Source: Prevotella sp. (GTDB lineage: Bacteria; Bacteroidota; Bacteroidia; Bacteroidales; Bacteroidaceae). Taken from it: a stretch of DNA of 64,000 nucleotides. Below the pieces are notes generated by a model, which had not been told where the DNA came from, did not search any database, and saw nothing but the letters and a program-made list of their open reading frames with translations. The stretch is from assembly GCA_017651265.1 (NCBI GenBank), contig JAGCDO010000047.1, positions 1 through 64,000 of the forward strand, read 5' to 3'. Positions 1 through 64,000 of the stretch are shown one piece after another (position 1 is the first letter of the stretch; each line of letters starts with the position of its first letter). The position numbers and the translations under genes are program-made.

Positions 1-115
1 GATTCTTATAAAAAGAAACGGCAACCGCTTCTCGTACTACTTCTCTGTCTATGTAAGCATTTCAAAGATCTATCTAAACTCCCGCAACTCGTAAAAAATA
101 GTGCGAAAGCGGATG

Positions 116-146
116 CAAAGGTACACAATTTCTGCGAACCTCCAAA
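116..146 (-). promoter_or_regulatory. Strong Bacteroidetes promoter, probably of an rRNA operon reading off the left edge
   Basis: On the minus strand there is a TTTG box (143-146), a 19-base spacer and TACCTTTG (116-123), an exact match to the Bacteroidetes promoter pattern. Downstream, towards position 1, no open frame follows. The transcript would contain GATCTTTGAAATGCTTACAT (about 52-71), which resembles the conserved leader before 16S rRNA in Bacteroidetes. No rRNA itself is inside the window, so the rRNA assignment is inference. Confidence 0.5.
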
Positions 147-216
147 ACATTTTCTTGTTTTTTTTCTAAAAATTTTGATTTTTTCCTTTTTTAAGACAAA
201 GGAGGTAACATAAATC

Positions 217-252
217 AAGAGGGAACCACTTAAAAGAAAGCAGTTCCCTCTT
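217..252 (-). terminator. Hairpin downstream of the cyclophilin gene
   Basis: Arms AAGAGGGAAC (217-226) and GTTCCCTCTT (243-252) pair perfectly over 10 bases around a 16-base loop, just after the cyclophilin stop codon. There is no strong T-run, so it may act as a weak terminator or as 3' end protection. Confidence 0.5.
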
Positions 253-274
253 AAAAGAAGTTATTGGCGCCCCT

Positions 275-964
275 TTATGGAGTAGTTTTTACATAGGCAC
301 GTTGGATGTGAATATCAGTAACCGGTCGGTCATTATCATCCGTTTTTGCCCTCATGATTCTCTCCACCACATCGAGTCCTTCGACAACCTCTCCGAACAC
401 CGTATATTGGTTGTCGAGATGTGGAGTACCTCCATATTGGAAGTACGCATCCCTCACCTCTTGCGGGAAAGAGATCAGTTCGCCCGTATTCCTGGCAATC
501 CTTTCCTCCACATCATCCATCATATTTCCGCTGTATCGTTTTCCCCAAACGATATAGAACTGACACATGGAAGACTCCCGTTGCGGGTTCTCCTTATCCC
601 CTTCCCTTGCGGCAGCCACGCTACCCCTTTTATGGAAGATTTTCGGAAAACGAATCTCTGCAGGAATCTTGTACGTTTCATATTTCCCGTCGCCCAACAG
701 TTGTCCTTCAGGCGCATTTCGGCTTATGCTATCCCCCGTTTGGATCATGAAATCTTCTATCACCCTATGGAACAGCAAACCGTCATAGAATCCCCTGTTG
801 ACGAGAGCGATGATATTATCACGATGGCGCGGCGTTTCATTATACAGCATTATCGTCACGTTTCCGCTATCCGTTTCCAGCACAATACTTGTACGTTGCT
901 CTTCCTGCGCCATGACAGAAAGCGGGAACAGAAGAACCCATGTCAGTAATCCGAGTATTCTCAT
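275..964 (-). CDS. Periplasmic cyclophilin-type peptidyl-prolyl isomerase
   Basis: A secreted cyclophilin that would catalyse cis-trans isomerisation of X-Pro bonds and help fold envelope proteins. Residues 1-19 form a signal peptide ending VMA, followed by the cyclophilin fold (about 25-226). The family signature FHRVIEDFMIQTGD is at 65-78, with the catalytic Arg equivalent at 67, and SSMCQFYI (131-138) matches the QFFI substrate strand. A loop at about 139-185 is longer than in minimal cyclophilins. The gene starts 12 bases after the cydB stop codon, so it is probably the last gene of the leftward cyd run. Family assignment is firm; the client proteins are unknown. Confidence 0.93.
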   Translation of the reverse strand: MRILGLLTWVLLFPLSVMAQEEQRTSIVLETDSGNVTIMLYNETPRHRDNIIALVNRGFYDGLLFHRVIEDFMIQTGDSISRNAPEGQLLGDGKYETYKIPAEIRFPKIFHKRGSVAAAREGDKENPQRESSMCQFYIVWGKRYSGNMMDDVEERIARNTGELISFPQEVRDAYFQYGGTPHLDNQYTVFGEVVEGLDVVERIMRAKTDDNDRPVTDIHIQRAYVKTTP

Positions 965-976
965 GATTTCACCTTA

Positions 977-2125
977 TTAATATACTTCTCCTTGGGAGAT
1001 TTCCGTTTTATCTATTTTCTTCTTGTCGATTGAATACCATGCATAAGCGATATACGCCAGTACGAACGGTATCAGCAGACTCACGATGGCCATGGTGCGC
1101 AAGGTAAACTCGCTACTACACGAATTGGCGATGGTCAGACTACTCTGCAGATCCACGTTCGACGGATAGTAAGCCGTGTTGTTCCAACCCGCGATGAGCA
1201 GCAGCACCAACACCACCATTACCACGCCGATGCCCGTAGGCCATATACCTTTTATATACGTCTTACTAACGATGGTACGGATGATACCATACAACACCAG
1301 TACTACGCCGACGAGTAAGATGATAAGCAGATACCACATCTCGAGCAGGTTATGCAGATACTTCATCGGTTCCATCATGATCACCCCCGTTGCAGGATCA
1401 TATGCATAGCCATCCTTTAACAAAGTACGAACTAGGAAAGCCAGGAAGAAGATCAGGAACGTGATGGTGTTCCCCACCAACTGAACCGAGGCCCTGCTCT
1501 CGATTACCTCATCGCGTACATTATTAATATAATATAATAGACCCAACACACGAGCCAGGAAGAACACCGCGAACCCTAAGATCAAGTTCCACGGATCCAG
1601 CAGCGCATCCAGTCCGTTACTTGCATTCGCCCACTTACTAATCACCGGCTGCATGCCATCCATCAGGTTTGCCTTCTCGATGATGAAGTTCGACCCGTTG
1701 AAGAACGTTGCCACTGCACCACCAATCAACAGCGGTCCGATGATACCATTCAGCACCAGGCACCACTGGAACGTCTTCGGTCCGAGGAAATTACCCAGCT
1801 TGTTCTGGAACTCATAGCTCACCGCCTGCAGCACAAACGAGAACAAGATAATCATCCACAGCCAGTAGGCACCTCCGAAGCTGGTACTGTAGAACAAAGG
1901 GAACGAGGCGAAGAACGCCCCTCCGAAAGTCACCAGTGTGGTAAACGTCAGCTCCCATTTCCTTCCCGTACTGTTAACCAGCATCCTCCGCGCTTCAGCG
2001 TTATGTCCCAGACTGAACAGCAAGGAGTTTCCACCCTGCACGAACATCAGGAATACCAGCAAGGCCCCCAGCAACGACACCAGGAACCACCAATACTGTT
2101 GCAAGAATTCGTATGTCATATTCAA
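977..2125 (-). CDS. cydB: Cytochrome bd ubiquinol oxidase subunit II
   Basis: The second subunit of the inner-membrane bd oxidase, which reduces O2 to water with quinol and gives microaerobic respiration or oxygen scavenging in strict anaerobes. The 382-residue protein has about eight to nine hydrophobic segments along its whole length, as expected for CydB, and ends in a short charged cytoplasmic tail. It lies 33 bases downstream of cydA with no promoter between, so the two are co-transcribed. CydB is less conserved than CydA; the identification rests on topology, size and position after cydA. Confidence 0.93.
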   Translation of the reverse strand: MNMTYEFLQQYWWFLVSLLGALLVFLMFVQGGNSLLFSLGHNAEARRMLVNSTGRKWELTFTTLVTFGGAFFASFPLFYSTSFGGAYWLWMIILFSFVLQAVSYEFQNKLGNFLGPKTFQWCLVLNGIIGPLLIGGAVATFFNGSNFIIEKANLMDGMQPVISKWANASNGLDALLDPWNLILGFAVFFLARVLGLLYYINNVRDEVIESRASVQLVGNTITFLIFFLAFLVRTLLKDGYAYDPATGVIMMEPMKYLHNLLEMWYLLIILLVGVVLVLYGIIRTIVSKTYIKGIWPTGIGVVMVVLVLLLIAGWNNTAYYPSNVDLQSSLTIANSCSSEFTLRTMAIVSLLIPFVLAYIAYAWYSIDKKKIDKTEISQGEVY

Positions 2126-2158
2126 TATCTTTTTAAGTTATTATTGAAGCAAGAAGTA

Positions 2159-3730
2159 TCACGATGCACTTTCATATTCCGGTCCTTTCTTGATCTGCTT
2201 AAGCATAATATTCAGTTCCACAGCGAGCATGACAGTGAACAAGAAGAGGAAGATAAAGAAGGTCAGCGCCACCGACCCAGCTCTGATATCCGACACCGAA
2301 GCCCCCACCGGCAGCATATCCTGAATGGTCCACGGCTGTCGTCCGAACTCAGCCACCAGCCATCCGCTCTCGCTGGCGATATAGACCAGAGGCACCAAGG
2401 CGATAGCCACGATGTAGTGCCACTTGGGCAACTTCGAGAGATCTTTCTTCCGCCAGTCCATGAAGAGTACGACTGCAAAGAACAAGATGAACAAACAGCC
2501 CAGACCCACCATCAGTCGGAAAGCCCAGAAGTTTACAGGAATATAAGGCACCAGATCCGCTTTATCCTTGATATATCCATATCCGAAATACTTAAAGTTC
2601 TCGTCGATGATGGCAGCCTGTGCCTTAGCCGTTTCCTCATCGCCAGCAGCCTTCGCCTTACGATATTCAGCCAAGGCCACGATGGCCTTCTTTCCGCTGG
2701 CAATCTTCTCATCAGCCGAAGGCTCCCTCGTTCCGTCGGGTTTGGTATATCCGTTCAGCAGATCGTTCACGCCCGGTACGTAACCATGAAAATCCCTTGT
2801 AGCCATGAACGAAAGCGCGTAGGGCATTGCTATACGCAGCGGTGGTTCCTGTTCAACCGTATAGTCAGGCTGTTGGAAAGGATTCACCCATGCCACCGCC
2901 GTCAGACTCTGGTCGGTACCGCCATTGTAAAGCGCCTCCATTGCCGCCAGTTTCATCGGTTGTTTCTGCGCCACCTGCTCACCCGATATATGACCTGTAG
3001 CTGCTGCCAGCACCGAAGCCACCAAGCCCACGATACAGCCAATGCGCATACTCTTCAAGGCCAGTTCCTTCTCACGCTTCTTCATCAGATACCAGCAACT
3101 TACTGCCACCACAAAGACGGCTCCGACAATCCACGCGGAAATCACCGTATGACAGAACTTGGTCACGGCAAAGGGCGAAAGGGCCACATCGAAGAACGAC
3201 ACCATCTCGTTGCGCACCGTGTCGGCATTGAACTCACAACCCACAGGATATTGCATCCATGCGTTCGCCACCAGAATCCACCATGCCGAGATGGTAGCAC
3301 CCAAGCCGGTAAGCCAAGTTGAAGCCAAGTGGAATCCCTTCGATACCTTGTTCCATCCGAAGAACATCACCGCCACGAAGGTCGATTCCATGAAGAATGC
3401 CACGATGCCCTCAATGGCCAGCGGAGCACCGAAGATATCACCCACGAACCACGAGTAGTTACTCCAGTTCGTACCGAACTCAAACTCCAGGATGAGTCCC
3501 GAAGCCACACCTATGGCGAAGTTAATGCCGAACAGTTTCTGCCAGAACTTCGCCGTATCTTTCCAAAACTGTTTCCCTGTGCGGTAATAGTAGGTCTCCA
3601 TGATACCCATGATCACTGCCAGTCCCAATGTCAGCGGGACGAACAGCCAGTGGAAGATGGCCGTCAGCGCGAACTGCGCCCTCGACCAATCAATCGTACC
3701 TGCACTGATTTCCAATAAATAGTTTGTCAT
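2159..3730 (-). CDS. cydA: Cytochrome bd ubiquinol oxidase subunit I
   Basis: The haem-bearing subunit of the bd-type quinol oxidase. It has 523 residues and about nine membrane segments. A conserved His near the N-terminus (about residue 27, in the FHWLFVPLTLG stretch) fits a haem ligand, and the invariant GRQPW signature is at about 463-467. The region between the middle helices carries an Ala/Lys/Glu-rich segment (about 330-365) that belongs to the quinol-binding loop. DUF4492 precedes it by 17 bases and cydB follows. Identification is secure. Confidence 0.97.
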   Translation of the reverse strand: MTNYLLEISAGTIDWSRAQFALTAIFHWLFVPLTLGLAVIMGIMETYYYRTGKQFWKDTAKFWQKLFGINFAIGVASGLILEFEFGTNWSNYSWFVGDIFGAPLAIEGIVAFFMESTFVAVMFFGWNKVSKGFHLASTWLTGLGATISAWWILVANAWMQYPVGCEFNADTVRNEMVSFFDVALSPFAVTKFCHTVISAWIVGAVFVVAVSCWYLMKKREKELALKSMRIGCIVGLVASVLAAATGHISGEQVAQKQPMKLAAMEALYNGGTDQSLTAVAWVNPFQQPDYTVEQEPPLRIAMPYALSFMATRDFHGYVPGVNDLLNGYTKPDGTREPSADEKIASGKKAIVALAEYRKAKAAGDEETAKAQAAIIDENFKYFGYGYIKDKADLVPYIPVNFWAFRLMVGLGCLFILFFAVVLFMDWRKKDLSKLPKWHYIVAIALVPLVYIASESGWLVAEFGRQPWTIQDMLPVGASVSDIRAGSVALTFFIFLFLFTVMLAVELNIMLKQIKKGPEYESAS

Positions 3731-3747
3731 ATCATTAAAGTTAAAGA

Positions 3748-3969
3748 TTACTCATTGCTTACTTTCTCGAACTGTTCCATCACGAAATCCGCCTCACTGC
3801 CCTTTTCTGCATGTTGTTTCAGGAAGTTCGGGAAGAAGAACACCTTTAGTATCGCGAACATGATAAACAGTTTGATGGCGATAATCGTCCACAGCGTCTT
3901 CCCCAGCTTCATGTGGCGAAACCCGTCGTAGTAGAGGTCGAACACCCTATGGAAGAATCCGTTCTTCAT
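3748..3969 (-). CDS. DUF4492 small membrane protein of the cyd operon
   Basis: A 73-residue protein with one central hydrophobic segment (about 24-46), a basic N-terminal side and an acidic C-terminal tail. It matches the DUF4492 family, which in Bacteroidetes stands directly before cydA and is presumed to help assemble or anchor the bd oxidase, by analogy with the small CydX-type subunits elsewhere. That role is inference. Its ATG overlaps the stop codon of the upstream surface-protein gene (ATGA at 3966-3969), so translation of the two is probably coupled. Confidence 0.85.
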   Translation of the reverse strand: MKNGFFHRVFDLYYDGFRHMKLGKTLWTIIAIKLFIMFAILKVFFFPNFLKQHAEKGSEADFVMEQFEKVSNE

Positions 3970-4979
3970 TGAACCACAGTCTTTTGACTATTATTGATAT
4001 AAATGCCCTTCCTTGTGGGCTTCCCACTCAACTTCCTACCATCGATAGTATACCATCCATCCCTTTGACCGAATCCCTTTGACCTTTGACCGCTATCAAT
4101 CCCCGTAGAGATGGCGTTTCCTTGAACGAAGATCTTCAGGATCGGTTCGTTCGTTACGGGATCAAGTCCCCAAGCATCCCCTAGTAGATTAACCAAATCC
4201 TCTTTCGACATTGATGAAGCATCACTAACACCTTCAAGCGTAATGCTACCATGCATGTAATAGGAATTAGCTGTCGTCTCAGTGTTCTGCTTTTCTGTTC
4301 CCTCAAACATAAAAGGATTGAATCCTGAGATATTGGTATAACTGCCGTTCTCCAAGCAATTAATAAAGACGGGAGTACTCATACCCCATCCCCAAAATGC
4401 GGATACCTTGTCTCGCGTGCCGTTCACTCCAGTAAACGACCCAATAAACACACAGTTTCTCATTACCACTTTGGAAGGGCCACCATAAGTTTTCGACCCC
4501 CCGTTACCGACGAAGCCACCTGCATAATCGTCATACATCTGTATATTTGTAGCTACTACACAATTCTCAATACTGACTTCGTCATAAGCCCTACCAATAA
4601 GACCAGACATATGTATGTTAGAGGAGGATACTGTACCTTCCACCCGTAGATTCTTGATCGTTCCACCTTTGACATAGTGGAATGGTGCTACAAACTTTGA
4701 ACTACCAGAAATACTGACTGTCAGTGTATGTCCCTGACCATCAAAAACTCCTGCAAATTCTTTTGACTCACTTCCGAGCATGGTTGTAACAGTTGCTATA
4801 TCGGCTGTCAACTTTGCGTTGGCGGTTGGTGTAGATTGTACCACAGTGGCAAAGGCATCCCAGTCATCAGCGTTGGCGATAAGGTAATATCCGTCACCAT
4901 CTATATCTAATGCCCATGCCCCAGTGCTGATTCCAACGAGGGTGAGCAGAGTCATAAGGATTCGTTTAGTTGCTTTCAT
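3966..4979 (-). CDS. Secreted beta-helix (GLUG-like) protein with C-terminal sorting-type domain, copy 2
   Basis: A 337-residue secreted protein. The signal peptide is at 1-23 (ends AWA). The body has repeated strands of the type 'GVFDGQGHTLTVSIS' and 'GGTIKNLRVEGTV', as in GLUG/beta-helix surface proteins. The C-terminus (about 306-337) is a WYTIDGRKLSGKP..KGIYI module resembling the type IX-like or Prevotella C-terminal targeting domain. It is a paralogue of the upstream gene: the signal peptides and the C-terminal 45 residues are nearly identical. Between body and tail, 4063-4091 is a short-unit repeat array read as GQRSKGFGQRD. The gene overlaps DUF4492 by ATGA. Function is unknown; adhesion or cell-surface binding is only a guess. 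Confidence 0.8.
   Translation of the reverse strand: MKATKRILMTLLTLVGISTGAWALDIDGDGYYLIANADDWDAFATVVQSTPTANAKLTADIATVTTMLGSESKEFAGVFDGQGHTLTVSISGSSKFVAPFHYVKGGTIKNLRVEGTVSSSNIHMSGLIGRAYDEVSIENCVVATNIQMYDDYAGGFVGNGGSKTYGGPSKVVMRNCVFIGSFTGVNGTRDKVSAFWGWGMSTPVFINCLENGSYTNISGFNPFMFEGTEKQNTETTANSYYMHGSITLEGVSDASSMSKEDLVNLLGDAWGLDPVTNEPILKIFVQGNAISTGIDSGQRSKGFGQRDGWYTIDGRKLSGKPTRKGIYINNSQKTVVQ
4063..4091. repeat. 29-base heptad array inside a coding sequence
   Basis: Plus-strand units CTTTGAC/CGAATCC/CTTTGAC/CTTTGAC/C. The same 29 bases occur at 5108-5136 in the paralogue, and near-identical arrays are intergenic at about 32814 and 59184. Here it is translated in the stop-free direction. Confidence 0.85.
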
Positions 4980-5010
4980 GATGCTATGGTTTTTTATTAT
5001 CAGTTATCAA

Positions 5011-6813
5011 TTAATCAATAATGGCCTTTTTCCCATTGTTGATATAAATGCCCTTCTTCGCAGGCTTACCACTCAACTTCCTACCATCGATAGTATACCA
5101 GCCATCCCTTTGACCGAATCCCTTTGACCTTTGACCGTTATCAATCCCTGTGGAAATGCCACTGTCTGGAACGAAGATCTTCAGCATGGGCTGGCTTCCT
5201 TGTTGAACCCATGGAGCCTCATCACCTGTGCGATCTGCGTTCAGGGATGTAGTTACTGATTTGTCTGCCAATGTTTCCACTGTTACTTGTGTTCCTTGAG
5301 GAACCCCGAACGAATTCAAGTAGAAGAGATTCTCCAGTACATGTGAGCCCCCTGCGCCAGCATCCGTTCTGATGAACGTGGCCGTTTCGCTGGAATAATA
5401 GCTATCGGCAACGGGGAAAGTGCCAAGGTTCAGACTGTTCTTGATGGTCACCGCTTTCGGAGAGTAATTCGAGAAGCCACCGCAGAAATGGTTGTTTTGG
5501 TCAGCAATTGTTCCGTCAAAGAGGCAGTCCTCCATAAGTCCTGATTCCCCAGGTTCTGAGAAGACACCACCGATAGAATGCCGTTCTCCACCACCTATCT
5601 TATCAGTAATCAGATAGGCCGAAACCCAGCATTGCCTAACTGTTGTGTTGGGCCCTGATCCCACGAGTCCGCCCAAGCCCACTTCATCGGAATGAAGACT
5701 ACCTGCAACATGGACACCTTGAATGGTAGCACCATCCACATAGCGGAACACGGCGACATATTTACCAGTAGCATTGATATTCACCGTCAGCGTATGTCCC
5801 TGACCGTCAAATGTTCCTCGATATGGTGTACTTGAGGTGTTCCCTATCATCGTCTGATCTTCCCCGAGGTCGATATCAGCCGTCATCCTCGCATTCACAT
5901 TGGGGGTTTTCTCCACTAACTTGGCAAAGTTCTGCCAGTCTTTCACGGAACCGATCTCATAATAACCATCAGCATCCTGCTTCAAGGATACGAATAACTT
6001 CAATATCGGTTGGTTCGTTACAGGATCTTGTACCCAAGCATCGCCAAGAGCTGTGGCTATGGTACCGTCAGCAAGTTGCTCGTCTGTAGGTATGGTAACA
6101 CCCTCCGTTGAGGCATGCTTAAGGTAGCAATTGGTAAATGACCCATTAAAACCATAACCACCTGTAAATTCGCCAAGGACAAGACAGTTCGACACCTTAG
6201 GTCCAGGACCATAGCAACCTGTAAAGTATCCAGAATAAGCGCCATTATGGCTCATACTTCCTGTGAACAGACAGTCGCTTACATCCATTGATGCGCCACT
6301 ATCCAATACGCCAAAAAGGGCACCCATCTGAATCCATCCACCCATAGTGCAAACGGAAGTCACGGAATTCCATATATTCTTCAATGTATTAGAACCACGT
6401 CCTATGCTGGCGACTGATCCTCCATAAGCATAGACAGTATTAACTGTTCCATCTAAATGAAGATTTTTAATTGTAGCCCCTTGTATTAGAGAAAAAGGAG
6501 TGGTAAAGAGCTCACCACTTGTATTATTATATGCAATAGTCAAGGTGTGCCCTTCTCCGTCGAATGTCCCTTGATACCATAAATTTCCTCCATTACGGGG
6601 ACTTCCTATTACCGTCTGGTCGTCGCCAAGGTCAACGTCTGCCGTCATACGAGCATTGATTGCTGGTATAGATTGTACCAGTGCTGCAAAGTCTTTCCAG
6701 TCCTGTACTGTTCCGATGAGGTAATATCCGTCGGTATCTTGTTCTATTGCCCAAGCCCCTGTAAATGCCACGAGGGTGAGCAGTGTCATTAGGATTCGTT
6801 TAGTTACTTTCAT
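5011..6813 (-). CDS. Secreted beta-helix (GLUG-like) protein with two modules and C-terminal sorting-type domain, copy 1
   Basis: A secreted protein of about 600 residues. The start is placed at 6813 because the signal peptide from there (MKVTKRILMTLLTLVAFTGA) matches that of the downstream paralogue; an ATG eight codons earlier is also open. Two homologous beta-helix modules (about 22-280 and 285-550) each begin with 'DGYY.IG.V.DW..FA.LV' and contain 'GTFDGEGHTL' strands, so it looks like an internal duplication of the 337-residue paralogue. The C-terminus has the WYTIDGRKLSGKP..KGIYI module. A heptad array (5108-5136) is read into the junction before that module. It is first in the leftward run, with a good promoter at 6857-6888 and 31 bases before the next gene. 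Confidence 0.8.
   Translation of the reverse strand: MKVTKRILMTLLTLVAFTGAWAIEQDTDGYYLIGTVQDWKDFAALVQSIPAINARMTADVDLGDDQTVIGSPRNGGNLWYQGTFDGEGHTLTIAYNNTSGELFTTPFSLIQGATIKNLHLDGTVNTVYAYGGSVASIGRGSNTLKNIWNSVTSVCTMGGWIQMGALFGVLDSGASMDVSDCLFTGSMSHNGAYSGYFTGCYGPGPKVSNCLVLGEFTGGYGFNGSFTNCYLKHASTEGVTIPTDEQLADGTIATALGDAWVQDPVTNQPILKLFVSLKQDADGYYEIGSVKDWQNFAKLVEKTPNVNARMTADIDLGEDQTMIGNTSSTPYRGTFDGQGHTLTVNINATGKYVAVFRYVDGATIQGVHVAGSLHSDEVGLGGLVGSGPNTTVRQCWVSAYLITDKIGGGERHSIGGVFSEPGESGLMEDCLFDGTIADQNNHFCGGFSNYSPKAVTIKNSLNLGTFPVADSYYSSETATFIRTDAGAGGSHVLENLFYLNSFGVPQGTQVTVETLADKSVTTSLNADRTGDEAPWVQQGSQPMLKIFVPDSGISTGIDNGQRSKGFGQRDGWYTIDGRKLSGKPAKKGIYINNGKKAIID
5108..5136. repeat. 29-base heptad array inside a coding sequence (second copy)
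   Basis: Identical over 29 bases to 4063-4091 and again placed just upstream, in coding sense, of the WYTIDGRKL module. Units are CTTTGAC, CGAATCC, CTTTGAC, CTTTGAC. Confidence 0.85.
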
Positions 6814-6856
6814 GATATGATGTCTTTGGTTATTCATGGGTTAATAGTAATTTCTG

Positions 6857-6888
6857 CAAAGTTAATAAAAATTATCGAGACTACCAAA
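6857..6888 (-). promoter_or_regulatory. Bacteroidetes promoter for the surface protein-cyd run
   Basis: TTTG (6885-6888 on the minus strand), 20 bases, TAACTTTG (6857-6864). It lies 44 bases upstream of the chosen ATG at 6813. No equally good box was seen between the two surface genes. Confidence 0.75.
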
Positions 6889-7391
6889 CATTTTATAAAA
6901 ATGTTTACTCGAAGTTCAAGCGCATTTTAGTAAACAAATGGGAATTTGTGACATTAAGGGGGTTCTTGATGGTGAGAAACAAGGATTGGTTATAGATTAT
7001 AAGTAATTATATTTTATATTATATATATAATATAAGCATTTGTTCTGAACATATGGAAAGTGCTTATTGTCACAAAGTCAAATGTCACAAAGTCCAAAAA
7101 TCGATGAACCGAACAGCGAACAGTTGAACAGTTGAACAGTTTCTGTGTGCGCGCTGGGAAATGGTTATAATATATTCATATATTATACTCCCTATGGTTG
7201 TTCTCTCGCAAAAACTGTTCGAACTGTTCGTTCGGTCTTTCACACAAAAGAATGCCTCGTTCGCTGACAGAAAGTATCATGATCTCTGGGAGAAACTATG
7301 GCACTTTCTAGGAGAAACTATGGCATTCAGTGTTTCTTAACATTTCGAGGGTGTTCCGTTAACAGATTTTTGCGCGCTACGGCCCCTCAGA
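6889..7391. other. Intergenic region with short direct and inverted repeats, no gene seen
   Basis: About 500 bases between divergent promoters. It holds an A/T stretch (about 7000-7035), an array GAACAGTTGAACAGTT (about 7118-7140) with its inverted counterpart AACTGTTCGAACTGTTCG (about 7212-7230), and a 22-base direct repeat containing GGAGAAACTATGGCA (7289 and 7311). No open frame with coding character was recognised. Confidence 0.55.
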
Positions 7392-7423
7392 TTTGGCCAT
7401 GTCAGAAAAAAGTTGTAACTTTG
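7392..7423 (+). promoter_or_regulatory. Upstream promoter of the efflux cluster
   Basis: TTTG (7392-7395), 20 bases, TAACTTTG (7416-7423). It would give a leader of about 160 bases before the coiled-coil gene. A second promoter lies closer (7535-7565). Confidence 0.65.
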
Positions 7424-7534
7424 CATTGTGTGAAGAGATTCGGGGATTTAGGCTGGCAACACCCTTAATTTTGTCCTATTTTTCCTCAAAAATATTAAAA
7501 TATCAAGACTTTATGACATGTAAAGTGCTTTTTT

Positions 7535-7565
7535 TTTGTTGTTTAACCAAAAAAAATTACTTTTG
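7535..7565 (+). promoter_or_regulatory. Proximal promoter of the efflux cluster
   Basis: TTTG (7535-7538), 19 bases, TACTTTTG (7558-7565), 22 bases before the ATG at 7588. Confidence 0.75.
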
Positions 7566-7587
7566 CAGTTGATTATAATACATAAAA

Positions 7588-8457
7588 ATGAATAAGAAGA
7601 TTTGGATTCCCGTGGTATTGGTCGGTTTGCTGCTCCTGGGTGGCATTGCCTATTTGTATAGAAGTCTTGACGAGCAGAAGAAAGTGAATCAGGACATGCA
7701 GGAACTTGCCGAGTTGGACAAGAAAGAGATGCAGAACGAATACGAGCAGTTCGCGCAGCAGTATAGTGAGATGAAGACACAGATCAACAATGACTCCATC
7801 GTGGAACAACTCACGCAGGAGCAGTTGAAGACCCAGAAACTGCTGGAAGAGCTGCGCAATGTGCGTGCAACCGATGCCCGCGAGATTACCCGACTGAAGA
7901 AGGAGCTGGCCACCTGTCGTGCCGTCATCCGCAGTTATGTATTGGAAATCGACTCGTTGAACCGTCTGAACCAGAACCTCACTGCAGAGAACACCCGCGT
8001 GAAAGGTCAGTATGAGGAAGCTACCCGTCGCATCGAGAGTCTGAACACTGAGAAATCATCTCTGTCCGAAAAGGTGGCCATTGCCGCCCAGCTCGACGCT
8101 GTAGGCATCTCCATGTCGCTGAACGACAAGAAGGGTAAGTCAACCAAGAAGATTGAGAAGGCCAAGAACCTCCAGGTGAACTTCAGCGTTGCCAAGAACG
8201 TTACAGCCTCGAACGGCGTGAAAACCCTGTATGTGCGTATCCAGACCCCCAACGGACAAGTATTGACCAATGGCGGTACGTTCGACTACGAGAACCGTTC
8301 ACTGCAGTACTCCATGAAGAAACAGGTGGAATACACGGGTAATGAAACGCCCGTTTCCATGTTCTGGAACATCAGCGAATTCCTCAGCGAAGGAACCTAT
8401 AAGGTAAGCATCTTCGCCGACGGTCATCTGATCGGTTCGCGAAGCTTCACGTTCTGA
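7588..8457 (+). CDS. Membrane-anchored coiled-coil protein of unknown function
   Basis: A 289-residue protein with one N-terminal membrane segment (about 5-24), a long heptad-rich coiled coil (about 28-165, rich in E, K, Q and L) and a compact beta-rich C-terminal domain (about 185-289) containing 'LYVRIQTPNGQVL' and 'GTYKVSIFADG' strands. It should sit in the inner membrane and project into the periplasm. It is 71 bases upstream of a TolC gene and may belong to the efflux cluster, but no characterised family was recognised. Confidence is high that it is a gene and low on function. Confidence 0.8.
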   Translation: MNKKIWIPVVLVGLLLLGGIAYLYRSLDEQKKVNQDMQELAELDKKEMQNEYEQFAQQYSEMKTQINNDSIVEQLTQEQLKTQKLLEELRNVRATDAREITRLKKELATCRAVIRSYVLEIDSLNRLNQNLTAENTRVKGQYEEATRRIESLNTEKSSLSEKVAIAAQLDAVGISMSLNDKKGKSTKKIEKAKNLQVNFSVAKNVTASNGVKTLYVRIQTPNGQVLTNGGTFDYENRSLQYSMKKQVEYTGNETPVSMFWNISEFLSEGTYKVSIFADGHLIGSRSFTF

Positions 8458-8528
8458 TTGAGGAACCCTATCAAGGAAAAAACTACTACATAAAGAAAAC
8501 TCCAAAGAAAGGCTATTATTCAAGACAT

Positions 8529-10016
8529 ATGAAGAAAGTATTAATATTCCTTCTGTTGACAACAGCCATACCTCCAGTTGCAGCCCAGCAGACACTGAGC
8601 TTAGACAGTTGCAGGGCTATGGCGTTGCGCAACAACAAGCAGCTCAGCGTGTCGCGACTGAAGCAGGAGGTGGCCTCGAACACCCGTAAGTCAGTGCGCA
8701 CCAAGTACCTGCCGAAGGTAGATGCCATCGGTGGCTACGAACTGCTGAGCAAGGAGATCTCCCTGCTGAACAACCAGCAGAAGAGCAGTCTGGACAATAT
8801 CGGTACCACTACCGTAACCAGTGCCAGCGCCAAACTCCCCGAAGCCATCACCTCCATGGCCCAGCAAGGACTGATCACGCCTCAGCAGGCACAGGCTTTC
8901 GGACAGATGGCTAGTCAGTTTACTGGTCCTATGGCCGAGGCCTTGAATGGTGTGGGCACAGAAATCCGTAAGGGGTTCCGCACCAACAACAGGAACATGT
9001 TCGGGGCCGCCATCATGGTACAGCAGCCATTGTATATGGGAGGCGCCATCACTGCTGCCAACCGCATGGCCGACCTGAACGAAGAGCTCTCGGCATCATC
9101 CACCAAGGGTACCATTCAGAACACGCTGTATGATGTGGATAACACCTACTGGCTGGTGGTGTCGCTGAATCAGAAGAACAAGCTGGCCAACGGTTTCCTT
9201 GAACTGATACAGAAGCTCGACAGCGATGTTCAGAAGATGATTAAGGAAGGCGTGGCTACAAGGGCCGACGGACTGAAGGTGAGCGTGAAGGTGAACGAGG
9301 CTGAGATGGCTGTGACACAGGCAGAAGACGGACTGGCTTTGGCCAAGATGTTACTGTGCCAGCAGTGCGGACTTCCCATCGATAGTAAGATCACCCTCGA
9401 AGACGAGAACAAGGAGGAGCTGACAACCGTGGGCGACATGACCGACGGTGACATAGAGACCGCCTTGGTGAACCGCTACGAGTTGGAGATGCTGGGCAAA
9501 GCCGTTGATATCTCCAAGGAATCCACCCGTCTGGTACGCGCCGCCTATCTGCCGCAGATAGCCCTCACAGGAGGCTATATCGTTACCAATCCCAGCATGT
9601 TTAACGGTTTTGAGCATAAGTTCGGCGGTATGTGGAACATCGGAATACTGGTACGCGTACCCGTATGGAGCTGGCAGGAAGGTACCTATAAGATCCGTGC
9701 CAGCAAGGCAGCCACCAACATCGCCAACATGGAACTGGCCGAAGCCACCGAACTCATTGAGCTGCAGGTGAACCAGAGTCAGTTTAAGATGCGCGAAGCC
9801 AACAAGAAATACAGCATGAGTCTGAAGAACGTGGAGAAGGCCGAAGAGAACCTTCGCTGCGCGAACTTAGGATTTGCCGAGGGTGTGATGACCGCCACTG
9901 AGGTGATGGAAGCGCAGACCGCCTGGCTGCAGGCTCAAACGCAGAAGATTGATGCCGAGATCGACCTCCACTTGTCGCAGATTGGTATGAAGAAAGCTCT
10001 GGGAATTCTTCAGTAA
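8529..10016 (+). CDS. TolC-family outer-membrane efflux channel
   Basis: An outer-membrane factor that would form the exit duct of a tripartite exporter. It has 495 residues; the signal peptide spans 1-19 (ends VAA), then two OEP repeats of long alpha-helical hairpins alternate with short strands, for example 'VQQPLYMGGAITAANRMADLNEE' type features at about 160-185, the usual landmark of the family. It is followed after a repeat-filled 77-base gap by the membrane-fusion gene and two ABC-2 permeases in the same direction, which fits a drug or metabolite exporter. Substrate unknown. Confidence 0.9.
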   Translation: MKKVLIFLLLTTAIPPVAAQQTLSLDSCRAMALRNNKQLSVSRLKQEVASNTRKSVRTKYLPKVDAIGGYELLSKEISLLNNQQKSSLDNIGTTTVTSASAKLPEAITSMAQQGLITPQQAQAFGQMASQFTGPMAEALNGVGTEIRKGFRTNNRNMFGAAIMVQQPLYMGGAITAANRMADLNEELSASSTKGTIQNTLYDVDNTYWLVVSLNQKNKLANGFLELIQKLDSDVQKMIKEGVATRADGLKVSVKVNEAEMAVTQAEDGLALAKMLLCQQCGLPIDSKITLEDENKEELTTVGDMTDGDIETALVNRYELEMLGKAVDISKESTRLVRAAYLPQIALTGGYIVTNPSMFNGFEHKFGGMWNIGILVRVPVWSWQEGTYKIRASKAATNIANMELAEATELIELQVNQSQFKMREANKKYSMSLKNVEKAEENLRCANLGFAEGVMTATEVMEAQTAWLQAQTQKIDAEIDLHLSQIGMKKALGILQ

Positions 10017-10092
10017 AGAATTGAAGGATTGAAAAATTGAAGAATTGAAGATAAAGATCAAAGTTCAAAGTTCAAAGTTCAAAGTTAATTGA
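10017..10092. repeat. Heptad array filling the tolC-hlyD gap
   Basis: Starts at the tolC stop codon. GAATTGAAGGATTGAA-like units give way to AAAGTTC units repeated three times. It reaches to within a few bases of the next start codon and leaves no room for a normal ribosome-binding site. Confidence 0.8.
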
Positions 10093-10093
10093 T

Positions 10094-11080
10094 ATGTCAG
10101 CAAAACAACAACATAACAACATCCTGCTCGCCATACTTGGCTTTATAGCAGTGGTCGTGATCGTTGCCCTGATCGGTTTCTTCACCATCGATCAGAAACC
10201 GGATGAGATTCAGGGTGAAGTGGAAGTGTCGGAATACCGCGTATCAAGTAAGGTACCGGGACGTATTCTTGAACTTCGCGTGAAAGAAGGTGATTTCGTA
10301 CGGGTGGGTGATACCCTTGCCATCCTTGATGCCCCTGAGGTGCGGGCAAAGAAAACGCAGGCACAGAGTGCTGAGGATGCAGCTGCAGCGATGAGTCAGA
10401 TGGCTCAGCGTGGCGCCCGCAAGCAGCAGGTACAGGCTGCCTACGAGCTATGGCAACAAGCCAAGGCTGCCGCGGAGGTCACGAAGAAAAGCTACGACCG
10501 TGTGCAGCGGTTGTTCAACGAAGGGGTGATTACCGCCCAGAAGCGCGACGAGGTGTTCGCTCAGTACAAAGCTAGCGAAGCACAAGAGAAAGCCGCAAAG
10601 AGTCAGTATGACATGGCTGTTGAAGGTGCTCGCGCTGAGGAGAAAGCAGCCGCCGTCGCCCAAGTGAACCGCGCCCGCGGTGCTGTGGCCGAAGTAAACT
10701 CCTATATACGCGAAACCGTTCAGGTGGCGCAGATGGAAGGCGAGGTGAGCGATATCTATCCGAAGGTCGGCGAGTTGGTTGGAACAGGTGCTCCCATCAT
10801 GAGCATTGCCGTGATGAACGACATGTGGGGAACCTTCAATGTGCGTGAAGACCAGTTGGAAGGTATGACTGTCGGCTCTGAGTTCACCGCCTATAGTCCG
10901 GCCTTCAAGAAAGACCTGAAGATGAAGGTGTATTACATCAAGGATCAGGGTTCGTTTGCTGTCTGGAAGGCCACCAAGGCCAACGGTCAGTACGACTTGA
11001 AGACCTTCGAGGTAAAGGCCCGTCCGGTGGAGAAGTTCGAAGGTCTGCGACCAGGAATGTCGCTCATTATTAAGAATTGA
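10094..11080 (+). CDS. HlyD/EmrA-type periplasmic adaptor (membrane-fusion protein)
   Basis: A 328-residue adaptor linking an inner-membrane transporter to TolC. It has one N-terminal membrane helix (about 10-32), a first lipoyl half with 'VSSKVPGRILELRVKEGDFV' (about 50-70), an Ala/Lys/Glu coiled-coil hairpin (about 95-205), the second lipoyl half 'EGEVSDIYPKVGELVGTGAP' (about 215-235) and a beta-barrel. The order TolC, adaptor, permease, permease is that of YbhG/YbhSR- or YhiI-type exporters. The stop codon TGA runs directly into a TAGTTGACAGTTGA array. Confidence 0.92.
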   Translation: MSAKQQHNNILLAILGFIAVVVIVALIGFFTIDQKPDEIQGEVEVSEYRVSSKVPGRILELRVKEGDFVRVGDTLAILDAPEVRAKKTQAQSAEDAAAAMSQMAQRGARKQQVQAAYELWQQAKAAAEVTKKSYDRVQRLFNEGVITAQKRDEVFAQYKASEAQEKAAKSQYDMAVEGARAEEKAAAVAQVNRARGAVAEVNSYIRETVQVAQMEGEVSDIYPKVGELVGTGAPIMSIAVMNDMWGTFNVREDQLEGMTVGSEFTAYSPAFKKDLKMKVYYIKDQGSFAVWKATKANGQYDLKTFEVKARPVEKFEGLRPGMSLIIKN

Positions 11081-11097
11081 TAGTTGACAGTTGAGAG
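11081..11097. repeat. Short heptad array before a TTG start
   Basis: TAGTTGACAGTTGAGAG fills the whole gap between the adaptor stop and the next start codon. Confidence 0.7.
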
Positions 11098-12273
11098 TTG
11101 AAGGCTAATGCATTGACACGTTTATTCAGTATTGCCCGTCGTGAATGCGGCATACTGCGAAGGAACCCCATCTATGGTTTCTGCATGGTGGTGTTCCCTG
11201 TTGCTGTCATTGTGTTCTTCACCACCGTCCTCGGACAAGGGCAGCCCAACGATATGCCCGTGGGCATTGTCGATCTTGACAACACCTCCACAACCCGCGC
11301 CTTGATTCGTCAGCTCGACGGTTTCCAGACCAGTAAGGTGGTGGGCTACTACAACAGTATGCAAGAGGCACGAGAGGCCATCCAGCGGAATAAGATCTAT
11401 GCCTTCCTGTATGTACCTGAAGGAACAACAAGAGACCTGCTGGCTTCCAGACGACCGAAGATTTCGTTCTATTACAGCTACACCTCGCTTACGGCGGGAT
11501 CGTTGCTGTATCGCGACCTCAAGACCATCAGTACGCTGGGTTCTGCGGCGTTGGGAAAGAAAACCATGCAGGCTAAGGGTTTCACACCAGAGCAGACCAT
11601 GGCTATGCTGCAACCCATCACCATCGACCTGCACCCTGTGAACAATCCTTGGGTGAACTACAACCTCTACCTCAGCGCCTTGCTGATACCAGGTATCATC
11701 ATGCTCTTCATCTTCCTCATCACCGCCTATTCCATCGGTACGGAACTGAAGTTCAAGACCTCCCAGCAGCTGATGAGGATTGCGGGAGACGACATCCATT
11801 TGGCACTGTTAGGGAAGCTACTGCCCCACACACTGATATTCCTTACGGTCACCTACGGCTATCTGTGGTATCTCTTCGGCTTCCTTCACTTCCCGCATCA
11901 GGGCAGTGTATGGATGCTCTTGTTGTTAGGATTCCTCGCCGTGGTTTCTTCTCAGAGCTTCGGGGTATTCGCTTTCGGGTTGTTCCCCTCGTTGCGTATG
12001 TCGATGAGTATCTGCTCGCTGTGGGCAATGCTGAGTTTCACGGTCAGCGGCTTCACCTTCCCGTTAAGGGCAATGGACGGGCCTTTTCAGACAGCGGCTC
12101 AGCTGTTTCCTCTGCGACACTTTTATATGATCTACCAGATGTGCTGCTTCAATGGCTATCCGTGGCATCTGGCATGGTTTAACTTCATGGCTATGGGCAT
12201 CTTCATCATCCTGCCGCTATTCGTGGCGCGCAACATCAAGAGGGCGATGCTGGAGTATGTGTACATTCCGTAA
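11098..12273 (+). CDS. ABC-2 type transporter permease, first subunit
   Basis: A 391-residue inner-membrane permease of the ABC2_membrane_3 type. It has one N-terminal membrane helix (about 22-42), a periplasmic domain of about 130 residues starting 'VGIVDLDNTSTTRALIRQLD', and five to six C-terminal helices (about 180-375). The start is TTG: an in-frame stop lies two codons upstream (TGA at 11092), and the first downstream ATG would remove the N-terminal helix. The original start may have been altered by the adjoining repeat. No ATPase gene is in the cluster. Confidence 0.87.
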   Translation: MKANALTRLFSIARRECGILRRNPIYGFCMVVFPVAVIVFFTTVLGQGQPNDMPVGIVDLDNTSTTRALIRQLDGFQTSKVVGYYNSMQEAREAIQRNKIYAFLYVPEGTTRDLLASRRPKISFYYSYTSLTAGSLLYRDLKTISTLGSAALGKKTMQAKGFTPEQTMAMLQPITIDLHPVNNPWVNYNLYLSALLIPGIIMLFIFLITAYSIGTELKFKTSQQLMRIAGDDIHLALLGKLLPHTLIFLTVTYGYLWYLFGFLHFPHQGSVWMLLLLGFLAVVSSQSFGVFAFGLFPSLRMSMSICSLWAMLSFTVSGFTFPLRAMDGPFQTAAQLFPLRHFYMIYQMCCFNGYPWHLAWFNFMAMGIFIILPLFVARNIKRAMLEYVYIP

Positions 12274-12316
12274 AGTTTATAGTTCAAAGTTCATAGTTCA
12301 TAGTTCAAAGTTTAGT
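12274..12316. repeat. Heptad array between the two permease genes
   Basis: ATAGTTC/AAAGTTC units repeated, starting at the stop codon of the first permease and ending just before the ATG at 12317. Confidence 0.8.
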
Positions 12317-13576
12317 ATGGATAAAGAAAAAGGATTATGGGGACAGATTAACGAAGGCATTCACGATGCCTGCTATATCTGGGCAAAGGAGATGAAGGCC
12401 ACCGTAAAGGACGAGGGCGTACTCATCTTCTTCTTCCTCGTGCCCCTCTTCTATCCCCTACTCTATTCATGGGCTTACAATAACGAAACGATACACAATG
12501 TGCCTGTGGCCGTTGTGGATATGAGTCATTCGCAGATGAGCCGTCAGTTCATCCGTGAATACAATGCCTCTCCCGACGTGAAGGTGGCGTATAAGTGTAA
12601 CGATATGAGCGAGGCCAAGGACTTGGTGCAGAAACAGGTGGTTGACGGTATTGTGTATATCCCTGCCGACTTCGCCTTACGACTGAATCGCATGGAGCAG
12701 GCCAGCATCAGTGTGTACACCGATATGAGCTTGATGATGACCTACAAAGCCATCTACCAATCGGCGCAGGCTGTGGCCTCCGACCTCGGTGCGAAGATGA
12801 AGGTGGCACTGAGTGGGAACACCACGCATCGGGAAGACGAGATTACCGTGCAGCCGTTGGCCTACGAGGAGGTAGCCATTTTCAACCCCTCAGGTGGCTA
12901 CGGCAGCTTTCTCCTTCCCGCCGTACTTATCTTGATTATCCAGCAAACACTGGTATTGGGTATCGGCTTGGCTGCAGGAACGGCACGCGAGAACAACCGC
13001 TATCAGGACCTGGTTCCTATCAGTCGTCATTACAACGGACTGTTCCGTATTGTGTTCGGTAAGTCGATGTGCTATTTCATGGTAGCTGCCGTTACCAGTT
13101 CGTGGCTTGTACTGGCCATACCTCGTTTCTTCGGCTTCCCTTCCCTGTTCCGCGTCAGCGATGTTATCGGACTGCTCTTCCCCTATGTCCTGGCATGTAT
13201 CTTCTTTGGCATGTTCGTCAGCTGTATCATACGCTATCGCGAGAATGTCATCCTGCTGGTTGTCTTTGCCAGTCTGCCCCTGCTCTTCCTCAGTGGTGTG
13301 TCATGGCCGCAGAACAACATCCCCGGCTATTGGCAGGGCTTCTCTTGGTTATTCCCCAGTACCTTTGGTGCCCGGGGCTTCATCCGCATTAACACCATGG
13401 GAGCCACCTTGCATGATGTTCGTCCAGAGTATGTCTGCTTGTGGATCCAAGCCATTGCCTATTTCCTTGCCACCTGCGCAGTTTATCGCTACCAGATTCT
13501 CAATACCCGTCGTCATGCACTTGAACGACTGGAGTATATGAAGGAACGGGCAGAACAAGCAAAGAAGAAAGATTAG
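12317..13576 (+). CDS. ABC-2 type transporter permease, second subunit
   Basis: A 419-residue paralogue of the preceding permease with the same topology: an N-terminal helix (about 35-55), a periplasmic domain beginning 'VAVVDMSHSQMSRQFIREYN', then about five C-terminal helices and a basic, glutamate-rich cytoplasmic tail. The ATG at 12317 is chosen because upstream codons are repeat-derived. The two permeases would pair as a heterodimer. Without an adjacent ATP-binding gene they must borrow one encoded elsewhere, or the ABC-2 fold works differently here. The stop is one base from the end of the convergent mrp gene. Confidence 0.87.
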   Translation: MDKEKGLWGQINEGIHDACYIWAKEMKATVKDEGVLIFFFLVPLFYPLLYSWAYNNETIHNVPVAVVDMSHSQMSRQFIREYNASPDVKVAYKCNDMSEAKDLVQKQVVDGIVYIPADFALRLNRMEQASISVYTDMSLMMTYKAIYQSAQAVASDLGAKMKVALSGNTTHREDEITVQPLAYEEVAIFNPSGGYGSFLLPAVLILIIQQTLVLGIGLAAGTARENNRYQDLVPISRHYNGLFRIVFGKSMCYFMVAAVTSSWLVLAIPRFFGFPSLFRVSDVIGLLFPYVLACIFFGMFVSCIIRYRENVILLVVFASLPLLFLSGVSWPQNNIPGYWQGFSWLFPSTFGARGFIRINTMGATLHDVRPEYVCLWIQAIAYFLATCAVYRYQILNTRRHALERLEYMKERAEQAKKKD

Positions 13577-13577
13577 T

Positions 13578-14711
13578 CTATTTCATTCCTACAATCTTCG
13601 TGGCTGCCTGTTCTTTGTTACGACGGTTTGTAACGGTAACAACCGCCTGTGCCAGATTGAGGAAGGCAATACCTGTCATGGTATCACTGTTGAGGGCTGC
13701 GGGTGTTCCCTGATCACCGTTTTCGCAGATACCCTGAACAATGGGAATCTGGGCCAGTAAGGGAACCTGCAGTTCTTCAGCCAATTGTTTACAACCCTCC
13801 TTACCGAAGATATAGTATTTGTTTTCGGGCAGTTCGGCAGGGGTAAACCACGCCATATTCTCGATGAGTCCTAGAATGGGTACGTTCACCTTCTCATTGC
13901 GGTACATATCCACTCCCTTACGGGCATCAGCCAAGGCCACCTGCTGCGGTGTGGAAACAATCACGGCACCTGTAATGGCCAGCGTCTGTAACAAGGTGAG
14001 ATGAATATCGGATGTGCCCGGCGGTGTATCCAGGATGAAATAATCCAGTTCACCCCAGTCGGCATCGGCAATGAGCTGCTTCAACGCATTCGAGGCCATG
14101 CCGCCACGCCATAGAGTGGCCGTCTGCGGACTCACGAAGAAGCCAATAGACAACAGTTTCACCCCATATTTCTCAATCGGACAAATCAGGTCACGCCCAT
14201 CCACATGCACAGCATAAGGGCGTTCCTCTTCCACACCGAACATCTTGGGAATGGAAGGACCGAAGATATCCGTATCCAGGAGTCCTACCTTATACCCTAA
14301 TCGGGCCAAGGCAATGGCCAGGTTCACGGCCACGGTACTCTTACCCACACCACCTTTACCGCTGCTCACGCCAATGATGTTCTTCACCCCAGGTAGCATC
14401 TGTCCCACCTCAGGACGTGGCTTCGACTTGAACTCCGTCACAATCTCCACCTCCACCTCTTCAGGATCTTCCACCTTCTGACAATGGTATTTGATGGCCG
14501 CCTCGGCAGCCTTTACGGTCGACTTCAAGAACGGATCGGTGTCGCGGGGGAACTCCAGCACCACCTTCACTTTCCAGTTCTCACCATCGCCCTGCGGAGC
14601 AGCCACACTGGGTGTATCGGCCACCATGCCACTCTCCACGAGGTTCTTCTTTGTGCCGGCATACGTCACTGTTGCCAGCGCTTCCATAATCAATTGGGGA
14701 TATAGTACCAT
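13578..14711 (-). CDS. Mrp/NBP35-family iron-sulfur carrier ATPase
   Basis: A P-loop ATPase (also called ApbC) that binds and transfers Fe-S clusters to apoproteins. It has about 377 residues from the ATG at 14711: an N-terminal DUF59/MIP18 domain (about 1-90), then the ParA/MinD-like domain with the deviant Walker motif SGKGGVGKST (about 117-126) and 'DILDTPPGTSD'-type Walker B. The C-terminal Cys-X-X-Cys of many Mrp proteins is absent; the equivalent stretch reads WFTPAELPENKYYIFG, which I recall as usual in Bacteroidetes homologues. Its promoter (14722-14752) lies only 10 bases upstream, so the leader is very short. Confidence 0.92.
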   Translation of the reverse strand: MVLYPQLIMEALATVTYAGTKKNLVESGMVADTPSVAAPQGDGENWKVKVVLEFPRDTDPFLKSTVKAAEAAIKYHCQKVEDPEEVEVEIVTEFKSKPRPEVGQMLPGVKNIIGVSSGKGGVGKSTVAVNLAIALARLGYKVGLLDTDIFGPSIPKMFGVEEERPYAVHVDGRDLICPIEKYGVKLLSIGFFVSPQTATLWRGGMASNALKQLIADADWGELDYFILDTPPGTSDIHLTLLQTLAITGAVIVSTPQQVALADARKGVDMYRNEKVNVPILGLIENMAWFTPAELPENKYYIFGKEGCKQLAEELQVPLLAQIPIVQGICENGDQGTPAALNSDTMTGIAFLNLAQAVVTVTNRRNKEQAATKIVGMK

Positions 14712-14714
14712 CTT

Positions 14715-14800
14715 TTTTCTGCAAAGGTACGAATAAGTGAGCGGAAAACAAAACAAATTCATTTGTTTTTATTCCCGAACGGGAGTACCTTCGGCGAAGC
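14715..14800. repeat. Palindromic promoter-bearing element, copy A
   Basis: Read on the minus strand: CTCCCGTTCGGGAATAAAAA, a hairpin centred on CAAATGAATTTG, then CGCTCACTTATTCGTACCTT and TGC. The second arm carries the TACCTTTG box of mrp. Similar elements lie at 24890-24985, 47081-47147, 58216-58298 and 59928-60010. A second partial repeat (GTACCTTCGGCGAA-type) continues to about 14840. Confidence 0.65.
14722..14752 (-). promoter_or_regulatory. Promoter of mrp
   Basis: TTTG (14749-14752 on the minus strand), 19 bases, TACCTTTG (14722-14729), with the start codon 10 bases further on. Confidence 0.8.
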
Positions 14801-14842
14801 CAAAGTACGATTAAGCGAGCGAAAGTACCTTCGGCGAATGCT

Positions 14843-15262
14843 TTATTTTGCATTCTGCTTAAACCCGAAGGTATAGAAGATGTCGCCAGCGGTGACTAAC
14901 AACCTGAGCGGCCGTTCCTTTTCTGTTGTATTGGCTTCAAAGGTGACATGGAGTTTGTTGCCCACCATTTCAACCTTAAACCAATCGGTGACAATGGTAT
15001 GGTAGTTATTGTCTTCGCGAGGGGGAGAGTATTGTCTTAATCCATCTGCCGCTCCTTCTAACCAAGGAGAAGAATAGTTCTTGCAGGTGAATGTGAGTGT
15101 TCCTCCATCTACAGGGATTTCATGAATAATATCGGTTTTCTCATCCGAATTGTCGACTGTCCAAACCATCGGATCCCAATCACCAACTTTTTCAACAAAA
15201 TCACACGCAGTGAGGACTGTAAGCACCATAAGGGCGCCAAGAAGAATCTTTGTAGCTTTCAT
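14843..15262 (-). CDS. Small lipoprotein with a BACON-like beta domain
   Basis: 139 residues with a lipoprotein signal peptide; the lipobox is LTAC with the lipidated Cys at about 20. The mature part has a PVDGGTLTFTCKN strand (about 50-62) and a C-terminal 'WFKVEMVGNKLHVTFEANTT' strand pair, the arrangement seen in BACON-type immunoglobulin-like domains of Bacteroidetes surface lipoproteins. The assignment is by pattern only. It stands alone between mrp and trpB. Confidence 0.65.
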   Translation of the reverse strand: MKATKILLGALMVLTVLTACDFVEKVGDWDPMVWTVDNSDEKTDIIHEIPVDGGTLTFTCKNYSSPWLEGAADGLRQYSPPREDNNYHTIVTDWFKVEMVGNKLHVTFEANTTEKERPLRLLVTAGDIFYTFGFKQNAK

Positions 15263-15529
15263 TTCTTTTTAGTATTTATACGTTCATTCATGTTTGAGCT
15301 TCGCGTTTGCTCCACTCTTTCATTAAATGCAGAAAAGCCAAAATCTTGCATCGTGTAATGTTAAAAAATAATAACCACAGCGAGAAGTTTTGCTTTCTTC
15401 CTATCAAGTTGAATGATTATATACTCTTTAACTCAATTTTTGTTCAAATATTGTAAGAATTTCTTGCATAATTGCACAAAAAGCCGTAATTTCGCGCCGA
15501 AATGAATATAACCCATAAAAAAGACAATC

Positions 15530-16888
15530 ATGAGCAAACAAAAGAAATTCATTTTACAAGAGAGTGAGATCCCTACCCAGTGGTATAACATACAGGCCGA
15601 CATGCCCAACAAACCCATGCCGCCCATCCATCCGGTTACCAAGGAACCGCTTGGCGTTGAAGACCTTGCCCATATCTTCCCCAGGGAGTGCTGTGTACAG
15701 GAGTTGGATACCGAGCACCGCTGGATTGACATCCCTGAGGATGTGCTGGAGAAATACAAGTATTACCGCTCCACACCGCTGGTGCGTGCCTATGCTTTGG
15801 AAGAGGCACTTGGAACACCGGCCCATATCTATTTCAAGAACGAGAGTACCAACCCCTTAGGTTCGCACAAGATCAATTCTGCCCTGGCCCAGTGCTACTA
15901 TGCCAAGCAGGAGGGCACGAAGAACGTGACTACCGAGACAGGTGCCGGACAATGGGGTGCTGCCCTGAGCTATGCCGCTAAGATCTACGGACTCGACTGT
16001 GCTGTCTATCAGGTGAAGATCACCATGCAGCAGAAGCCCTACCGCAGCAGTATCATGCGCACCTTCGGTGCTGTGGTTGAAGGTTCTCCTTCGATGTCAA
16101 CACGTGCCGGTAAGGATATCCTGACCAAGGATCCCACGCATAGCGGTTCATTAGGAACAGCCATCTCTGAGGCTGTTGAGCTGGCCACCACCACTCCGAA
16201 CTGTAAATACACCCTGGGCTCAGTGCTGAACCATGTAGGTTTGCATCAGACCATCATCGGTCTGGAGGCAGAGAAGCAGATGGCCATGGCAGGTGAATAT
16301 CCCGACACGGTGATTGGCTGCTTCGGTGGCGGTTCCAACTTCGGTGGTATCGCCTTCCCGTTCATGCGTCATAACCTGTTGGATGGAAAGAAGACCGAGT
16401 TTATTGCTGCCGAGCCCGACAGCTGTCCGAAGCTCACCCGCGGTCAGTTCCGTTACGACTTCGGTGACGAGGCTGGCTATACCCCGCTGCTGCCGATGTT
16501 TACCTTAGGTCATAACTTCAAGCCGAGTAACATCCACGCTGGCGGTCTGCGCTACCACGGTGCCGGTATGATTATCTCCCAGCTCATCAAGGACGGACTG
16601 ATGAAGGGTGTTGACATCCCGCAGCTCGAGACCTTCGAGGCCGGTATGCTCTTTGCCCGTACAGAGGGTATCATTCCCGCTCCCGAGAGCTGTCACGCTA
16701 TTGCCGCTACCATCCGCGAGGCCAACAAGTGCAAGGAGACAGGCGAGGAGAAGGTCATCCTGTTCAACCTCTCCGGTCATGGACTCATCGATATGCCGTC
16801 TTACGAGGCCTTCATTAAGGGTGACCTGCAGAACTACACGGTTACCGACGAGATGATTGCTGAGAACTTGGCAGAGTTGGACAAGTAG
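15530..16888 (+). CDS. trpB: TrpB2-type tryptophan synthase beta chain
   Basis: A PLP-dependent enzyme that condenses indole and serine to tryptophan. At 452 residues it is longer than TrpB1 (about 400) and fits the TrpB2 class, which is often uncoupled from TrpA. The PLP lysine lies in GSHKINSA (K114), and the phosphate-binding loop CFGGGSNFGG is at about 263-272. No trpA or other trp gene is adjacent, so it may salvage indole. A weak promoter-like TAATTTCG lies about 30 bases upstream. The stop codon is followed at once by a TAGTTGACAG array. Confidence 0.93.
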   Translation: MSKQKKFILQESEIPTQWYNIQADMPNKPMPPIHPVTKEPLGVEDLAHIFPRECCVQELDTEHRWIDIPEDVLEKYKYYRSTPLVRAYALEEALGTPAHIYFKNESTNPLGSHKINSALAQCYYAKQEGTKNVTTETGAGQWGAALSYAAKIYGLDCAVYQVKITMQQKPYRSSIMRTFGAVVEGSPSMSTRAGKDILTKDPTHSGSLGTAISEAVELATTTPNCKYTLGSVLNHVGLHQTIIGLEAEKQMAMAGEYPDTVIGCFGGGSNFGGIAFPFMRHNLLDGKKTEFIAAEPDSCPKLTRGQFRYDFGDEAGYTPLLPMFTLGHNFKPSNIHAGGLRYHGAGMIISQLIKDGLMKGVDIPQLETFEAGMLFARTEGIIPAPESCHAIAATIREANKCKETGEEKVILFNLSGHGLIDMPSYEAFIKGDLQNYTVTDEMIAENLAELDK

Positions 16889-16958
16889 GTGATAGTTGAT
16901 AGTTGACAATTGACAGTTGACAGTTGACAGTTGACAGTTGATAGTTGAAAGTTGAAAG
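16889..16958. repeat. Heptad array between convergent trpB and mfd
   Basis: GATAGTTGATAGTTGACAAT, then ACAGTTG repeated four times and AAAGTTG twice. It starts at the trpB stop codon and ends at the mfd stop codon. Confidence 0.88.
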
Positions 16959-19900
16959 TTAGATTTCATTAAGCATTGCAAGTGCCGCATCCACCGACGA
17001 GATGTTGGTCACTACCATAGAACGTTTGCCGTTGACCTCACGGAGGTTACAGCGGCGAACGTTTTTTGTAGCGTATTCGATCACGCGTCCGAAGGCCTCG
17101 CTCTGATAGTAAGGACTGTTGGGATTGCTCACAAAGAACAGGATCATCTTCTGCTGCTTGAGCATGATCTTCTCCACACCCAGCTGTTTACCAGCCACGC
17201 GCAGCGGCACCACACGAATCAGTTCCTCTGCCACCTCAGGAATAGCTCCGAAGCGGTCGCGCAAACGACTACGATAGGCTTCAAGTGCAGCCTCAAGGTC
17301 GTGTCGGTTCGCCAGGTTATCCAACTCACGGTAAAGCAGCATCCTTTCAGAATCATTCGGTACAAACTGATCCGGGAAATACATCTCGATGTCAGATTCA
17401 AGGGCACAGTCGTCGACGAAGTCGTAACTTTGAACATTGCGCTCGGCTCTGCCGCTTTGCTCTGCAAAGAACTTTGAACTTTGATCTTTATGATTAGCAC
17501 TAAGATCAGGTTGCTCAGAAGCATTTCTCGCGCCCCCGCGCCCCCGCACCCCCGCGCCTTCGTCCTCTCCCCTCTCTATGGAGGGGTCGGGGGTGGCTTC
17601 ATTCCTCAGCTCCGCCATGGCCTGATTCAGAATCTTCTGGTAGGTTTCGTAACCTAAGTCTTCCATGAACCCGCTTTGCTCAGCACCTAACAGGTTTCCT
17701 GCTCCACGGATATCCAGATCCTGCATGGAGAGGTTGAAGCCGCTGCCCAGATCCGAGAAGGTCTCCAGTGCCTCCAGACGCTTGCGTGCCTCCGTGGTGA
17801 GATGCACCGCAGGCGGAGCCAGAAGGTAGCAGAACGCCTTCTTATTACTGCGCCCTACCCTGCCTCGCATCTGGTGCAAGTCGCTCAGTCCGAAGTGGTG
17901 AGCATCGTTAATGATGATGGTATTGGCATTAGGAATATCGATACCGTTCTCCACGATGGTGGTAGAGAGCAGTACGTCGTAGTCGAAGTTAATGAACCCC
18001 ATCACCACCTTCTCCAGCTCCTCAGGCTTCATCTGTCCATGACCGATGGCCACGCGTGCATCAGGCACATATTTCCTGATCATCAAAGCCAGTTCGGGCA
18101 AGTTACTGATCCGGTCGTTCACGAAGAACACCTGTCCGTTCCTACTCATCTCGAACTCGATGGCATCGGCAATCACCTGTTTGTCGAAGGTATGCACCTC
18201 AGTATAGATGGGATAGCGGTTAGGCGGTGGAGTCTGTATGATACTCATGTCGCGCGCCCCCATCAACGAGAACTGCAGCGTTCGCGGAATCGGAGTGGCC
18301 GTCATGGTGAGCGTGTCCACATTGGTCTTCATCTTGCGCAGCTTCTCCTTTGTTGAAACGCCGAACTTCTGTTCCTCATCGATGATGAGCAGTCCGAGGT
18401 CCTTGAACTTCACCGTCTTCCCGATGAGTTTATGCGTACCGATAATGATATCAATCTTCCCCTCCTCCAGGTCGCTGAGAATCTCCTTGGTCTTCTTGGT
18501 GCTCCTCGCCCTTGAGAGATACTCCACCCTCACCGGCATTCCCTGCAATCGACTCGTAAAGGTCTGGTAATGCTGATAGGCCAGCACCGTTGTAGGAACC
18601 ATCACCGCCACCTGCTTCGAGTCGCAAGCCGCCTTGAACGCCGCACGGATGGCCACCTCGGTCTTACCAAAGCCCACATCGCCGCACACCAAGCGGTCCA
18701 TCGGTCGACTGCTTTCCATATCGGCCTTCACATCGTTGGTCGCCTTCAGCTGATCGGGCGTATCCTCATAGAGGAAGCTCGCCTCCAGCTCATGCTGCAT
18801 AAACGAGTCGGCACTGAAGGCAAAGCCCTTCTGATGTCGCCGTGTAGCATACAGCTTGATCAGGTCGCGGGCTATGTCCTTGATCTTCGACTTGGTCCGC
18901 TCCTTCATGCGGTTCCACGCACCCGTTCCCAAGGTTGAGAGTCGGGGCTGCACCTCACTGTCGCGCCTTTTGTATTTCGATATCTTATACAGCGAATGGA
19001 TGCTCACATCCACCTTGTCGTTATTCGCGTAGATAATGCGTATCACCTCCTGATAGCTGTTCCCCTGGGGAATACGCACCAGTCCGGCAAACCTTCCTAT
19101 TCCGAAATCCACATGCACGATATAGTCGCCCGGCTCCATCTCCTGCAGTTCCTTCAAGGTGAGCGCCACCTTTCCCGAACGGGCAGCATCGCTTCGCAGA
19201 CTGTACTTATGGAAGCGGTCGAATATCTGATGATCGGTGAACAGACAGATCTTCTGGTTATTGTCAACGAATCCTTCATGGAGCGTCTTGTCCACCGGCA
19301 TGAATGTGATGGGCTGTTTCGACATACTGTCGAAGATCTCGCGCAGACGCTGTTGCTGCTTGGCGCTGTCGGCCAGGATATACAACCTGTATCCCCGCTC
19401 CAGATAGTCGCTGAGCGACGAGATAAGCAGTTCGAAGTTCTTGTGGAACAGCGGCTGCGGGGTGACATCGAACGAGATGGTTGCCTGCGGCATACCCGTT
19501 GGTCGACTACCAATCTCTATCTTTCGGAAATCGGCTGCCTCTTCCGAGAACCTACTACCTGGCAGCAGGAAGCTCTCGGCCTGGGCCTCTTTCATGATGG
19601 TCTGCTGTTCCATCTCGGTGGCTCCCTCCATGCGTTCGGTGATAGCCTGACTGGAGAAACCTGCACGGTAGGTCTGCTCAATACTGTCGCGCACAAAGAG
19701 AAAACTCTTCATCACCAGCAACGTGTCGGCGGGCAGGAACTGCATGAACGGAATCTTCTCACTGCCAAGCGATGCCAGCTCAGGTACGATCTCCACCGAT
19801 TCCTTCTTGTCGCGCGACAGCTGACTCTGTACTTCAAAGGTGCGGATAGAGTCGATCTCATCACCGAAGAAATCCAGACGGAAGGGGTATTCGGAACTGA

Positions 19901-20498
19901 AGGAGAACACATCCAGGATACTTCCGCGCACGGCAAACTGTCCCGGCTCATAGACATATTCCACCTCCTTGAAACCTAAGTCGCGCAACTGACTCTCCAA
20001 GGCTGTCACCTCCTGCATATCGCCCACCTTCAACTGCATCGAACGCTCATCGAGCTTCGTCTTCGAGACAACCAGCTCAGCTAGCGCCTCAGGGTGCGTA
20101 ACGATGAAATGTGGAGTGTGGAGTGAGGAATGTGGAGTGTGGAGGGAAGATAACCTGCTCAGCACCTCGGTGCGCAGAATCTCGTTGGCCGCATCGCGCT
20201 GACCGTATTTCACCTGTCGGCGATAGGTGGAGGGGAAGAACAGCACCTGCTGCGTTCCCAGCAGCTGCGTCAGGTCGTGATAGAAATACCCTGCTTCCTC
20301 GGCATCTTGCAGAATAAACAATACGGTGTTGAGTGCTTTCGACTGTGTTTTCGTCAGGGATGCGAAAAACATGGGAGCTGATGAAGCTACTAATCCCTGC
20401 AGGAAAATGCTCTTCACAGAAACATCCTCCAGTGTATTGACCAATGCTCCCGACTGTGCCGAATGAGCATATACATCCAATAATTCTTGTATCTCCAT
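16959..20498 (-). CDS. mfd: Transcription-repair coupling factor Mfd with repeat-derived insertions
   Basis: Displaces RNA polymerase stalled at DNA lesions and recruits UvrA. It has 1179 residues: a UvrB-like N-terminal part, CarD/RID domain (about 470-530), an SF2 translocase with CGDVGFGKTE (about 600) and IIDEEQKFGV (DEEQ box), TRG 'RMRGRVGRS', and the C-terminal TRCF domain. Two segments do not look native. Residues 117-130 (SSLHTPHSSLHTPH) come from GTGGAGT-type 7-base units (20107-20147). Residues about 966-1022, before the conserved 'VDDCALESDIEMYFPD', come from several repeat types (about 17430-17600). Both keep the frame, so the protein is probably functional. The promoter is almost leaderless. 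Confidence 0.95.
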   Translation of the reverse strand: MEIQELLDVYAHSAQSGALVNTLEDVSVKSIFLQGLVASSAPMFFASLTKTQSKALNTVLFILQDAEEAGYFYHDLTQLLGTQQVLFFPSTYRRQVKYGQRDAANEILRTEVLSRLSSLHTPHSSLHTPHFIVTHPEALAELVVSKTKLDERSMQLKVGDMQEVTALESQLRDLGFKEVEYVYEPGQFAVRGSILDVFSFSSEYPFRLDFFGDEIDSIRTFEVQSQLSRDKKESVEIVPELASLGSEKIPFMQFLPADTLLVMKSFLFVRDSIEQTYRAGFSSQAITERMEGATEMEQQTIMKEAQAESFLLPGSRFSEEAADFRKIEIGSRPTGMPQATISFDVTPQPLFHKNFELLISSLSDYLERGYRLYILADSAKQQQRLREIFDSMSKQPITFMPVDKTLHEGFVDNNQKICLFTDHQIFDRFHKYSLRSDAARSGKVALTLKELQEMEPGDYIVHVDFGIGRFAGLVRIPQGNSYQEVIRIIYANNDKVDVSIHSLYKISKYKRRDSEVQPRLSTLGTGAWNRMKERTKSKIKDIARDLIKLYATRRHQKGFAFSADSFMQHELEASFLYEDTPDQLKATNDVKADMESSRPMDRLVCGDVGFGKTEVAIRAAFKAACDSKQVAVMVPTTVLAYQHYQTFTSRLQGMPVRVEYLSRARSTKKTKEILSDLEEGKIDIIIGTHKLIGKTVKFKDLGLLIIDEEQKFGVSTKEKLRKMKTNVDTLTMTATPIPRTLQFSLMGARDMSIIQTPPPNRYPIYTEVHTFDKQVIADAIEFEMSRNGQVFFVNDRISNLPELALMIRKYVPDARVAIGHGQMKPEELEKVVMGFINFDYDVLLSTTIVENGIDIPNANTIIINDAHHFGLSDLHQMRGRVGRSNKKAFCYLLAPPAVHLTTEARKRLEALETFSDLGSGFNLSMQDLDIRGAGNLLGAEQSGFMEDLGYETYQKILNQAMAELRNEATPDPSIERGEDEGAGVRGRGGARNASEQPDLSANHKDQSSKFFAEQSGRAERNVQSYDFVDDCALESDIEMYFPDQFVPNDSERMLLYRELDNLANRHDLEAALEAYRSRLRDRFGAIPEVAEELIRVVPLRVAGKQLGVEKIMLKQQKMILFFVSNPNSPYYQSEAFGRVIEYATKNVRRCNLREVNGKRSMVVTNISSVDAALAMLNEI
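17430..17600. repeat. Composite repeat insertion inside mfd
   Basis: Contains AACTTTGAACTTTGATCTTT heptads (about 17470), a CCCCCGCGCCCCCGCACCCC run (about 17530-17550) and a CTCTCTATGGAGGGGTCGGG segment (about 17570-17590) related to the CCCTAGCCCCTCC elements at 28318-28395. It is translated in frame as an Arg/Gly/Glu/Ser-rich linker. Confidence 0.75.
20107..20147. repeat. GTGGAGT heptad array inside mfd
   Basis: Units GTGGAGT, GTGGAGT, GAGGAAT, GTGGAGT, GTGGAGG. In coding sense it reads SSLHTPHSSLHTPH. Confidence 0.8.
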
Positions 20499-20505
20499 TA
20501 TTCGG

Positions 20506-20537
20506 CAAAATTACAACTAAGTGAGCGAATTACCAAA
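20506..20537 (-). promoter_or_regulatory. Promoter of mfd, nearly leaderless
   Basis: TTTG (20534-20537 on the minus strand), 20 bases, TAATTTTG (20506-20513). Only seven bases separate the box from the ATG, so the transcript should start at or within a few bases of the start codon. The spacer contains CGCTCACTTA, shared with the promoter-bearing palindromes. Confidence 0.75.
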
Positions 20538-20585
20538 TAAGATTGCAAATTTTGGAGACAAAAGGTCAAATTTATATAAGTTTTT

Positions 20586-20645
20586 GTGTTCGCTTTAGTT
20601 CTGAAAGAAATTAGAATAATTAGAATAATTATCCCAGAAATACTA
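20586..20645. repeat. Left copy of a 60-base inverted repeat flanking the accessory block
   Basis: Begins GTGTTCGCTTTAGTTCTGAA and ends ATTATCCCAGAAATACTA. Its reverse complement is at 28131-28190 with two differences in 60 bases. Inside it, CATTAAA-type 7-base units follow, as they do beside the right copy. Confidence 0.9.
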
Positions 20646-20700
20646 TTTGAACACCTTTAATCAGATTTTCCATTCTAAAAAATTTTGGTCCTTTGGCTTT

Positions 20701-20995
20701 ATACATTAAGCATTATACATTAAAGATTAAACATTACACATTAAACATTGGTCCTTTGGCTTTGTACATTAAAGATTCGTAGTCATTATATGATTAATTA
20801 TATGACTAATTACATGGTAATTACATGTAAACAAAAAACGGGAATTTGCTGGTATTGAAAACATATAATTACCACGAATTATCCATTAATTTTTGTTCTT
20901 TGGTTCTTTGGTTCTTTGGTCCTTTGGTCTAAATAAACATTAGTCCTTTGGTTCTTTGGTCTAACTAAACATTGGTCCTTGGTCGAAGGTAATCA
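20701..20995. repeat. Repeat-filled gap: CATTAAA heptads and GTTCTTTG octads
   Basis: 20701-20775 holds 7-base units (CATTAAG, CATTATA, CATTAAA, GATTAAA, CATTACA). 20890-20990 holds 8-base units (GTTCTTTG, GTCCTTTG) and two TCTAAATAAACATT/TCTAACTAAACATT blocks. Between them is an AT-rich stretch with ATATGATTAATTATATGA-like palindromes. No gene is seen. Confidence 0.75.
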
Positions 20996-21001
20996 TAAAG
21001 T

Positions 21002-21445
21002 TCAATGTTCAAAGTTTAATGTGAAAATTAGTTCGTCTATCGTACAGCAAACCTTATTGAACAGCTTATACATCAGCTCCGGCTCCTGCTTCTCAGGGAT
21101 ATAGGCGATGGTGAGCTTACCCTTCCCTGCGAACCATCCCGCCTCCGTATGAGCGCTGCGGCCACAAGGTAGAACCAATACGCACACATCGCACCCCTCC
21201 ATCGCCTCGATGTCGTTATGGAACTGACGTTCCGCTTTCGGGTGATGCAGCATCTCGCGGTACTGCTGTGGCGTCCACTCCATGTAATCCTCACTCACAC
21301 CACTCCACTTAAACCCTGGGTCACCCGATGGAGGATTGCGGAAGTCATAGACATCATGTCCTGCCTCCCTTAACCTGGCCACCACTTCAGGATAGAAAGT
21401 GTTGCGCCAGCTGCTTGCTACGTATATCTTGCGTTGTATCATCAT
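21002..21445 (-). CDS. Nucleoside 2-deoxyribosyltransferase-like protein
   Basis: 147 residues of the NDT/DUF4406-like Rossmann fold. KIYVASSWRN (about 5-14) is the phosphate or nucleotide loop, an acidic 'DVYDFRNPP' follows, and 'CGRSAHTEAGWFAGKGK' (about 97-113) is the second signature, whose Glu matches the family nucleophile. It may exchange or hydrolyse nucleobases, or modify nucleotides of invading DNA; the substrate is unknown. The last residues (TLNFEH) and stop codon are encoded by a heptad array that lies on the gene's 3' end. It is 17 bases from the peptidase gene, in the same direction. Confidence 0.75.
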   Translation of the reverse strand: MMIQRKIYVASSWRNTFYPEVVARLREAGHDVYDFRNPPSGDPGFKWSGVSEDYMEWTPQQYREMLHHPKAERQFHNDIEAMEGCDVCVLVLPCGRSAHTEAGWFAGKGKLTIAYIPEKQEPELMYKLFNKVCCTIDELIFTLNFEH

Positions 21446-21462
21446 TAGTAAATATCTCTTTT

Positions 21463-22041
21463 CTAACTGTTCTTGCTTTTATTGGAATCATGCTCACCTT
21501 TTATCCTTCTGCGCGTTTCCTTTCGCGCCTCTTTCCATTGCGGAAAGAATTTGTCCATCAGTGCATGGAAACGAGCATTATGACTTGGCTCTAACAGATG
21601 ACACAGTTCGTGAACCACCACATGTTCTACACACCAATCGGGCAACAACAATAAGTACGTTGAAAAGCGAATGCTGCGATTCTTCACATTGCATACGCCC
21701 CAACGGGATTTCATCGGCTTGAAGCTCAGTGCCGACGGTCTGACACCCATCACCGCTGCATATCGTTCCACCAAAGGCTCAACCAACGCTCTGGTCTTTT
21801 CCACAGCCTCAGTCTTTTGAGCCTTTGTAGTCAACGGTAGCTGATTATAGAATGCAGCTTGCTGTTCCTGTCGTTCAGCAACCCTCTTTCTTGTCTCAAC
21901 AATCCATTCCTGATGCTGTACAATAAAAGCCTCCACCTCTTTTTTCGACATACCGAAAGGAGCCGACACATGTACATCGCCATTCTTCACGATGCGCATC
22001 GACAGTCTGCTTGTCCGTCTGTATGTCAATTCTATAGCCAT
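21463..22041 (-). CDS. YgjP-type (DUF45) zinc metallopeptidase
   Basis: 192 residues. The HELCHLLEPSHNARFH stretch (about 150-165) gives the HExxH zinc site plus the distal His, as in the DUF45/SprT-like M48 group, which often accompanies type I restriction or helicase genes. It follows the helicase gene by nine bases and probably shares its transcript. 'KSRWGVCNVKNRSIRFSTYL' at about 120-139 is the usual core before the active site. The protein substrate is not known. Confidence 0.85.
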   Translation of the reverse strand: MAIELTYRRTSRLSMRIVKNGDVHVSAPFGMSKKEVEAFIVQHQEWIVETRKRVAERQEQQAAFYNQLPLTTKAQKTEAVEKTRALVEPLVERYAAVMGVRPSALSFKPMKSRWGVCNVKNRSIRFSTYLLLLPDWCVEHVVVHELCHLLEPSHNARFHALMDKFFPQWKEARKETRRRIKGEHDSNKSKNS

Positions 22042-22050
22042 ATATTGTTC

Positions 22051-24831
22051 TTAATTTGTCAGTCCAAAATCATATTGCAAGTAATCAGGCAGCTCATTTT
22101 CCATGTGAATGTCGAAGATAAAGGTACGTTTACGCTGTTCATTCTGAGATGGTCGTGGATTATCCAAATGACCTTTTCCTACGTAGGTAAATGGTAGAGT
22201 TATACCATTCTCGCTTTCTACTTTACGAATAAACAAATGTGCATATTTGCTTGTCTTTAATGCTCTTAACTGACTATCGCTGATGTTTGCCATACATTCC
22301 CACTGAAAAACAGAAGGCTCGAGGAACTTGTCCTTGTAGTTTAAATGTTCCATTCCTTCTGCAATGTCCTTCTTTATTGAGGCAAAAATATACACATCGC
22401 CATCTGTGCCATAGTAGGTTCCTACTGCAGTATATCCAGGGTTAACGCATCTTCTTATCTGGACTTGGTCATACCGATAGTCGTTCCAAAGCAAGAACAT
22501 ATCATTTGCTTTGGCATAGTCGGCTTTATATTTGGTCAGCCCATATTCAAGAAGGTCTTCCAGATAGTCTTTAAATCCATTGTTAAGCTCGCAATTCAAA
22601 ATAGCAGTATCTCCATCAGTGATAATGGTCCCACTTTTCTCCAGATATTCCAATGCATGGTGAAACTCCTTTCTATTATAATTCTGGACTTCAGCCCTCA
22701 CCTTTTCTTCTATAGAACGAATACTATGGTCACCTACAAGCAGGTATTTGCAAATCAGATAGTCGTGAGGACGAACTAATTGTAACAGCCCAGACAGATA
22801 ATTGATGACATTTTCTTGCTCGGCGTTGAATTCTATCAGATTCTCTTCATCTATGCCTTTCAAAAAGCCATAATACGAATTCGTCTTTTTATTAGAAATC
22901 TTAATCTGCATGAACTTAAGCAAATCTGGAGCACTGTCACTATTCAGATAGTCCATGTGTTTGGGATATGTAGGCGCATTGATGTACTTCTTGAAGTTAT
23001 TATAGTCTTGCTTCATATACTTTAGACTATAGAAGTTCTCGTTTTCCACATAATTTAGGATTTCATCCTTCGAAAGACTGTCAATATTGATTTCCACACC
23101 AAATTGTTCCAATCCCAACGGTTTGAAATCATCCCTAACCAATGCTATCAACAAACGTTTTTCCATCACAAACTTCTGAGCCAAGCCACCCAAGGCCAAT
23201 GCAATCTGTGCACTACGTTTATAATTGTTACCGATAAAATCAACAACAGGGACATACGCCTTATTGTCGTATTTTCGCAATCCACGTCCTAACTGCTGTA
23301 TGAAGATGGTAGATGACTCCGTGGGCCGCAGGAATAACACCATGTTGACACCAGGTATATCTACACCCTCATTCAGTATGTCAACGGCACAGAGAACCTC
23401 CAAGGTGTCCTCTCTGTCACTCTGCAAGTCTTCGTATGCCCTAACACGCTCACCTGTATCGTTCTTACCTGTCAGATAAGCCGTTTTATAATAAGATCCC
23501 AAGGCTTCAGCCATCATTTTTGCATGGGATACCGTCTTGCAAAAAGCCAGCGCCTTTAGTTTCTGGTTTTGAACGCGATACTTCTCTATTTGCTCAACAA
23601 CAAATTCGCAATGTTCATCAGTTACAAATTGAGAAATCATCCTGCGCTCATTCTCTTTGGAGAAGTCCACCCTGTTATCACGTATACCAAAATACTTGAA
23701 TGGTACTATCAAATCGTTTACTAGTGCATCACGCAATCTCAGTTCATACGGTACATTATTCCCAAACAGCTCATAGACATCTTGATTATCCATACGTTCT
23801 GGAGTAGCCGTCAAACCGAGCAAGAACTCAGGTTCAAAATAATCAATGATTTTCTTATAAGATTCAGCTGCTGCATGGTGACATTCGTCAATGATGATGT
23901 AATCGAACTGTTTCTTGTCGAATAATTCCAAAGACCTACACATAGAAACATTCGTAGAGAACAGAAATGGCGCATCCAAATCTTTTTGCTCACCTGTGTA
24001 TTTGCCCATAAAGACATCACCGCCAAATACATTTTGAAAAGTGACAAGTGATCGTTCTAGTATTGAACCCTCATGAACGATATACAAAAGATGATCTGGA
24101 GCAAAATTCAATGCATCGAAGGCAGCCAAATAGGTTTTACCACTACCTGTAGCTGCCACAACAAGCGCTTTGTCTTGTCCCATTGCCCTGTAGCGATTCA
24201 ACTCACGGAGAGCTTTCCTTTGCATAAAGTTGGGCTTTATTTGGTGAGCAGACAAGTCATAGTCCATATCCCAACGCTCTATTGCAAAGTTTAGTCGCTG
24301 GGCGTATTTGTTGATTAGTGTAGCATCCAATGGCAGTGTTTTCTCCCATAGGCAACGGAATTCTTCCTTGGCATTTAGAATGGTTTCATTATTTGAGGAG
24401 ACCCGAAGCATCATGTCCCACTCAATATTCTTAAGCAAAGCAAACCTCGTAATGTTTGACGAACCAATAATGAGTTCTGACTCTGAACCATAATCAAAGA
24501 TATATCCCTTGGAATGAAAGCCAAATTTCTCATAGTTCTTTTCGTCATAAAAACAATCGTAATCAAGATGACACTGGAAGTTAGGGCGATTAGACAATTC
24601 TAAGAAGAATTTAATAGACTCTACGTCAGTGAAGTTCTGGTAGGTGGTTGTTATAACTCTACCTTCCACACCTCGTTCTATGGCTGCCTTAATATCTTGC
24701 GATAGTAAGACTAAGCCAGCTCTTTTAATAAAACTAACTGAAAAGCAGAATGACTTACACGTTCTTAGACTTTGCTTGACTTTGTCTAAAAATGTTTGTT
24801 CTGAATAGTTTGTTAAGAACTGTGATTCCAT
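22051..24831 (-). CDS. HKD-phosphodiesterase / SF2 helicase / DUF3427 fusion protein
   Basis: A 926-residue protein likely to act on nucleic acid. The N-terminal PLD-like domain has one HKD motif (H106, K108, D113, GSSN 123-126). The SF2 helicase follows with Walker A TGSGKT (228-233), DECH (315-318), TATP (341-344) and motif VI QLGRGLRK (about 530). From about 600 to the end is a DUF3427-like region with 'YYGTDGDVYIFASI' near 840. Such stand-alone proteins occur in defence-rich regions, but no experiment is known to me for this architecture. It heads a leftward run with the peptidase and the deoxyribosyltransferase-like gene, and has its own promoter in a palindromic element. Confidence 0.88.
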   Translation of the reverse strand: MESQFLTNYSEQTFLDKVKQSLRTCKSFCFSVSFIKRAGLVLLSQDIKAAIERGVEGRVITTTYQNFTDVESIKFFLELSNRPNFQCHLDYDCFYDEKNYEKFGFHSKGYIFDYGSESELIIGSSNITRFALLKNIEWDMMLRVSSNNETILNAKEEFRCLWEKTLPLDATLINKYAQRLNFAIERWDMDYDLSAHQIKPNFMQRKALRELNRYRAMGQDKALVVAATGSGKTYLAAFDALNFAPDHLLYIVHEGSILERSLVTFQNVFGGDVFMGKYTGEQKDLDAPFLFSTNVSMCRSLELFDKKQFDYIIIDECHHAAAESYKKIIDYFEPEFLLGLTATPERMDNQDVYELFGNNVPYELRLRDALVNDLIVPFKYFGIRDNRVDFSKENERRMISQFVTDEHCEFVVEQIEKYRVQNQKLKALAFCKTVSHAKMMAEALGSYYKTAYLTGKNDTGERVRAYEDLQSDREDTLEVLCAVDILNEGVDIPGVNMVLFLRPTESSTIFIQQLGRGLRKYDNKAYVPVVDFIGNNYKRSAQIALALGGLAQKFVMEKRLLIALVRDDFKPLGLEQFGVEINIDSLSKDEILNYVENENFYSLKYMKQDYNNFKKYINAPTYPKHMDYLNSDSAPDLLKFMQIKISNKKTNSYYGFLKGIDEENLIEFNAEQENVINYLSGLLQLVRPHDYLICKYLLVGDHSIRSIEEKVRAEVQNYNRKEFHHALEYLEKSGTIITDGDTAILNCELNNGFKDYLEDLLEYGLTKYKADYAKANDMFLLWNDYRYDQVQIRRCVNPGYTAVGTYYGTDGDVYIFASIKKDIAEGMEHLNYKDKFLEPSVFQWECMANISDSQLRALKTSKYAHLFIRKVESENGITLPFTYVGKGHLDNPRPSQNEQRKRTFIFDIHMENELPDYLQYDFGLTN

Positions 24832-24889
24832 ACTGATTATATTTTAATGCAGAATCATCTTCACCTCTACATTTGTCATTTGATAATAC

Positions 24890-24985
24890 CGACTACAAAG
24901 ATACGAAAAAGCGAGTACAAAACAAAAGAAAAGCTGTTTTTCTTTTCTTTGTCGAGCGAATGTCTTCGGTAAAGTAAGTTACGAA
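24890..24985. repeat. Palindromic promoter-bearing element, copy B
   Basis: Minus-strand reading: ATTCGCTCGACAAAGAAAAG, a loop, CTTTTCTTTTGTTTTG, ACTCGCTTTTTCGTATCTTT and G. It has the same architecture as 14715-14800 with a different stem sequence. Confidence 0.6.
24896..24926 (-). promoter_or_regulatory. Promoter of the helicase run
   Basis: TTTG (24923-24926 on the minus strand), 19 bases, TATCTTTG (24896-24903), about 64 bases before the helicase start. The rest of 24832-25111 shows no convincing gene. Confidence 0.75.
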
Positions 24986-25111
24986 AAATACATCTTTGAG
25001 GAATACGTAGGGATTTTTGTCTTGACAAACAAAAAAACACAGATACATCATGAGCCAGTAAAGAACGTAACTGAAACCTGCCCCGTGTCACACTGGAGAA
25101 ATTGGCATTAG

Positions 25112-25333
25112 TTAGTTCGTTTTGTTTACCAATGATTCCAAACTCCAACCGCAGATGGCTATAAAGAAGTCATCTGCATGCTCGTTGTTAAGAGAGGCAA
25201 GAAGAAGTTGGCGGGATTTCTTGTAATAAGGTTCTTCGTCGGAGTTGATCTCATTCAGTAGGGTTTCGAAGAATTTTTCAAGGAATTCTTCAGAATCTAT
25301 GTCAAGAATAGCTTGGATTTGTTCTTTTTCCAT
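25112..25333 (-). CDS. Small acidic protein, unknown
   Basis: 73 residues from the ATG at 25333, beginning MEKEQIQAILDIDSEEF and rich in Glu and Leu, so probably all-helical and cytosolic. It ends in 'FFIAICGWSLESLVNK'. TACCTTTG stands 16 bases upstream, which supports a real gene. No family was recognised. It could be an immunity or regulatory partner of the neighbour at 25415, but nothing in the sequence proves that. Confidence 0.6.
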   Translation of the reverse strand: MEKEQIQAILDIDSEEFLEKFFETLLNEINSDEEPYYKKSRQLLLASLNNEHADDFFIAICGWSLESLVNKTN

Positions 25334-25414
25334 AAATGCTTTTATTTGCAAAGGTAATAATATATGGGGTATGTGTCAAATGAATTAACAACTACCAGGG
25401 ATTGCCAGGATTGA

Positions 25415-25939
25415 TTAAGAAATAGGGATGCCTATGTCATAGCCATTATTAACACATTCATTTAGTCTGTCTTCATCTTCTATCATTCCTTCTGTTCCAT
25501 CGTCATAGAGCTGACACATGTCACACCATCTACCATTATACCATAGATGGCGTGCTTCTTCTGACGTTAGAATACGCCAAACAGTCTTACCTTCTTCATC
25601 TTCAACACGAAGTGCTTTAAAGTAGTTACTCCAATCAAGTTGGTAATAGCTTAGCTGGTCTCGATGATCATATATAGTCTCGTATATTTGTATTTGTCTG
25701 TCAATACTATACACGTGGTCGAATGTAAGGATACTATTCCCATCTTCGTAAAAAGTGATGATGTCAAAGTCAATGGATATGCTATTCACATGAATAGAAA
25801 CAGAAAGGTAGTTCTCGTAGTCATCTATCCATAGATCATCAATGTCTTTATTGAGTTTAATAGTGCCATAGCCGAGACTGAGTATTTCTTTCTTAATCTG
25901 AGGCGTTATTGTTTTGAAATCGCGCTTTGTTTCCATCAT
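25415..25939 (-). CDS. Acidic protein of unknown function in the accessory block
   Basis: About 174 residues starting at the MMETKRDF double Met. It is acidic, Tyr- and Asp-rich, with a strand pattern 'YLSVSIHVNSISIDFDIITFYEDG' split over about 50-75 and a Cys pair in WCDMCQLYDDG near the C-terminus. No signal peptide or membrane helix. A good promoter lies just upstream. No family recognised; size and composition resemble immunity-type or phage-encoded proteins, which is only an impression. Confidence 0.6.
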   Translation of the reverse strand: MMETKRDFKTITPQIKKEILSLGYGTIKLNKDIDDLWIDDYENYLSVSIHVNSISIDFDIITFYEDGNSILTFDHVYSIDRQIQIYETIYDHRDQLSYYQLDWSNYFKALRVEDEEGKTVWRILTSEEARHLWYNGRWCDMCQLYDDGTEGMIEDEDRLNECVNNGYDIGIPIS

Positions 25940-25950
25940 TCTTTTTTCAG

Positions 25951-25982
25951 CAAAGATAATCCGGAATATAATTATCTGCAAA
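25951..25982 (-). promoter_or_regulatory. Promoter of the 174-residue unknown gene
   Basis: TTTG (25979-25982 on the minus strand), 20 bases, TATCTTTG (25951-25958), 11 bases before the start codon. Confidence 0.75.
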
Positions 25983-26191
25983 TATTCCGGCATTCTTTAA
26001 TATTTTACCGGATTTGTTAAGAATTTGGCATAAGGAAATGCAAACTCTTTATTGCAAATCTAACTGAAAGGTGAACAAGGAAACAAGAAGTAAGCATGAC
26101 TGGTATACTACCCTTTGTCACGCTTAAAGGAAAGCTGAATAAAAGTTGGAGAGAAAAGGAGAGCCGGCGTTTGCCAGCTCTCTTTATCAAA

Positions 26192-26430
26192 CTATTCGAT
26201 GTTGATCCATACTCTTTCACCCCTAACCTTGGCGGCATCAATCAAATTCATCAGCTGTGCCACCCAGTAGCGGGATTTGAATACCATGCCTTTTGATTGG
26301 TTCTCCCCCAAAGAATACATCCCTCTGTGTCTTCGGCGGTGTTGCCTGAATGGATGCGGATGCCTTGGAACATCGGTACATTCAACAGGAGGGGTAAGAT
26401 TCTTTGTAAAAATTCTCTACGAATTAGACA
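26192..26430 (-). pseudogene. Truncated and frameshifted DUF5675 phage-type gene
   Basis: One frame reads [20 protein letters not shown] then GCIL. The family pattern (IHSGNTxxDTEGC followed by VGEN) then continues in another frame as [20 protein letters not shown] to a TAG at 26192-26194. One base appears to be missing after the GCIL codons. The 5' part of the gene is absent, replaced by the 22-base tandem repeat region. DUF5675 proteins are common in phages and integrated elements, so this is a relic. Confidence 0.65.
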
Positions 26431-26459
26431 AATTAGACGAATGTTTACTTTCAAATTGG

Positions 26460-26520
26460 GTATAGGCGCACGATCGTTTGCGTATAGCCGCACGATCGTT
26501 TGGGTATAGGCAAACGATGG
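26460..26520. repeat. Tandem 22-base repeat with central CGATCG
   Basis: Two nearly identical units, GTATAGGCGCACGATCGTTT (+GC) at 26460-26481 and GTATAGCCGCACGATCGTTT (+GG) at 26482-26503, followed by a shorter third unit, GTATAGGCAAACGATGG. 26521-26743 shows no gene. Confidence 0.85.
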
Positions 26521-26743
26521 AAAAGCGGTGGTTTGTTCCCTTATTCCTTATGGTTTTACCCCATTGTTATTATCATATCACCCTTTGAATTCATACAAAA
26601 GAGAGGGCACATCAGTCTGACTGACGTTTCCTGATTTAGGTTGACTCTCACCTTTTCCCGAAACATATCCCTCAAAGCCTTTGCACACGGGTGTTTCAAG
26701 AGGTTTACGGGATATGTTGGGAGGTTTCACGAATTAGACATAA

Positions 26744-26772
26744 GAACTTTTTAGACATAATAACATAAGAAC
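26744..26772. repeat. 29-base direct repeat, left of the RhuM gene
   Basis: GAACTTTTTAGACATAATAA followed by CATAAGAAC; identical to 27994-28022. A second shared block, TTTATTTAGACCAA.GAACAA, lies at about 26857 and 28034. Confidence 0.9.
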
Positions 26773-26909
26773 GTTTTCGTTAAGCCAGATGAGCAAAGTG
26801 AAGCTTGCTTCGACTTTGCCATGGCGAGAAAAGGTAGGATGAAATCCAACAAATTTTTATTTAGACCAAAGAACAAAAGGACAAAATTTAACGTTTAATG
26901 TATAAAGCA

Positions 26910-27929
26910 CTACTTTTCATCAATAAATGGCAGTTCGCCTAAGAATTTGTCAAAGTCGCTTTGGAATAAACGATCTTGGATAATGCGGTATTTCTCAAAT
27001 TCCGTCTCGGCATGTTCCTTGGCCTCTTCTGCAGTCACTTTACCTGTATTCTGCAGTACTTTATTACCACCAGCTGCCAAAATCGCATCTATCTGTTTGG
27101 CCCAGTCCTCCATTGTCATGGGGATATGACGTTTGGCCATGCGTTCTGCTAATTCGAGCACACCATTCACAAGTTGGCCCATGTCTGCCAGTTCCACTTG
27201 CTTCAGATAGTTCTTGGCTATCGACACATCCGTCTTCACAATCTTGCCGTCAGGCGCATTCTCCCATGAAGTCAACCCCATATGTTCCTGCTCCGCATCA
27301 GCACGCTCCACTATTAGTTCTGCAGCCGTACGTCCATGAACTGCATAGTGCATTTTATTCTGCATCATCTTAAAGAACATCTTAGTGGTAGGAGCATCAC
27401 GATTATAGTCTACGGCTGTAGCATATATATCTGTCAGTTTCTGATAGAAGCGGCGCTCGGACAGGCGTATTTCCCTGATCTCTGCTAACAGATGCTCGAA
27501 GTAGTCCTCATCCAGGAATGTACCATTCTCCATGCGCTTTCTGTCAAGCACATAACCACGAATAGCATAATCACGTAATACACTCGTAGCCCATTGGCGG
27601 AACTGCGTAGCACGGATAGAATTCACGCGATAGCCTACGCTGATAACAGCATCGAGGTTGTAGAACTTCGTGTTATAGATTTTACCATCAGATGCAGTAT
27701 GTGCAATTTTTGCACATACTTGCGATTCTTCCAGTTCTGCTGACTCAAACACATTTCCAAGATGCTTGGTAATGACACTTCTGTCACAATTAAACAGCAT
27801 GGCCATAGCTTTCTGCGTACACCATACAGTTTTATCCTTGTAATAAACTTCTACTCCTTGTTCCTTCCCTTCTATCTGAAAGATCAGGAACTCAGCTGTA
27901 CTATTTCTTATTTCTCTTCTTTTTGACAT
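26910..27929 (-). CDS. rhuM: RhuM-family protein
   Basis: 339 residues from the ATG at 27929. It matches the RhuM 'virulence protein' family, found on genomic islands and near restriction and toxin-antitoxin genes: 'TVWCTQKAMAMLFNCDRSVI' (about 30-49) is the N-terminal KilA/Bro-like part, 'GYRVNSIRATQFRQWATSVL' (about 101-120) is the family core, and a Fic/DOC-like helical half follows. Function is unproven. The gene sits alone between two 29-base direct repeats, with TATCTTTG about 20 bases upstream. Its stop is followed by TTTAATG-type units. Confidence 0.85.
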   Translation of the reverse strand: MSKRREIRNSTAEFLIFQIEGKEQGVEVYYKDKTVWCTQKAMAMLFNCDRSVITKHLGNVFESAELEESQVCAKIAHTASDGKIYNTKFYNLDAVISVGYRVNSIRATQFRQWATSVLRDYAIRGYVLDRKRMENGTFLDEDYFEHLLAEIREIRLSERRFYQKLTDIYATAVDYNRDAPTTKMFFKMMQNKMHYAVHGRTAAELIVERADAEQEHMGLTSWENAPDGKIVKTDVSIAKNYLKQVELADMGQLVNGVLELAERMAKRHIPMTMEDWAKQIDAILAAGGNKVLQNTGKVTAEEAKEHAETEFEKYRIIQDRLFQSDFDKFLGELPFIDEK

Positions 27930-27993
27930 ACTTATTTTCTTTCGACTACAAAGATAATGCTTTTTTTTCATTCCACCCATATTTTTGACAGAA

Positions 27994-28022
27994 GAACTTT
28001 TTAGACATAATAACATAAGAAC
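27994..28022. repeat. 29-base direct repeat, right of the RhuM gene
   Basis: Identical to 26744-26772. The distance between copies is 1250 bases, framing one gene. Confidence 0.9.
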
Positions 28023-28059
28023 AAAAGGACCAATGTTTATTTAGACCAAGGAACAAAGG

Positions 28060-28120
28060 GACCAAATTTAATGCTTAATGTTTAATCTTTAATGTACAAT
28101 GTTTAATCTTTAGTGTAAAA
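28060..28120. repeat. AATGTTT/AATCTTT heptad array
   Basis: Units AATGCTT, AATGTTT, AATCTTT, AATGTAC, AATGTTT, AATCTTT. This is the inverted counterpart of the array at 20701-20775 and adjoins the right inverted repeat. Confidence 0.8.
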
Positions 28121-28130
28121 CGGGAAAGAA

Positions 28131-28190
28131 TGGTATTTCTGGGATAATTATTCTAATTATTCTAATTTCTTTCAGGACTAAAGCGAACAC
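28131..28190. repeat. Right copy of the 60-base inverted repeat
   Basis: Reverse complement of 20586-20645 with two mismatches; ends CTAAAGCGAACAC. Immediately outside it is AAGTGAC/AAGTGAT/AAGTCAC, another heptad array. Confidence 0.9.
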
Positions 28191-28229
28191 GGATAAGTGA
28201 CAAGTGATAAGTCACAGGTTCAAAGTAAT

Positions 28230-28322
28230 GAGTGGTACACGATTGATGGACAGAAGCTCAATGGAATGCCGGCGAAGAAGGGAGTGTATATTCAAAACGG
28301 GAAAAAGAGAAGCCACCCCTAG
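28230..28322 (+). pseudogene. Orphan C-terminal sorting-type domain fragment
   Basis: Open frame EWYTIDGQKLNGMPAKKGVY (+IQNGKK), the same module that ends the surface proteins at 3966 and 5011. Upstream it runs into the AAGTGAC repeat and a stop codon, and no body of a protein precedes it. It is the tail of a lost surface gene cut off next to the inverted repeat. Confidence 0.7.
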
Positions 28323-28396
28323 CCCCTCCATAAGGGAGGGGGACTAAGAAAGAAAGGGAAGCCTACCCCTAGCCCCTCCCAAGAGGAGGGGGACAG
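28318..28396. repeat. Two CCCCTAGCCCCTCC/GGAGGGGGAC elements
   Basis: Two copies of a G/C-rich imperfect palindrome (ACCCCTAGCCCCTCC, short loop, GGGAGGGGGAC), about 50 bases apart. A related sequence is read in frame inside mfd at about 17570-17600. Confidence 0.75.
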
Positions 28397-28398
28397 AG

Positions 28399-28429
28399 AA
28401 ATAGCCGGAGAATTTACTTCCGGCTATTT
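28399..28429. terminator. Strong hairpin, possibly bidirectional terminator
   Basis: AAATAGCCGGA (28399-28409) and TCCGGCTATTT (28419-28429) pair perfectly over 11 bases around a nine-base loop and are followed by CTTTGG. Confidence 0.6.
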
Positions 28430-28491
28430 CTTTGGTTACAAGAGGCTTTTAAGCTTCAATTCAGAAAGTCCCAAGTGCATAACTGTTAGTC

Positions 28492-28611
28492 CTAAATATC
28501 TTCAGGGATTAAAGGGTCAGCAGTCCCTGAATCAGTCAACAACTGGAACTGCATGTCAAACTCAAGTACCTTTATCATAGGTCTTGAGTAATCCTTTTTG
28601 TTTTCTTTCAT
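28492..28611 (-). CDS. 39-residue peptide of the Bacteroidetes 'P.I.V.E...Q.LL' type
   Basis: A small gene read as MKENKKDYSRPMIKVLEFDM QFQLLTDSGTADPLIPEDI. The pattern (basic N-terminus, 'P.IKVLE', 'Q.LLT.SGT', acidic tail) recalls short peptides of about 40-60 residues that are frequent beside surface-protein genes in Prevotella and Bacteroides and have no known function. An excellent promoter (28659-28690) reads into it. It is divergent from the surface-protein gene at 28831 and has no signal peptide. Confidence 0.72.
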   Translation of the reverse strand: MKENKKDYSRPMIKVLEFDMQFQLLTDSGTADPLIPEDI

Positions 28612-28658
28612 TTTGTCATTTATAAATTTGTTAGTAACTAGAAGTATTAAAACCGATG

Positions 28659-28690
28659 CAAAAATATGCTTTTATTTTGAAACTTCCAAA
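28659..28690 (-). promoter_or_regulatory. Promoter of the 39-residue peptide gene
   Basis: TTTG (28687-28690 on the minus strand), 20 bases, TATTTTTG (28659-28666), with a leader of about 45 bases. Confidence 0.8.
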
Positions 28691-28830
28691 TCACTTTTGC
28701 ATTTCTCCACTTAATGACGTCCTTCCAACACTCCGCCCCTTAGATAGATTTGTTGCTGTTCTCTTGGTCGTTTCACGTATATTTATTATATTTGCAGCGA
28801 AAACAATAAACAACTAATAACATAAAGACT

Positions 28831-31002
28831 ATGAAGAAAGTATTATTCATTCTGATGCTGATGACTATCGGTTTGTCGGCGCAGGCAGCAGAACTGATGG
28901 TCGGGGGCGTGAGTGTCAACCTAAATCAACAAGTGAGTGATTGTACAGACGGCTTGACTGGAGGAACTTACAGTTACTTTCCCTCACAAAGTAAACTGGT
29001 GCTTAATAGTGCGAAGATCAAGACCACAGGTTCTTATGGAATCTATAGTACTGTAGATGGTCTGACCATTCTTATCAACGGTGAGAATAGCATCGAGGCT
29101 ACAATCGGATTTTTTTTAACAGGCGAAACGCGCATGGCTATCAATAGTGGTGGAAAGATGACAGTATCAAGTACCTCCTATTCCCTGTATTCAAATAATC
29201 CAACGAAACAACCGAAGATCGAAATAGACCGTGGTACGTGGATATTCAATTATACTATGGTATTTGGCGGTAACCTGATCATAGAAGGAGGTGCTAACGT
29301 GACCGTTAATAATACGTCTCAAGAGAAAACCCTTTATGGTGATTTAAATAATGGTTCGTCTCTATTAACCATAGATAACTCCACACTGAATGTAAATGGC
29401 AAAAGTAGTAGTACAGCTGTCTACGCGCCTGTAGTATTAAAAGACTGCGTCATTGCCAGTCCGTTGAGGGCAGTTCGTGCTACATACTCAGAATCAAGTA
29501 ATATTTTTGATCCATCGTATTCATCCACTGAACCCGCATGTATACTCAACACGTCTGGTAATCTTCTCAAGGGGAACCTGACCATTAAGCCAGGCACTGC
29601 CTACGGTTTGTGGATTTGTGGCGTACAAGTGAACAGTTTGAACTACGGTAACATCTGGCAGCTGGAAACGACGGGGAGCAGTACGAACGTAGCGAATCTT
29701 TCTTACAAACCCTCGGCAAAAACGTTAACGCTGCAAGCTGGCTCCCAATTAACTTCTCAGTATTTGATGTTTCCCCCGATTCATAACGAGATTAGCGGTT
29801 TGAAGATCAATGCCTATGGAAATGTTTCCATCGGGTTCAAAGATAATAATGGTTTATGGGGAATTGATTCGCATGCCAACTGTACCATCAACGGTGATGG
29901 TGGTTCTTTGAATGTCTCTGTCGGAGAAGGCGTTACTGCCATCAATGCTTCTAATTCCAATATGACCTTTAACAATATCTCACTGACTGCTATTGGTCAA
30001 TATGGATTGTATGGCACGGGCAACAGCAAGATTTATGCGAACAACAGTACACTGTCCATTACGGGAAGTGTGCAGGCTATCAAAGTCGAAAACATGGGTT
30101 TCGATCCTGACGACAACTGTATCATTACCTATCCTACCGATGCAGTCAAGATGATTGACGGTGTTTATACGTTGGATGTTTCTATGGGCCAACTTACTCC
30201 TATTCCCGCCACTATAGTACATGCCAGACAATTGATAAAATATCCCCTGTGGATAAATGGAGAACAGATTACAGAAACGAACTGTGATCGTATCAAATCG
30301 CTATTGGATATGAGACATGTTTATGGCAGTATCACGTTCTCTCCGCCTAACAAGTTGCAGTTAAACAGTTTTGAGATACACCCCGATGAAACACTCAAAG
30401 ATTACTTCATTTCCACTACACTAGACGAGTTGATCCTGAACTTGACAGGCACCAGCTTTGTACGGGCATCTGGTAATAGCCTAATCGCAACAGGGAATGT
30501 GACTGTGAACGGAACGGGAGCGATCAATATTGATACTGGTGATTATGGCATGCGGATAGGAGGAACACTCAAGATTACCGGAAGTGCCTATCTCATGGGA
30601 TCAGGAGAGACATGTGGCATCGCTGCACATAAACTTGTCATGACCTCGGGAACAAAGCTGGAAGTTGGAGCATACAGTGAAAACGGGCGATCGTTGTATT
30701 GCGACTTACCACCAGAACTGGATGGTGTCGCACTACCCGCCGACATGTATTACAACGAGAGTAAGCAATGCGTCTGCTACAAGGCTACTGGGTTGCCGGT
30801 GACACAAAAAGATGTCAAGATCTGTGCCGATAACGTCGTCAGTATAGCTACCGGCATACAAGATACCAATGTTGTAGAGACAGACATACCGACGCGCGTC
30901 TACACCACTACCGGTCAGCTGATATGGAATGGCACTGGGCAACCGCAGCTGCCCAGCGGCATCTACATCGTCAATGGTAAAAAGGCTGTGATTAATAGAT
31001 GA
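28831..31002 (+). CDS. Large secreted beta-rich surface protein, unknown
   Basis: 723 residues with a signal peptide (1-19, ends AQAAE). The body is made of many short strands rich in N, S, T and G, such as 'LTIDNSTLNVNGKS' and 'GALNIDTGDYGMRIGG'-like segments, typical of a parallel beta-helix. The module 'ELMVGGVSVN' near the N-terminus recurs as 'LWICGVQVNSLN' (about 256) and 'LWINGEQITETN' (about 471), suggesting three repeats. The C-terminus (VYTTTGQLIW..LPSGIYIV) is a type IX-like sorting module. TATATTTG lies about 37 bases upstream. It overlaps the following transporter gene by ATGA. Confidence 0.82.
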   Translation: MKKVLFILMLMTIGLSAQAAELMVGGVSVNLNQQVSDCTDGLTGGTYSYFPSQSKLVLNSAKIKTTGSYGIYSTVDGLTILINGENSIEATIGFFLTGETRMAINSGGKMTVSSTSYSLYSNNPTKQPKIEIDRGTWIFNYTMVFGGNLIIEGGANVTVNNTSQEKTLYGDLNNGSSLLTIDNSTLNVNGKSSSTAVYAPVVLKDCVIASPLRAVRATYSESSNIFDPSYSSTEPACILNTSGNLLKGNLTIKPGTAYGLWICGVQVNSLNYGNIWQLETTGSSTNVANLSYKPSAKTLTLQAGSQLTSQYLMFPPIHNEISGLKINAYGNVSIGFKDNNGLWGIDSHANCTINGDGGSLNVSVGEGVTAINASNSNMTFNNISLTAIGQYGLYGTGNSKIYANNSTLSITGSVQAIKVENMGFDPDDNCIITYPTDAVKMIDGVYTLDVSMGQLTPIPATIVHARQLIKYPLWINGEQITETNCDRIKSLLDMRHVYGSITFSPPNKLQLNSFEIHPDETLKDYFISTTLDELILNLTGTSFVRASGNSLIATGNVTVNGTGAINIDTGDYGMRIGGTLKITGSAYLMGSGETCGIAAHKLVMTSGTKLEVGAYSENGRSLYCDLPPELDGVALPADMYYNESKQCVCYKATGLPVTQKDVKICADNVVSIATGIQDTNVVETDIPTRVYTTTGQLIWNGTGQPQLPSGIYIVNGKKAVINR

Positions 31003-31928
31003 AAGCGATATGTGATTTTATTTCCCGTTGGATGGGCGTGCTGGTACTGCTGATGGCGGTATTTTCGTTCCTGGTGCCTGCCCCGATAGGGGCCATTCCT
31101 ACGTGGGTGATCAATCCACTCCTCGGACTGATTATGTTTGGTATGGGACTTACGCTGTCGGCCAAGGATTTCCGCATCGTGTTCAGTCGCCCGAAGGACG
31201 TGTTGATTGGCTGTCTGGCCCAGTTCACGGTGATGCCCCTTATGGCCTGGCTACTGGCATGGGCGTTTGATCTGCCCAAGGAGTTGGCATTAGGTGTGAT
31301 TCTCGTGGGATGCTGCCCTGGCGGTACGGCCTCGAACGTGATTACCTTCCTGGCCCGCGGCGACCTTGCCCTGAGCGTGGGTATGACTGCCACCAGTACG
31401 ATTCTCGCGCCGCTGCTGACACCCCTGTTGGTATGGCTGCTGGCAGGAACGATGGTGGAGGTGGATACCGTGGGGATGCTGCTGAGCATTCTCTATGTGG
31501 TGATTGCACCGATTATCGGCGGACTGCTTTGTCAGCGCTACCTTCCGCAGACAACCCGCAAGGTGGTGCCTTATCTGCCTGCCTTCTCCACGCTGATGAT
31601 TACCATGGTGGTGGGCATCGTTGTTTCGCACACGGCCGACAAGCTCATGGCGGGCGGGATGATCGTGATTCTGGTGGTGATGCTCCATAACCTGAGCGGA
31701 TTGGCCATTGGCTACAGCATCGGCAAGCTACTCAGTTTGAAGCGCGAGAAACGCATCGCCCTGAGCATCGAGGTAGGCATGCAGAACTCAGGTCTGGCCT
31801 CCAGTCTGGCGGTGCTCCACTTCGCCGCATACCCCCTTGCCACCATTCCCGGTGCCATCTTCAGCGTGTGGCATAACATCAGCGGGGCCCTTGCTGCACG
31901 ACTGTATAGCGCGGGGTGCAAAGCATGA
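30999..31928 (+). CDS. BASS-family (bile acid:sodium symporter-like) transporter, copy 1
   Basis: 309 residues with about nine to ten membrane segments. 'GMGLTLSAKDFRIVF' (about 48-62) and 'GCCPGGTASNVITFLARGD' (about 103-121) are the two signatures of the SBF/YocS-PanS family, the second forming the sodium/substrate site. Substrates in this family range from bile acids to pantoate and other organic acids; none can be assigned. The start overlaps the surface-protein stop by four bases (ATGA at 30999-31002). A paralogue lies at 48676. Confidence 0.9.
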   Translation: MKAICDFISRWMGVLVLLMAVFSFLVPAPIGAIPTWVINPLLGLIMFGMGLTLSAKDFRIVFSRPKDVLIGCLAQFTVMPLMAWLLAWAFDLPKELALGVILVGCCPGGTASNVITFLARGDLALSVGMTATSTILAPLLTPLLVWLLAGTMVEVDTVGMLLSILYVVIAPIIGGLLCQRYLPQTTRKVVPYLPAFSTLMITMVVGIVVSHTADKLMAGGMIVILVVMLHNLSGLAIGYSIGKLLSLKREKRIALSIEVGMQNSGLASSLAVLHFAAYPLATIPGAIFSVWHNISGALAARLYSAGCKA

Positions 31929-31970
31929 TGAACAGGGAGTTCATTATGTGTAAACAAAACTGCCGAAACA

Positions 31971-32002
31971 TTTGGTGACTTCAAAAGAAACCATTATCTT
32001 TG
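31971..32002 (+). promoter_or_regulatory. Promoter of the polyprenol-phosphate mannosyltransferase-like gene
   Basis: TTTG (31971-31974), 20 bases, TATCTTTG (31995-32002), 24 bases before the ATG at 32027. Confidence 0.8.
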
Positions 32003-32026
32003 CACTATCATTCATCAGAGATAGTC

Positions 32027-32779
32027 ATGAACGTTAGCGACAGTATTGTAATCATACCAACGTACAACGAGAAGGAGAACATCGAGAAAATTATCCGGGC
32101 CGTGTTCGGACTGGAAAAGTGTTTCCATATTCTGGTTATTGACGATGGTTCGCCCGACGGTACGGCAGCTATCGTGAAACGACTGATGGCGGAGGAGTTT
32201 GCCGACCGTTTGTTCCTCTTGGAACGCAGCGGGAAACAAGGTCTGGGTACTGCGTATATCACAGGCTTCAAATGGGCGCTGGAGCATACCTACGACTATA
32301 TCTTCGAGATGGATGCCGACTTCAGTCATGACCCGAACGACCTGCCCCGATTGTATGCTGCCTGCAAAGACGAAGGGTACGACTTGGCCATCGGCTCACG
32401 CTATATCAGTGGCGTGAATGTGGTGAACTGGCCCATCGGCAGAGTACTGATGAGCTACTTCGCCTCGAAGTATGTCAGGTTCGTGACCGGATTCAAGGTT
32501 CATGATACCACTGCGGGATTCAAATGTTACAAACGGCACGTACTGGAGACCATCGAGCTCGACAAGATACGCTTCAAGGGCTACGGCTTCCAGATCGAGA
32601 TGAAGTACACGGCTTACAAGATCGGCTTCAAGATCAAGGAGGTGCCGGTAATCTTCGTGAACCGTCGCGAAGGGGTGTCCAAGATGTCGGGCGGCATCTT
32701 CGGCGAGGCCTTCTTCGGAGTGATGCGACTAAGGTGGGACGGATGGACGAGGAAGTATCCGGCCCTGCCGGAACTTTGA
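32027..32779 (+). CDS. Dolichol/polyprenol-phosphate mannosyltransferase-like GT2 glycosyltransferase
   Basis: 250 residues of a GT-A fold transferring a sugar from a nucleotide donor to a polyprenyl phosphate. IIPTYNEKENI (about 8-18) binds the nucleotide, IDDGSPDGT (about 40-48) and MDADFSHDP (about 97-105) carry the metal-binding acids, and a C-terminal 'SKMSGGIFGEA' follows. It lacks the C-terminal membrane helices of Dpm3-fused forms. The stop codon TGA is itself part of a GAACTTTGAACTTTGA array. It is followed by an acyltransferase in the same direction. Confidence 0.9.
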   Translation: MNVSDSIVIIPTYNEKENIEKIIRAVFGLEKCFHILVIDDGSPDGTAAIVKRLMAEEFADRLFLLERSGKQGLGTAYITGFKWALEHTYDYIFEMDADFSHDPNDLPRLYAACKDEGYDLAIGSRYISGVNVVNWPIGRVLMSYFASKYVRFVTGFKVHDTTAGFKCYKRHVLETIELDKIRFKGYGFQIEMKYTAYKIGFKIKEVPVIFVNRREGVSKMSGGIFGEAFFGVMRLRWDGWTRKYPALPEL

Positions 32780-32880
32780 ACTTTGAGCTTTGAACATTGA
32801 ACTTTATGATTACCTTTGACCGAATCCCTTTGACTTTTGACGTAACTATGAATTATGAACTTTGAACTATGAACTCTATC
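32776..32880. repeat. Heptad array between glycosyltransferase and acyltransferase genes
   Basis: GAACTTTGA, CTTTGAG and ATTGAAC units, then CTTTGACCGAATCCCTTTGA at 32814 (nearly the array read in the surface proteins), then CTATGAA/TTATGAA/CTTTGAA units running up to the ATG at 32881. Confidence 0.85.
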
Positions 32881-33639
32881 ATGAGAATACTATATTGCTT
32901 CTACCAGTTGTTTATTGCCGTTCCACTGTTTATCGTGTGGACCATTATCATATCGCTCACAGTGGTGGTGGGCTGCACCTTGGGAGGCGGTCATTGGTTT
33001 GGCTACTACCCCGGTAAGGCATGGGGATGGCTATCGCTGAAGCTGTTCCTGCTGCCAGTGAAGGTGGAAGGTAGGGAGAACCTGAAAGAGGGGGAATCGT
33101 ATGTCTTTGTGAGTAACCACCAAAGTATGTTCGACATCTTCCTGATATTCGGTCATCTGGGCCGACAGTTCAAGTGGATGATGAAGCACCAGCTGCGGAA
33201 GATGCCGTTTATCGGCTTTGCATGCGCCCGCTCGCACCAGATATTCGTGGATAAGCGCGGACCGAGTAAGATCAAGAAGACCTACGATGAAGCACGGAAG
33301 ATATTACAAGGGGGAATGTCGCTTTCGGTATTCCCCGAAGGAGCCCGCACGTTTACCGGTCATATGGGTGTGTTCCGCCGTGGCGCCTTTATGCTGGCTG
33401 ATGACCTGCAGCTGCCGGTGGTTCCCATGACCATCAACGGCTGCTTTGATGTGATGCCGAGGATGCGCGACTACCGTTTCATCTCCTGGCACCCGCTCAC
33501 GCTGACCATTCATGCACCTATCTATCCTGAGAGTAAAGGACCGGAGAACATCAAGCGCATGATGGACGAGAGCTACGAGAAGGTGATGTCGGGACTGGTT
33601 CCTGAGTATCAAGGATACGTGGAGAACCCTGATCAATAA
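32881..33639 (+). CDS. plsC: PlsC-type 1-acyl-glycerol-3-phosphate acyltransferase
   Basis: 252 residues from the ATG at 32881; the four codons before it belong to a repeat. Makes phosphatidic acid from lysophosphatidate and an acyl donor at the inner membrane, or a related lipid acylation. It has an N-terminal membrane helix pair (about 8-35), block I NHQSMFD (about 80-86, HX4D), block III FPEGART (about 156-162) and block IV 'VVPMTINGC'. All catalytic motifs are intact. It is convergent with the phosphoesterase gene. Confidence 0.9.
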   Translation: MRILYCFYQLFIAVPLFIVWTIIISLTVVVGCTLGGGHWFGYYPGKAWGWLSLKLFLLPVKVEGRENLKEGESYVFVSNHQSMFDIFLIFGHLGRQFKWMMKHQLRKMPFIGFACARSHQIFVDKRGPSKIKKTYDEARKILQGGMSLSVFPEGARTFTGHMGVFRRGAFMLADDLQLPVVPMTINGCFDVMPRMRDYRFISWHPLTLTIHAPIYPESKGPENIKRMMDESYEKVMSGLVPEYQGYVENPDQ

Positions 33640-33645
33640 GATCGT

Positions 33646-34824
33646 TTATTTCCCCTTTCTTAACGTCAGTACCACAATCTCTCCCGACATACCGAATCGG
33701 AAGGGAATGAGGGCGCCCAAACCAGAGGTGACGAACATCGAACGACCGCTCTTCTCATACCACCCGGCCACATAATCGGTTTTCAGTGAGACAGGTGTCC
33801 ACCCGAAGAGCTTGAACTGACCGCCATGGGTGTGACCGCAGAGGGTGAGCTGCGCCTTCAAATCGGGCACCAGCTCGGTAGCCCAGAGTTCTGGGTTATG
33901 CAGCAGCGCCACCGCAAAGGCATTGTCTTTCACCCCTTGCTGCGCTTTCGGCAGATCGCTGCGCCTTGTATATTTGCCAGTAAAGCCCAATGTGTTATCA
34001 TCTATACCCATCACCACGATGGAGTCGGAACCTCTACGCACCACCCTATTCTCGTTCAGCAGCACATCCCATCCCATACTGCGTTGCTTACTCTTGATGA
34101 GATTCTCGTTCAAAGCCTCTGTGGCAAAGTCGGCCTTGATGTAATTGGGGTAGTCGTGGTTGCCCATCACGGAATACACCCCGTCCTTGGCCTTGATGGT
34201 GGAGAGCAACGACTGTACCGGATCAAGCTCTGAAGGCTGCAGGTTCTGAAGGTCGCCCACGAAGACAACCATATCGCCCTGCTGTTCGTTAATCATCCGG
34301 ATGTTCTTCTCCAGTACCTTCTCTCGTCCTCCAAGGTAAGAGCCTACATGAAGATCGCTGAAGAGTACGATGCGGTAGCCGTCGAACGATGCGGGCAGAT
34401 CCTTACACACAAACTCCTGCTCATTCACTTCGGTCTTGTTATACCCAATGGTGAAGCCATAGATGGCAATGAACAGCGTGATGAGCGCCAGACAGAAACC
34501 AACGAGGTTCCCCCAGTTCTGTCGTTTGTGCAGCAGCTTGCAGAAAAGGAGACCGATGACACTGCAGATGGCGAACACGGCCAAGGGGGCGACGATAATA
34601 CCCAACAGGAACAGATAGAGGTACAGGATATTCATATCCGCAGGGGCAAAATCGCTTCCAGCCGACAAGCCTAAGGTATAGACCACCATGAGGGCGGCGG
34701 GTATCCATATGAGGGTTTTCCACAATACCTGATGATGCTTGCGCCGATTCAGGTAATGACGGTGCAGGTAGATCACAGGGAGGGTGATAAGAATGATCAG
34801 GGGGATGAGGATTCGGGCTATCAT
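33646..34824 (-). CDS. Membrane-bound calcineurin-like metallophosphoesterase
   Basis: 392 residues. Four N-terminal membrane helices (about 1-125) precede a periplasmic or cytosolic phosphoesterase domain with all five metal motifs: FSDLHVGS (about 154-161), VGDLQN (about 190), MGNHDYP (about 218), LLHNPEL and CGHTHGGQF (about 332-340). The YkuE/YaeI-type arrangement suggests a phospholipid or nucleotide phosphodiesterase. It lies 21 bases downstream of the MetH-activation gene, with an AATTGAGAATTGAAAATTAG array in the gap. Confidence 0.88.
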   Translation of the reverse strand: MIARILIPLIILITLPVIYLHRHYLNRRKHHQVLWKTLIWIPAALMVVYTLGLSAGSDFAPADMNILYLYLFLLGIIVAPLAVFAICSVIGLLFCKLLHKRQNWGNLVGFCLALITLFIAIYGFTIGYNKTEVNEQEFVCKDLPASFDGYRIVLFSDLHVGSYLGGREKVLEKNIRMINEQQGDMVVFVGDLQNLQPSELDPVQSLLSTIKAKDGVYSVMGNHDYPNYIKADFATEALNENLIKSKQRSMGWDVLLNENRVVRRGSDSIVVMGIDDNTLGFTGKYTRRSDLPKAQQGVKDNAFAVALLHNPELWATELVPDLKAQLTLCGHTHGGQFKLFGWTPVSLKTDYVAGWYEKSGRSMFVTSGLGALIPFRFGMSGEIVVLTLRKGK

Positions 34825-34845
34825 ATGTTAATTGAGAATTGAAAA

Positions 34846-35685
34846 TTAGAGGTGAGAGGCGAGGAAACGACGGGCCAGCTCCACGGGAATGCCGCGCCGC
34901 AGGGAATAGTCGTGTAACTGATCCTCCCCAATCTTACCTAAGTTGAAGTAACGTGCCTGGGGATGAGCTATCATGAAACCGCTGACCGATGCATGGGGCA
35001 TCATCATCCCACTCTCGGTGAGACGAATACCGATGTCCTTCATGCCAATCAGATCGGATATAATGAAGTTGATACTGGTGTCGGGAAGAGAGGGATAGCC
35101 GATGGCAGGACGGATGCCCTGGAAGGCCTCCACATGCAGCTGCTGCATGGAAAGGTGCTCATCGGGCGCATAACCCCAGTAGTGCTTGCGCACCTCTTCG
35201 TGCATACGCTCGGCTGTAGCCTCAGCGAGTCGGTCGGCCAATGTCTGAGCCATCATCCTCGCAAACGGATCGTCTTCGGTATCGGTTTCCAAGGCATGAT
35301 CAACGGTCGTGGCAAAGATGCCGATGGTATCGGTCTGTCCTGATGACAACGGACGGATGAAGTCGGAGAGGCATATATTCAGTTCTTCGCTCCCCACAGG
35401 GTGCTGCTGGCGCAGGAAGGGAATACGTATCTCAGAAACTTCCGAGTTATCTTTTCCTTCAGGCCACACCACCACATCATCGCCATCGCTGTTCGCCTCG
35501 AAGAGACCGAAGACCGCATGGGTGTGATACTTACCATCGAGGTACGACAACCGCTGGTCGGCCTCCTGGCGCAGCTTCTCGCGCTCCATGCTCCCCTGAT
35601 TCCCTACGCCCCAGGCATAGTAGAAGTAGATCCAGTTCACATAGGGAACCAACGTACTGATGTCGTATGTGATTTGTTGTATCAT
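34846..35685 (-). CDS. Stand-alone methionine synthase activation-domain protein
   Basis: 279 residues resembling only the C-terminal AdoMet-binding activation module of cobalamin-dependent methionine synthase. The landmarks are 'AEATAERMHEEVRKHYWGYA' (about 155-174) and GIRPAIGYPSLPDTS (about 190-204), which correspond to the RPAPGYP AdoMet loop. In a whole MetH this module helps reductive methylation of oxidised B12. As a separate protein it presumably works in trans on a shortened MetH encoded elsewhere. Its start overlaps the pyrC stop by four bases (ATGA at 35682-35685). Confidence 0.82.
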   Translation of the reverse strand: MIQQITYDISTLVPYVNWIYFYYAWGVGNQGSMEREKLRQEADQRLSYLDGKYHTHAVFGLFEANSDGDDVVVWPEGKDNSEVSEIRIPFLRQQHPVGSEELNICLSDFIRPLSSGQTDTIGIFATTVDHALETDTEDDPFARMMAQTLADRLAEATAERMHEEVRKHYWGYAPDEHLSMQQLHVEAFQGIRPAIGYPSLPDTSINFIISDLIGMKDIGIRLTESGMMMPHASVSGFMIAHPQARYFNLGKIGEDQLHDYSLRRGIPVELARRFLASHL

Positions 35686-37028
35686 CTGAATGACAGTTCC
35701 TCGCCGTGATAATGCGCATCAAAATCTCCTTGGTTGTACAGGTGGTGACCGTTGCAGAAGGTGTGCTGCACCTTCCAGCGGTAGGTATGCCCGAGCATCG
35801 GACTCCATTGGCACTTGCTCTGGATAATCTCCTTCGTGACGGTCCAGGGAGCATTGGGTCTGACAATAACGATGTCGGCCTTATATCCTTTCCTGATGAA
35901 CCCGCGTTCGCGAACTTCGAACAACTGCGCCGGATGATGGCACATCAGCTCTACCAGTCGTTCAACAGACAGGACGCCTGCATCCACCAGTTCCAGCATG
36001 GTGACCAGCGAGAACTGGATCATCGGCATGCCCGATGTGGCCTTGGCTGCCCCACCGTGCTTGTCACTTAACTGATGTGGCGCATGATCGGTTCCAATGA
36101 CTGCAATCCGTCCGTCATTCAATGCACTACGCAACGCATCACGATCGACTTTGGTCTTAATGGCGGGGTTGCACTTGATCAATGCGCCCAACGTACCATA
36201 ATCCTCATCGCAGAAATACAAATGACTCACCGTCGCCTCAGCGGTAACATAACTATGAACTATGAACTCTGCACTTTGAACTCTCTTTAGGAGTTCAAGT
36301 TCCTTGGCGGTAGTGAGATGTGCGATGTGCAGATGGGCATGATATTTCTCGGCCAGTTCCACGGCCAGGCGCGAGCTTTCGTAACAAGCCTCCTCGCTAC
36401 GGATTTCCGGATGATGGATGATATCAGGATCCTCGCCATAGCGCGCCTTCGCCTCAGTCATGTTCCTGTTGATGATGCTGGTATCCTCGCAGTGCGCCAT
36501 GATGGGCAGCGGTGAGGTACGGAAGATCTCTTCCAGCGCCGCTTTCTTATCAACCAGCATATTCCCCGTGCTGCTACCCATGAACAGCTTGATGCCAGGG
36601 ATGCGATGAATATCCAACTGGGGGAAGAGATGAGCATTTCCATTGGTGGCGCCGAAGAAGAAGCTGTAGTTTACATGACTGCTTCGCTGTGCCAGCAGGA
36701 ACTTCTCGTTGAGTGTTTCCAAAGAGGTGGTCTGAGGAACGGTATTGGGCATATCGAAATAGGAGGTGACACCCCCGAAGGCTGCCGCCCTACTCTCGCT
36801 CTCGATATCGGCCTTCTGCGTGAGTCCTGGCTCACGGAAATGCACATGGTCGTCGATGATGCCCGGAAAAACAAAACACCCCGTGGCATCAACCGTCTGG
36901 TCGAACTGCCCCTGGGGTGCTGATGGTTTCTCAATGATGTCCGCAATACGATCGTCCTCAATAATCAGAGAACCTTGAAAGGAACGTCCTTCGTTGACGA
37001 TGGTTGCGTGGGATATCAGTGTTTTCAA
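35682..37028 (-). CDS. pyrC: Dihydroorotase (class I type)
   Basis: Catalyses the reversible cyclisation of carbamoyl-aspartate to dihydroorotate in pyrimidine synthesis. It has 448 residues: metal-binding DDHVHFREPG (about 59-68), the carbamylated-Lys region 'PGIKLFMGSSTG' (about 143-154), His motifs 'MAHCEDTS' and 'HLHIAHLTT', and GTDHAPH (about 312-318). A segment at about 248-261, RVQSAEFIVHSYV, is encoded by heptads (36246-36287) between the HLTTAKELELLK helix and TAEATVSHLYF, where I expect a short native loop. The frame is kept. Confidence 0.93.
   Translation of the reverse strand: MKTLISHATIVNEGRSFQGSLIIEDDRIADIIEKPSAPQGQFDQTVDATGCFVFPGIIDDHVHFREPGLTQKADIESESRAAAFGGVTSYFDMPNTVPQTTSLETLNEKFLLAQRSSHVNYSFFFGATNGNAHLFPQLDIHRIPGIKLFMGSSTGNMLVDKKAALEEIFRTSPLPIMAHCEDTSIINRNMTEAKARYGEDPDIIHHPEIRSEEACYESSRLAVELAEKYHAHLHIAHLTTAKELELLKRVQSAEFIVHSYVTAEATVSHLYFCDEDYGTLGALIKCNPAIKTKVDRDALRSALNDGRIAVIGTDHAPHQLSDKHGGAAKATSGMPMIQFSLVTMLELVDAGVLSVERLVELMCHHPAQLFEVRERGFIRKGYKADIVIVRPNAPWTVTKEIIQSKCQWSPMLGHTYRWKVQHTFCNGHHLYNQGDFDAHYHGEELSFR
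36246..36287. repeat. Heptad array inside pyrC
   Basis: On the plus strand: AACTATGAACTATGAACTCT, then GCACTTTGAACTCT. Translated on the minus strand in frame as RVQSAEFIVHSYV. Confidence 0.78.
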
Positions 37029-37041
37029 TGCTATTCGGTAT

Positions 37042-37833
37042 TTATTGCGCTGAATCGGTTGGCTGTGCCAGCTGATTGGGTGTAGGAACCTGCGGCAGCG
37101 GTGCTTGCGGAGCCGTTTGCGGAATGCCTGAAGGCTCAGCCATACCGTTCATGATGGCCTCGTTCTGCTTGGCTGTCTCGTAGTAGGTCTTCACATACGC
37201 ATCGTTCTTGAAGTTATCGGTAGCCTTACTCATCAATGCCTCCACCCATGGGGAGAGCAGCGGCGTACGGTCGGCTGCCGTCAGCATGAAGAACACGCCC
37301 GGTCCTAACACATTATCAAAGTTCTCCTCGATGAAGCCGGTAACGAGCTTATCCTCCTCATCGGCAATCCTTGCAGCCTCCTCGTTCAGACGCGCATTGG
37401 TTACGTTCTCGTCCTCACCGTCCATGATGGCCTGACTCTGCTTATGACCTAAGTCTTCCATCTTTCTCTGCAGCTGGTTGTATTCCTCGAGGAAGGCGGT
37501 CAGCTTATCGTTCAGCGGCGTACCGCTTACTTTCTGCTCTGAGTTGTCGATCTTGATCAGGATCTCGCCACGCTCAATCACCACGGGCATGATGCTCTCA
37601 TCATCCATGAACAGCGTGGCCATCCTGGTGCTGTCAACCGTTCCGGTGAACTGGAATTTTCCATGAACAACATCGCACGAATCCACATTCTTCAGGTCAC
37701 TGTTCTTGAAAACCTTCAGATAGAGCATTCGTCCGTCGAGCATCTGCACGTCGGAAGAGCCTTGGATATTGTAACTGTTAGCACACGATGTAAGCGCGGC
37801 CAGTGTCAGTAGTGCGTAGATGATTTTATTCAT
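37042..37833 (-). CDS. DUF4369 lipoprotein
   Basis: 263 residues. Lipoprotein signal with lipobox LTSC (Cys at about 17). The N-terminal beta domain 'MLDGRMLYLKVF..LKNVDSCDVVHGKFQFTG' is the DUF4369 signature, seen in front of thioredoxin-like domains in many Bacteroidetes proteins. Here the thioredoxin domain is missing and is replaced by a helical region (about 105-225) and a Pro/Gln/Ala-rich tail. It is 13 bases upstream of pyrC. Periplasmic or outer-membrane location; function unknown. Confidence 0.8.
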   Translation of the reverse strand: MNKIIYALLTLAALTSCANSYNIQGSSDVQMLDGRMLYLKVFKNSDLKNVDSCDVVHGKFQFTGTVDSTRMATLFMDDESIMPVVIERGEILIKIDNSEQKVSGTPLNDKLTAFLEEYNQLQRKMEDLGHKQSQAIMDGEDENVTNARLNEEAARIADEEDKLVTGFIEENFDNVLGPGVFFMLTAADRTPLLSPWVEALMSKATDNFKNDAYVKTYYETAKQNEAIMNGMAEPSGIPQTAPQAPLPQVPTPNQLAQPTDSAQ

Positions 37834-37953
37834 AAAAAACTCGTATAACAGCTTATGTCGGTTTGTCTACCGGCACGAAGACTCTGCAAAAGTACAATGT
37901 AATCTTGAAGTATGGAAAAATTTTCATGCTATTTAAAACAAATGAGCATACTT

Positions 37954-38385
37954 TTAGGGTTTTTTTGCCTCTTTTTCCAATTCATGACTAATTCGGTGCG
38001 TGGTATATACCTCAAGAATGGCAGCAACCAACAATAGCACTACCCATTTTCCCATGATATAAATAATGTATGCGTTCAAACCATTGGTGATATGGTTCTG
38101 GAAAAACGGCAACAGGAAATTATAGGCATTCTCCACCATGAGCAACCCTGCCAGGATGAACAGGATATCGGCGAAGATCATGATGCGGCGCAGACGACGG
38201 ATTACGAAGCTGTCGCCATTGTATGTCTGCAGTATCTGCATGGAAGAAAACAGCAGGGCGCCTACAAGGAAAACCCAGGATGCGGGATGACTGAATCCGA
38301 ACACATAGAAGCCGGCACCGATGACCATCATGGCGCCGCCTATCAGGAACAAGATGTTCTGGAACCTATTCAGCTGTCTCATCAC
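37954..38385 (-). CDS. Four-helix membrane protein, unknown
   Basis: 143 residues with four predicted membrane helices (about 9-29, 34-50, 65-85 and 107-130) and a basic/acidic C-terminal tail. It overlaps the divIC gene by 20 bases in a different frame, so it is probably translated from the same messenger. No functional family recognised; such proteins are common next to divIC in Bacteroidales. Confidence 0.75.
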   Translation of the reverse strand: MMRQLNRFQNILFLIGGAMMVIGAGFYVFGFSHPASWVFLVGALLFSSMQILQTYNGDSFVIRRLRRIMIFADILFILAGLLMVENAYNFLLPFFQNHITNGLNAYIIYIMGKWVVLLLVAAILEVYTTHRISHELEKEAKKP

Positions 38386-38704
38386 CTTCCTCCTTTACCG
38401 GTTGTAAATCATCACTCAGTACGAAGATATCCTCATCGTCGGCCTTCATGAAATATCGCTCACGGGCAATCTTCGTGATGGCTTTCGGATTGCGGCGCAA
38501 CTCGCGCAACTGAGCCTCATCACGCTCATACTGCGCATTGTACTCCGCGATTTTCGTCTTCAGTTCCTCAATCTGCAGGTCGTACTTCACACGCTGGTAA
38601 AAGCTGTTCTCATCGAGCACACCCACAATCAGGACACCGACAATCAGCACAATCCAATATTTGTTGTGACTGAGAAAGGCATAGACAGGATTTGATTTAC
38701 TCAT
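38366..38704 (-). CDS. FtsB/DivIC-type septum formation initiator
   Basis: 112 residues with one membrane helix (about 14-30) followed by a coiled coil (about 35-75) and the short conserved stretch 'NPKAITKIARERYFMKADDE' (about 76-95) with the ARE.Y.M motif of DivIC/FtsB. It would join FtsL and FtsQ in the divisome. It is divergent from dnaX with back-to-back promoters. Confidence 0.87.
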   Translation of the reverse strand: MSKSNPVYAFLSHNKYWIVLIVGVLIVGVLDENSFYQRVKYDLQIEELKTKIAEYNAQYERDEAQLRELRRNPKAITKIARERYFMKADDEDIFVLSDDLQPVKEEGDETAE

Positions 38705-38724
38705 ATTTTTTCCTTATTTGAGCG

Positions 38725-38762
38725 CAAAGATAGCAATATTTATTGAAAAATTACTATCTTTG
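38725..38762. promoter_or_regulatory. Divergent divIC/dnaX promoter boxes
   Basis: TATCTTTG is present on the minus strand (38725-38732) and on the plus strand (38755-38762), 22 bases apart and facing outwards, so the -33 region of each lies over the other's start. Upstream TTTG boxes are not clear on either side. Confidence 0.55.
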
Positions 38763-38782
38763 CACGAAACTTTTCAATAATT

Positions 38783-40573
38783 ATGGAAGAATATATTGTA
38801 TCAGCACGCAAATACCGGCCGATGACCTTCGATTCGGTGGTGGGACAGGAGGCACTGACCACCACGCTGAAGAATGCGGTGAAGAGCGGAAAGCTGGCAC
38901 ATGCCTACCTTTTCTGCGGACCGCGAGGCGTGGGAAAAACCACCTGCGCACGCATCTTCGCCAAGGCCATCAACTGTGAGACGCCCACCGAAGAGGGGGA
39001 AGCATGCAACCACTGCGAAAGCTGCCAGGCCTTCAACGAACAGCGGTCGTATAACATCTTCGAGCTGGATGCTGCCTCGAACAACTCCGTGGAGAACATC
39101 AAGGTGTTGATGGAGCAGACACGCATCCCGCCGCAGATAGGCAAATATAAGGTGTTCATCATCGACGAGGTGCACATGCTTTCCACTGCTGCCTTCAATG
39201 CCTTCCTCAAGACCTTGGAGGAGCCGCCAGCACATGTCATCTTCATCCTCGCCACGACCGAGAAGCACAAGATCCTGCCCACGATTATCAGTAGGTGCCA
39301 GATATACGACTTTGAGCGTATGACTGTTCCCAATATCGTGAACCATCTGAAGATGGTGGCCGAGAAAGAAGGCATCACTTACGAGGAGGAGGCGCTGAAC
39401 ATCATTGCCGAGAAGGCTGATGGCGGTATGCGCGACGCGCTGTCGGTATTCGACCAGGTGGCTTCTTTCTGTCAGGGGAACATCACCTACCAGAAGGTGA
39501 TAGACGACCTGAATGTGCTCGATACGGAGAACTATTTCAACATCATCAACCTGGCGTTGGAGAACAAGGTGGCCGATATCATGGTACTGCTGAACAACGT
39601 CATCAACAACGGCTTCGATGGCGGTCATCTCATCAGCGGACTGGCTGCGCATGTGCGTAACGTACTGATGGCGAAAGATGAGCAGACCATCCCGCTGCTG
39701 GAGGTGAGTCAGCGCCAACGCGACCAATACCGCGAGCAGGCTAAGAAATGCCCGCCCTCGTTCCTGTATAAGGCGCTGAAGATCATGAACGACTGTGATG
39801 TGAACTACCGCCAGAGCAGTAATAAGCGACTGCTGGTGGAGCTCACCCTGATTCAGGTGGCGCAGATCACGCAGGAGGATGATACGCCTTCGGCGGGGCG
39901 CAGCCCTAAGCGATTAAAATCCCTGTTCAAGAAACTTGTCAAGAACGTTCAAGTCAAGGTTGCTCCACAGGGTGGCACCGAACGTTCCCAGAAAAAGAGC
40001 GGTGAGCCCACAGCGCCCGTCGTTCAACCTGCTGATACTGCTCCTGAAACACCGGCAGCACCTGAAACTCCTGCAGCACCAGCAACACCACAACCCCAGC
40101 AACGTGTGCGTCTTGGCTCGATTGGTATGACCTTCGCCAACCTGAGTAAGAGCGGGAAGAAACCTGTTTTCCAGAATGAGAATGAAGAGGAGGCGCAGAC
40201 GGGCGAACAACGGGTGTTCGACGAGGATATGCTGTTGATGCAATGGACGGCCATGTGTAACCGTATGCCGCAGCAGATGACTGCCATGGCCACGCGCATG
40301 AAGAACATGACACCGGTCATTACCGAATTCCCCCATATCGAGGTGGTGATTGACAATGAGATTCTGCTCGATCAGATGAAGACCATCCAGAAACGTATCC
40401 GCAACACCCTCGTCACGAATCTCCATAACAACGACATCACTCTTCACCTGCGTTTGGCCAAGCCCGATGAGGTGAAGAAGATTCTGAATAACCGCGAAAT
40501 GCTGGAAGAGATGCGGACTAAACACCCCGCATTGGAACATTTGCTCGGAAAGCTGGAACTGGAGCTTGTATAA
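38783..40573 (+). CDS. dnaX: DNA polymerase III subunit gamma/tau
   Basis: The clamp-loader ATPase. It has 596 residues: the N-terminal SARKYRPMTFDSVVGQ motif (about 7-22), Walker A GPRGVGKTT (46-54), a four-Cys zinc module (C65, C75, C78, C81), Walker B with sensor DEVHML (about 127-132), and a collar domain to about 365. The tail has a Pro/Ala/Thr-rich linker (about 410-445) and a C-terminal tau-like domain. No frameshift site was evaluated. It ends seven bases from the convergent asnA gene. Confidence 0.96.
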   Translation: MEEYIVSARKYRPMTFDSVVGQEALTTTLKNAVKSGKLAHAYLFCGPRGVGKTTCARIFAKAINCETPTEEGEACNHCESCQAFNEQRSYNIFELDAASNNSVENIKVLMEQTRIPPQIGKYKVFIIDEVHMLSTAAFNAFLKTLEEPPAHVIFILATTEKHKILPTIISRCQIYDFERMTVPNIVNHLKMVAEKEGITYEEEALNIIAEKADGGMRDALSVFDQVASFCQGNITYQKVIDDLNVLDTENYFNIINLALENKVADIMVLLNNVINNGFDGGHLISGLAAHVRNVLMAKDEQTIPLLEVSQRQRDQYREQAKKCPPSFLYKALKIMNDCDVNYRQSSNKRLLVELTLIQVAQITQEDDTPSAGRSPKRLKSLFKKLVKNVQVKVAPQGGTERSQKKSGEPTAPVVQPADTAPETPAAPETPAAPATPQPQQRVRLGSIGMTFANLSKSGKKPVFQNENEEEAQTGEQRVFDEDMLLMQWTAMCNRMPQQMTAMATRMKNMTPVITEFPHIEVVIDNEILLDQMKTIQKRIRNTLVTNLHNNDITLHLRLAKPDEVKKILNNREMLEEMRTKHPALEHLLGKLELELV

Positions 40574-40580
40574 AGCAGCC

Positions 40581-41618
40581 TTAAATCAGCGTCATTCCTA
40601 ACTGATGACATTCCTTGCGCATCTCATCCGGCCATATACTGGCCTGGATCTCACCGAGATGAGCTTTCTGGAGGAGTACCATACACAGACGACTCTGACC
40701 GATACCGCCGCCCACGCTGAGGGGCAGTTCGCCATTAAGAAGCTTCTGGTGGAAATACAGCTGGGCGCGATCCTGCTTACCGGTAATCTCCAACTGGCGG
40801 GTCAGACTCTCCTGATCCACACGAATACCCATGGATGACAGTTCTACAGCACGCCCCAGCACAGGATACCAAATCAGGATATCACCGTTCAAGCCCTTCT
40901 TGCCATCACCGCACTCTGTGGTCCAGTCGTCATAGTCGGGTGCACGACCGTCGTGGGGTTCTCCGTTGGCCAGCTTACCGCCGATACCTATGATGAAGAC
41001 CGCTCCGTACTTCTTCGCAATCAGGTCTTCACGTTCCTTGACGCTCTTATCGGGATACATCGCCAGCAGGTCCTCACTGTGGATGAAATGAATCTCCTGC
41101 GGCAGGAAGGGGTTCAGCTTACAATAGCGTTCGCACACCAGGAACTCTGTGCGGAGGATGGCGGCATAGATTCGACGTACAATGTTCTTCAGGAAGTCGA
41201 GGTTACGCTGGTCGCGCGTAATCACAGCCTCCCAGTCCCATTGGTCAACATACAATGAGTGAAGGTTATCCAGCTCCTCGTCGGCACGGATGGCATTCAT
41301 GTCGGTATAGACGCCATACCCCGGCTCCACATGATACTCAGCCAAGGTGAGTCGCTTCCATTTCGCCAGCGAATGCACCACCTCTGCCTTGGCATCACCC
41401 AGATCCTTGATGGGGAAGGTAACAGGACGCTCCACACCGTTCAGGTCGTCGTTGATACCCAGTCCTTGGAGCACGAAAAGCGGTGCGGTTACACGGCGCA
41501 GACGAAGCTCCGTACTGAGGTTCTGCTGGAAGAATTCCTTAATCAGTTTAATGCCCTGCTCGGTCTGTCGCATATCAAGCACAGACTCATAGTCGATGGG
41601 CTTCATAATCTTACTCAT
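40581..41618 (-). CDS. asnA: Aspartate-ammonia ligase
   Basis: Ammonia-dependent asparagine synthetase, 345 residues, a class II aminoacyl-tRNA synthetase fold. Landmarks: 'FQQNLSTELRLRRVTAPLFV' near 30-48, 'NDDLNGVERPVTF' (about 55-67), 'VHSLAKWKR' (about 80-88), 'YTDMNAIRADEELDNLHSLY' (about 104-123) and C-terminal 'SVGGGIGQSRLCM' (about 303-315). All are typical of AsnA. TACCTTTG stands 38 bases upstream (41656-41663). Confidence 0.96.
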   Translation of the reverse strand: MSKIMKPIDYESVLDMRQTEQGIKLIKEFFQQNLSTELRLRRVTAPLFVLQGLGINDDLNGVERPVTFPIKDLGDAKAEVVHSLAKWKRLTLAEYHVEPGYGVYTDMNAIRADEELDNLHSLYVDQWDWEAVITRDQRNLDFLKNIVRRIYAAILRTEFLVCERYCKLNPFLPQEIHFIHSEDLLAMYPDKSVKEREDLIAKKYGAVFIIGIGGKLANGEPHDGRAPDYDDWTTECGDGKKGLNGDILIWYPVLGRAVELSSMGIRVDQESLTRQLEITGKQDRAQLYFHQKLLNGELPLSVGGGIGQSRLCMVLLQKAHLGEIQASIWPDEMRKECHQLGMTLI

Positions 41619-41755
41619 TGTCGTCTTTTATCTGTATTTTTGTCAAAACTGCCTGCAAAGGTAAGAAGAAAATATTAAAATGCAAGAGAATTTTTATATT
41701 TTTCTCGCATTTTGCAAGCAAAAATAGACAAAATATAGACAAAACGACAAGAAGC

Positions 41756-41824
41756 AAGAAGCAAGAGCACTATTCTCTTGCTTCTTACCTCTTGCTTCTA
41801 AAAGTTTCGCATGCACATGCGAAA
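41756..41824. terminator. Two perfect hairpins between asnA and the TMEM43-like gene
   Basis: AAGAAGCAAGAG (41756-41767) pairs with CTCTTGCTTCTT (41775-41786), 12 bases around a seven-base loop. TTTCGCATG (41805-41813) pairs with CATGCGAAA (41816-41824) and is followed on the minus strand by CTTTT. The second one, eight bases after the stop codon, is a likely terminator of the leftward gene. Confidence 0.65.
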
Positions 41825-41831
41825 TTTAATT

Positions 41832-43193
41832 CTATACCTGCTGTATTTCCGGTTGCAAGTCTCTCTTCCGGGCCAGCTCCTTCAGTTTGTCCTTACCCTT
41901 GAAGGCGAATACCCAGATGAGGAAGGCTGCGATGGCCAAGAGGATAATTCCGATAATCGGACGGTAGAACAGCCAGGCAATGGCAATGATGATGAGCGAC
42001 CATACAATGCCGACCACCGTGCAAACCACACCAACGCCCCAGCCCACGATGTTGGCCACGAAGGGCACCACCTTGAGGACGGTAGAGAGAATATCGAAGA
42101 TACCCTTCAGACCGGTGATTACGAGGATGACACCTAAGATACGAAGAACCCAAAGGAAGAGATGGTTCTGCGAGTGCTCGCTTTCGAAGATCTCGTCCAT
42201 GTCCTGCTTACCCATGCGCACAACCGAGAAGGTCTTACCGTTCTTGGCCTTATACGACTTGAATGTATCGCCGCTCACCTTGGCCATGATGGTGATCATA
42301 GCGGGAACCACCTTCTCGAAGGTGATACGCACATCACCCACCTGCGGACTGGTAGGCGACTGTCCGAAATACAATATGTTTCCTGCCTGATGCACAAAGT
42401 CGTAGTCTTTCTTGTTCTCCTGCGGCACACTGTCGGGCACGATGGTCTTCACCGAATCGGGAATAGCAGCCAGGGTGGAATCACCTACTACGGTGTTCAC
42501 CACGTTCTGCACCACCTGCTGGGCAGTTGGCAGCGGACCGTTATAGCGTACGTGGATGTCCCTGCAGGCCTTGTCCCATGCCTTCAGCTGGTTGTCGGCC
42601 AGACTCACCACCACGGGCTCCATGGAACGGATGCTGTGAATCTGACTCTCGTTCAGCTTATAGGCGCCGAAGGTGACATTCTCGGCCCACTGCGTGGCAT
42701 TCTCGGCGGTTGTCAGCACATAGTTCTTCTGCTGATAAGCAGGATCGTGGAAGGTTGACGACTGCACCGGTCGGCTCACCCACTCCATGGTATAGGTATA
42801 GGTGGTAACGGTTTCCTGCTTACCGCCCAGTTTGTCATGACTCTCACTCGAAGCATGCTCCACCCACTGGTAGTACTCCACGGTACGCTGCAATCCGATG
42901 GCACGCTCGCCCAGTCCGTACTCCTTATCCACCAGTGAATCCTGTGTGGTAGCCACTGCCGAGGCATGAATCAGCTCACCGTCGTATTCGGGGTTGATCT
43001 TGTTCACGCTCTCCATTTCCACGGCCACTTTCTCCGCTTCGTTAAGCATCTTGTCGGTCTTCACCGCCCTACCTTCGTTCCACCACAGTAATGCGGTACC
43101 GATACAGAAGAGGATGAAGCCACCTCCGATTCCTTTGAACGAGCTACCCACACGTTGGCCATAGCTCCGAGTTGTTGTTTCTTGATAAGCCAT
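41832..43193 (-). CDS. TMEM43-family (DUF1625) membrane protein
   Basis: 453 residues. One N-terminal helix (about 23-40), a large extracytoplasmic domain beginning 'WWNEGRAVKTDKMLNEA', and four closely spaced C-terminal helices (about 345-435) match the TMEM43/LUMA family. 'VVSLADNQLKAWDKACRDIH' and 'QVGDVRITFEKVVPA' are conserved-looking parts. It may shape membranes or lipid domains; its role in bacteria is unknown. It is divergent from the GPH symporter gene. Confidence 0.83.
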   Translation of the reverse strand: MAYQETTTRSYGQRVGSSFKGIGGGFILFCIGTALLWWNEGRAVKTDKMLNEAEKVAVEMESVNKINPEYDGELIHASAVATTQDSLVDKEYGLGERAIGLQRTVEYYQWVEHASSESHDKLGGKQETVTTYTYTMEWVSRPVQSSTFHDPAYQQKNYVLTTAENATQWAENVTFGAYKLNESQIHSIRSMEPVVVSLADNQLKAWDKACRDIHVRYNGPLPTAQQVVQNVVNTVVGDSTLAAIPDSVKTIVPDSVPQENKKDYDFVHQAGNILYFGQSPTSPQVGDVRITFEKVVPAMITIMAKVSGDTFKSYKAKNGKTFSVVRMGKQDMDEIFESEHSQNHLFLWVLRILGVILVITGLKGIFDILSTVLKVVPFVANIVGWGVGVVCTVVGIVWSLIIIAIAWLFYRPIIGIILLAIAAFLIWVFAFKGKDKLKELARKRDLQPEIQQV

Positions 43194-43406
43194 ATTTATA
43201 AGTTTTAATGATTGATGTCACACTGTTTTGCTCAGTTGGTTTTGCCAATTTGACGGCAAAGATAAATAAAAAGATGGAATAATCGTCGCCTTTTGTGCGA
43301 AAAAGTGTGGATTTGCGTACGAATCCATCAGTTTTTCTTGCAATTATGTAAAAATTTATCATTTTATGCTTATCTTTGCGGCATCAATCATGAAGCTATC
43401 AGACAC

Positions 43407-44819
43407 ATGGAAAGTGCTATTAACGGATATTACAAACTCTCGTGGAGGGAACGCATCGGGTTTTGCTCAGGCGATTTGGCCCAGAACCTGATCTATCAGA
43501 CAGTCAGCATCTGGCTACTGTTCTACTATAACAACGTCTTTGGATTGGATTCGGCTGTGGTGGCCGTGATGTTCCTTGTGGTACGTATCATCGACGTGAT
43601 ATGGGATCCGATGGTGGGGGCCATGGTGGATAAGTCGCACCCGCGCTGGGGCAAATACCGCTCGTGGCTGCTGTTCGGTGGAATCCCTCTGGCAGCCTTC
43701 GCCATGCTGTGCTTCTGGAACGGGTTCAGCGGATCGCTGCTCTATGCTTATATCACATATGTAGGACTGAGTATGTGCTTCACACTGATCAATGTGCCGT
43801 ATGGTGCATTGGGTACTTCGCTTACGCGCGACACCGATGAGATTACCATCCTGACCAGTGTGCGCATGATCATGGCTAATCTCGCAGGACTGATCATCAA
43901 GACGCTCCCGCTGGTCATCGTTCTCTTCGCACCGAAGGTGCTGAACCCACAGACGGGACAGATGGAGGCGGTGTATAACACCCCTGAGGCAGGCCAGGCG
44001 TGGTTCTTCACCATGAGCATCTTCGCCGTGACCGGTTTGATACTGCTGCTTGTCACATTCTTTGAGAGTAAGGAGCGCATCGTGATGGATAAGAGCGAGA
44101 CCGCCAGTGTCAAGGTGAGCGACCTCTGGATGGAGTTGGTAAGGAACCGTCCGCTCAGAATTTTGTCTATCTTCTTCATCATCGCATTCACCACCATGAG
44201 CATCAGTAATGCAGCCGACTCATATTTCATGACGTTCAATATGCATGCCACGCCGTTCATGACCACAGTGTTCATGTGGCTTGGCACCATTCCCGCATTC
44301 ATCTTCCTACCCATGGTACCTGCCATCAAACGGAAGATCGGTAAGAACGGGATGTTCCGCCTGTTCCTCGGAATAGCTATTGCGGCCATGCTACTGATGT
44401 ATCTCTGCTGCTCCATCCCCAGTCTGAAGACTTACGCCCCCTTGATCTTTGCGGTGCAGTTTGTCAAGAGCTCAGGTGTTGTGGTTGCCACGGGGTATAT
44501 GTGGGCTCTGGTTCCCGAGGTGGTTACCTATAGCGAATATGCTTCGGGCAAGCGTGTGGCAGGCATCGTGAATGCACTGATCTGCATCTTCATGAAGGCA
44601 GGTATGGCGCTGGGTGGTGTCATCCCCGGACTGGTGCTTGCATGGGTTGACTTCAAGGCGGGTGAAACCGTACAGGCTCCGCTGGCTGAGCAGGGTATCC
44701 TCTGGCTCGTCACCTTGATTCCCGCCGTCCTGTTCGTTCTGGCCATCTACGTCATCGGTAAATACGAACTGAGTGATGAGAAGATGGACGAGATCAATGC
44801 TGCGGTCACAAAACATTGA
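43407..44819 (+). CDS. GPH-family sugar:cation symporter
   Basis: 470 residues with 12 membrane helices, of the glycoside-pentoside-hexuronide:cation symporter group of MFS. The N-terminal 'SWRERIGFCSGDLAQNLIYQ' (about 8-27) and 'RIIDVIWDPMVGAMVDKSHP' (about 54-73) with the cation-site Asp are diagnostic, as is 'EVVTYSEYASGKRVAGIVNA' (about 370-389). The start at 43407 is chosen because the family N-terminus begins here and TATCTTTG stands upstream at about 43372. Two enzymes follow, so it probably imports their substrate. Confidence 0.9.
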   Translation: MESAINGYYKLSWRERIGFCSGDLAQNLIYQTVSIWLLFYYNNVFGLDSAVVAVMFLVVRIIDVIWDPMVGAMVDKSHPRWGKYRSWLLFGGIPLAAFAMLCFWNGFSGSLLYAYITYVGLSMCFTLINVPYGALGTSLTRDTDEITILTSVRMIMANLAGLIIKTLPLVIVLFAPKVLNPQTGQMEAVYNTPEAGQAWFFTMSIFAVTGLILLLVTFFESKERIVMDKSETASVKVSDLWMELVRNRPLRILSIFFIIAFTTMSISNAADSYFMTFNMHATPFMTTVFMWLGTIPAFIFLPMVPAIKRKIGKNGMFRLFLGIAIAAMLLMYLCCSIPSLKTYAPLIFAVQFVKSSGVVVATGYMWALVPEVVTYSEYASGKRVAGIVNALICIFMKAGMALGGVIPGLVLAWVDFKAGETVQAPLAEQGILWLVTLIPAVLFVLAIYVIGKYELSDEKMDEINAAVTKH

Positions 44820-44942
44820 ACTTTTGGAGCAGCGAGTGTAAAACCAAGCTTGCTTGAGGTTTGCCGAGTCGTGACAAAAGTCATGGAACGGAGTGACATA
44901 ACTATGAACTATGAACTATGAATTTTGAACTTTGAACTATAT
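44817..44942. repeat. Two-part intergenic element with variable hairpin, copy 1, plus heptad array
   Basis: Starts in the symporter stop codon: TGAACTTTTGGAGCAGCGAG, a hairpin AAACCAAGCTTGCTTGAGGTTT, then GAGTCGTGACAAAAGTCATG GAACGGAGTGACATAACT, then CTATGAA and CTTTGAA units up to the next ATG. The same constant parts, with a different hairpin, are at 45848-45930. Confidence 0.8.
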
Positions 44943-45824
44943 ATGCTGACATCAAATTCCGACAAGATCACGAGAGACTATTTCGACTCTCTGCTGATTG
45001 AGACACGTTACATGGATGCTGAGCTCCCGTCAACCGAGATGACGCTGTTCGGCGAAGTATTCCGCACACCGATAATGACCGCTGCCCTGTCGCATCTGCA
45101 TAACTCCGCACGCAACGGTATGACCATCTATGCCCGTGCAGCTGCCCTGAGTGGTGCTGTGCATTGGGTGGGCATGGGTAGCGATCAGGAACTGGAGGAC
45201 ATCGTGGCCACTGGGGCCAGAACCATTAAGATTATCAAACCGCATGCTGATAACCGCGAGGTGTTCCGCAAGATTGAACATGCGGTCAAGGTGGGTTGTA
45301 TGGCTGTGGGAATGGATATCGACCATGCCTTCAATTCCGAGGGTGGGTACGATAATGTGTTCGGACTTCCCATGAAGGCCAAAACCACTGAGGAGCTGAC
45401 CGACTTTGTGCAGGCTGCTGGTGTGCCGTTCATCGCGAAAGGTGTGCTCAGTCCGCATGATGCCGAGAGGTGTTTGAAGGCTGGCTGTGCAGGTATGGTG
45501 GTGTCGCACCATCATGGCATGATCCAATATGCCGTACCGCCGCTCATGGCGCTCCCGGATATTCTTTCTGTAACTGGTGGAGAAATACCGGTGTTTGTGG
45601 ATTGCGGCATCGAAAGCGGAATGGATGCTTACAAGTGTCTGGCGCTCGGTGCTAAGGCCGTATCGGTGGGCCGTCATCTGATGCCGCTGCTCAAGGAAGG
45701 AGAAGATGCTGTGTCGATTCGTATCAACGAGATGACCGCCGAACTGGCTGGTATCATGGCACGTACGGGCATCCCTGCGTTGGATAAGATGGACTCCACG
45801 GTTATTCACAGGAGGGCTTTCTAA
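44943..45824 (+). CDS. FMN-dependent alpha-hydroxy-acid-oxidase-like protein, atypical
   Basis: 293 residues, shorter than the usual 350-400. The TIM-barrel FMN-binding parts are present: MGSDQELEDI (78-87), IIKPHAD (97-103), AKGVLSPHDAERCLKAGCAG (165-184), and the phosphate site DCGIESGMDAYKCLALGAKA (220-239) with VGR (242-244). At the active site the family SNHGGRQ becomes SHHHGM (188-193), so the catalytic His region is kept but the substrate-carboxylate Arg is replaced. A substrate other than a simple alpha-hydroxy acid is likely. The ATG at 44943 is used; upstream codons are repeat. Confidence 0.82.
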   Translation: MLTSNSDKITRDYFDSLLIETRYMDAELPSTEMTLFGEVFRTPIMTAALSHLHNSARNGMTIYARAAALSGAVHWVGMGSDQELEDIVATGARTIKIIKPHADNREVFRKIEHAVKVGCMAVGMDIDHAFNSEGGYDNVFGLPMKAKTTEELTDFVQAAGVPFIAKGVLSPHDAERCLKAGCAGMVVSHHHGMIQYAVPPLMALPDILSVTGGEIPVFVDCGIESGMDAYKCLALGAKAVSVGRHLMPLLKEGEDAVSIRINEMTAELAGIMARTGIPALDKMDSTVIHRRAF

Positions 45825-45958
45825 CTTTGATCATTGAACTTTGAACTTTGAACTTTTGGAGCAGCGAAGGCCATTGTACTTGTACATTTGGCTGAGTCGT
45901 GACAAAAGTCATAGAACGAAATGATATAACTTTATGATTACCTTTGACTATTGACCAT
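45825..45958. repeat. Two-part intergenic element with variable hairpin, copy 2, flanked by heptads
   Basis: CTTTGAA units begin at the stop codon, then GAACTTTTGGAGCAGCGAAG, hairpin GCCATTGTACTTGTACATTTGGC, GAGTCGTGACAAAAGTCATA GAACGAAATGATATAACT, and CTTTGACTATTGACC up to the ATG at 45959. Compare 44817-44942. Confidence 0.8.
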
Positions 45959-46783
45959 ATGTATTTAGGTATTTCATCATCGTTGGAACATCACTCACCT
46001 GAGGAGTGGGCGGCGAAGCACAAGGCCCTCGGTCTCGACACCGTGAACTTCCCCGTTTGCTGTGACGACGGGGAGGATGTTTACATGGCGTATAAGAAGG
46101 CTGCCGATCAAGCAAGACTCACCATTGCCGAGGTGGGGGTATGGCGCAACACCCTGGCTGCCGACCCCGATGAGCGTAAGCATTGGATTGACTATGCCGT
46201 GCGTCAGCTCCGTATGGCCGATGCTATCGGGGCCGACTGTTGTGTGAATGTGGTGGGCACACCCTACGGTCCGCGTTGGGATGGTGGTTATCGCGAGAAC
46301 TTCAGTCGGGAGCTATGGAATATGGCAGTCAGCATGATTCAGCAGATCATCGATACGGCCCAGCCCACACATACCAAGTTCTGTATCGAGTCCATGCCGT
46401 GGATGATTCCTAGCAGTCCCGACGAGTATCTGCGATTGATAGAAGATGTGGATCGTGAGATGTTCGGCACCCACCTCGATGTGGTGAACATGATTACCAC
46501 GCCCCGCAGGTTTTTCTTCAATGATGAGTTCCTCGAGGAGTGTTTCCAGAAGCTACATGGAACCATTGTGAGCTGTCACCTGAAGGACATCCTGCTGAAG
46601 CCCGAATACACCTTCCAGCTTCAGGAGTGCGCTTGTGGCGAGGGCACCTTGAACCTGGAGCTATACGCCCAGTTAGCCACCGCCGAGAATCCCCACATGC
46701 CCATGATCATCGAGCACCTCACCACCGATGAGGAGTACATAGCAAGTGTGAAATATGTGAGGGAGAGGTTTCGCCTTTCATAG
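45959..46783 (+). CDS. Xylose-isomerase-like TIM-barrel sugar isomerase/epimerase
   Basis: 274 residues of the AP endonuclease 2 / sugar-phosphate isomerase fold. The predicted metal ligands are spread as usual: Glu in CIESMPW (about 145), Asp in THLDVVN (about 174), His in SCHLKD (about 211) and Glu in IIEHLTT (about 254). With the symporter and FMN enzyme upstream it suggests uptake and conversion of a sugar or polyol, but no specific pathway can be named. The ATG at 45959 is preferred; upstream codons TTGACTATTGAC are repeat. Confidence 0.85.
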   Translation: MYLGISSSLEHHSPEEWAAKHKALGLDTVNFPVCCDDGEDVYMAYKKAADQARLTIAEVGVWRNTLAADPDERKHWIDYAVRQLRMADAIGADCCVNVVGTPYGPRWDGGYRENFSRELWNMAVSMIQQIIDTAQPTHTKFCIESMPWMIPSSPDEYLRLIEDVDREMFGTHLDVVNMITTPRRFFFNDEFLEECFQKLHGTIVSCHLKDILLKPEYTFQLQECACGEGTLNLELYAQLATAENPHMPMIIEHLTTDEEYIASVKYVRERFRLS

Positions 46784-46989
46784 TTCCGAAGGGATAGGCT
46801 TTGCCTTTGTGTTTCCCCGTCGGGATTGGCTCTGCCGATCCCAGACCCTGCCACGGGCTGCTCTTTGATCCCGTTGGAATTGGCTTCGCCTTTCCCATAG
46901 GCTGGCGCCAGCCATCCTACAAAATCTTAAAAGGAGCTCTGAAAAGTTGAAAGCAAGCTTTCCTTTTCATTACTCCTTTTAATCTTTCG
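46784..46989. repeat. Degenerate GGATTGGCTYTGCC repeats before tRNA-Arg
   Basis: Three loosely related units: TTCCGAAGGGATAGGCTTTG, CCCGTCGGGATTGGCTCTGC and ATCCCGTTGGAATTGGCTTC. Then come CTGGCGCCAG and an AAAAGGAG...CTCCTTTT hairpin (about 46929-46980) that may terminate transcription. The unit starts resemble the tRNA 3' end GATCCCGAAGGGATTCA. Confidence 0.55.
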
Positions 46990-47063
46990 TGATCCCGAAG
47001 GGATTCAAACCCTTGACCTTCAGAACCGGAATCTGACGCTCTATTCAGCTAAGCTACGGGACC
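46990..47063 (-). tRNA. tRNA-Arg (CCG)
   Basis: 74 bases on the minus strand. Acceptor stem GGTCCCG pairs with CGGGATC. The D arm is GCTTAGCTGAATAGAGC, the anticodon arm TCAGA-TTCCGGT-TCTGA has anticodon CCG, and the T arm is AAGGGTTTGAATCCCTT. The discriminator base is A, and CCA is not encoded. It reads CGG codons. TATCTTTG lies 19 bases upstream within a palindromic element. Confidence 0.95.
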
Positions 47064-47080
47064 TTTTTCTCAATTCGGGT

Positions 47081-47147
47081 GCAAAGATACGAATAATTCG
47101 ATTAAGTGAGAAGAAAATGAATAGATTTATTTTCTCGAACGTGAGAA
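47081..47147. repeat. Palindromic promoter-bearing element, copy C
   Basis: Minus-strand reading: TTCTCACGTTCGAGAAAATA, a short loop, CATTTTCTTCTCACTTAATC, GAATTATTCGTATCTTTGC. The box at 47082-47089 faces the tRNA. No TTTG was found at the expected spacing. Confidence 0.55.
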
Positions 47148-47561
47148 TTACATCCAGAAGTGGAAGAAAAAGAAGACGGCTGCGTAGCGCATGGGAACTC
47201 CTTTTGCATAACCGATGACGCTGTTGTTGCTGTTTCTAACGGTACCATCTGAGTCAACCTTCCCTAATAAGGAGTTGTTACTGTTCCTTACCGTTCCACT
47301 GCTCTCCACCTTTCCTAAATAAGAGTTGTTGCTGTTTCTGATGTCACCGTTACTACCGATCTTTCCCAGCAGACGGTTGTTTCTGTCGCGTATATCGCCA
47401 TTACTGCTGATTCGCGCCACCACCGAGTTATTACTGTTCCTGATAGTCCCGTCAGCATCAACCTTTGCTATCACCGAGTTGTTACTGTTACGAATGGTCT
47501 GAGCCGGGCACACCACAGCAAAGAACAACAGCACCATCATCAGTATCATCTTCCTTTTCAT
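47148..47561 (-). CDS. Secreted protein of six 17-residue NSNNS repeats
   Basis: 137 residues from the ATG at 47561. Signal peptide to about 20 (VVCPAQ). Then six tandem 17-residue units of the form TIRNSNNSVIGKVDSDG (Asn/Ser/Gly-rich, one short strand-turn-strand each), and a hydrophobic C-terminus AAVFFFFHFWM. Units of this kind suggest a small beta-solenoid or beta-propeller-like stack. AGGAGG stands eight bases before the start, an unusually good Shine-Dalgarno site for this phylum. It is 19 bases downstream of a small membrane-protein gene. Function unknown. Confidence 0.75.
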   Translation of the reverse strand: MKRKMILMMVLLFFAVVCPAQTIRNSNNSVIAKVDADGTIRNSNNSVVARISSNGDIRDRNNRLLGKIGSNGDIRNSNNSYLGKVESSGTVRNSNNSLLGKVDSDGTVRNSNNSVIGYAKGVPMRYAAVFFFFHFWM

Positions 47562-47580
47562 AAGCGTTCCTCCTATATTA

Positions 47581-47718
47581 TCACTTACGTTCTTTCCTTT
47601 TCTTCTTAATCTCATAGACCAAGGAGATGACAGCGATTACAACACCAATCACCCCCACTATTAGAGAAATAAACATAAAGTTCTCCTTTGCCCAAGTAAT
47701 CACTGTATCACACATCAT
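47581..47718 (-). CDS. Small single-helix membrane protein
   Basis: 45 residues (MMCDTVITWAKENFMFISL..) with one membrane helix and a highly basic C-terminus (KKKRKERK). A promoter lies 48 bases upstream, and the repeat protein follows 19 bases downstream, so the two probably form an operon. The upstream continuation of the frame overlaps the divergent gene and is not used. No family recognised. Confidence 0.6.
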   Translation of the reverse strand: MMCDTVITWAKENFMFISLIVGVIGVVIAVISLVYEIKKKRKERK

Positions 47719-47766
47719 ATACTCAAAACATTTATCACTTCCATTGAAATATACTCTTTGGCGCCA

Positions 47767-47797
47767 CAAAAATAGCAAATTAATGATAAACCACAAA
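47767..47797 (-). promoter_or_regulatory. Promoter of the small membrane protein/repeat-protein pair
   Basis: TTTG (47794-47797 on the minus strand), 19 bases, TATTTTTG (47767-47774). Confidence 0.75.
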
Positions 47798-47853
47798 GAA
47801 TTAAGGGAAAAAGGTGTGGGAGATTCAGAAGAAAGCCGTATCTTTGTAGAATC

Positions 47854-48477
47854 ATGGACGATAAGAAATACCTTCTTGATCTCATCCGTCAGGGTGAACA
47901 TCAGCAGCAGGACTTCAAATACCGTGTTTCCGATGCCTGCAAGCTCGCCAAGTCGGTGTCTGCCTTTGCCAACACCGACGGGGGCCGACTATTGATCGGT
48001 GTTCGTGACGACGGTCATCTCTCTGGGGTGCGTTCAGAAGAAGAGATCTACATGATGCATCAGGCCGCATATAAGTACTGCAAGCCGGAGCCGAGTATCC
48101 AGTTCGACACGTTTCATGTAGATGGGCGAACCATTGTTGTTGCCACGGTACCCCCTTCAGACAAGAGACCCGTATGTGCCCAGACGGAAGAAGGGAAGAT
48201 GCGTGCCTATATCCGTATCAACGACGAGAACATCATTGCCTCACCTGTTCACCTTGCCCTCTGGCGGGAATCTCCTAAACGGCAAGGGACTGTGATGACC
48301 TACGACGATACTGTCCGCAAGCTCTTCGATACCTTGCTAGGTCGTATGACCCTAAATCAGCTTGTCCGCCGTTCATCCATTCCCCGTTACAAGGTCATCA
48401 CCCTGCTGGCCCGTCTCATCCGTTTCGGCACCGTCAAGTGGGAATACGCCGACCAGCAGTTCCTATTCAGTCAGTAA
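47854..48477 (+). CDS. AlbA_2 (Schlafen-like) domain protein with C-terminal winged helix
   Basis: 207 residues. The N-terminal AlbA_2 domain contains 'QDFKYRVSDACKLAKSVSAF' (about 19-38), the ANTDGGRLLIGVRDDGHLSG signature (39-58) and a YIRINDENIIAS strand. The last 60 residues (TLNQLVRRSSIPRYKVITLL..) look like a winged helix. Such proteins are often called transcriptional regulators or ATP-binding proteins; the ligand is unknown. TATCTTTG lies about 16 bases before the start, giving a very short leader. Confidence 0.85.
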   Translation: MDDKKYLLDLIRQGEHQQQDFKYRVSDACKLAKSVSAFANTDGGRLLIGVRDDGHLSGVRSEEEIYMMHQAAYKYCKPEPSIQFDTFHVDGRTIVVATVPPSDKRPVCAQTEEGKMRAYIRINDENIIASPVHLALWRESPKRQGTVMTYDDTVRKLFDTLLGRMTLNQLVRRSSIPRYKVITLLARLIRFGTVKWEYADQQFLFSQ

Positions 48478-48636
48478 CTCAACTTTCGCAAATTAACTCC
48501 ATAACTACTTAACTACAAAAAAGTTGAGCGTATGCGAAACTTAAATAGCAGACTAAGCATTATGCTTTCCCATGACCAAGGAACAGGGCTCCCGTCATCA
48601 CTTCTTGAAACATAGAAATAATCATCGATATATTTC

Positions 48637-48667
48637 TTTGAATAACCGAATAAAACTTGTACCTTTG
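48637..48667 (+). promoter_or_regulatory. Promoter of the second BASS transporter
   Basis: TTTG (48637-48640), 19 bases, TACCTTTG (48660-48667), eight bases before the ATG at 48676. Confidence 0.8.
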
Positions 48668-48675
48668 CAGGCATC

Positions 48676-49650
48676 ATGAGAATAGCAGCTTTTCAAAAGA
48701 TCAGTAGGTGGCTGGCGGCGAATGCTTCCTTGACGGTGATTGCCGTGGCCGTATTTACTTTTTTTGTACCTGATGCCTTTAACTGGGTGAGGGGGAATAC
48801 GCAGACGGTGATTCTGGGAATCATCATGCTGACCATGGGACTTACGCTTACCACGCAGGACTTCCGTATTCTGGCGCATCGCCCGTGGGATATCTTCATC
48901 GGTGCCTGCGCGCAGTTTATCATCATGCCCTGTGTGGCCTATCTTCTGGTGCATGTGTTCCGTTTGGAGCCCGCCTTGGCCTTGGGTATTCTGCTGGTAG
49001 GCTGCTGCCCCGGCGGTGTATCGAGCAATATCATGTCATACCTCTGTCATGGCGATGTGGCCTTCTCAGTGGGAATGACCTGTGCCTCTACCCTGCTGGC
49101 ACCTGTGATGACTCCGCTGCTAATGGAGCTGACGGCTGGTGAGATTATCAAGATCGACACCATCGGCATGTTCCTCAATATACTCATCGTGACGATTATC
49201 CCTGTGGCCATCGGCTGTTTCCTGAACTACACCTATTCGAAGAAGGAGTGCTTTCCAACGATACAGTCGTTGATGCCCGGACTGAGCGTGATCTGTCTGG
49301 CCTGCATCGTGGGCGGCGTGATCTCTACCGTGCATGATGACTTGGTGGCCCGCGGACTGATGCTGTTCCTCTGGACCTTTGCCGTGGTGTTCTGTCATAA
49401 CACCTTAGGTTATCTAATGGGATGGCTGTCGGGAAGACTGGCGCGGTTCAACACGGCAAAGAAACGCACCATCTCCATCGAGGTGGGAATGCAGAATGCA
49501 GGATTAGCTACGGTGCTTGCCAGTACGTTCTTTGCTGCACAGCCTCTTGCCGTACTGCCCTGCGCCATCTCATGTGCCTGGCACAGCATCAGCGGTACGA
49601 TACTCGCTGGTCTCTTCCAACAATATGACAAGAAAAAGGGTATTGCTTAA
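48676..49650 (+). CDS. BASS-family transporter, copy 2
   Basis: 324 residues with about ten membrane segments. TMGLTLTTQDFRI (about 56-68) and GCCPGGVSSNIMSYLCHGD (about 115-133) are the family signatures, and the C-terminal 'TISIEVGMQNAGLATVLAS' is also shared with the paralogue at 30999. The two are clearly related but divergent. The PrsW gene follows 12 bases downstream and is probably co-transcribed. Substrate unknown; organic acids or sterol-type acids are both possible. Confidence 0.9.
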   Translation: MRIAAFQKISRWLAANASLTVIAVAVFTFFVPDAFNWVRGNTQTVILGIIMLTMGLTLTTQDFRILAHRPWDIFIGACAQFIIMPCVAYLLVHVFRLEPALALGILLVGCCPGGVSSNIMSYLCHGDVAFSVGMTCASTLLAPVMTPLLMELTAGEIIKIDTIGMFLNILIVTIIPVAIGCFLNYTYSKKECFPTIQSLMPGLSVICLACIVGGVISTVHDDLVARGLMLFLWTFAVVFCHNTLGYLMGWLSGRLARFNTAKKRTISIEVGMQNAGLATVLASTFFAAQPLAVLPCAISCAWHSISGTILAGLFQQYDKKKGIA

Positions 49651-49662
49651 CATCATCGAAGA

Positions 49663-50373
49663 ATGGAATTCCTGATCATCATCGCAGCTGCGCTACTGCC
49701 TGCTATTCTGTTTTGGGGGTATATCTGGAAAATGGACCGGAAAAAAGAGCCCACCCCATTACTCGTCAAAGCAACTTGCTATGGTGTGCTGATCTGTTTG
49801 CCTGTTGCCATGGTGGAATCGATGATCAGTGGGGTGCTTTTCGACGAGGGCGGACCCACCACCCTCTTCGGTGCAACGGTCGATGCCTTCATGGTGGCTG
49901 CCATTCCCGAAGAGGCATTCAAGCTGTTTGCCTTACATAGGATTCTGAAGAACAATCCGTATTTCGACGAGCACTTTGACGGTATTGTGTATGCGGTATG
50001 TGTGGGATTGGGGTTTGCAGGACTGGAGAATATTCTGTATCTCTTCGATAACGCAGAAGACTGGCTGTCGGTGGCTTTCCTACGCTCGCTGATGGCAGTT
50101 CCCGGTCATTATGCCTTTGCCGTACTGATGGGCTACTATTACTCTGTTTACCACTTTGTGAATCGCTCGCGCAGAACATGGGCGATGATTCTTGTGGCTC
50201 CGGTGTTGGCACACGGACTATACGACGCACTCCTCATGTCAGCCATGGTGAATGCGGCACTTGGCGGCATCTGCTTCTGCGGAGCCGTTTACCTTACCTA
50301 CAGACTTCATATTTATGCCCGTAAGAAGGTGCTTGCCATGGTTAACAATGACAAGCAGAACCCTCTTACGTAG
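49663..50373 (+). CDS. PrsW-family intramembrane metalloprotease
   Basis: 236 residues with seven to eight membrane helices. The active-site elements of the PrsW/CPBP-type group are present: IPEEAFK (81-87) with the Glu pair, 'EHFDGIVYAVCVGLGFAGLE' split over about 104-123, and 'GHYAFAVLMGYYYS' (about 147-160) with a His. PrsW starts site-1 cleavage of an anti-sigma factor in Bacillus; the target here is unknown. It is downstream of a BASS transporter and convergent with the phosphatase gene. Confidence 0.87.
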   Translation: MEFLIIIAAALLPAILFWGYIWKMDRKKEPTPLLVKATCYGVLICLPVAMVESMISGVLFDEGGPTTLFGATVDAFMVAAIPEEAFKLFALHRILKNNPYFDEHFDGIVYAVCVGLGFAGLENILYLFDNAEDWLSVAFLRSLMAVPGHYAFAVLMGYYYSVYHFVNRSRRTWAMILVAPVLAHGLYDALLMSAMVNAALGGICFCGAVYLTYRLHIYARKKVLAMVNNDKQNPLT

Positions 50374-50378
50374 CGTGT

Positions 50379-51131
50379 TTATTCTTCCTTTCTGGCTTGT
50401 GTGAGTCGTTGGAACTCCGCGCGCGCCTTGGCCTGGTCTTCCAGGAACTCTGGATTGTTGTGGAGGGCAAGGACTGCCGCGCTACCGGCCAGACGACCCG
50501 CATCGACATCACTCTGCCAATGGGCACCTACAATGACACGACTGTCGCCATACATCATGCCACGGGCCAGGATGGTGTCGGCAGCTGCAGGATTGAGCTC
50601 TGCCAGTAACAGGGCGGCACTCCACCCACGGATGGTATGACCTGAGGGATAGGAACCGTTGTTGATCAGTCCTTCCTCCTCGTTACGGGTAAGCATATGC
50701 TCATTCATTCGCATGAAGGGTCGCTTACGGCGGTAGAACCATTTTGCCCTGGTACCCATTTGATCACAGGTCTTGATACTCCTGATCAGGTAGTTGTAGA
50801 TATCGGGAGTCTTAGCTTCGGAGATCTCCATTCCGAACGGCACGAAATACTCTGCCAAGGTGGAATCGATATTCCACACCGCATCGCGAATGGCGATGGC
50901 GGCACGTTCAGGATTGAGGCGCTGTTTTTTGCCCCACATATAACGCATGATGTCGTGGACAAATTCTTCGCTCGTGGTATCAGGAGGAGCGGGTAACCAT
51001 TTCAGCATGTTGGGCAAGTGTCGGGCTGACATGTAAGGACCGGGTTCCTTTTTTTCATTGTCTTGTGCCTGAACGGTCATGCCGCAGAAGAGTAGGATGA
51101 CGATGAGCATCCAAAAGTTGTTCTTTTTCAT
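50379..51131 (-). CDS. Class A nonspecific acid phosphatase (PAP2 superfamily)
   Basis: 250 residues, secreted (signal peptide about 1-22, ends VQA). The full phosphatase signature is present: KWFYRRKRP (KX6RP, about 130-138), SYPSGH (about 157-162) and SRVIVGAHWQSD (SRX5HX3D, about 198-209). It should remove phosphate from organic phosphoesters in the periplasm. A 9-base array (ATGGGCTTG, repeated about four times, 51150-51186) lies upstream of the start. Confidence 0.92.
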   Translation of the reverse strand: MKKNNFWMLIVILLFCGMTVQAQDNEKKEPGPYMSARHLPNMLKWLPAPPDTTSEEFVHDIMRYMWGKKQRLNPERAAIAIRDAVWNIDSTLAEYFVPFGMEISEAKTPDIYNYLIRSIKTCDQMGTRAKWFYRRKRPFMRMNEHMLTRNEEEGLINNGSYPSGHTIRGWSAALLLAELNPAAADTILARGMMYGDSRVIVGAHWQSDVDAGRLAGSAAVLALHNNPEFLEDQAKARAEFQRLTQARKEE

Positions 51132-51147
51132 TGTTGTATTGTTTTGA

Positions 51148-51188
51148 TTGTTATGGGCTTAATGGGCTTGATGGGCTTGATGGGGTTA
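51148..51188. repeat. 9-base tandem array ATGGGCTTG
   Basis: ATGGGCTTA, ATGGGCTTG, ATGGGCTTG, ATGGGGTTA between the phosphatase start and the LUD gene stop. Again it ends at a stop codon (the LUD gene stops at 51186). Confidence 0.75.
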
Positions 51189-51821
51189 ATAGCCTAAGTC
51201 TTCGCCGACGAGCACCACGGTGTGGCGGCCCTTGGGGGAGTTGCGGAGGAAGTGCACGTAGTTGCAGATACTCTCGGGCGAGTTGCAGTTATGGCACACA
51301 CCATCCACCTGACAAGGGGTGTCGATACTGAAGCGGGCGGCATTGATGGGTGATGCCGTGGAACGGGCACGAGCCAGCGCAGCCTCCACATTCTGTGCCA
51401 CCTTGTTCAGGCCGATGACGAAGATCACCTTCTTGGGTCCCCATGTGATGGCTGCCACACGATTGCCGTTGCCATCGATGTTCACAATCACACCATCCTC
51501 GGAGATAGCATTGGCACTCGACAGATAGACATCGGTGGTGAAGGCGCGGACATACATCTGCAGCTTCTCCTCGTCACCCTCAACCAGATCACGATCGAGC
51601 ACCTCCAGCGTGCCACGCTCCTTGAGCGCCTGCGGGATACCCATATCGCGGATGGTCATGGTGCCGCCCCATGTCACACTACTGCCATCGGCAATCAGTT
51701 CAGAAACTTTTTTTACAGCCTCTGCTGCCGTCTCGCAGTAGAAGGCCTCCATGTGGCGACGTTTCAGATTCTTGATCATCCGCTCCGCCAGTCGTTTGTT
51801 TCTTATTTCTTTAGGTGTCAT
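51186..51821 (-). CDS. LUD-domain (LutC/DUF162-type) protein
   Basis: 211 residues of the lactate-utilisation LUD fold. 'YCETAAEAVKKVSELIADGS' (about 28-47), VTWGGTMTIRDMGI (about 49-62) and the C-terminal 'NCNSPESICNYV' (about 188-199) are typical of the single-domain LUD proteins of Bacteroidetes. The Lut system oxidises lactate, but lutA and lutB are not adjacent, so the role here is open. It lies 18 bases downstream of the esterase gene. Confidence 0.87.
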   Translation of the reverse strand: MTPKEIRNKRLAERMIKNLKRRHMEAFYCETAAEAVKKVSELIADGSSVTWGGTMTIRDMGIPQALKERGTLEVLDRDLVEGDEEKLQMYVRAFTTDVYLSSANAISEDGVIVNIDGNGNRVAAITWGPKKVIFVIGLNKVAQNVEAALARARSTASPINAARFSIDTPCQVDGVCHNCNSPESICNYVHFLRNSPKGRHTVVLVGEDLGY

Positions 51822-51839
51822 ATCAATAAGTCTATTAGG

Positions 51840-53012
51840 TTATTTGAACAGATACTGTGCAAACTCATGCAGCGACTTGCGCCACACCTGCCACTCATGG
51901 TCGCCAGGATAGGAGTTGAACTTCACCTCCACCCCACCGTCGCGCATCTTCTTCACAATGTTACGGGTGTACTCTATGCGTGGATCCTGCTCGCCGCAGC
52001 TCATGAAGAACACGTCGAACTGTTTGTTGAAGGTCTTGGTATCGGTTAATATACCCGGCACCTCTTTCTCTAAATCGAAGTTCGAAGCACCCTGAATACC
52101 GCCGAACATACCTGTGGAGAACACGCCCACGTTGGCGAACACCTCAGGGTCGCGCAGACCGATATAGAACGATTGTCCGCCTCCCATAGAAAGGCCGCAC
52201 ATGGCACGACTCTTACGGTCTTTCTTCACGCGGTAGGTCTTCTCGACAAAGGGAATGATATTGTCAACCATTTCGCTGCGGAAAGTCTGCATACCTTGCC
52301 AGCTGTAGCCACCGCCAAAGCCACCGTTACGTGAACGCACATTACTGTTCGAGCTCACCACAATCATCGGCACGGCCTTGCCTGCAGCAATCAGGTTGTC
52401 CATGATCTGAGCTGTCCTACCCTGCTCCATCCAACCGCGATGATCCTCACCGCCTCCATGCTGGATATACACCACGGGATAGTCCTGCTTACCTTCGTTG
52501 TAGCCGGCCGGGGTATAGACCATCAGGGGTCGCCACGACTCATCCACCTTACTATAATAATACACAGTACGTACCTCACCATGCGGCACATCCTGCACCT
52601 CGAAGACATCCATGCCTGCTTCCTTGATCTCGATGGCACTCGACCACCGACTACATCCGTAGAACGACTGACTGGCAGGGTCGGCTGTTGAAACACCGTC
52701 AACAATGAGCGAATAGTAGTGGTATCCTGGCACCTGTGGGTTGGTGGTCACGGTCCAGGCACCGTTATCCGACTTGTTCATATCATACTTTGTTCCGCAC
52801 AGATCAATCTGTACGTTCTGTGCCTGTGGGGCGTTCACACGGAACATCACACGGTTATCTGAAAGCACACGCGGATATCCGTTGATGTTAATATTGGTCA
52901 CTGGTGAGTAGGAACCCTCCGGGAAACTCTCCCGCTGGAATCCCTGTGCTGCAAGCTGTGTGCAGCAAACGACTGACATCAAGGCGGTCAGCATCATTCC
53001 GGTAGTTTTCAT
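51840..53012 (-). CDS. Secreted feruloyl-esterase-like hydrolase (CE1 type)
   Basis: 390 residues with a signal peptide to about 22. The N-terminal beta domain (about 35-125, 'NRVMFRVNAPQAQNVQIDLC') resembles a CBM48/E-set module. The esterase D domain then carries the nucleophile in CGLSMGGGQS (about 267-276), an Asp in 'CGEQDPRIEYT' and the His in PGDHEWQVW (about 370). This pairing is common in Prevotella xylan-degradation enzymes that remove ferulate or acetyl groups. No other xylan genes are nearby. Confidence 0.88.
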   Translation of the reverse strand: MKTTGMMLTALMSVVCCTQLAAQGFQRESFPEGSYSPVTNININGYPRVLSDNRVMFRVNAPQAQNVQIDLCGTKYDMNKSDNGAWTVTTNPQVPGYHYYSLIVDGVSTADPASQSFYGCSRWSSAIEIKEAGMDVFEVQDVPHGEVRTVYYYSKVDESWRPLMVYTPAGYNEGKQDYPVVYIQHGGGEDHRGWMEQGRTAQIMDNLIAAGKAVPMIVVSSNSNVRSRNGGFGGGYSWQGMQTFRSEMVDNIIPFVEKTYRVKKDRKSRAMCGLSMGGGQSFYIGLRDPEVFANVGVFSTGMFGGIQGASNFDLEKEVPGILTDTKTFNKQFDVFFMSCGEQDPRIEYTRNIVKKMRDGGVEVKFNSYPGDHEWQVWRKSLHEFAQYLFK

Positions 53013-53052
53013 ATTCTTACATCTTTGTTGTCACACTATTAAAAAATCGTTT

Positions 53053-53084
53053 GCGAAGATACAACAAATACTACAAACCACCAA
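53053..53084 (-). promoter_or_regulatory. Promoter of the esterase gene
   Basis: TTTG (53081-53084 on the minus strand), 20 bases, TATCTTCG (53053-53060; one mismatch to TAnnTTTG). Rightwards, 53142-53175 holds an imperfect 13-base hairpin (AGGGAATCCCCTA / TAGGGATTTCCCC) between the two divergent genes. Confidence 0.6.
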
Positions 53085-53235
53085 AAAAACTTGAATATTG
53101 TTTGTGATATATATGTAATTATTGTTCATTAGCAACATAATAGGGAATCCCCTATCATTATTTAGGGATTTCCCCACATGTTCGCAGTAAAAATATGTAT
53201 AAATTTACGGCGCTAATCACTATAATCGTTAAGTC

Positions 53236-53739
53236 ATGAAGAGGAATCTGATTTCAATGACGTGTGTACTCTTGACTTTGATAGTGCTCATGGGATGTGC
53301 GACATCAAAGGAGAAGACCGCGAGGAAGACTGAACAGGCAGATAGAGTGGAGTCTGCATTGGCTGAAAGGCACTACAAGATTGCAGTGAATATGATGATC
53401 GACCCGAGCGAAACCGAAGAAAAAGTAAATCAGCTTTTACCACAACCATATAGGTTAGAGGTGAGAAACGACTCGCTGTACTCATTTCTGCCGAAGAACG
53501 GAAATAATTGGATCATGAATACGTTAGGTCAGGGGGGCCTGATACTCTTGGAACCCATCTGTAGTTACCAAGAGGTAATGACAAAGAAAGGCAAACGGCA
53601 TATAGAAATAGGCGTGGAAAATGTGGAGGACTCCTATACATTTTTGATTGATGTGACCGCCGATGGTAATTCATACATCAGTGTGTACCCCCGTAAGCGA
53701 GAACGCATTTCGTATTATGGTAATTTGATACTTGATTAA
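53236..53739 (+). CDS. DUF4251 lipoprotein
   Basis: 167 residues with a lipoprotein signal (LMGCAT, Cys at about 21). The body runs 'ALAERHYKIAVNMMIDPSET' (about 41-60), 'YRLEVRNDSLYSFLPKNG' and a C-terminal beta sandwich ending 'ISYYGNLILD', which fits the DUF4251 family of small Bacteroidetes periplasmic proteins. Function unknown. The ATG is 13 bases after an AT-rich stretch with no clear promoter box. Confidence 0.78.
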   Translation: MKRNLISMTCVLLTLIVLMGCATSKEKTARKTEQADRVESALAERHYKIAVNMMIDPSETEEKVNQLLPQPYRLEVRNDSLYSFLPKNGNNWIMNTLGQGGLILLEPICSYQEVMTKKGKRHIEIGVENVEDSYTFLIDVTADGNSYISVYPRKRERISYYGNLILD

Positions 53740-53764
53740 CTTCCGTAAAAAAAGTGTTGTCAGA

Positions 53765-53796
53765 TTTGTTTTATTGAAGTAAAAACCGTACCTTTG
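53765..53796 (+). promoter_or_regulatory. Promoter of the RluA gene
   Basis: TTTG (53765-53768), 20 bases, TACCTTTG (53789-53796). The box overlaps the small palindrome TTTGGCTTCGCCAAA. Confidence 0.8.
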
Positions 53797-53814
53797 GCTT
53801 CGCCAAATGACTTC

Positions 53815-55671
53815 ATGAAACATTTCCATACCCTACAAACCAACATGGCACGACCGGAGCAGTTCAATGATCCGTTCGACTATGAGCCGCACCCGCTGAG
53901 CATCTTGGCGGCAGAAGAGGTGCAGCGGTATATCATGGAACACCCTGACATCAAGGAAGATGCCGATCAAGGGAAGATGTTCGGGGTGCTGGTGGTTTCT
54001 CTTCCGAGGAAGGACGAAGGAGGAAGGAGGAAGGAGATTGCCACTGAGATACAGAGTGAGGGTTCGGGAATTGGATTCTTGGCGGCGTATAGTGGATTGC
54101 TGGCTGGTAGGAACGACTGGGAGTGGTTTGTGCCGCCTGTGTTCGATGCACAAGATCCTAACGGGTACTTCAAGGTGCATGAGCGGGAGATAACCGAGAT
54201 GAACCACAAGGTGGAGTTGTTAGAGAAGGAATTGGATCATCTCTATCACCAACCCGACTACCTGAAGATGCTTCGTACCACGGAGGACCTGCTCAGTGAG
54301 CACGAGAAGAAGATGAAGACCGCTAAGGTGCTGCGCGACATGAAGCGTCTGCAACACAATATCTCGCCTGAAGAGCATGCGGAGCTGGTGCGAGAGAGTC
54401 AGTTCATGAAGGCCGAGATGCGGCGCATCAAGAAGCGCTGTGAAGAACTAGAACAGCCGTGGAAGGAAAAGGAAGAAACACTCAAGAATGAGATTACCCG
54501 ACTGAAAGTCCTCCGCAAGGAAGCATCTGACGACCTGCAGCGCTGGCTGTTTTCACAATACAAGATGCGGAACGCGCAGGGTGAAACCAAAGACCTCATC
54601 GAGATCTTCAACGATTATAACGGTCAGCTACCCCCAGCAGGGTCAGGTGACTGCTGTGCACCGAAACTGCTGCAGTATGCTTTTGAGAACAACCTCCAAC
54701 CCCTATGCATGGCCGAGTTCTGGTGGGGCGCTTCGCCCAAGATGGAGATCCGTCATCACCTGAACTATTATCCCGCCTGCAGAGGGAAGTGCCTCCCGAT
54801 TTTGGGGTGGATGTTATCGAGGAGGAAGGACGAAGGAGGAAGGACGAAGGAGATTACTTCTGAGATACAGGATTCGAAGGATTCTACACAAGATTCATAT
54901 ACACAAAACATTTCTCCTTCCTCCCTCCTCCTTCCTCCTTCCTCGAAAAATATCCTCTTCGAGGATCCCTACCTCCTCGTACTGAACAAACCCGCTGGGA
55001 TGCTGAGTGTGCCGGGGAAGACTGGGGAGGAGAGTGTGGAGAGCATGATGAGGGAATATCTGCATGACGATGTGAATCCCATCATCGTGCACCGACTCGA
55101 TATGGATACCTCAGGACTGATGGTGATTGCCAAGACCAAATGGACTTACACGGAGCTGCAAAAGCAGTTCCTGGAGCATCAGGTAGAGAAAACATACGTG
55201 GCCCTATTAGAACACATGCCCGAAGGGAAACCGCTCAAAGGCACCATCTCCCTTCCCCTTCGACCGGATATCTACGATCGTCCGCGACAGCTGGTGGATT
55301 GGGAGAATGGAAAGGAAGCGATCACAGATTATTATATTACGAGGAAGGAGGAAGGACGAAGGAGGAAGGAGATTACTTCTGAGATTCTGGATTCAAAGAA
55401 TTCTGTTCAGGACACATGTACCCAGTGCATTTCTCCTTCCTCCTTCGTCCTTCCTCCTTCCTCGATAAAAATTTTCCTCCGCCCCCAAACAGGGCGGACC
55501 CACCAACTGCGCGTGCACTGCGCTCATCAAGAAGGATTAGGGGTACCGATTGTGGGGGATGCACTCTATGGACATCGGGCCGACCGCCTTTATCTGCATG
55601 CCGAGACGCTGTCGTTCATTCATCCCAAGAGTGGGGAGCGCCTGCAATTCCACTGTCCTGCTCCCTTCTGA
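53815..55671 (+). CDS. RluA-family RNA pseudouridine synthase with three in-frame repeat insertions
   Basis: Isomerises uridine to pseudouridine in rRNA or tRNA. 618 residues from the ATG at 53815. An N-terminal Bacteroidetes-specific part ('GFLAAYSGLLAGRNDWEWFV') and a coiled coil (about 120-250) precede the synthase domain: 'LVLNKPAGMLSVPGK', catalytic HRLDMDTSGL (about 426-435) and 'TGRTHQLRVH' (about 560-569). Three inserts interrupt it: about residues 65-82 (RKDEGGRRKEIATEIQ), about 335-377 (RRKDEGGRTKEITSEIQ..) and about 509-550 (RKEEGRRRKEITSEIL..). Each is encoded by a GGAAGGA-type element and keeps the frame. Catalytic motifs are intact, so the enzyme is probably active. Confidence 0.92.
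   Translation: MKHFHTLQTNMARPEQFNDPFDYEPHPLSILAAEEVQRYIMEHPDIKEDADQGKMFGVLVVSLPRKDEGGRRKEIATEIQSEGSGIGFLAAYSGLLAGRNDWEWFVPPVFDAQDPNGYFKVHEREITEMNHKVELLEKELDHLYHQPDYLKMLRTTEDLLSEHEKKMKTAKVLRDMKRLQHNISPEEHAELVRESQFMKAEMRRIKKRCEELEQPWKEKEETLKNEITRLKVLRKEASDDLQRWLFSQYKMRNAQGETKDLIEIFNDYNGQLPPAGSGDCCAPKLLQYAFENNLQPLCMAEFWWGASPKMEIRHHLNYYPACRGKCLPILGWMLSRRKDEGGRTKEITSEIQDSKDSTQDSYTQNISPSSLLLPPSSKNILFEDPYLLVLNKPAGMLSVPGKTGEESVESMMREYLHDDVNPIIVHRLDMDTSGLMVIAKTKWTYTELQKQFLEHQVEKTYVALLEHMPEGKPLKGTISLPLRPDIYDRPRQLVDWENGKEAITDYYITRKEEGRRRKEITSEILDSKNSVQDTCTQCISPSSFVLPPSSIKIFLRPQTGRTHQLRVHCAHQEGLGVPIVGDALYGHRADRLYLHAETLSFIHPKSGERLQFHCPAPF
54005..54060. repeat. GGAAGGA element, half copy, inside the RluA gene
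   Basis: CGAGGAAGGACGAAGGAGGA then AGGAGGAAGGAGA (54005-54037), followed by TTGCCACTGAGATACAG, which matches the start of the loop in the two full copies. The pyrimidine arm is missing. Confidence 0.85.
54818..54945. repeat. GGAAGGA palindromic element, full copy 1, inside the RluA gene
   Basis: 128 bases. Purine arm 54818-54853, loop beginning TTACTTCTGAGATACAGGAT, pyrimidine arm 54913-54945. The arms are complementary with a few mismatches. Read in frame as about 43 residues ending SPSSLLLPPSSK. Confidence 0.9.
55340..55464. repeat. GGAAGGA palindromic element, full copy 2, with a perfect 33-base inverted repeat
   Basis: 125 bases. Arm 55340-55372 (CGAGGAAGGAGGAAGGACGA.. GGAAGGAGA) is exactly the reverse complement of 55432-55464, with a 59-base loop starting TTACTTCTGAGATTCTGGAT. 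It is three bases shorter than the other full copy and is read as 42 residues in the same frame. Confidence 0.93.
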
Positions 55672-55792
55672 CGGGACAGTTTCTCTTCCGACAAGGTCTT
55701 AATATGTTCAGATTGTGTCAATATTGAAGAAATCCTTGTCAAAATGAGAAGAAAGTTTCATGGTCTCGAAAAAAAGTGTTTCCTTTGCACCC

Positions 55793-56755
55793 ATGAAGCA
55801 GAACAACCAGCCTCTCATATTAACAATCACCGGTTCCGACGGCACTGGTGGCTCCGGGGTGCAGGCAGACATCAAGACCATCACCAGTCTGGGTGGCTAT
55901 GCCGTTTCTGTCGTTACCTCGGTCACCATGCAGAACACATTGGGTATCCAGGAGTTTTACGACCTGCCCTGCGAGATTATCGCCAGACAGATCGAGGCCA
56001 TCATGGATGATGTGGTGCCCGAAGCAGTGAAGATTGGAATGCTGAGGAACGTGGAGACGGTGGAGGTGGTGACCCGATTGATTGAGAAATACCACCCGCA
56101 GTATATCGTCTATGATCCCGTCGTCACGACCGTTCGCGGTGAGCAGCTCATGAGTGACGAGGTGGTGAAAGCCATTGCCGAGCATCTGGTCCCTCTGTGC
56201 CATGTCATTACCCGTCGCGGAGCCGATGAGGTGGTAGTGACTGCCGGTGGACGATCGTACCCGTTACCACAGCTCACCCATGCAAACAGTCATGGTCTGG
56301 GCGGTGCGCTCTCCTCAGCCATTGCCACCTATATGGCACAAGGTAACGGTTTTGAGGAAGCCATTCTGCAAGCCAACAGCTACGTGAACCGTCAGGTGGC
56401 CTACATCAGTAACCTCCAAGGCAGGAGCAGTGAGCTGTACAACGAATTCCTGAGTGAGCTCACCCTTCACCATGCCACCAATCGCGATGTCCATTTCTAT
56501 GCCGATATGCTGAATGTCAGTGCCCGCTACCTGGCTCAGGTCACCAAGCGCATTACAGGACAGTCGCCCAAGATGATTATCGACGAGTACCTGCTGAAGG
56601 AAATCAAGCTTTCCCTGATCAATACGAAAAAGTGCATTCAAGAGGTGGCCTATCAATACGGGTTCCACTCCCAGGCACAGTTCACGAAGTTCTTCAAGAA
56701 GCTCACAGGAGAGAATCCAACCCAGTTCCGTCACAAACACAGAAGAATAGAATAA
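55793..56755 (+). CDS. ThiD-like pseudokinase fused to an AraC-type DNA-binding domain, probable B6-locus regulator
   Basis: 320 residues. Residues 8-215 follow the HMP/pyridoxal kinase fold: TITGSDGTGGSGVQADIKTI (11-30) and SVTMQNT (43-49) keep the substrate-side residues. The catalytic loop, HGTGCTLSSA in the family, here reads HGLGGALSSA (167-176), with the catalytic Cys/Asp position changed to Gly. Between CHVIT (136-140) and VVVTAGG (147-153) about 40-50 residues of the nucleotide-binding part are missing. Residues 225-316 are an AraC/HTH_18 domain ('CIQEVAYQYGFHSQAQFTKF'). Position directly before pdxS and pdxT suggests a B6-vitamer-responsive activator. The start ATG is five bases after TTCCTTTG. 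Confidence 0.85.
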   Translation: MKQNNQPLILTITGSDGTGGSGVQADIKTITSLGGYAVSVVTSVTMQNTLGIQEFYDLPCEIIARQIEAIMDDVVPEAVKIGMLRNVETVEVVTRLIEKYHPQYIVYDPVVTTVRGEQLMSDEVVKAIAEHLVPLCHVITRRGADEVVVTAGGRSYPLPQLTHANSHGLGGALSSAIATYMAQGNGFEEAILQANSYVNRQVAYISNLQGRSSELYNEFLSELTLHHATNRDVHFYADMLNVSARYLAQVTKRITGQSPKMIIDEYLLKEIKLSLINTKKCIQEVAYQYGFHSQAQFTKFFKKLTGENPTQFRHKHRRIE

Positions 56756-56783
56756 ATCACAAACACAGTAGAATAGCATAAAA

Positions 56784-57659
56784 ATGAAAGAGAACAGACA
56801 AACCCTGAACCGCAACCTGGCACAGATGCTCAAGGGCGGTGTGATTATGGACGTGACAACACCCGAACAGGCCCGTATCGCCGAGGCTGCCGGAGCCTGT
56901 GCCGTGATGGCCTTAGAGCGTATCCCCGCGGATATCCGTGCCGCTGGCGGTGTGTCCCGTATGAGCGACCCGAAGATGATCCGTGGTATCCAGGAGGCTG
57001 TCACCATCCCCGTTATGGCCAAATGCCGCATCGGTCATTTTGCCGAGGCCCAGATCCTGCAGGCCATCGAGATTGATTATATCGATGAGAGTGAGGTCTT
57101 GTCACCGGCAGATGATGTGTATCATATCGACAAGACCCAGTTTGAGGTGCCGTTCGTTTGTGGGGCCAAGGACTTAGGTGAGGCTTTGCGTCGCATTGCC
57201 GAAGGTGCCACGATGATACGCACCAAGGGGGAGCCAGGAACAGGTGACATCATCCAGGCGGTGCGCCACATGCGGATGATGCAGAGTGAGATTCGCCGAC
57301 TGGTGAGCATGAGTGAGGATGAACTGTATGAGGCAGCCAAGCAGTTGCGTGCCCCCTACGATCTGGTCAAATTCGTACATGAAAACGGTAAGCTGCCCGT
57401 AGTGAACTTCGCCGCCGGCGGTGTGGCCACACCAGCCGATGCAGCCCTGATGATGCAGTTGGGTGCCGAGGGAGTGTTCGTGGGATCAGGCATCTTCAAG
57501 AGCGGCAACCCCGCCAAGCGGGCTCAGGCCATCGTGAAGGCCGTTACCAACTACCGCGATGCGAAACTGTTGGCAGAGCTGTCGGAAGATCTCGGAGAGG
57601 CCATGGTGGGCATCAACGAGAGTGAGATCCAGCTGTTGATGGCTGAAAGAGGAAAGTGA
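56784..57659 (+). CDS. pdxS: Pyridoxal 5'-phosphate synthase, synthase subunit
   Basis: 291 residues. Makes PLP from ribose 5-phosphate, glyceraldehyde 3-phosphate and ammonia. The family sequence is very conserved: [20 protein letters not shown] (about 14-33), '[20 protein letters not shown]' (about 40-59), MAKCRIGH with the first catalytic Lys (about 78-85), '[10 protein letters not shown]' and TKGEPGTG with the second Lys (about 152-159). It is 28 bases after the fusion gene, where a 25-base sequence is duplicated (56731-56783), and one base before pdxT. Confidence 0.98.
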
Positions 57660-57660
57660 G

Positions 57661-58215
57661 ATGAGGATAGCGGTATTGGCATTACAAGGGGCATTTGCGG
57701 AACATGAGCAGATGCTGGAACGCATCGGTGTGGACTATTTCGAGGTGAGACAGGCAGCCGACTGGCAACAGCCGAAGGATGGTCTGATCCTTCCCGGTGG
57801 GGAGAGCACCACGATGATGAAGCTACTGTATGATCTGGGGTTGTATCACGACATCCAGCAAGCCATACAAGAGGGGCTGCCCGTCTTCGGCACCTGTGCT
57901 GGTCTTATCCTACTCGACCGCTCCCACTTAGGAACCATGGACATCGTGGCACGCCGCAATGCCTACGGACGACAATTGGGCAGCTTTCACACACTGGCAC
58001 CGTTCAAAGGGATTCTCGATGAAGTGCCCATGACCTTCATCCGTGCACCCTATATCCAAGAGACAGGAGAGGAGGTGGAGGTGCTGGCAGAGGTTGATCA
58101 CCATATCGTGGCAGCACGACAAGACCATCAGCTCGTCACCGCCTTCCATCCCGAACTCGATGAGGATCCCCGACTCCACCAGTACTTTATCAGCATGGTA
58201 CATGATTCCGTTTAA
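57661..58215 (+). CDS. pdxT: Pyridoxal 5'-phosphate synthase, glutaminase subunit
   Basis: 184 residues of a class I glutaminase that feeds ammonia to PdxS. It has the [10 protein letters not shown]-terminus (7-15), LPGGEST (44-50), the nucleophile in [10 protein letters not shown] (Cys79), and the His-Glu pair in [14 protein letters not shown] (about 160-173). It lies one base after the pdxS stop codon, so translation is coupled. Confidence 0.97.
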
Positions 58216-58298
58216 CTTCGCCCAAGGTTCTCACACTCGGAAAAGCCCAAATATATTTGGCTTTTCACTCGTTTATTCGTACTTTGGCTTCGCCGAAG
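58216..58298. repeat. Palindromic promoter-bearing element, copy D
   Basis: Plus-strand reading: TTCTCACACTCGGAAAAGCC, CAAATATATTTG, GCTTTTCACTCGTTTATTCG, TACTTTGG. The stem AAAAGCC/GGCTTTT differs from other copies while the layout is kept. Here the active kinase promoter is further down, at 58332-58362. Confidence 0.6.
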
Positions 58299-58331
58299 TT
58301 ACTCCGTCTCAGCAAAAAAAGAAACAGTTTC

Positions 58332-58362
58332 TTTGTTTTGCGTTCGACTTTTCGTAACTTTG
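58332..58362 (+). promoter_or_regulatory. Promoter of the B6 kinase gene, nearly leaderless
   Basis: TTTG (58332-58335), 19 bases, TAACTTTG (58355-58362), only eight bases before the ATG. Confidence 0.82.
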
Positions 58363-58370
58363 CAGCCGAT

Positions 58371-59189
58371 ATGGCAAAAAAGCAGATATTATTGATCAAC
58401 GACCTTGCCGGCTATGGTAAGGTGGCCACGGCAGCGATGCTTCCCATCCTGTCGTATATGGGACATCCTGTGTATAACCTCCCTACAGCATTGGTATCGA
58501 ACACCCTCGACTATGGGAAGTTCAATATCATGGACACCACGGATTATATAAAAGGTGTATTCCCGGTGTGGAAGGAACTTGGTTTCAGTTTCGATGCTAT
58601 TGCCACTGGATTCATTGCCAGTGAGCGACAGGCACAGATTGTGGCTGCCTACTGTCGTGAGCAAGCTGCCAACGGTACGGTGATCTTCGTTGATCCCATC
58701 ATGGGTGACGAGGGAAAGCTGTATAATGGTGTTACGGAAGCGGCCGTGCAGAGCATGCGCGAGATGATCAGTGTGGCCCATCTGATTTTCCCCAACTACA
58801 CCGAGGCCTGCTACCTTACCGACACCCCTTATCGGAAAGAAGGCGTGAACTGGCAGGAGGCCAAGGAACTGCTTGACAAGCTGCGCCAATTAGGAACAAA
58901 GTCGGCCTTGATCACCAGTCTGATGGTTGATGGGCAATGTGCGGTGGTGGGCTATAACCACTTCATCGGCGAGTATTTCCTACTGCCCTATACCGAGATC
59001 CCCGTCCACTTCCCCGGTACCGGCGATATGTTCTCAGCCATTCTCATCGGTCATCTGCTCAACGACGAGCCGTTGAAACCCAGTACCCGTATTGCCATGG
59101 ACGCTCTCTATCGTCTGATTGAGGTAAACAAAGACAATGAGGACAAGAACAGGGGTATCCCCATCGAGAACTGGCTCTCACTCCTTTGA
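58371..59189 (+). CDS. Pyridoxal/pyridoxine kinase
   Basis: 272 residues of the PdxK/PdxY ribokinase-like group, phosphorylating B6 vitamers. The N-terminus ILLINDLAGYGKVATAAMLP (5-24) and 'LPTALVSNTLDYGKF' match the bacterial pyridoxamine kinase group, 'FVDPIMGDEGKLYNG' (about 104-118) and the catalytic GTGDMFSA (about 223-230) are intact. In contrast with the ThiD-like fusion at 55793, this protein keeps the catalytic Asp. Its stop codon TGA falls inside a CTTTGACCAAATCCCTTTGA array. Confidence 0.92.
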   Translation: MAKKQILLINDLAGYGKVATAAMLPILSYMGHPVYNLPTALVSNTLDYGKFNIMDTTDYIKGVFPVWKELGFSFDAIATGFIASERQAQIVAAYCREQAANGTVIFVDPIMGDEGKLYNGVTEAAVQSMREMISVAHLIFPNYTEACYLTDTPYRKEGVNWQEAKELLDKLRQLGTKSALITSLMVDGQCAVVGYNHFIGEYFLLPYTEIPVHFPGTGDMFSAILIGHLLNDEPLKPSTRIAMDALYRLIEVNKDNEDKNRGIPIENWLSLL

Positions 59190-59220
59190 CCAAATCCCTT
59201 TGACCTTTGACCGAGTCCCT
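59184..59220. repeat. CTTTGAC heptad array covering the kinase stop codon
   Basis: CTTTGAC, CAAATCC, CTTTGAC, CTTTGAC, CGAGTCC. The stop TGA (59187-59189) is in the first unit. Nearly the same array is at 4063, 5108 and 32814. Confidence 0.85.
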
Positions 59221-59226
59221 CAGGCA

Positions 59227-59919
59227 TCACTCATTGCGTTTGTCGATGATTTGATATCCCTGATACTTCTGTCGGGGAAAGACGAATAGGTCATCACTGA
59301 TATTCCCACTCTTGAAGTTGCTGATCTTCACTGTTGTGCTGAAGATTCCCAACTTAATACGAAGACTCAAAGGGTAGCGTGTCTTCTTATCAATTAAGGC
59401 ATGTATCTCTTTGATGCCCTTCACTCCTTTCTTTGCTTTCAAGGTAATGATAAACCCTTCTTCACTATCAGCGATGCTGTATAGGAAGTTCTCGGGTTCG
59501 AACTTGAACTTCGTGGCATACTTGTCACGTTTGTCGGAATTGGCATCATATATAGTAACCGTTTTCTTCTTCCGCTCCACCAGATAATAGGTGACGCCAT
59601 CACTGAAAGCGTTATACTTCTCATCCACGAACTTGCTCTTCTTACCCTTATACCAGATTGTACCCTCGGTTTTGTAGATACCGATGATATTGACAGCATA
59701 ATGCAATGTGGAACCCTGAGCACCAAACACCATCTGATAGGTACGGTCAAAAATCTGCCGGGCCTGTCGGGCATTGGCCGACTGTTCCTGAGGGGCAGAC
59801 TTTGCCTTTTTGGATTGAGCGGACGTCAGCTGGGGCGAAATAAGACCTACGACAATTAGCAGGAATAAAAATGCCCACCTCTTCCACACGATGATTGGGA
59901 ATATATCAACTTTTCGCAT
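59227..59919 (-). CDS. LolA-like outer-membrane lipoprotein carrier-type protein
   Basis: About 230 residues from the ATG at 59919. Signal peptide or membrane anchor (about 14-35), an Ala/Gln/Ser-rich linker, then a half-barrel domain with 'GTIWYKGKKSKFVDEKYNAF' (about 86-105), 'TYYLVERKKKTVTIYD' and 'DLFVFPRQKYQGYQIIDKR' at the end, the pattern of LolA/outer-membrane lipoprotein-sorting proteins in Bacteroidetes. It may carry lipoproteins across the periplasm. The terminal part is convergent with the B6 kinase. Confidence 0.75.
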   Translation of the reverse strand: MRKVDIFPIIVWKRWAFLFLLIVVGLISPQLTSAQSKKAKSAPQEQSANARQARQIFDRTYQMVFGAQGSTLHYAVNIIGIYKTEGTIWYKGKKSKFVDEKYNAFSDGVTYYLVERKKKTVTIYDANSDKRDKYATKFKFEPENFLYSIADSEEGFIITLKAKKGVKGIKEIHALIDKKTRYPLSLRIKLGIFSTTVKISNFKSGNISDDLFVFPRQKYQGYQIIDKRNE

Positions 59920-59927
59920 ATCAGATA

Positions 59928-60010
59928 CAAAGGTACGAATAATCGCGGCAAAGGAGATAAAAATAATGAATTTATTTTGTATTGTCCTCATTTATTCGTA
60001 TCTTTGGCTC
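59928..60010. repeat. Palindromic promoter-bearing element, copy E, between divergent genes
   Basis: ACAAAGGTACGAATAATCGC at the left and CATTTATTCGTATCTTTGGC at the right are inverted copies around an A/T-rich centre. A TAnnTTTG box therefore faces each way: TACCTTTG at 59928-59935 on the minus strand and TATCTTTG at 59999-60006 on the plus strand. Confidence 0.68.
59976..60006 (+). promoter_or_regulatory. Promoter of pepT
   Basis: TTTG (59976-59979), 19 bases, TATCTTTG (59999-60006), 20 bases before the ATG at 60027. Confidence 0.8.
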
Positions 60011-60026
60011 CGCAAATTAATTAATC

Positions 60027-61259
60027 ATGATAAACATGACAATTACCGAAAGATTTTTAAACTACGTGAAGTTCGACACACAGTCGAGCGAAGAGAGTAC
60101 AACCGTACCAAGTACATCCAAGCAACTGATATTTGCCAAATACCTGAAAGAAGAGTTGGAACGCGAAGGCTTTGCCGACGTGGAGATGGACGAGATGGGA
60201 TATATCTATGCCACACTGAAATCGAACACGAAGAAAGATGTTCCAACCATCGGCTTTATCTCGCATTATGACACATCTCCCGACTGTAGTGGTGCTGATA
60301 TCAAACCCAGTATCGTGAGCAACTACAACGGCTGTGATATCGAACTGTCACCGGGTATCATCTCATCGCCGAAGAAGTTCCCTGAACTGCTGCAGCATGT
60401 AGGTGAGGACCTGATTGTGACCGACGGAACCACGCTGTTAGGAGCAGACGACAAGGCTGGTATTGCCGAGATTGTGCAGGCTATGTGCTGGCTGCGCGAC
60501 CATAAGGAGATTCCACATGGTGATATCCGTATGGGATTCAATCCCGATGAGGAGATCGGTATGGGCGCACATCACTTTGATGTGGAGAAGTTCGGCTGTG
60601 AATGGGCTTACACCATCGACGGCGGCGACTTAGGTGAGCTGGAGTTCGAGAACTTCAATGCTGCCAGTGCGAAGATCCAGATCAAGGGCGTGAGCGTGCA
60701 TCCGGGCTATGCCAAGGGCAAGATGATCAATGCCAGCAGACTGGCTGCCGAGTTCATCATGATGCTGCCTGCCGATGAGATTCCTGAGGAAACGGAAGGC
60801 TATGAGGGCTTCTATCACATCACGGGCATGGAGGCATGTACAGAGAATGCCAAGCTGAGCTATATCATCCGCGATCACGACAGGGATACGTTCGAGGACC
60901 GCAAACGACTCGTGCAGATCTGTGCCGATAAGATGAACGAGAAATATGGTGAGGGAACGGTGACGACAGAGATCAAGGACCAATATTATAACATGAAAGA
61001 GAAGATTGATCCGAACATGCACGTGATTGATGTCGTACTGAAAGCTATGCAGGAATGTGACGTTCCGCCACGGGTAAAGCCCATCAGGGGCGGTACCGAC
61101 GGTGCACAGCTCTCTTTCAAGGGTCTTCCCTGTCCGAACATCTTTGCCGGTGGCGTGAACTTCCACGGACCGTTTGAGTTCATCAGTGTGCAGGTGATGG
61201 AAAAGGCCATGCAAACCATCGTGAAGATCTGCGAACTCACGGCGGGATATAATGACTGA
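60027..61259 (+). CDS. pepT: Peptidase T (tripeptide aminopeptidase)
   Basis: 410 residues of the M20B zinc family; releases N-terminal residues from tripeptides. [11 protein letters not shown] (about 76-86) holds the first metal His/Asp, [11 protein letters not shown] (about 136-146) the bridging Asp, [14 protein letters not shown] (about 172-185) the catalytic Glu pair, and '[20 protein letters not shown]' (about 350-369) the second domain. An ATG three codons later is an alternative start. The stop codon leads directly into an AATTGAGAATTGACAATTGA array. Confidence 0.96.
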
Positions 61260-61328
61260 TGTCAATTGAGAATTGACAATTGAAAATTGAAAATTGAGAA
61301 TTGAAAATTGATAATTAATTCTTATTAA
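61260..61328. repeat. AATTGAAA/AATTGAG array between pepT and the antiporter gene
   Basis: 7-8-base units (AATTGAG, AATTGAC, AATTGAAA, AATTGAAA) from the pepT stop codon almost to the TTG start at 61329. Confidence 0.82.
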
Positions 61329-63587
61329 TTGGGCGAGCTACATTCACTGATCAAGGACCTGGCGCTTATCCTGATGGTAGCGGGTATTGTGACGCTGGTA
61401 TTCAAACGACTCAAGCAGCCGTTGGTGCTGGGGTATGTGGTGGCTGGATTCCTGGTGAGTCCGCACATGCCCTATGTGGCTTCTGTGGTTGACCAGGCGG
61501 ATATACACACATGGGCCGACATCGGTGTGATGTTCCTGCTGTTTTCCTTAGGACTGGATTTCTCTTTCAAGAAGATTCTGAAGATGGGGGCATCGCCCAT
61601 CATCTCCACCGTGACCATCATCTTCTGTATGATGATGCTCGGCATCGTGATGGGACATCTCTTCGGTTGGGGGAAGATGGACTGCATCTTCCTTGGCGGT
61701 ATGCTCGCCATGAGTTCCACAACGATTATCTATAAGGCGTTCGACGACCTCGGGTTGCGACAGCAGCAGTTTGCCGGAAGGGTGATGAGCGTGCTCATCC
61801 TCGAAGACATCCTGGCCATCGTCATGATGGTGATGCTGAGTGCCATTGCCAGCGGGAACAATCCTGATGGAGGACAGATGCTGGATGCGGTCATCAAGAT
61901 CACCTTCTTCCTGATTCTGTGGTTCGTGGTGGGTATCTTTGCTATTCCGCTGTTCCTGCGCAGGATGCGGAAGCAGATGAACAACGAGGTGCTGTTGATC
62001 GTGTCGTTAGGACTTTGTTGCGCCATGGCCGTATTCTCCACGAAGGTGGGATTCAGTAGTGCTTTCGGTGCCTTCGTCATGGGTAGTATCCTGGCTGAGA
62101 CCATCGAGGCGGATAAGATTATCCGACTGGTGGAGCCGGTGAAGAATCTCTTCGGGGCTATCTTCTTCGTGTCGGTGGGTATGCTCGTGGATCCGCACAT
62201 CCTGGTGGAATATGCGCTACCGATTATTACCCTTGTCCTGACGATTCTTATTGGTCAGGCCATCTTCGGCTCCCTGGCCTTCATGTTGGGTGGCGAGACC
62301 ATGAAGTCGGCCATCAAATGTGGCTTCTCCATGGCACAGATCGGTGAGTTCTCGTTTATCATCGCCTCCTTAGGACTGTCGTTAGGGGTGATCGGAAAGT
62401 TCCTCTACCCTGTCGTCGTGGCCGTGAGTGTCATCACGACTTTCCTTACTCCATACATGATCAGGTTGGCTACACCCGCCTATAACCAGCTGGAGAAAAG
62501 ACTGCCGCAGAAATGGGTGCGCTCGCTGAATCATCTCACCATGAGTCATCCGAACACCACCGAGCAGAGCAAATGGAAACGTCTGTTACTGCAGATGGGT
62601 AGGAACACCTTAATATATAGTATCCTGTCGGCAGCCACCATTGCCCTGATGTTCACCTTTGTGCTTCCCTTTACAAGAAAACTGTTACCGGGATGGGAGC
62701 TGCACTGGTATGCGAACGCCATCACGGGCGTACTCACCGTGCTGTTCATCTCTCCCTTCCTGCGTGCCATGGTGATGAAGAAAAACCACAGTGAGGAGTT
62801 CAAGGCGCTATGGGCAGAGAGCAACATCAACCGTATTCCTCTGCTCTTCACCATTCTGGTACGACTGGTAATTGCCGTGGCCTTCATCTTCTATATCTGC
62901 AACTATCTCACCCGTTTCAGCAATGCCTTGATGATTACCATCGGGTCCATTGTCGTCATATTCATCATCTTATCCCGCTGGATCAAGAAACGAAGCATCC
63001 GACTGGAACGGTTGTTCATCCTCAATCTCCGCTCACGAGATATCGAGGCTCAGGTACATGGACATAAGCGTCCGCTCTATGAGGGGAAGCTGCTTGACCG
63101 GAATATCCATATTGCCGACTTCGAGATTCCTGCCGACTCGCTCTGGATGGGAAAGACTTTGAAGCAACTGAACTTAGGAAAGAAATACGGAATCCATGTG
63201 AGCAGTATCCTCAGGGCAAGTCACCGACTGAATATTCCCGACGGGGAATCGCTCATCTTCCCTGGTGACGTACTACAGGTGATCGGTAGCGATGAGCAGC
63301 TTGCTATCTTCCAACAGGCCATTCAAGAAGAGGTGATGGAAGAGGATCATGAGCTGGAGAAACGGGAGATGAAACTGCGCAGTATCATCATCAGCGGGAA
63401 CAGTCCGTTCATCGGTAAGACCTTACAGGAAAGCGGAATCCGTGATCAGTATAACTGTATGGTTGTCGGTATCGAAGAAGGAAAGGAAAACCTGTCACAA
63501 GTAAAGCCCTTGTACCGTTTCCAAAAAGGTGATATTCTTTGGATTGTAGGAGAGAAAGAAGACCTGCAGTTAATCTCTACACTCTAA
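61329..63587 (+). CDS. CPA2-family cation:proton antiporter with TrkA-C domains
   Basis: 752 residues. About 12-13 membrane helices (1-400), with the 'LPLVLGYVVAGFLVSPHMPY'-type region at about 31-50, FLFSLGLDFSFK (about 68-80) and SAFGAFVMGSILAETIEADK (about 240-259). Three further helices (about 435-550) precede two TrkA-C-like regulatory segments (about 590-660 and 680-752). The start is TTG: a stop codon stands directly upstream and the first ATG is 17 codons in. Substrate is Na+ or K+ by family. Confidence 0.9.
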   Translation: MGELHSLIKDLALILMVAGIVTLVFKRLKQPLVLGYVVAGFLVSPHMPYVASVVDQADIHTWADIGVMFLLFSLGLDFSFKKILKMGASPIISTVTIIFCMMMLGIVMGHLFGWGKMDCIFLGGMLAMSSTTIIYKAFDDLGLRQQQFAGRVMSVLILEDILAIVMMVMLSAIASGNNPDGGQMLDAVIKITFFLILWFVVGIFAIPLFLRRMRKQMNNEVLLIVSLGLCCAMAVFSTKVGFSSAFGAFVMGSILAETIEADKIIRLVEPVKNLFGAIFFVSVGMLVDPHILVEYALPIITLVLTILIGQAIFGSLAFMLGGETMKSAIKCGFSMAQIGEFSFIIASLGLSLGVIGKFLYPVVVAVSVITTFLTPYMIRLATPAYNQLEKRLPQKWVRSLNHLTMSHPNTTEQSKWKRLLLQMGRNTLIYSILSAATIALMFTFVLPFTRKLLPGWELHWYANAITGVLTVLFISPFLRAMVMKKNHSEEFKALWAESNINRIPLLFTILVRLVIAVAFIFYICNYLTRFSNALMITIGSIVVIFIILSRWIKKRSIRLERLFILNLRSRDIEAQVHGHKRPLYEGKLLDRNIHIADFEIPADSLWMGKTLKQLNLGKKYGIHVSSILRASHRLNIPDGESLIFPGDVLQVIGSDEQLAIFQQAIQEEVMEEDHELEKREMKLRSIIISGNSPFIGKTLQESGIRDQYNCMVVGIEEGKENLSQVKPLYRFQKGDILWIVGEKEDLQLISTL

Positions 63588-63601
63588 TCACATTCCTCAA
63601 A

Positions 63602-64000
63602 TCAATACCACTGTATGGCATTGGTATATCCACTGCGCTTATCGTATTTCAAGGCATCGGTAAGCGTGGCGGCATTACAGCGGAAGGAGAAGTTATAAGA
63701 GGTATAGGGAGCAATCACCACCGAGCATGACATGTTGAAGCAATGGAGATCGCGCGACAACGAAGCCGTAGTCATACTCAGCTTATGCATCTCAAAGTCG
63801 TAACCGCTGGAGAACGATATATTCCACCCGTCACTGATACGCACATTTCCACTGAAGTTCAGGTTCTGCGTGAACTTATACGGATAGCGCATGGTCTTGG
63901 TATTGAAGGTGCCACTTGTATTCTCGCGCATGGTAATACCATAGCCCACGGAGATTGACCACGGCAAGGAGAACGTCATATAGCCGTCGGCATCAGTCTC
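63602..64000 (-). CDS. LptD-like outer-membrane protein, C-terminal part only
   Basis: The frame is open from the right edge (64000) to the stop at 63602. About 132 residues of alternating amphipathic strands ('YKFTQNLNFSGNVRISDGWN', 'ISFSSGYDFEMHKLSMTTAS') end in LKYDKRSGYTNAIQWY, the terminal aromatic residue expected for an outer-membrane beta barrel. The end resembles the large Bacteroidetes LPS-assembly LptD/OstA-type proteins. The N-terminal part lies outside the window, so the family call is moderate. Confidence 0.7.
   Translation of the reverse strand, partial: ETDADGYMTFSLPWSISVGYGITMRENTSGTFNTKTMRYPYKFTQNLNFSGNVRISDGWNISFSSGYDFEMHKLSMTTASLSRDLHCFNMSCSVVIAPYTSYNFSFRCNAATLTDALKYDKRSGYTNAIQWY

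Follow-up and report, generated by a model that had tools for sequence, protein, structure and literature searches.

Archaeal ThiR (HTH-ThiN) and RbkR (HTH-riboflavin kinase), together with the ROK repressors, are examples of regulators in which vitamin or sugar enzyme folds have been recruited as sensors. In the AraC/XylS family, a direct-repeat site with halves about two helical turns apart adjoins the promoter, and the activators of this family have two direct half-sites next to the promoter.

The regulation of pdxST has been described for PdxR: the apo form activates pdxST and PLP acts as an anti-activator (PMC5320631). MocR proteins combine a GntR-family DNA-binding domain with an aminotransferase-like domain, whereas the protein described below combines a ThiD-like domain with a C-terminal AraC HTH. 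No description of a ThiD-AraC fusion or of its operator was found among the titles and abstract openings of the open-access literature searched. The present analysis of a 64,000-nt stretch of Prevotella sp. DNA (hereafter, the window) and of related genomes suggests that in Prevotella and related bacteria an enzyme has been turned into a vitamin sensor, which seemingly switches on the genes of B6 synthesis.

Architecture of the regulator and its locus

The regulator and the adjacent features are listed in Table 1. The preferred start is ATG 55793; the alternative in-frame ATG 55760 is located 5' of the -7-like TTTG. The only Pfam matches of the protein are Phos_pyr_kin, HTH_18, and HTH_AraC. 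Phos_pyr_kin (E 3.3e-49) is represented by profile positions 1-124 and about 185-235 of 246, and the C-terminal HTH_18 characteristic of AraC/XylS proteins is matched at E 4.4e-21, with 75.4 bits vs. a cut-off of 33.6. The score with TIGR00097, the NCBIfam model of HMP-P kinase, is 166.5 bits, below the cut-off of 204.95 expected of a ThiD; the model of ThiD-like pyridoxal kinase, PRK12412, gives 93.9 bits. Pfam finds neither the GntR winged HTH nor the aminotransferase-like domain that together characterize PdxR/MocR. Among solved structures, ThiD (PDB 7r8y) is matched at E 2.4e-42 (phmmer), and every match in the structure search spans either the kinase or the HTH part, none spanning both. 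Judging by these profiles, the regulator belongs to the AraC family by its HTH and is ThiD-derived, yet it is not a ThiD.

Table 1. Features of the regulator locus in the window (positions are those of the whole stretch)
Feature	Position	Strand	Basis or remark
Distal operator half-site TGTGTCAATATTGAAGA	55714..55730	+	direct repeat with an offset of 21 bp to the proximal half
Proximal operator half-site TCCTTGTCAAAATGAGAAG	55733..55751	+	motif score
TTTG of the -7-like element TTTCCTTTGCA	55784..55787	+	32 nt past the motif core; near-leaderless start
Regulator, ThiD-derived pseudokinase + AraC HTH, 320 aa	55793..56755	+	ORF, Pfam, NCBIfam, structure search, orthologues
Phos_pyr_kin-like domain	55838..56407	+	Pfam pieces 55838-56212 and 56255-56407; ATP-side segment absent in between
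Degenerate anion-hole loop HGLGGA	56291..56308	+	residues 167-172; HGTGCT or HGSGCT in most ThiDs
AraC-type double HTH (HTH_18)	56498..56734	+	Pfam, profile 1-79 of 80
pdxS, PLP synthase lyase subunit	56784..57659	+	Pfam, NCBIfam
pdxT, PLP synthase glutaminase subunit	57661..58215	+	Pfam, NCBIfam
pdxK-type pyridoxamine kinase (PRK07105)	58371..59189	+	start taken at the ATG 155 nt past pdxT

Copies of the regulator with 96-97% identity are present in three Prevotella/Prevotellaceae MAGs, whose isolate names contain RUG, which we take to stand for rumen, and orthologues were found throughout the genus (120 genomes). Fifteen plasmid records matched the protein, none covering 80% of it. A plain pseudogene was considered and rejected, because the frame is open and both the HTH and the operator are conserved.

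At the Rfam gathering thresholds, the whole window contains only one match, a tRNA, and no riboswitch. The gene for an RluA-family pseudouridine synthase (53794-55671) carries copies of a palindromic CCTTCCTCCTTCGTCC-type repeat within its open frame, at 53997-54050, 54813-54960, and 55332-55479. They form two 139-nt copies that are 82% alike and three 54-nt copies, and are translated as RRKEEGGRRKE...SPSSFLLPPSS. The 28-nt core of this repeat has 127 matches with at most three mismatches in its own genome, 35 of them listed as exact; the reversed-pattern control gave 113 matches, probably because the repeat is simple and nearly symmetric, and hence is a weak control. The element resembles a dispersed repeat that has entered the RluA-family gene in frame.

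Loss of the active site and retention of the substrate side

We aligned 64 fusions with 16 intact ThiDs from Bacteroidota. One frame with an internal loss (L097) and one fragment (L098) were left out of the fusions, L171 and L172, being ThiDs, were counted with the latter, L173 lacks the kinase part, and seven of the 23 ThiD rows, shorter than 200 aa, were excluded from both the tree and the residue table. The HG of the anion-hole loop is at trimmed position 160 in the window protein and at positions 204-217 in the ThiDs, and thus the window protein lacks about 45 ATP-side residues; the segment absent from it is the one that carries TPN..EA .. KGGH in ThiDs. Among the fusions, 44 of 64 are truncated on the ATP side, the deletion varying in extent, and 20 are of full length (HG at trimmed position of at least 198). 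The loop Cys of the ThiD signature HG[TS]GC is present in all 16 canonical ThiDs vs. none of the 64 fusions. Its position is occupied by Gly (14) or Ser (6) in the full-length fusions and by Asn (41), Gly (2), or Ser (1) in the truncated ones. A sequencing error or a loop defect confined to this MAG was considered and rejected, as the Cys is missing from all aligned fusions.

Loss of the Cys alone is no proof that catalysis is lost. The missing Cys and the missing ATP side, taken together, make a working kinase very unlikely. Some fusions could nevertheless be imagined as both enzymes and regulators that still phosphorylate a vitamer, similar to BirA and NadR, which are bifunctional enzyme-regulators; the 20 full-length fusions, in which NEAE and RGGH remnants are retained by some proteins, could be read in this way. 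We consider this highly improbable, given that none of these 20 proteins has the loop Cys, that Thr140 of the TPN motif is retained by only two of them, and that the window protein has lost about 45 residues of the ATP side. The earlier note on this DNA had described a degenerate loop, a loss of about 40-50 residues of the nucleotide-binding part, and a complete AraC HTH followed by pdxS, pdxT, and a kinase gene, an architecture confirmed by Pfam, the alignment, and the neighboring genes. Its proposal that the domain no longer phosphorylates gains strong comparative support from the family-wide loss of the Cys and the deletion in 44 of 64 proteins. The note named as contrary evidence orthologues that keep the GTGC loop and are encoded apart from pdxST. 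When these were looked for, the proposal was not refuted: some orthologues are indeed unlinked, but no orthologue has a normal loop.

The substrate side has been preserved to a much larger extent. Residues G14, D16, G22, D26, G34, T42, Q66, G82, H167, and G168 are invariant across the 80 rows, whereas Q24, Q47, and K80 are each present in at least 62 of the 64 fusions. Thus, all five substrate-side residues expected of a ThiD (D16, Q24, D26, Q47, and K80 in the window numbering) are found in the window protein, each being present in at least 62 fusions. Some drift is observed: M83 is replaced by Leu in 27 of 64 fusions, and 27 of 64 have a residue other than Asp at D108. Such drift of pocket positions, the differing extent of the ATP-side deletion, and the fact that ThiD-family enzymes are multimeric would suit a kinase remnant that has become a dimerization scaffold or a protein-contact domain and binds no small molecule, the factor either keeping pdxST on or being itself controlled by another protein. 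We regard this explanation as unlikely, since D16, Q24, D26, T42, Q47, K80, and the loop HG are kept across deep branches, and the fixation of Asn, which replaces the old Cys in 41 of the 44 truncated proteins, looks like the mark of a retained pocket.

Co-occurrence with pdxS

In the genus sample, 69 of the 120 genomes have a match at E <= 1e-20, canonical ThiDs being among these. The fusion is present in 55 genomes (those with both kinase and HTH matches, plus G027, which has a kinase fragment) and pdxS in 57. Both occur in 54 genomes, the fusion alone in one (G027), pdxS alone in three (G093, G101, and G109), and neither in 62 (Fisher p 2.9e-29, ignoring relatedness). Genome G101 contains pieces of the fusion HTH (50% identity, E 7e-9), pdxS, and pdxT head to tail inside about 350 nt, a decayed or misassembled operon; the pdxS loci of G093 and G109 (L105 and L106) have no fusion match. 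Within the 56 loci, pdxS is downstream on the same strand in 48, in 44 of them at most 250 nt away as measured between BLAST match starts. In two loci pdxTS is downstream on the opposite strand, and in six no pdxS was found within the stretch examined, in some of which the contig ends.

The order sample (393 genomes) added ten fusions (L161-L170) in nine further genomes. Here pdxS is above the cut-off in 19 genomes, eight of them with the fusion (the window's own included) and 11 with no detected fusion. By eye, the genes beside pdxS in nine of these 11 genomes, and in G093 and G109, include no similar fusion. In one locus (L189) an Lrp-type gene follows pdxT. Two genomes of one other genus, G421 and G484, have the fusion and the operator with no pdxS detected, and their regulator (L168 and L169) may have another target or be a remnant. 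In both, it follows a NadB-like gene, named by eye. Genome G137 encodes a full-length fusion near pdxST (L162) and a truncated one on a long branch elsewhere on the contig (L163). In the phylum sample (395 genomes), no further fusion was found at E <= 1e-80, a cut-off at which truncated forms are missed, and the only row, G377, is a ThiD. All these counts may omit some fusions, as up to 18 candidates per genome were scored in the genus sample and up to five in the order sample, and many of the assemblies are incomplete or fragmented, so that absences are possibly gaps. In these samples, the fusion is a Bacteroidales family.

The candidate operator

The motif matrix was built from 31 loci with 27 distinct sites; it contains about 22 bits, with the consensus AGTTTTCTTTGTCAAAATGGGAACAA. 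The window site has the best score in the 64 kb (23.2, or 20.3 when left out of the training), the next match scoring 10.6 without the spacing to TTTG. The TTTG in the window is part of an element that resembles the Bacteroidetes -7 consensus. The layout is that expected of an AraC/XylS operator, a 21-bp direct repeat beside the promoter, 32-33 nt from TTTG. A hand-made half-site pattern applied to the window found the distal half only.

In about 740 kb, matches with scores of at least 14 comprise 49 sites that precede the regulator (41) or pdxS (8) by no more than 520 nt and nine sites elsewhere. TTTG is located 31-34 nt downstream of 46 of the 49 target-promoter matches vs. two of the nine others, and among the sites with both motif and TTTG that score at least 16 (n=46), 39 have a spacing of 32 and seven a spacing of 33. 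One of the latter set of 46, the match in L090, is downstream of a kinase gene and not at a target promoter, and was taken as chance. As most of the scored sites belong to the training set, more independent support comes from the repeat and from the held-out loci. The self-similarity of half-sites at offset 21 is 0.52 on average vs. 0.26 at other offsets (z 6.7, 42 distinct sites), and 16 of the 49 target matches, 15 with the TTTG spacing, come from loci that were not used in training. Six of these untrained matches are in other families (L161, L163, and L167-L170), five with the spacing.

The position of the site relative to the two genes varies. In L047, L062, L070, L072, and L097 it is between the regulator and pdxS, in L071 it precedes both genes, and in L161 it is at pdxS on the opposite strand. 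In L100 (genome G117) the motif precedes pdxS, which is separated by about 500 kb of the contig from a regulator that has no match. A weaker variant with the same spacing precedes pdxS in L048 and L099 (scores 9.0 and 10.8), and no motif at score 14 was found where pdxS lies apart in G017, G084, and G060 (L102-L104). The suggestion of the earlier note that the protein regulates pdxST gains strong comparative support from the near one-to-one co-occurrence and from an operator that accompanies the pdxST promoter even when the regulator is encoded apart.

No motif at score 14 was found in 20 of the 64 fusion loci, 14 of which are of full length (14/20). Hence, the old forms may use another operator. 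One full-length form without the common operator (L091) has a long inverted repeat upstream, GAAATTGTGATTACGTAATGG ... CCATTACATAATCACAATTTC, near-complementary by eye, which is possibly a different site or a terminator. The regulator promoter of L085/L086 has two copies of the motif, the second of which (score 18.9) precedes the first by 43 bp.

A larger regulon was considered, and strict patterns were applied to whole genomes. One of them has a single match in the window's genome, at the 55733..55751 site, and none in the reversed-pattern control. The other, which misses the window's own site (GAAG for GAAC), found 22 sites in the 120 genus genomes, 16 of them at the regulator/pdxST locus; the remaining six compare with five in the reversed-pattern controls. 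Hence, no second recurrent target was found in the 120 genomes by the strict pattern, although weaker sites of a further target may have escaped it. The strict-pattern counts fit a single-operon regulator of pdxST. With a loose pattern, G421 and G484 have ten and eight sites, respectively, vs. four controls in each, and the regulator's own site is the only exact match in either genome.

Ligand and proposed mechanism

Of the candidate ligands put forward in the earlier note, a B6 vitamer or HMP, the former is favored because the target operon is pdxST and the substrate side of the domain is kept. The same regulator with the same target could instead respond to HMP or HMP-P, tying B6 synthesis to the supply of the thiamine precursor. 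The domain is nearer to the models of HMP-P kinase than to PRK12412 (166.5 vs. 93.9 bits), and Q47 of the TxQN motif, whose Gln adjoins the pyrimidine in ThiD, is Gln in 62 of 64 fusions. At the same time, ThiC was found in 19 of the 55 fusion genomes and not detected in 36, with no association (p 0.15), and searches of the window's genome (94% complete) gave neither ThiC nor any canonical ThiD. The Phos_pyr_kin matches of this genome are the fusion, pdxK, and one match of 29 bits (Pfam cut-off 27); this match was rejected as a ThiD, its 519-aa frame being, by eye, an NAD(P)HX epimerase/dehydratase. For these reasons HMP is unlikely as a general signal, and the absence of a recurrent second target of the strict operator pattern also counts against a thiamine-linked ligand. 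We therefore consider an HMP(-P) sensor quite improbable; a B6 vitamer is the most likely ligand, with HMP less likely.

What the sequences show, namely the order of the domains, the missing catalytic features, the pairing with pdxST, and the operator with its spacing, is best combined in the following model. We infer that a dimer of the regulator would bind the two direct half-sites, spaced by 21 bp, immediately 5' of the pdxST promoter, which in the window would also be the promoter of the regulator itself. The bound regulator would most likely activate this promoter; activation is the likely sign because direct half-sites at this distance beside a promoter match the layout of AraC-family activators. 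The former HMP(-P) kinase domain, presumably unable to phosphorylate and retaining much of its substrate side, would most likely bind a B6 vitamer (PLP or pyridoxal), tuning DNA binding or activation. By analogy with PdxR, the fusion is expected to activate pdxST when B6 is scarce; when B6 is plentiful, pdxST would probably be switched off. In our judgment, the protein is probably a dedicated AraC-type regulator of pdxST that uses a dead HMP(-P) kinase as the sensor, most likely of a B6 vitamer, and probably acts as an activator. It is thus a candidate for dedicated control of B6 synthesis, with a defined operator, in Prevotella and other Bacteroidales.

Probable order of losses in the fusion family

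In a quick tree from which the ATP segment was left out, the canonical ThiDs form a single clade (support 100), and 16 of the 20 full-length fusions are on the ThiD side (support 85). The truncated state requires two changes on this tree, and one change is compatible with the starred branches. Since the full-length forms are on the ThiD side and the truncated ones appear derived, loss of catalysis probably preceded loss of the ATP side. Weak support (81) places the window protein with two full-length forms, a hint of a separate ATP-side deletion in its lineage.

One scenario that combines these observations starts with fusion to the AraC HTH and replacement of the catalytic Cys by Gly or Ser. 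The ATP side would then have been deleted and Asn fixed at the old Cys position (HGxxN), and the former anion hole would now grip the 5'-phosphate of PLP in place of the phosphates of ATP, yielding a B6-responsive activator. We offer this scenario tentatively, as plausible though on balance somewhat doubtful. If true, it would make the fusions a second class of PLP-sensing regulators of pdxST, evolved independently of the MocR-type PdxRs. The family also supplies intermediates, full-length dead, truncated, and nearly lost, for the evolution of an enzyme into a ligand sensor.

Comparison with known systems

The evident ancestor of the N-terminal domain is the HMP/HMP-P kinase ThiD (TIGR00097; PDB 7r8y and 1jxh). 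Unlike ThiD, the fusion is under the equivalog cut-off of TIGR00097 and lacks the loop Cys, and in the window protein the ATP side is missing. If fusions were read as HMP kinases by similarity, the use of thiamine precursors by gut and rumen bacteria would be wrongly predicted.

The fusion resembles AraC/XylS regulators in its complete HTH_18 and in the 21-bp direct-repeat site adjoining the promoter, comparable to I1-I2 of AraC, which is also a direct-repeat site beside the promoter. It differs from these regulators in that its sensor is a ThiD-derived kinase domain. ThiR, RbkR, and the ROK repressors differ from the fusion in fold, HTH type, and pathway. A functional parallel is found in PdxR/MocR, in which a former enzyme fold, an aminotransferase, serves as the B6 sensor that controls pdxST (PMC5320631); in the fusion, as we propose, a ThiD-like kinase would have this role.
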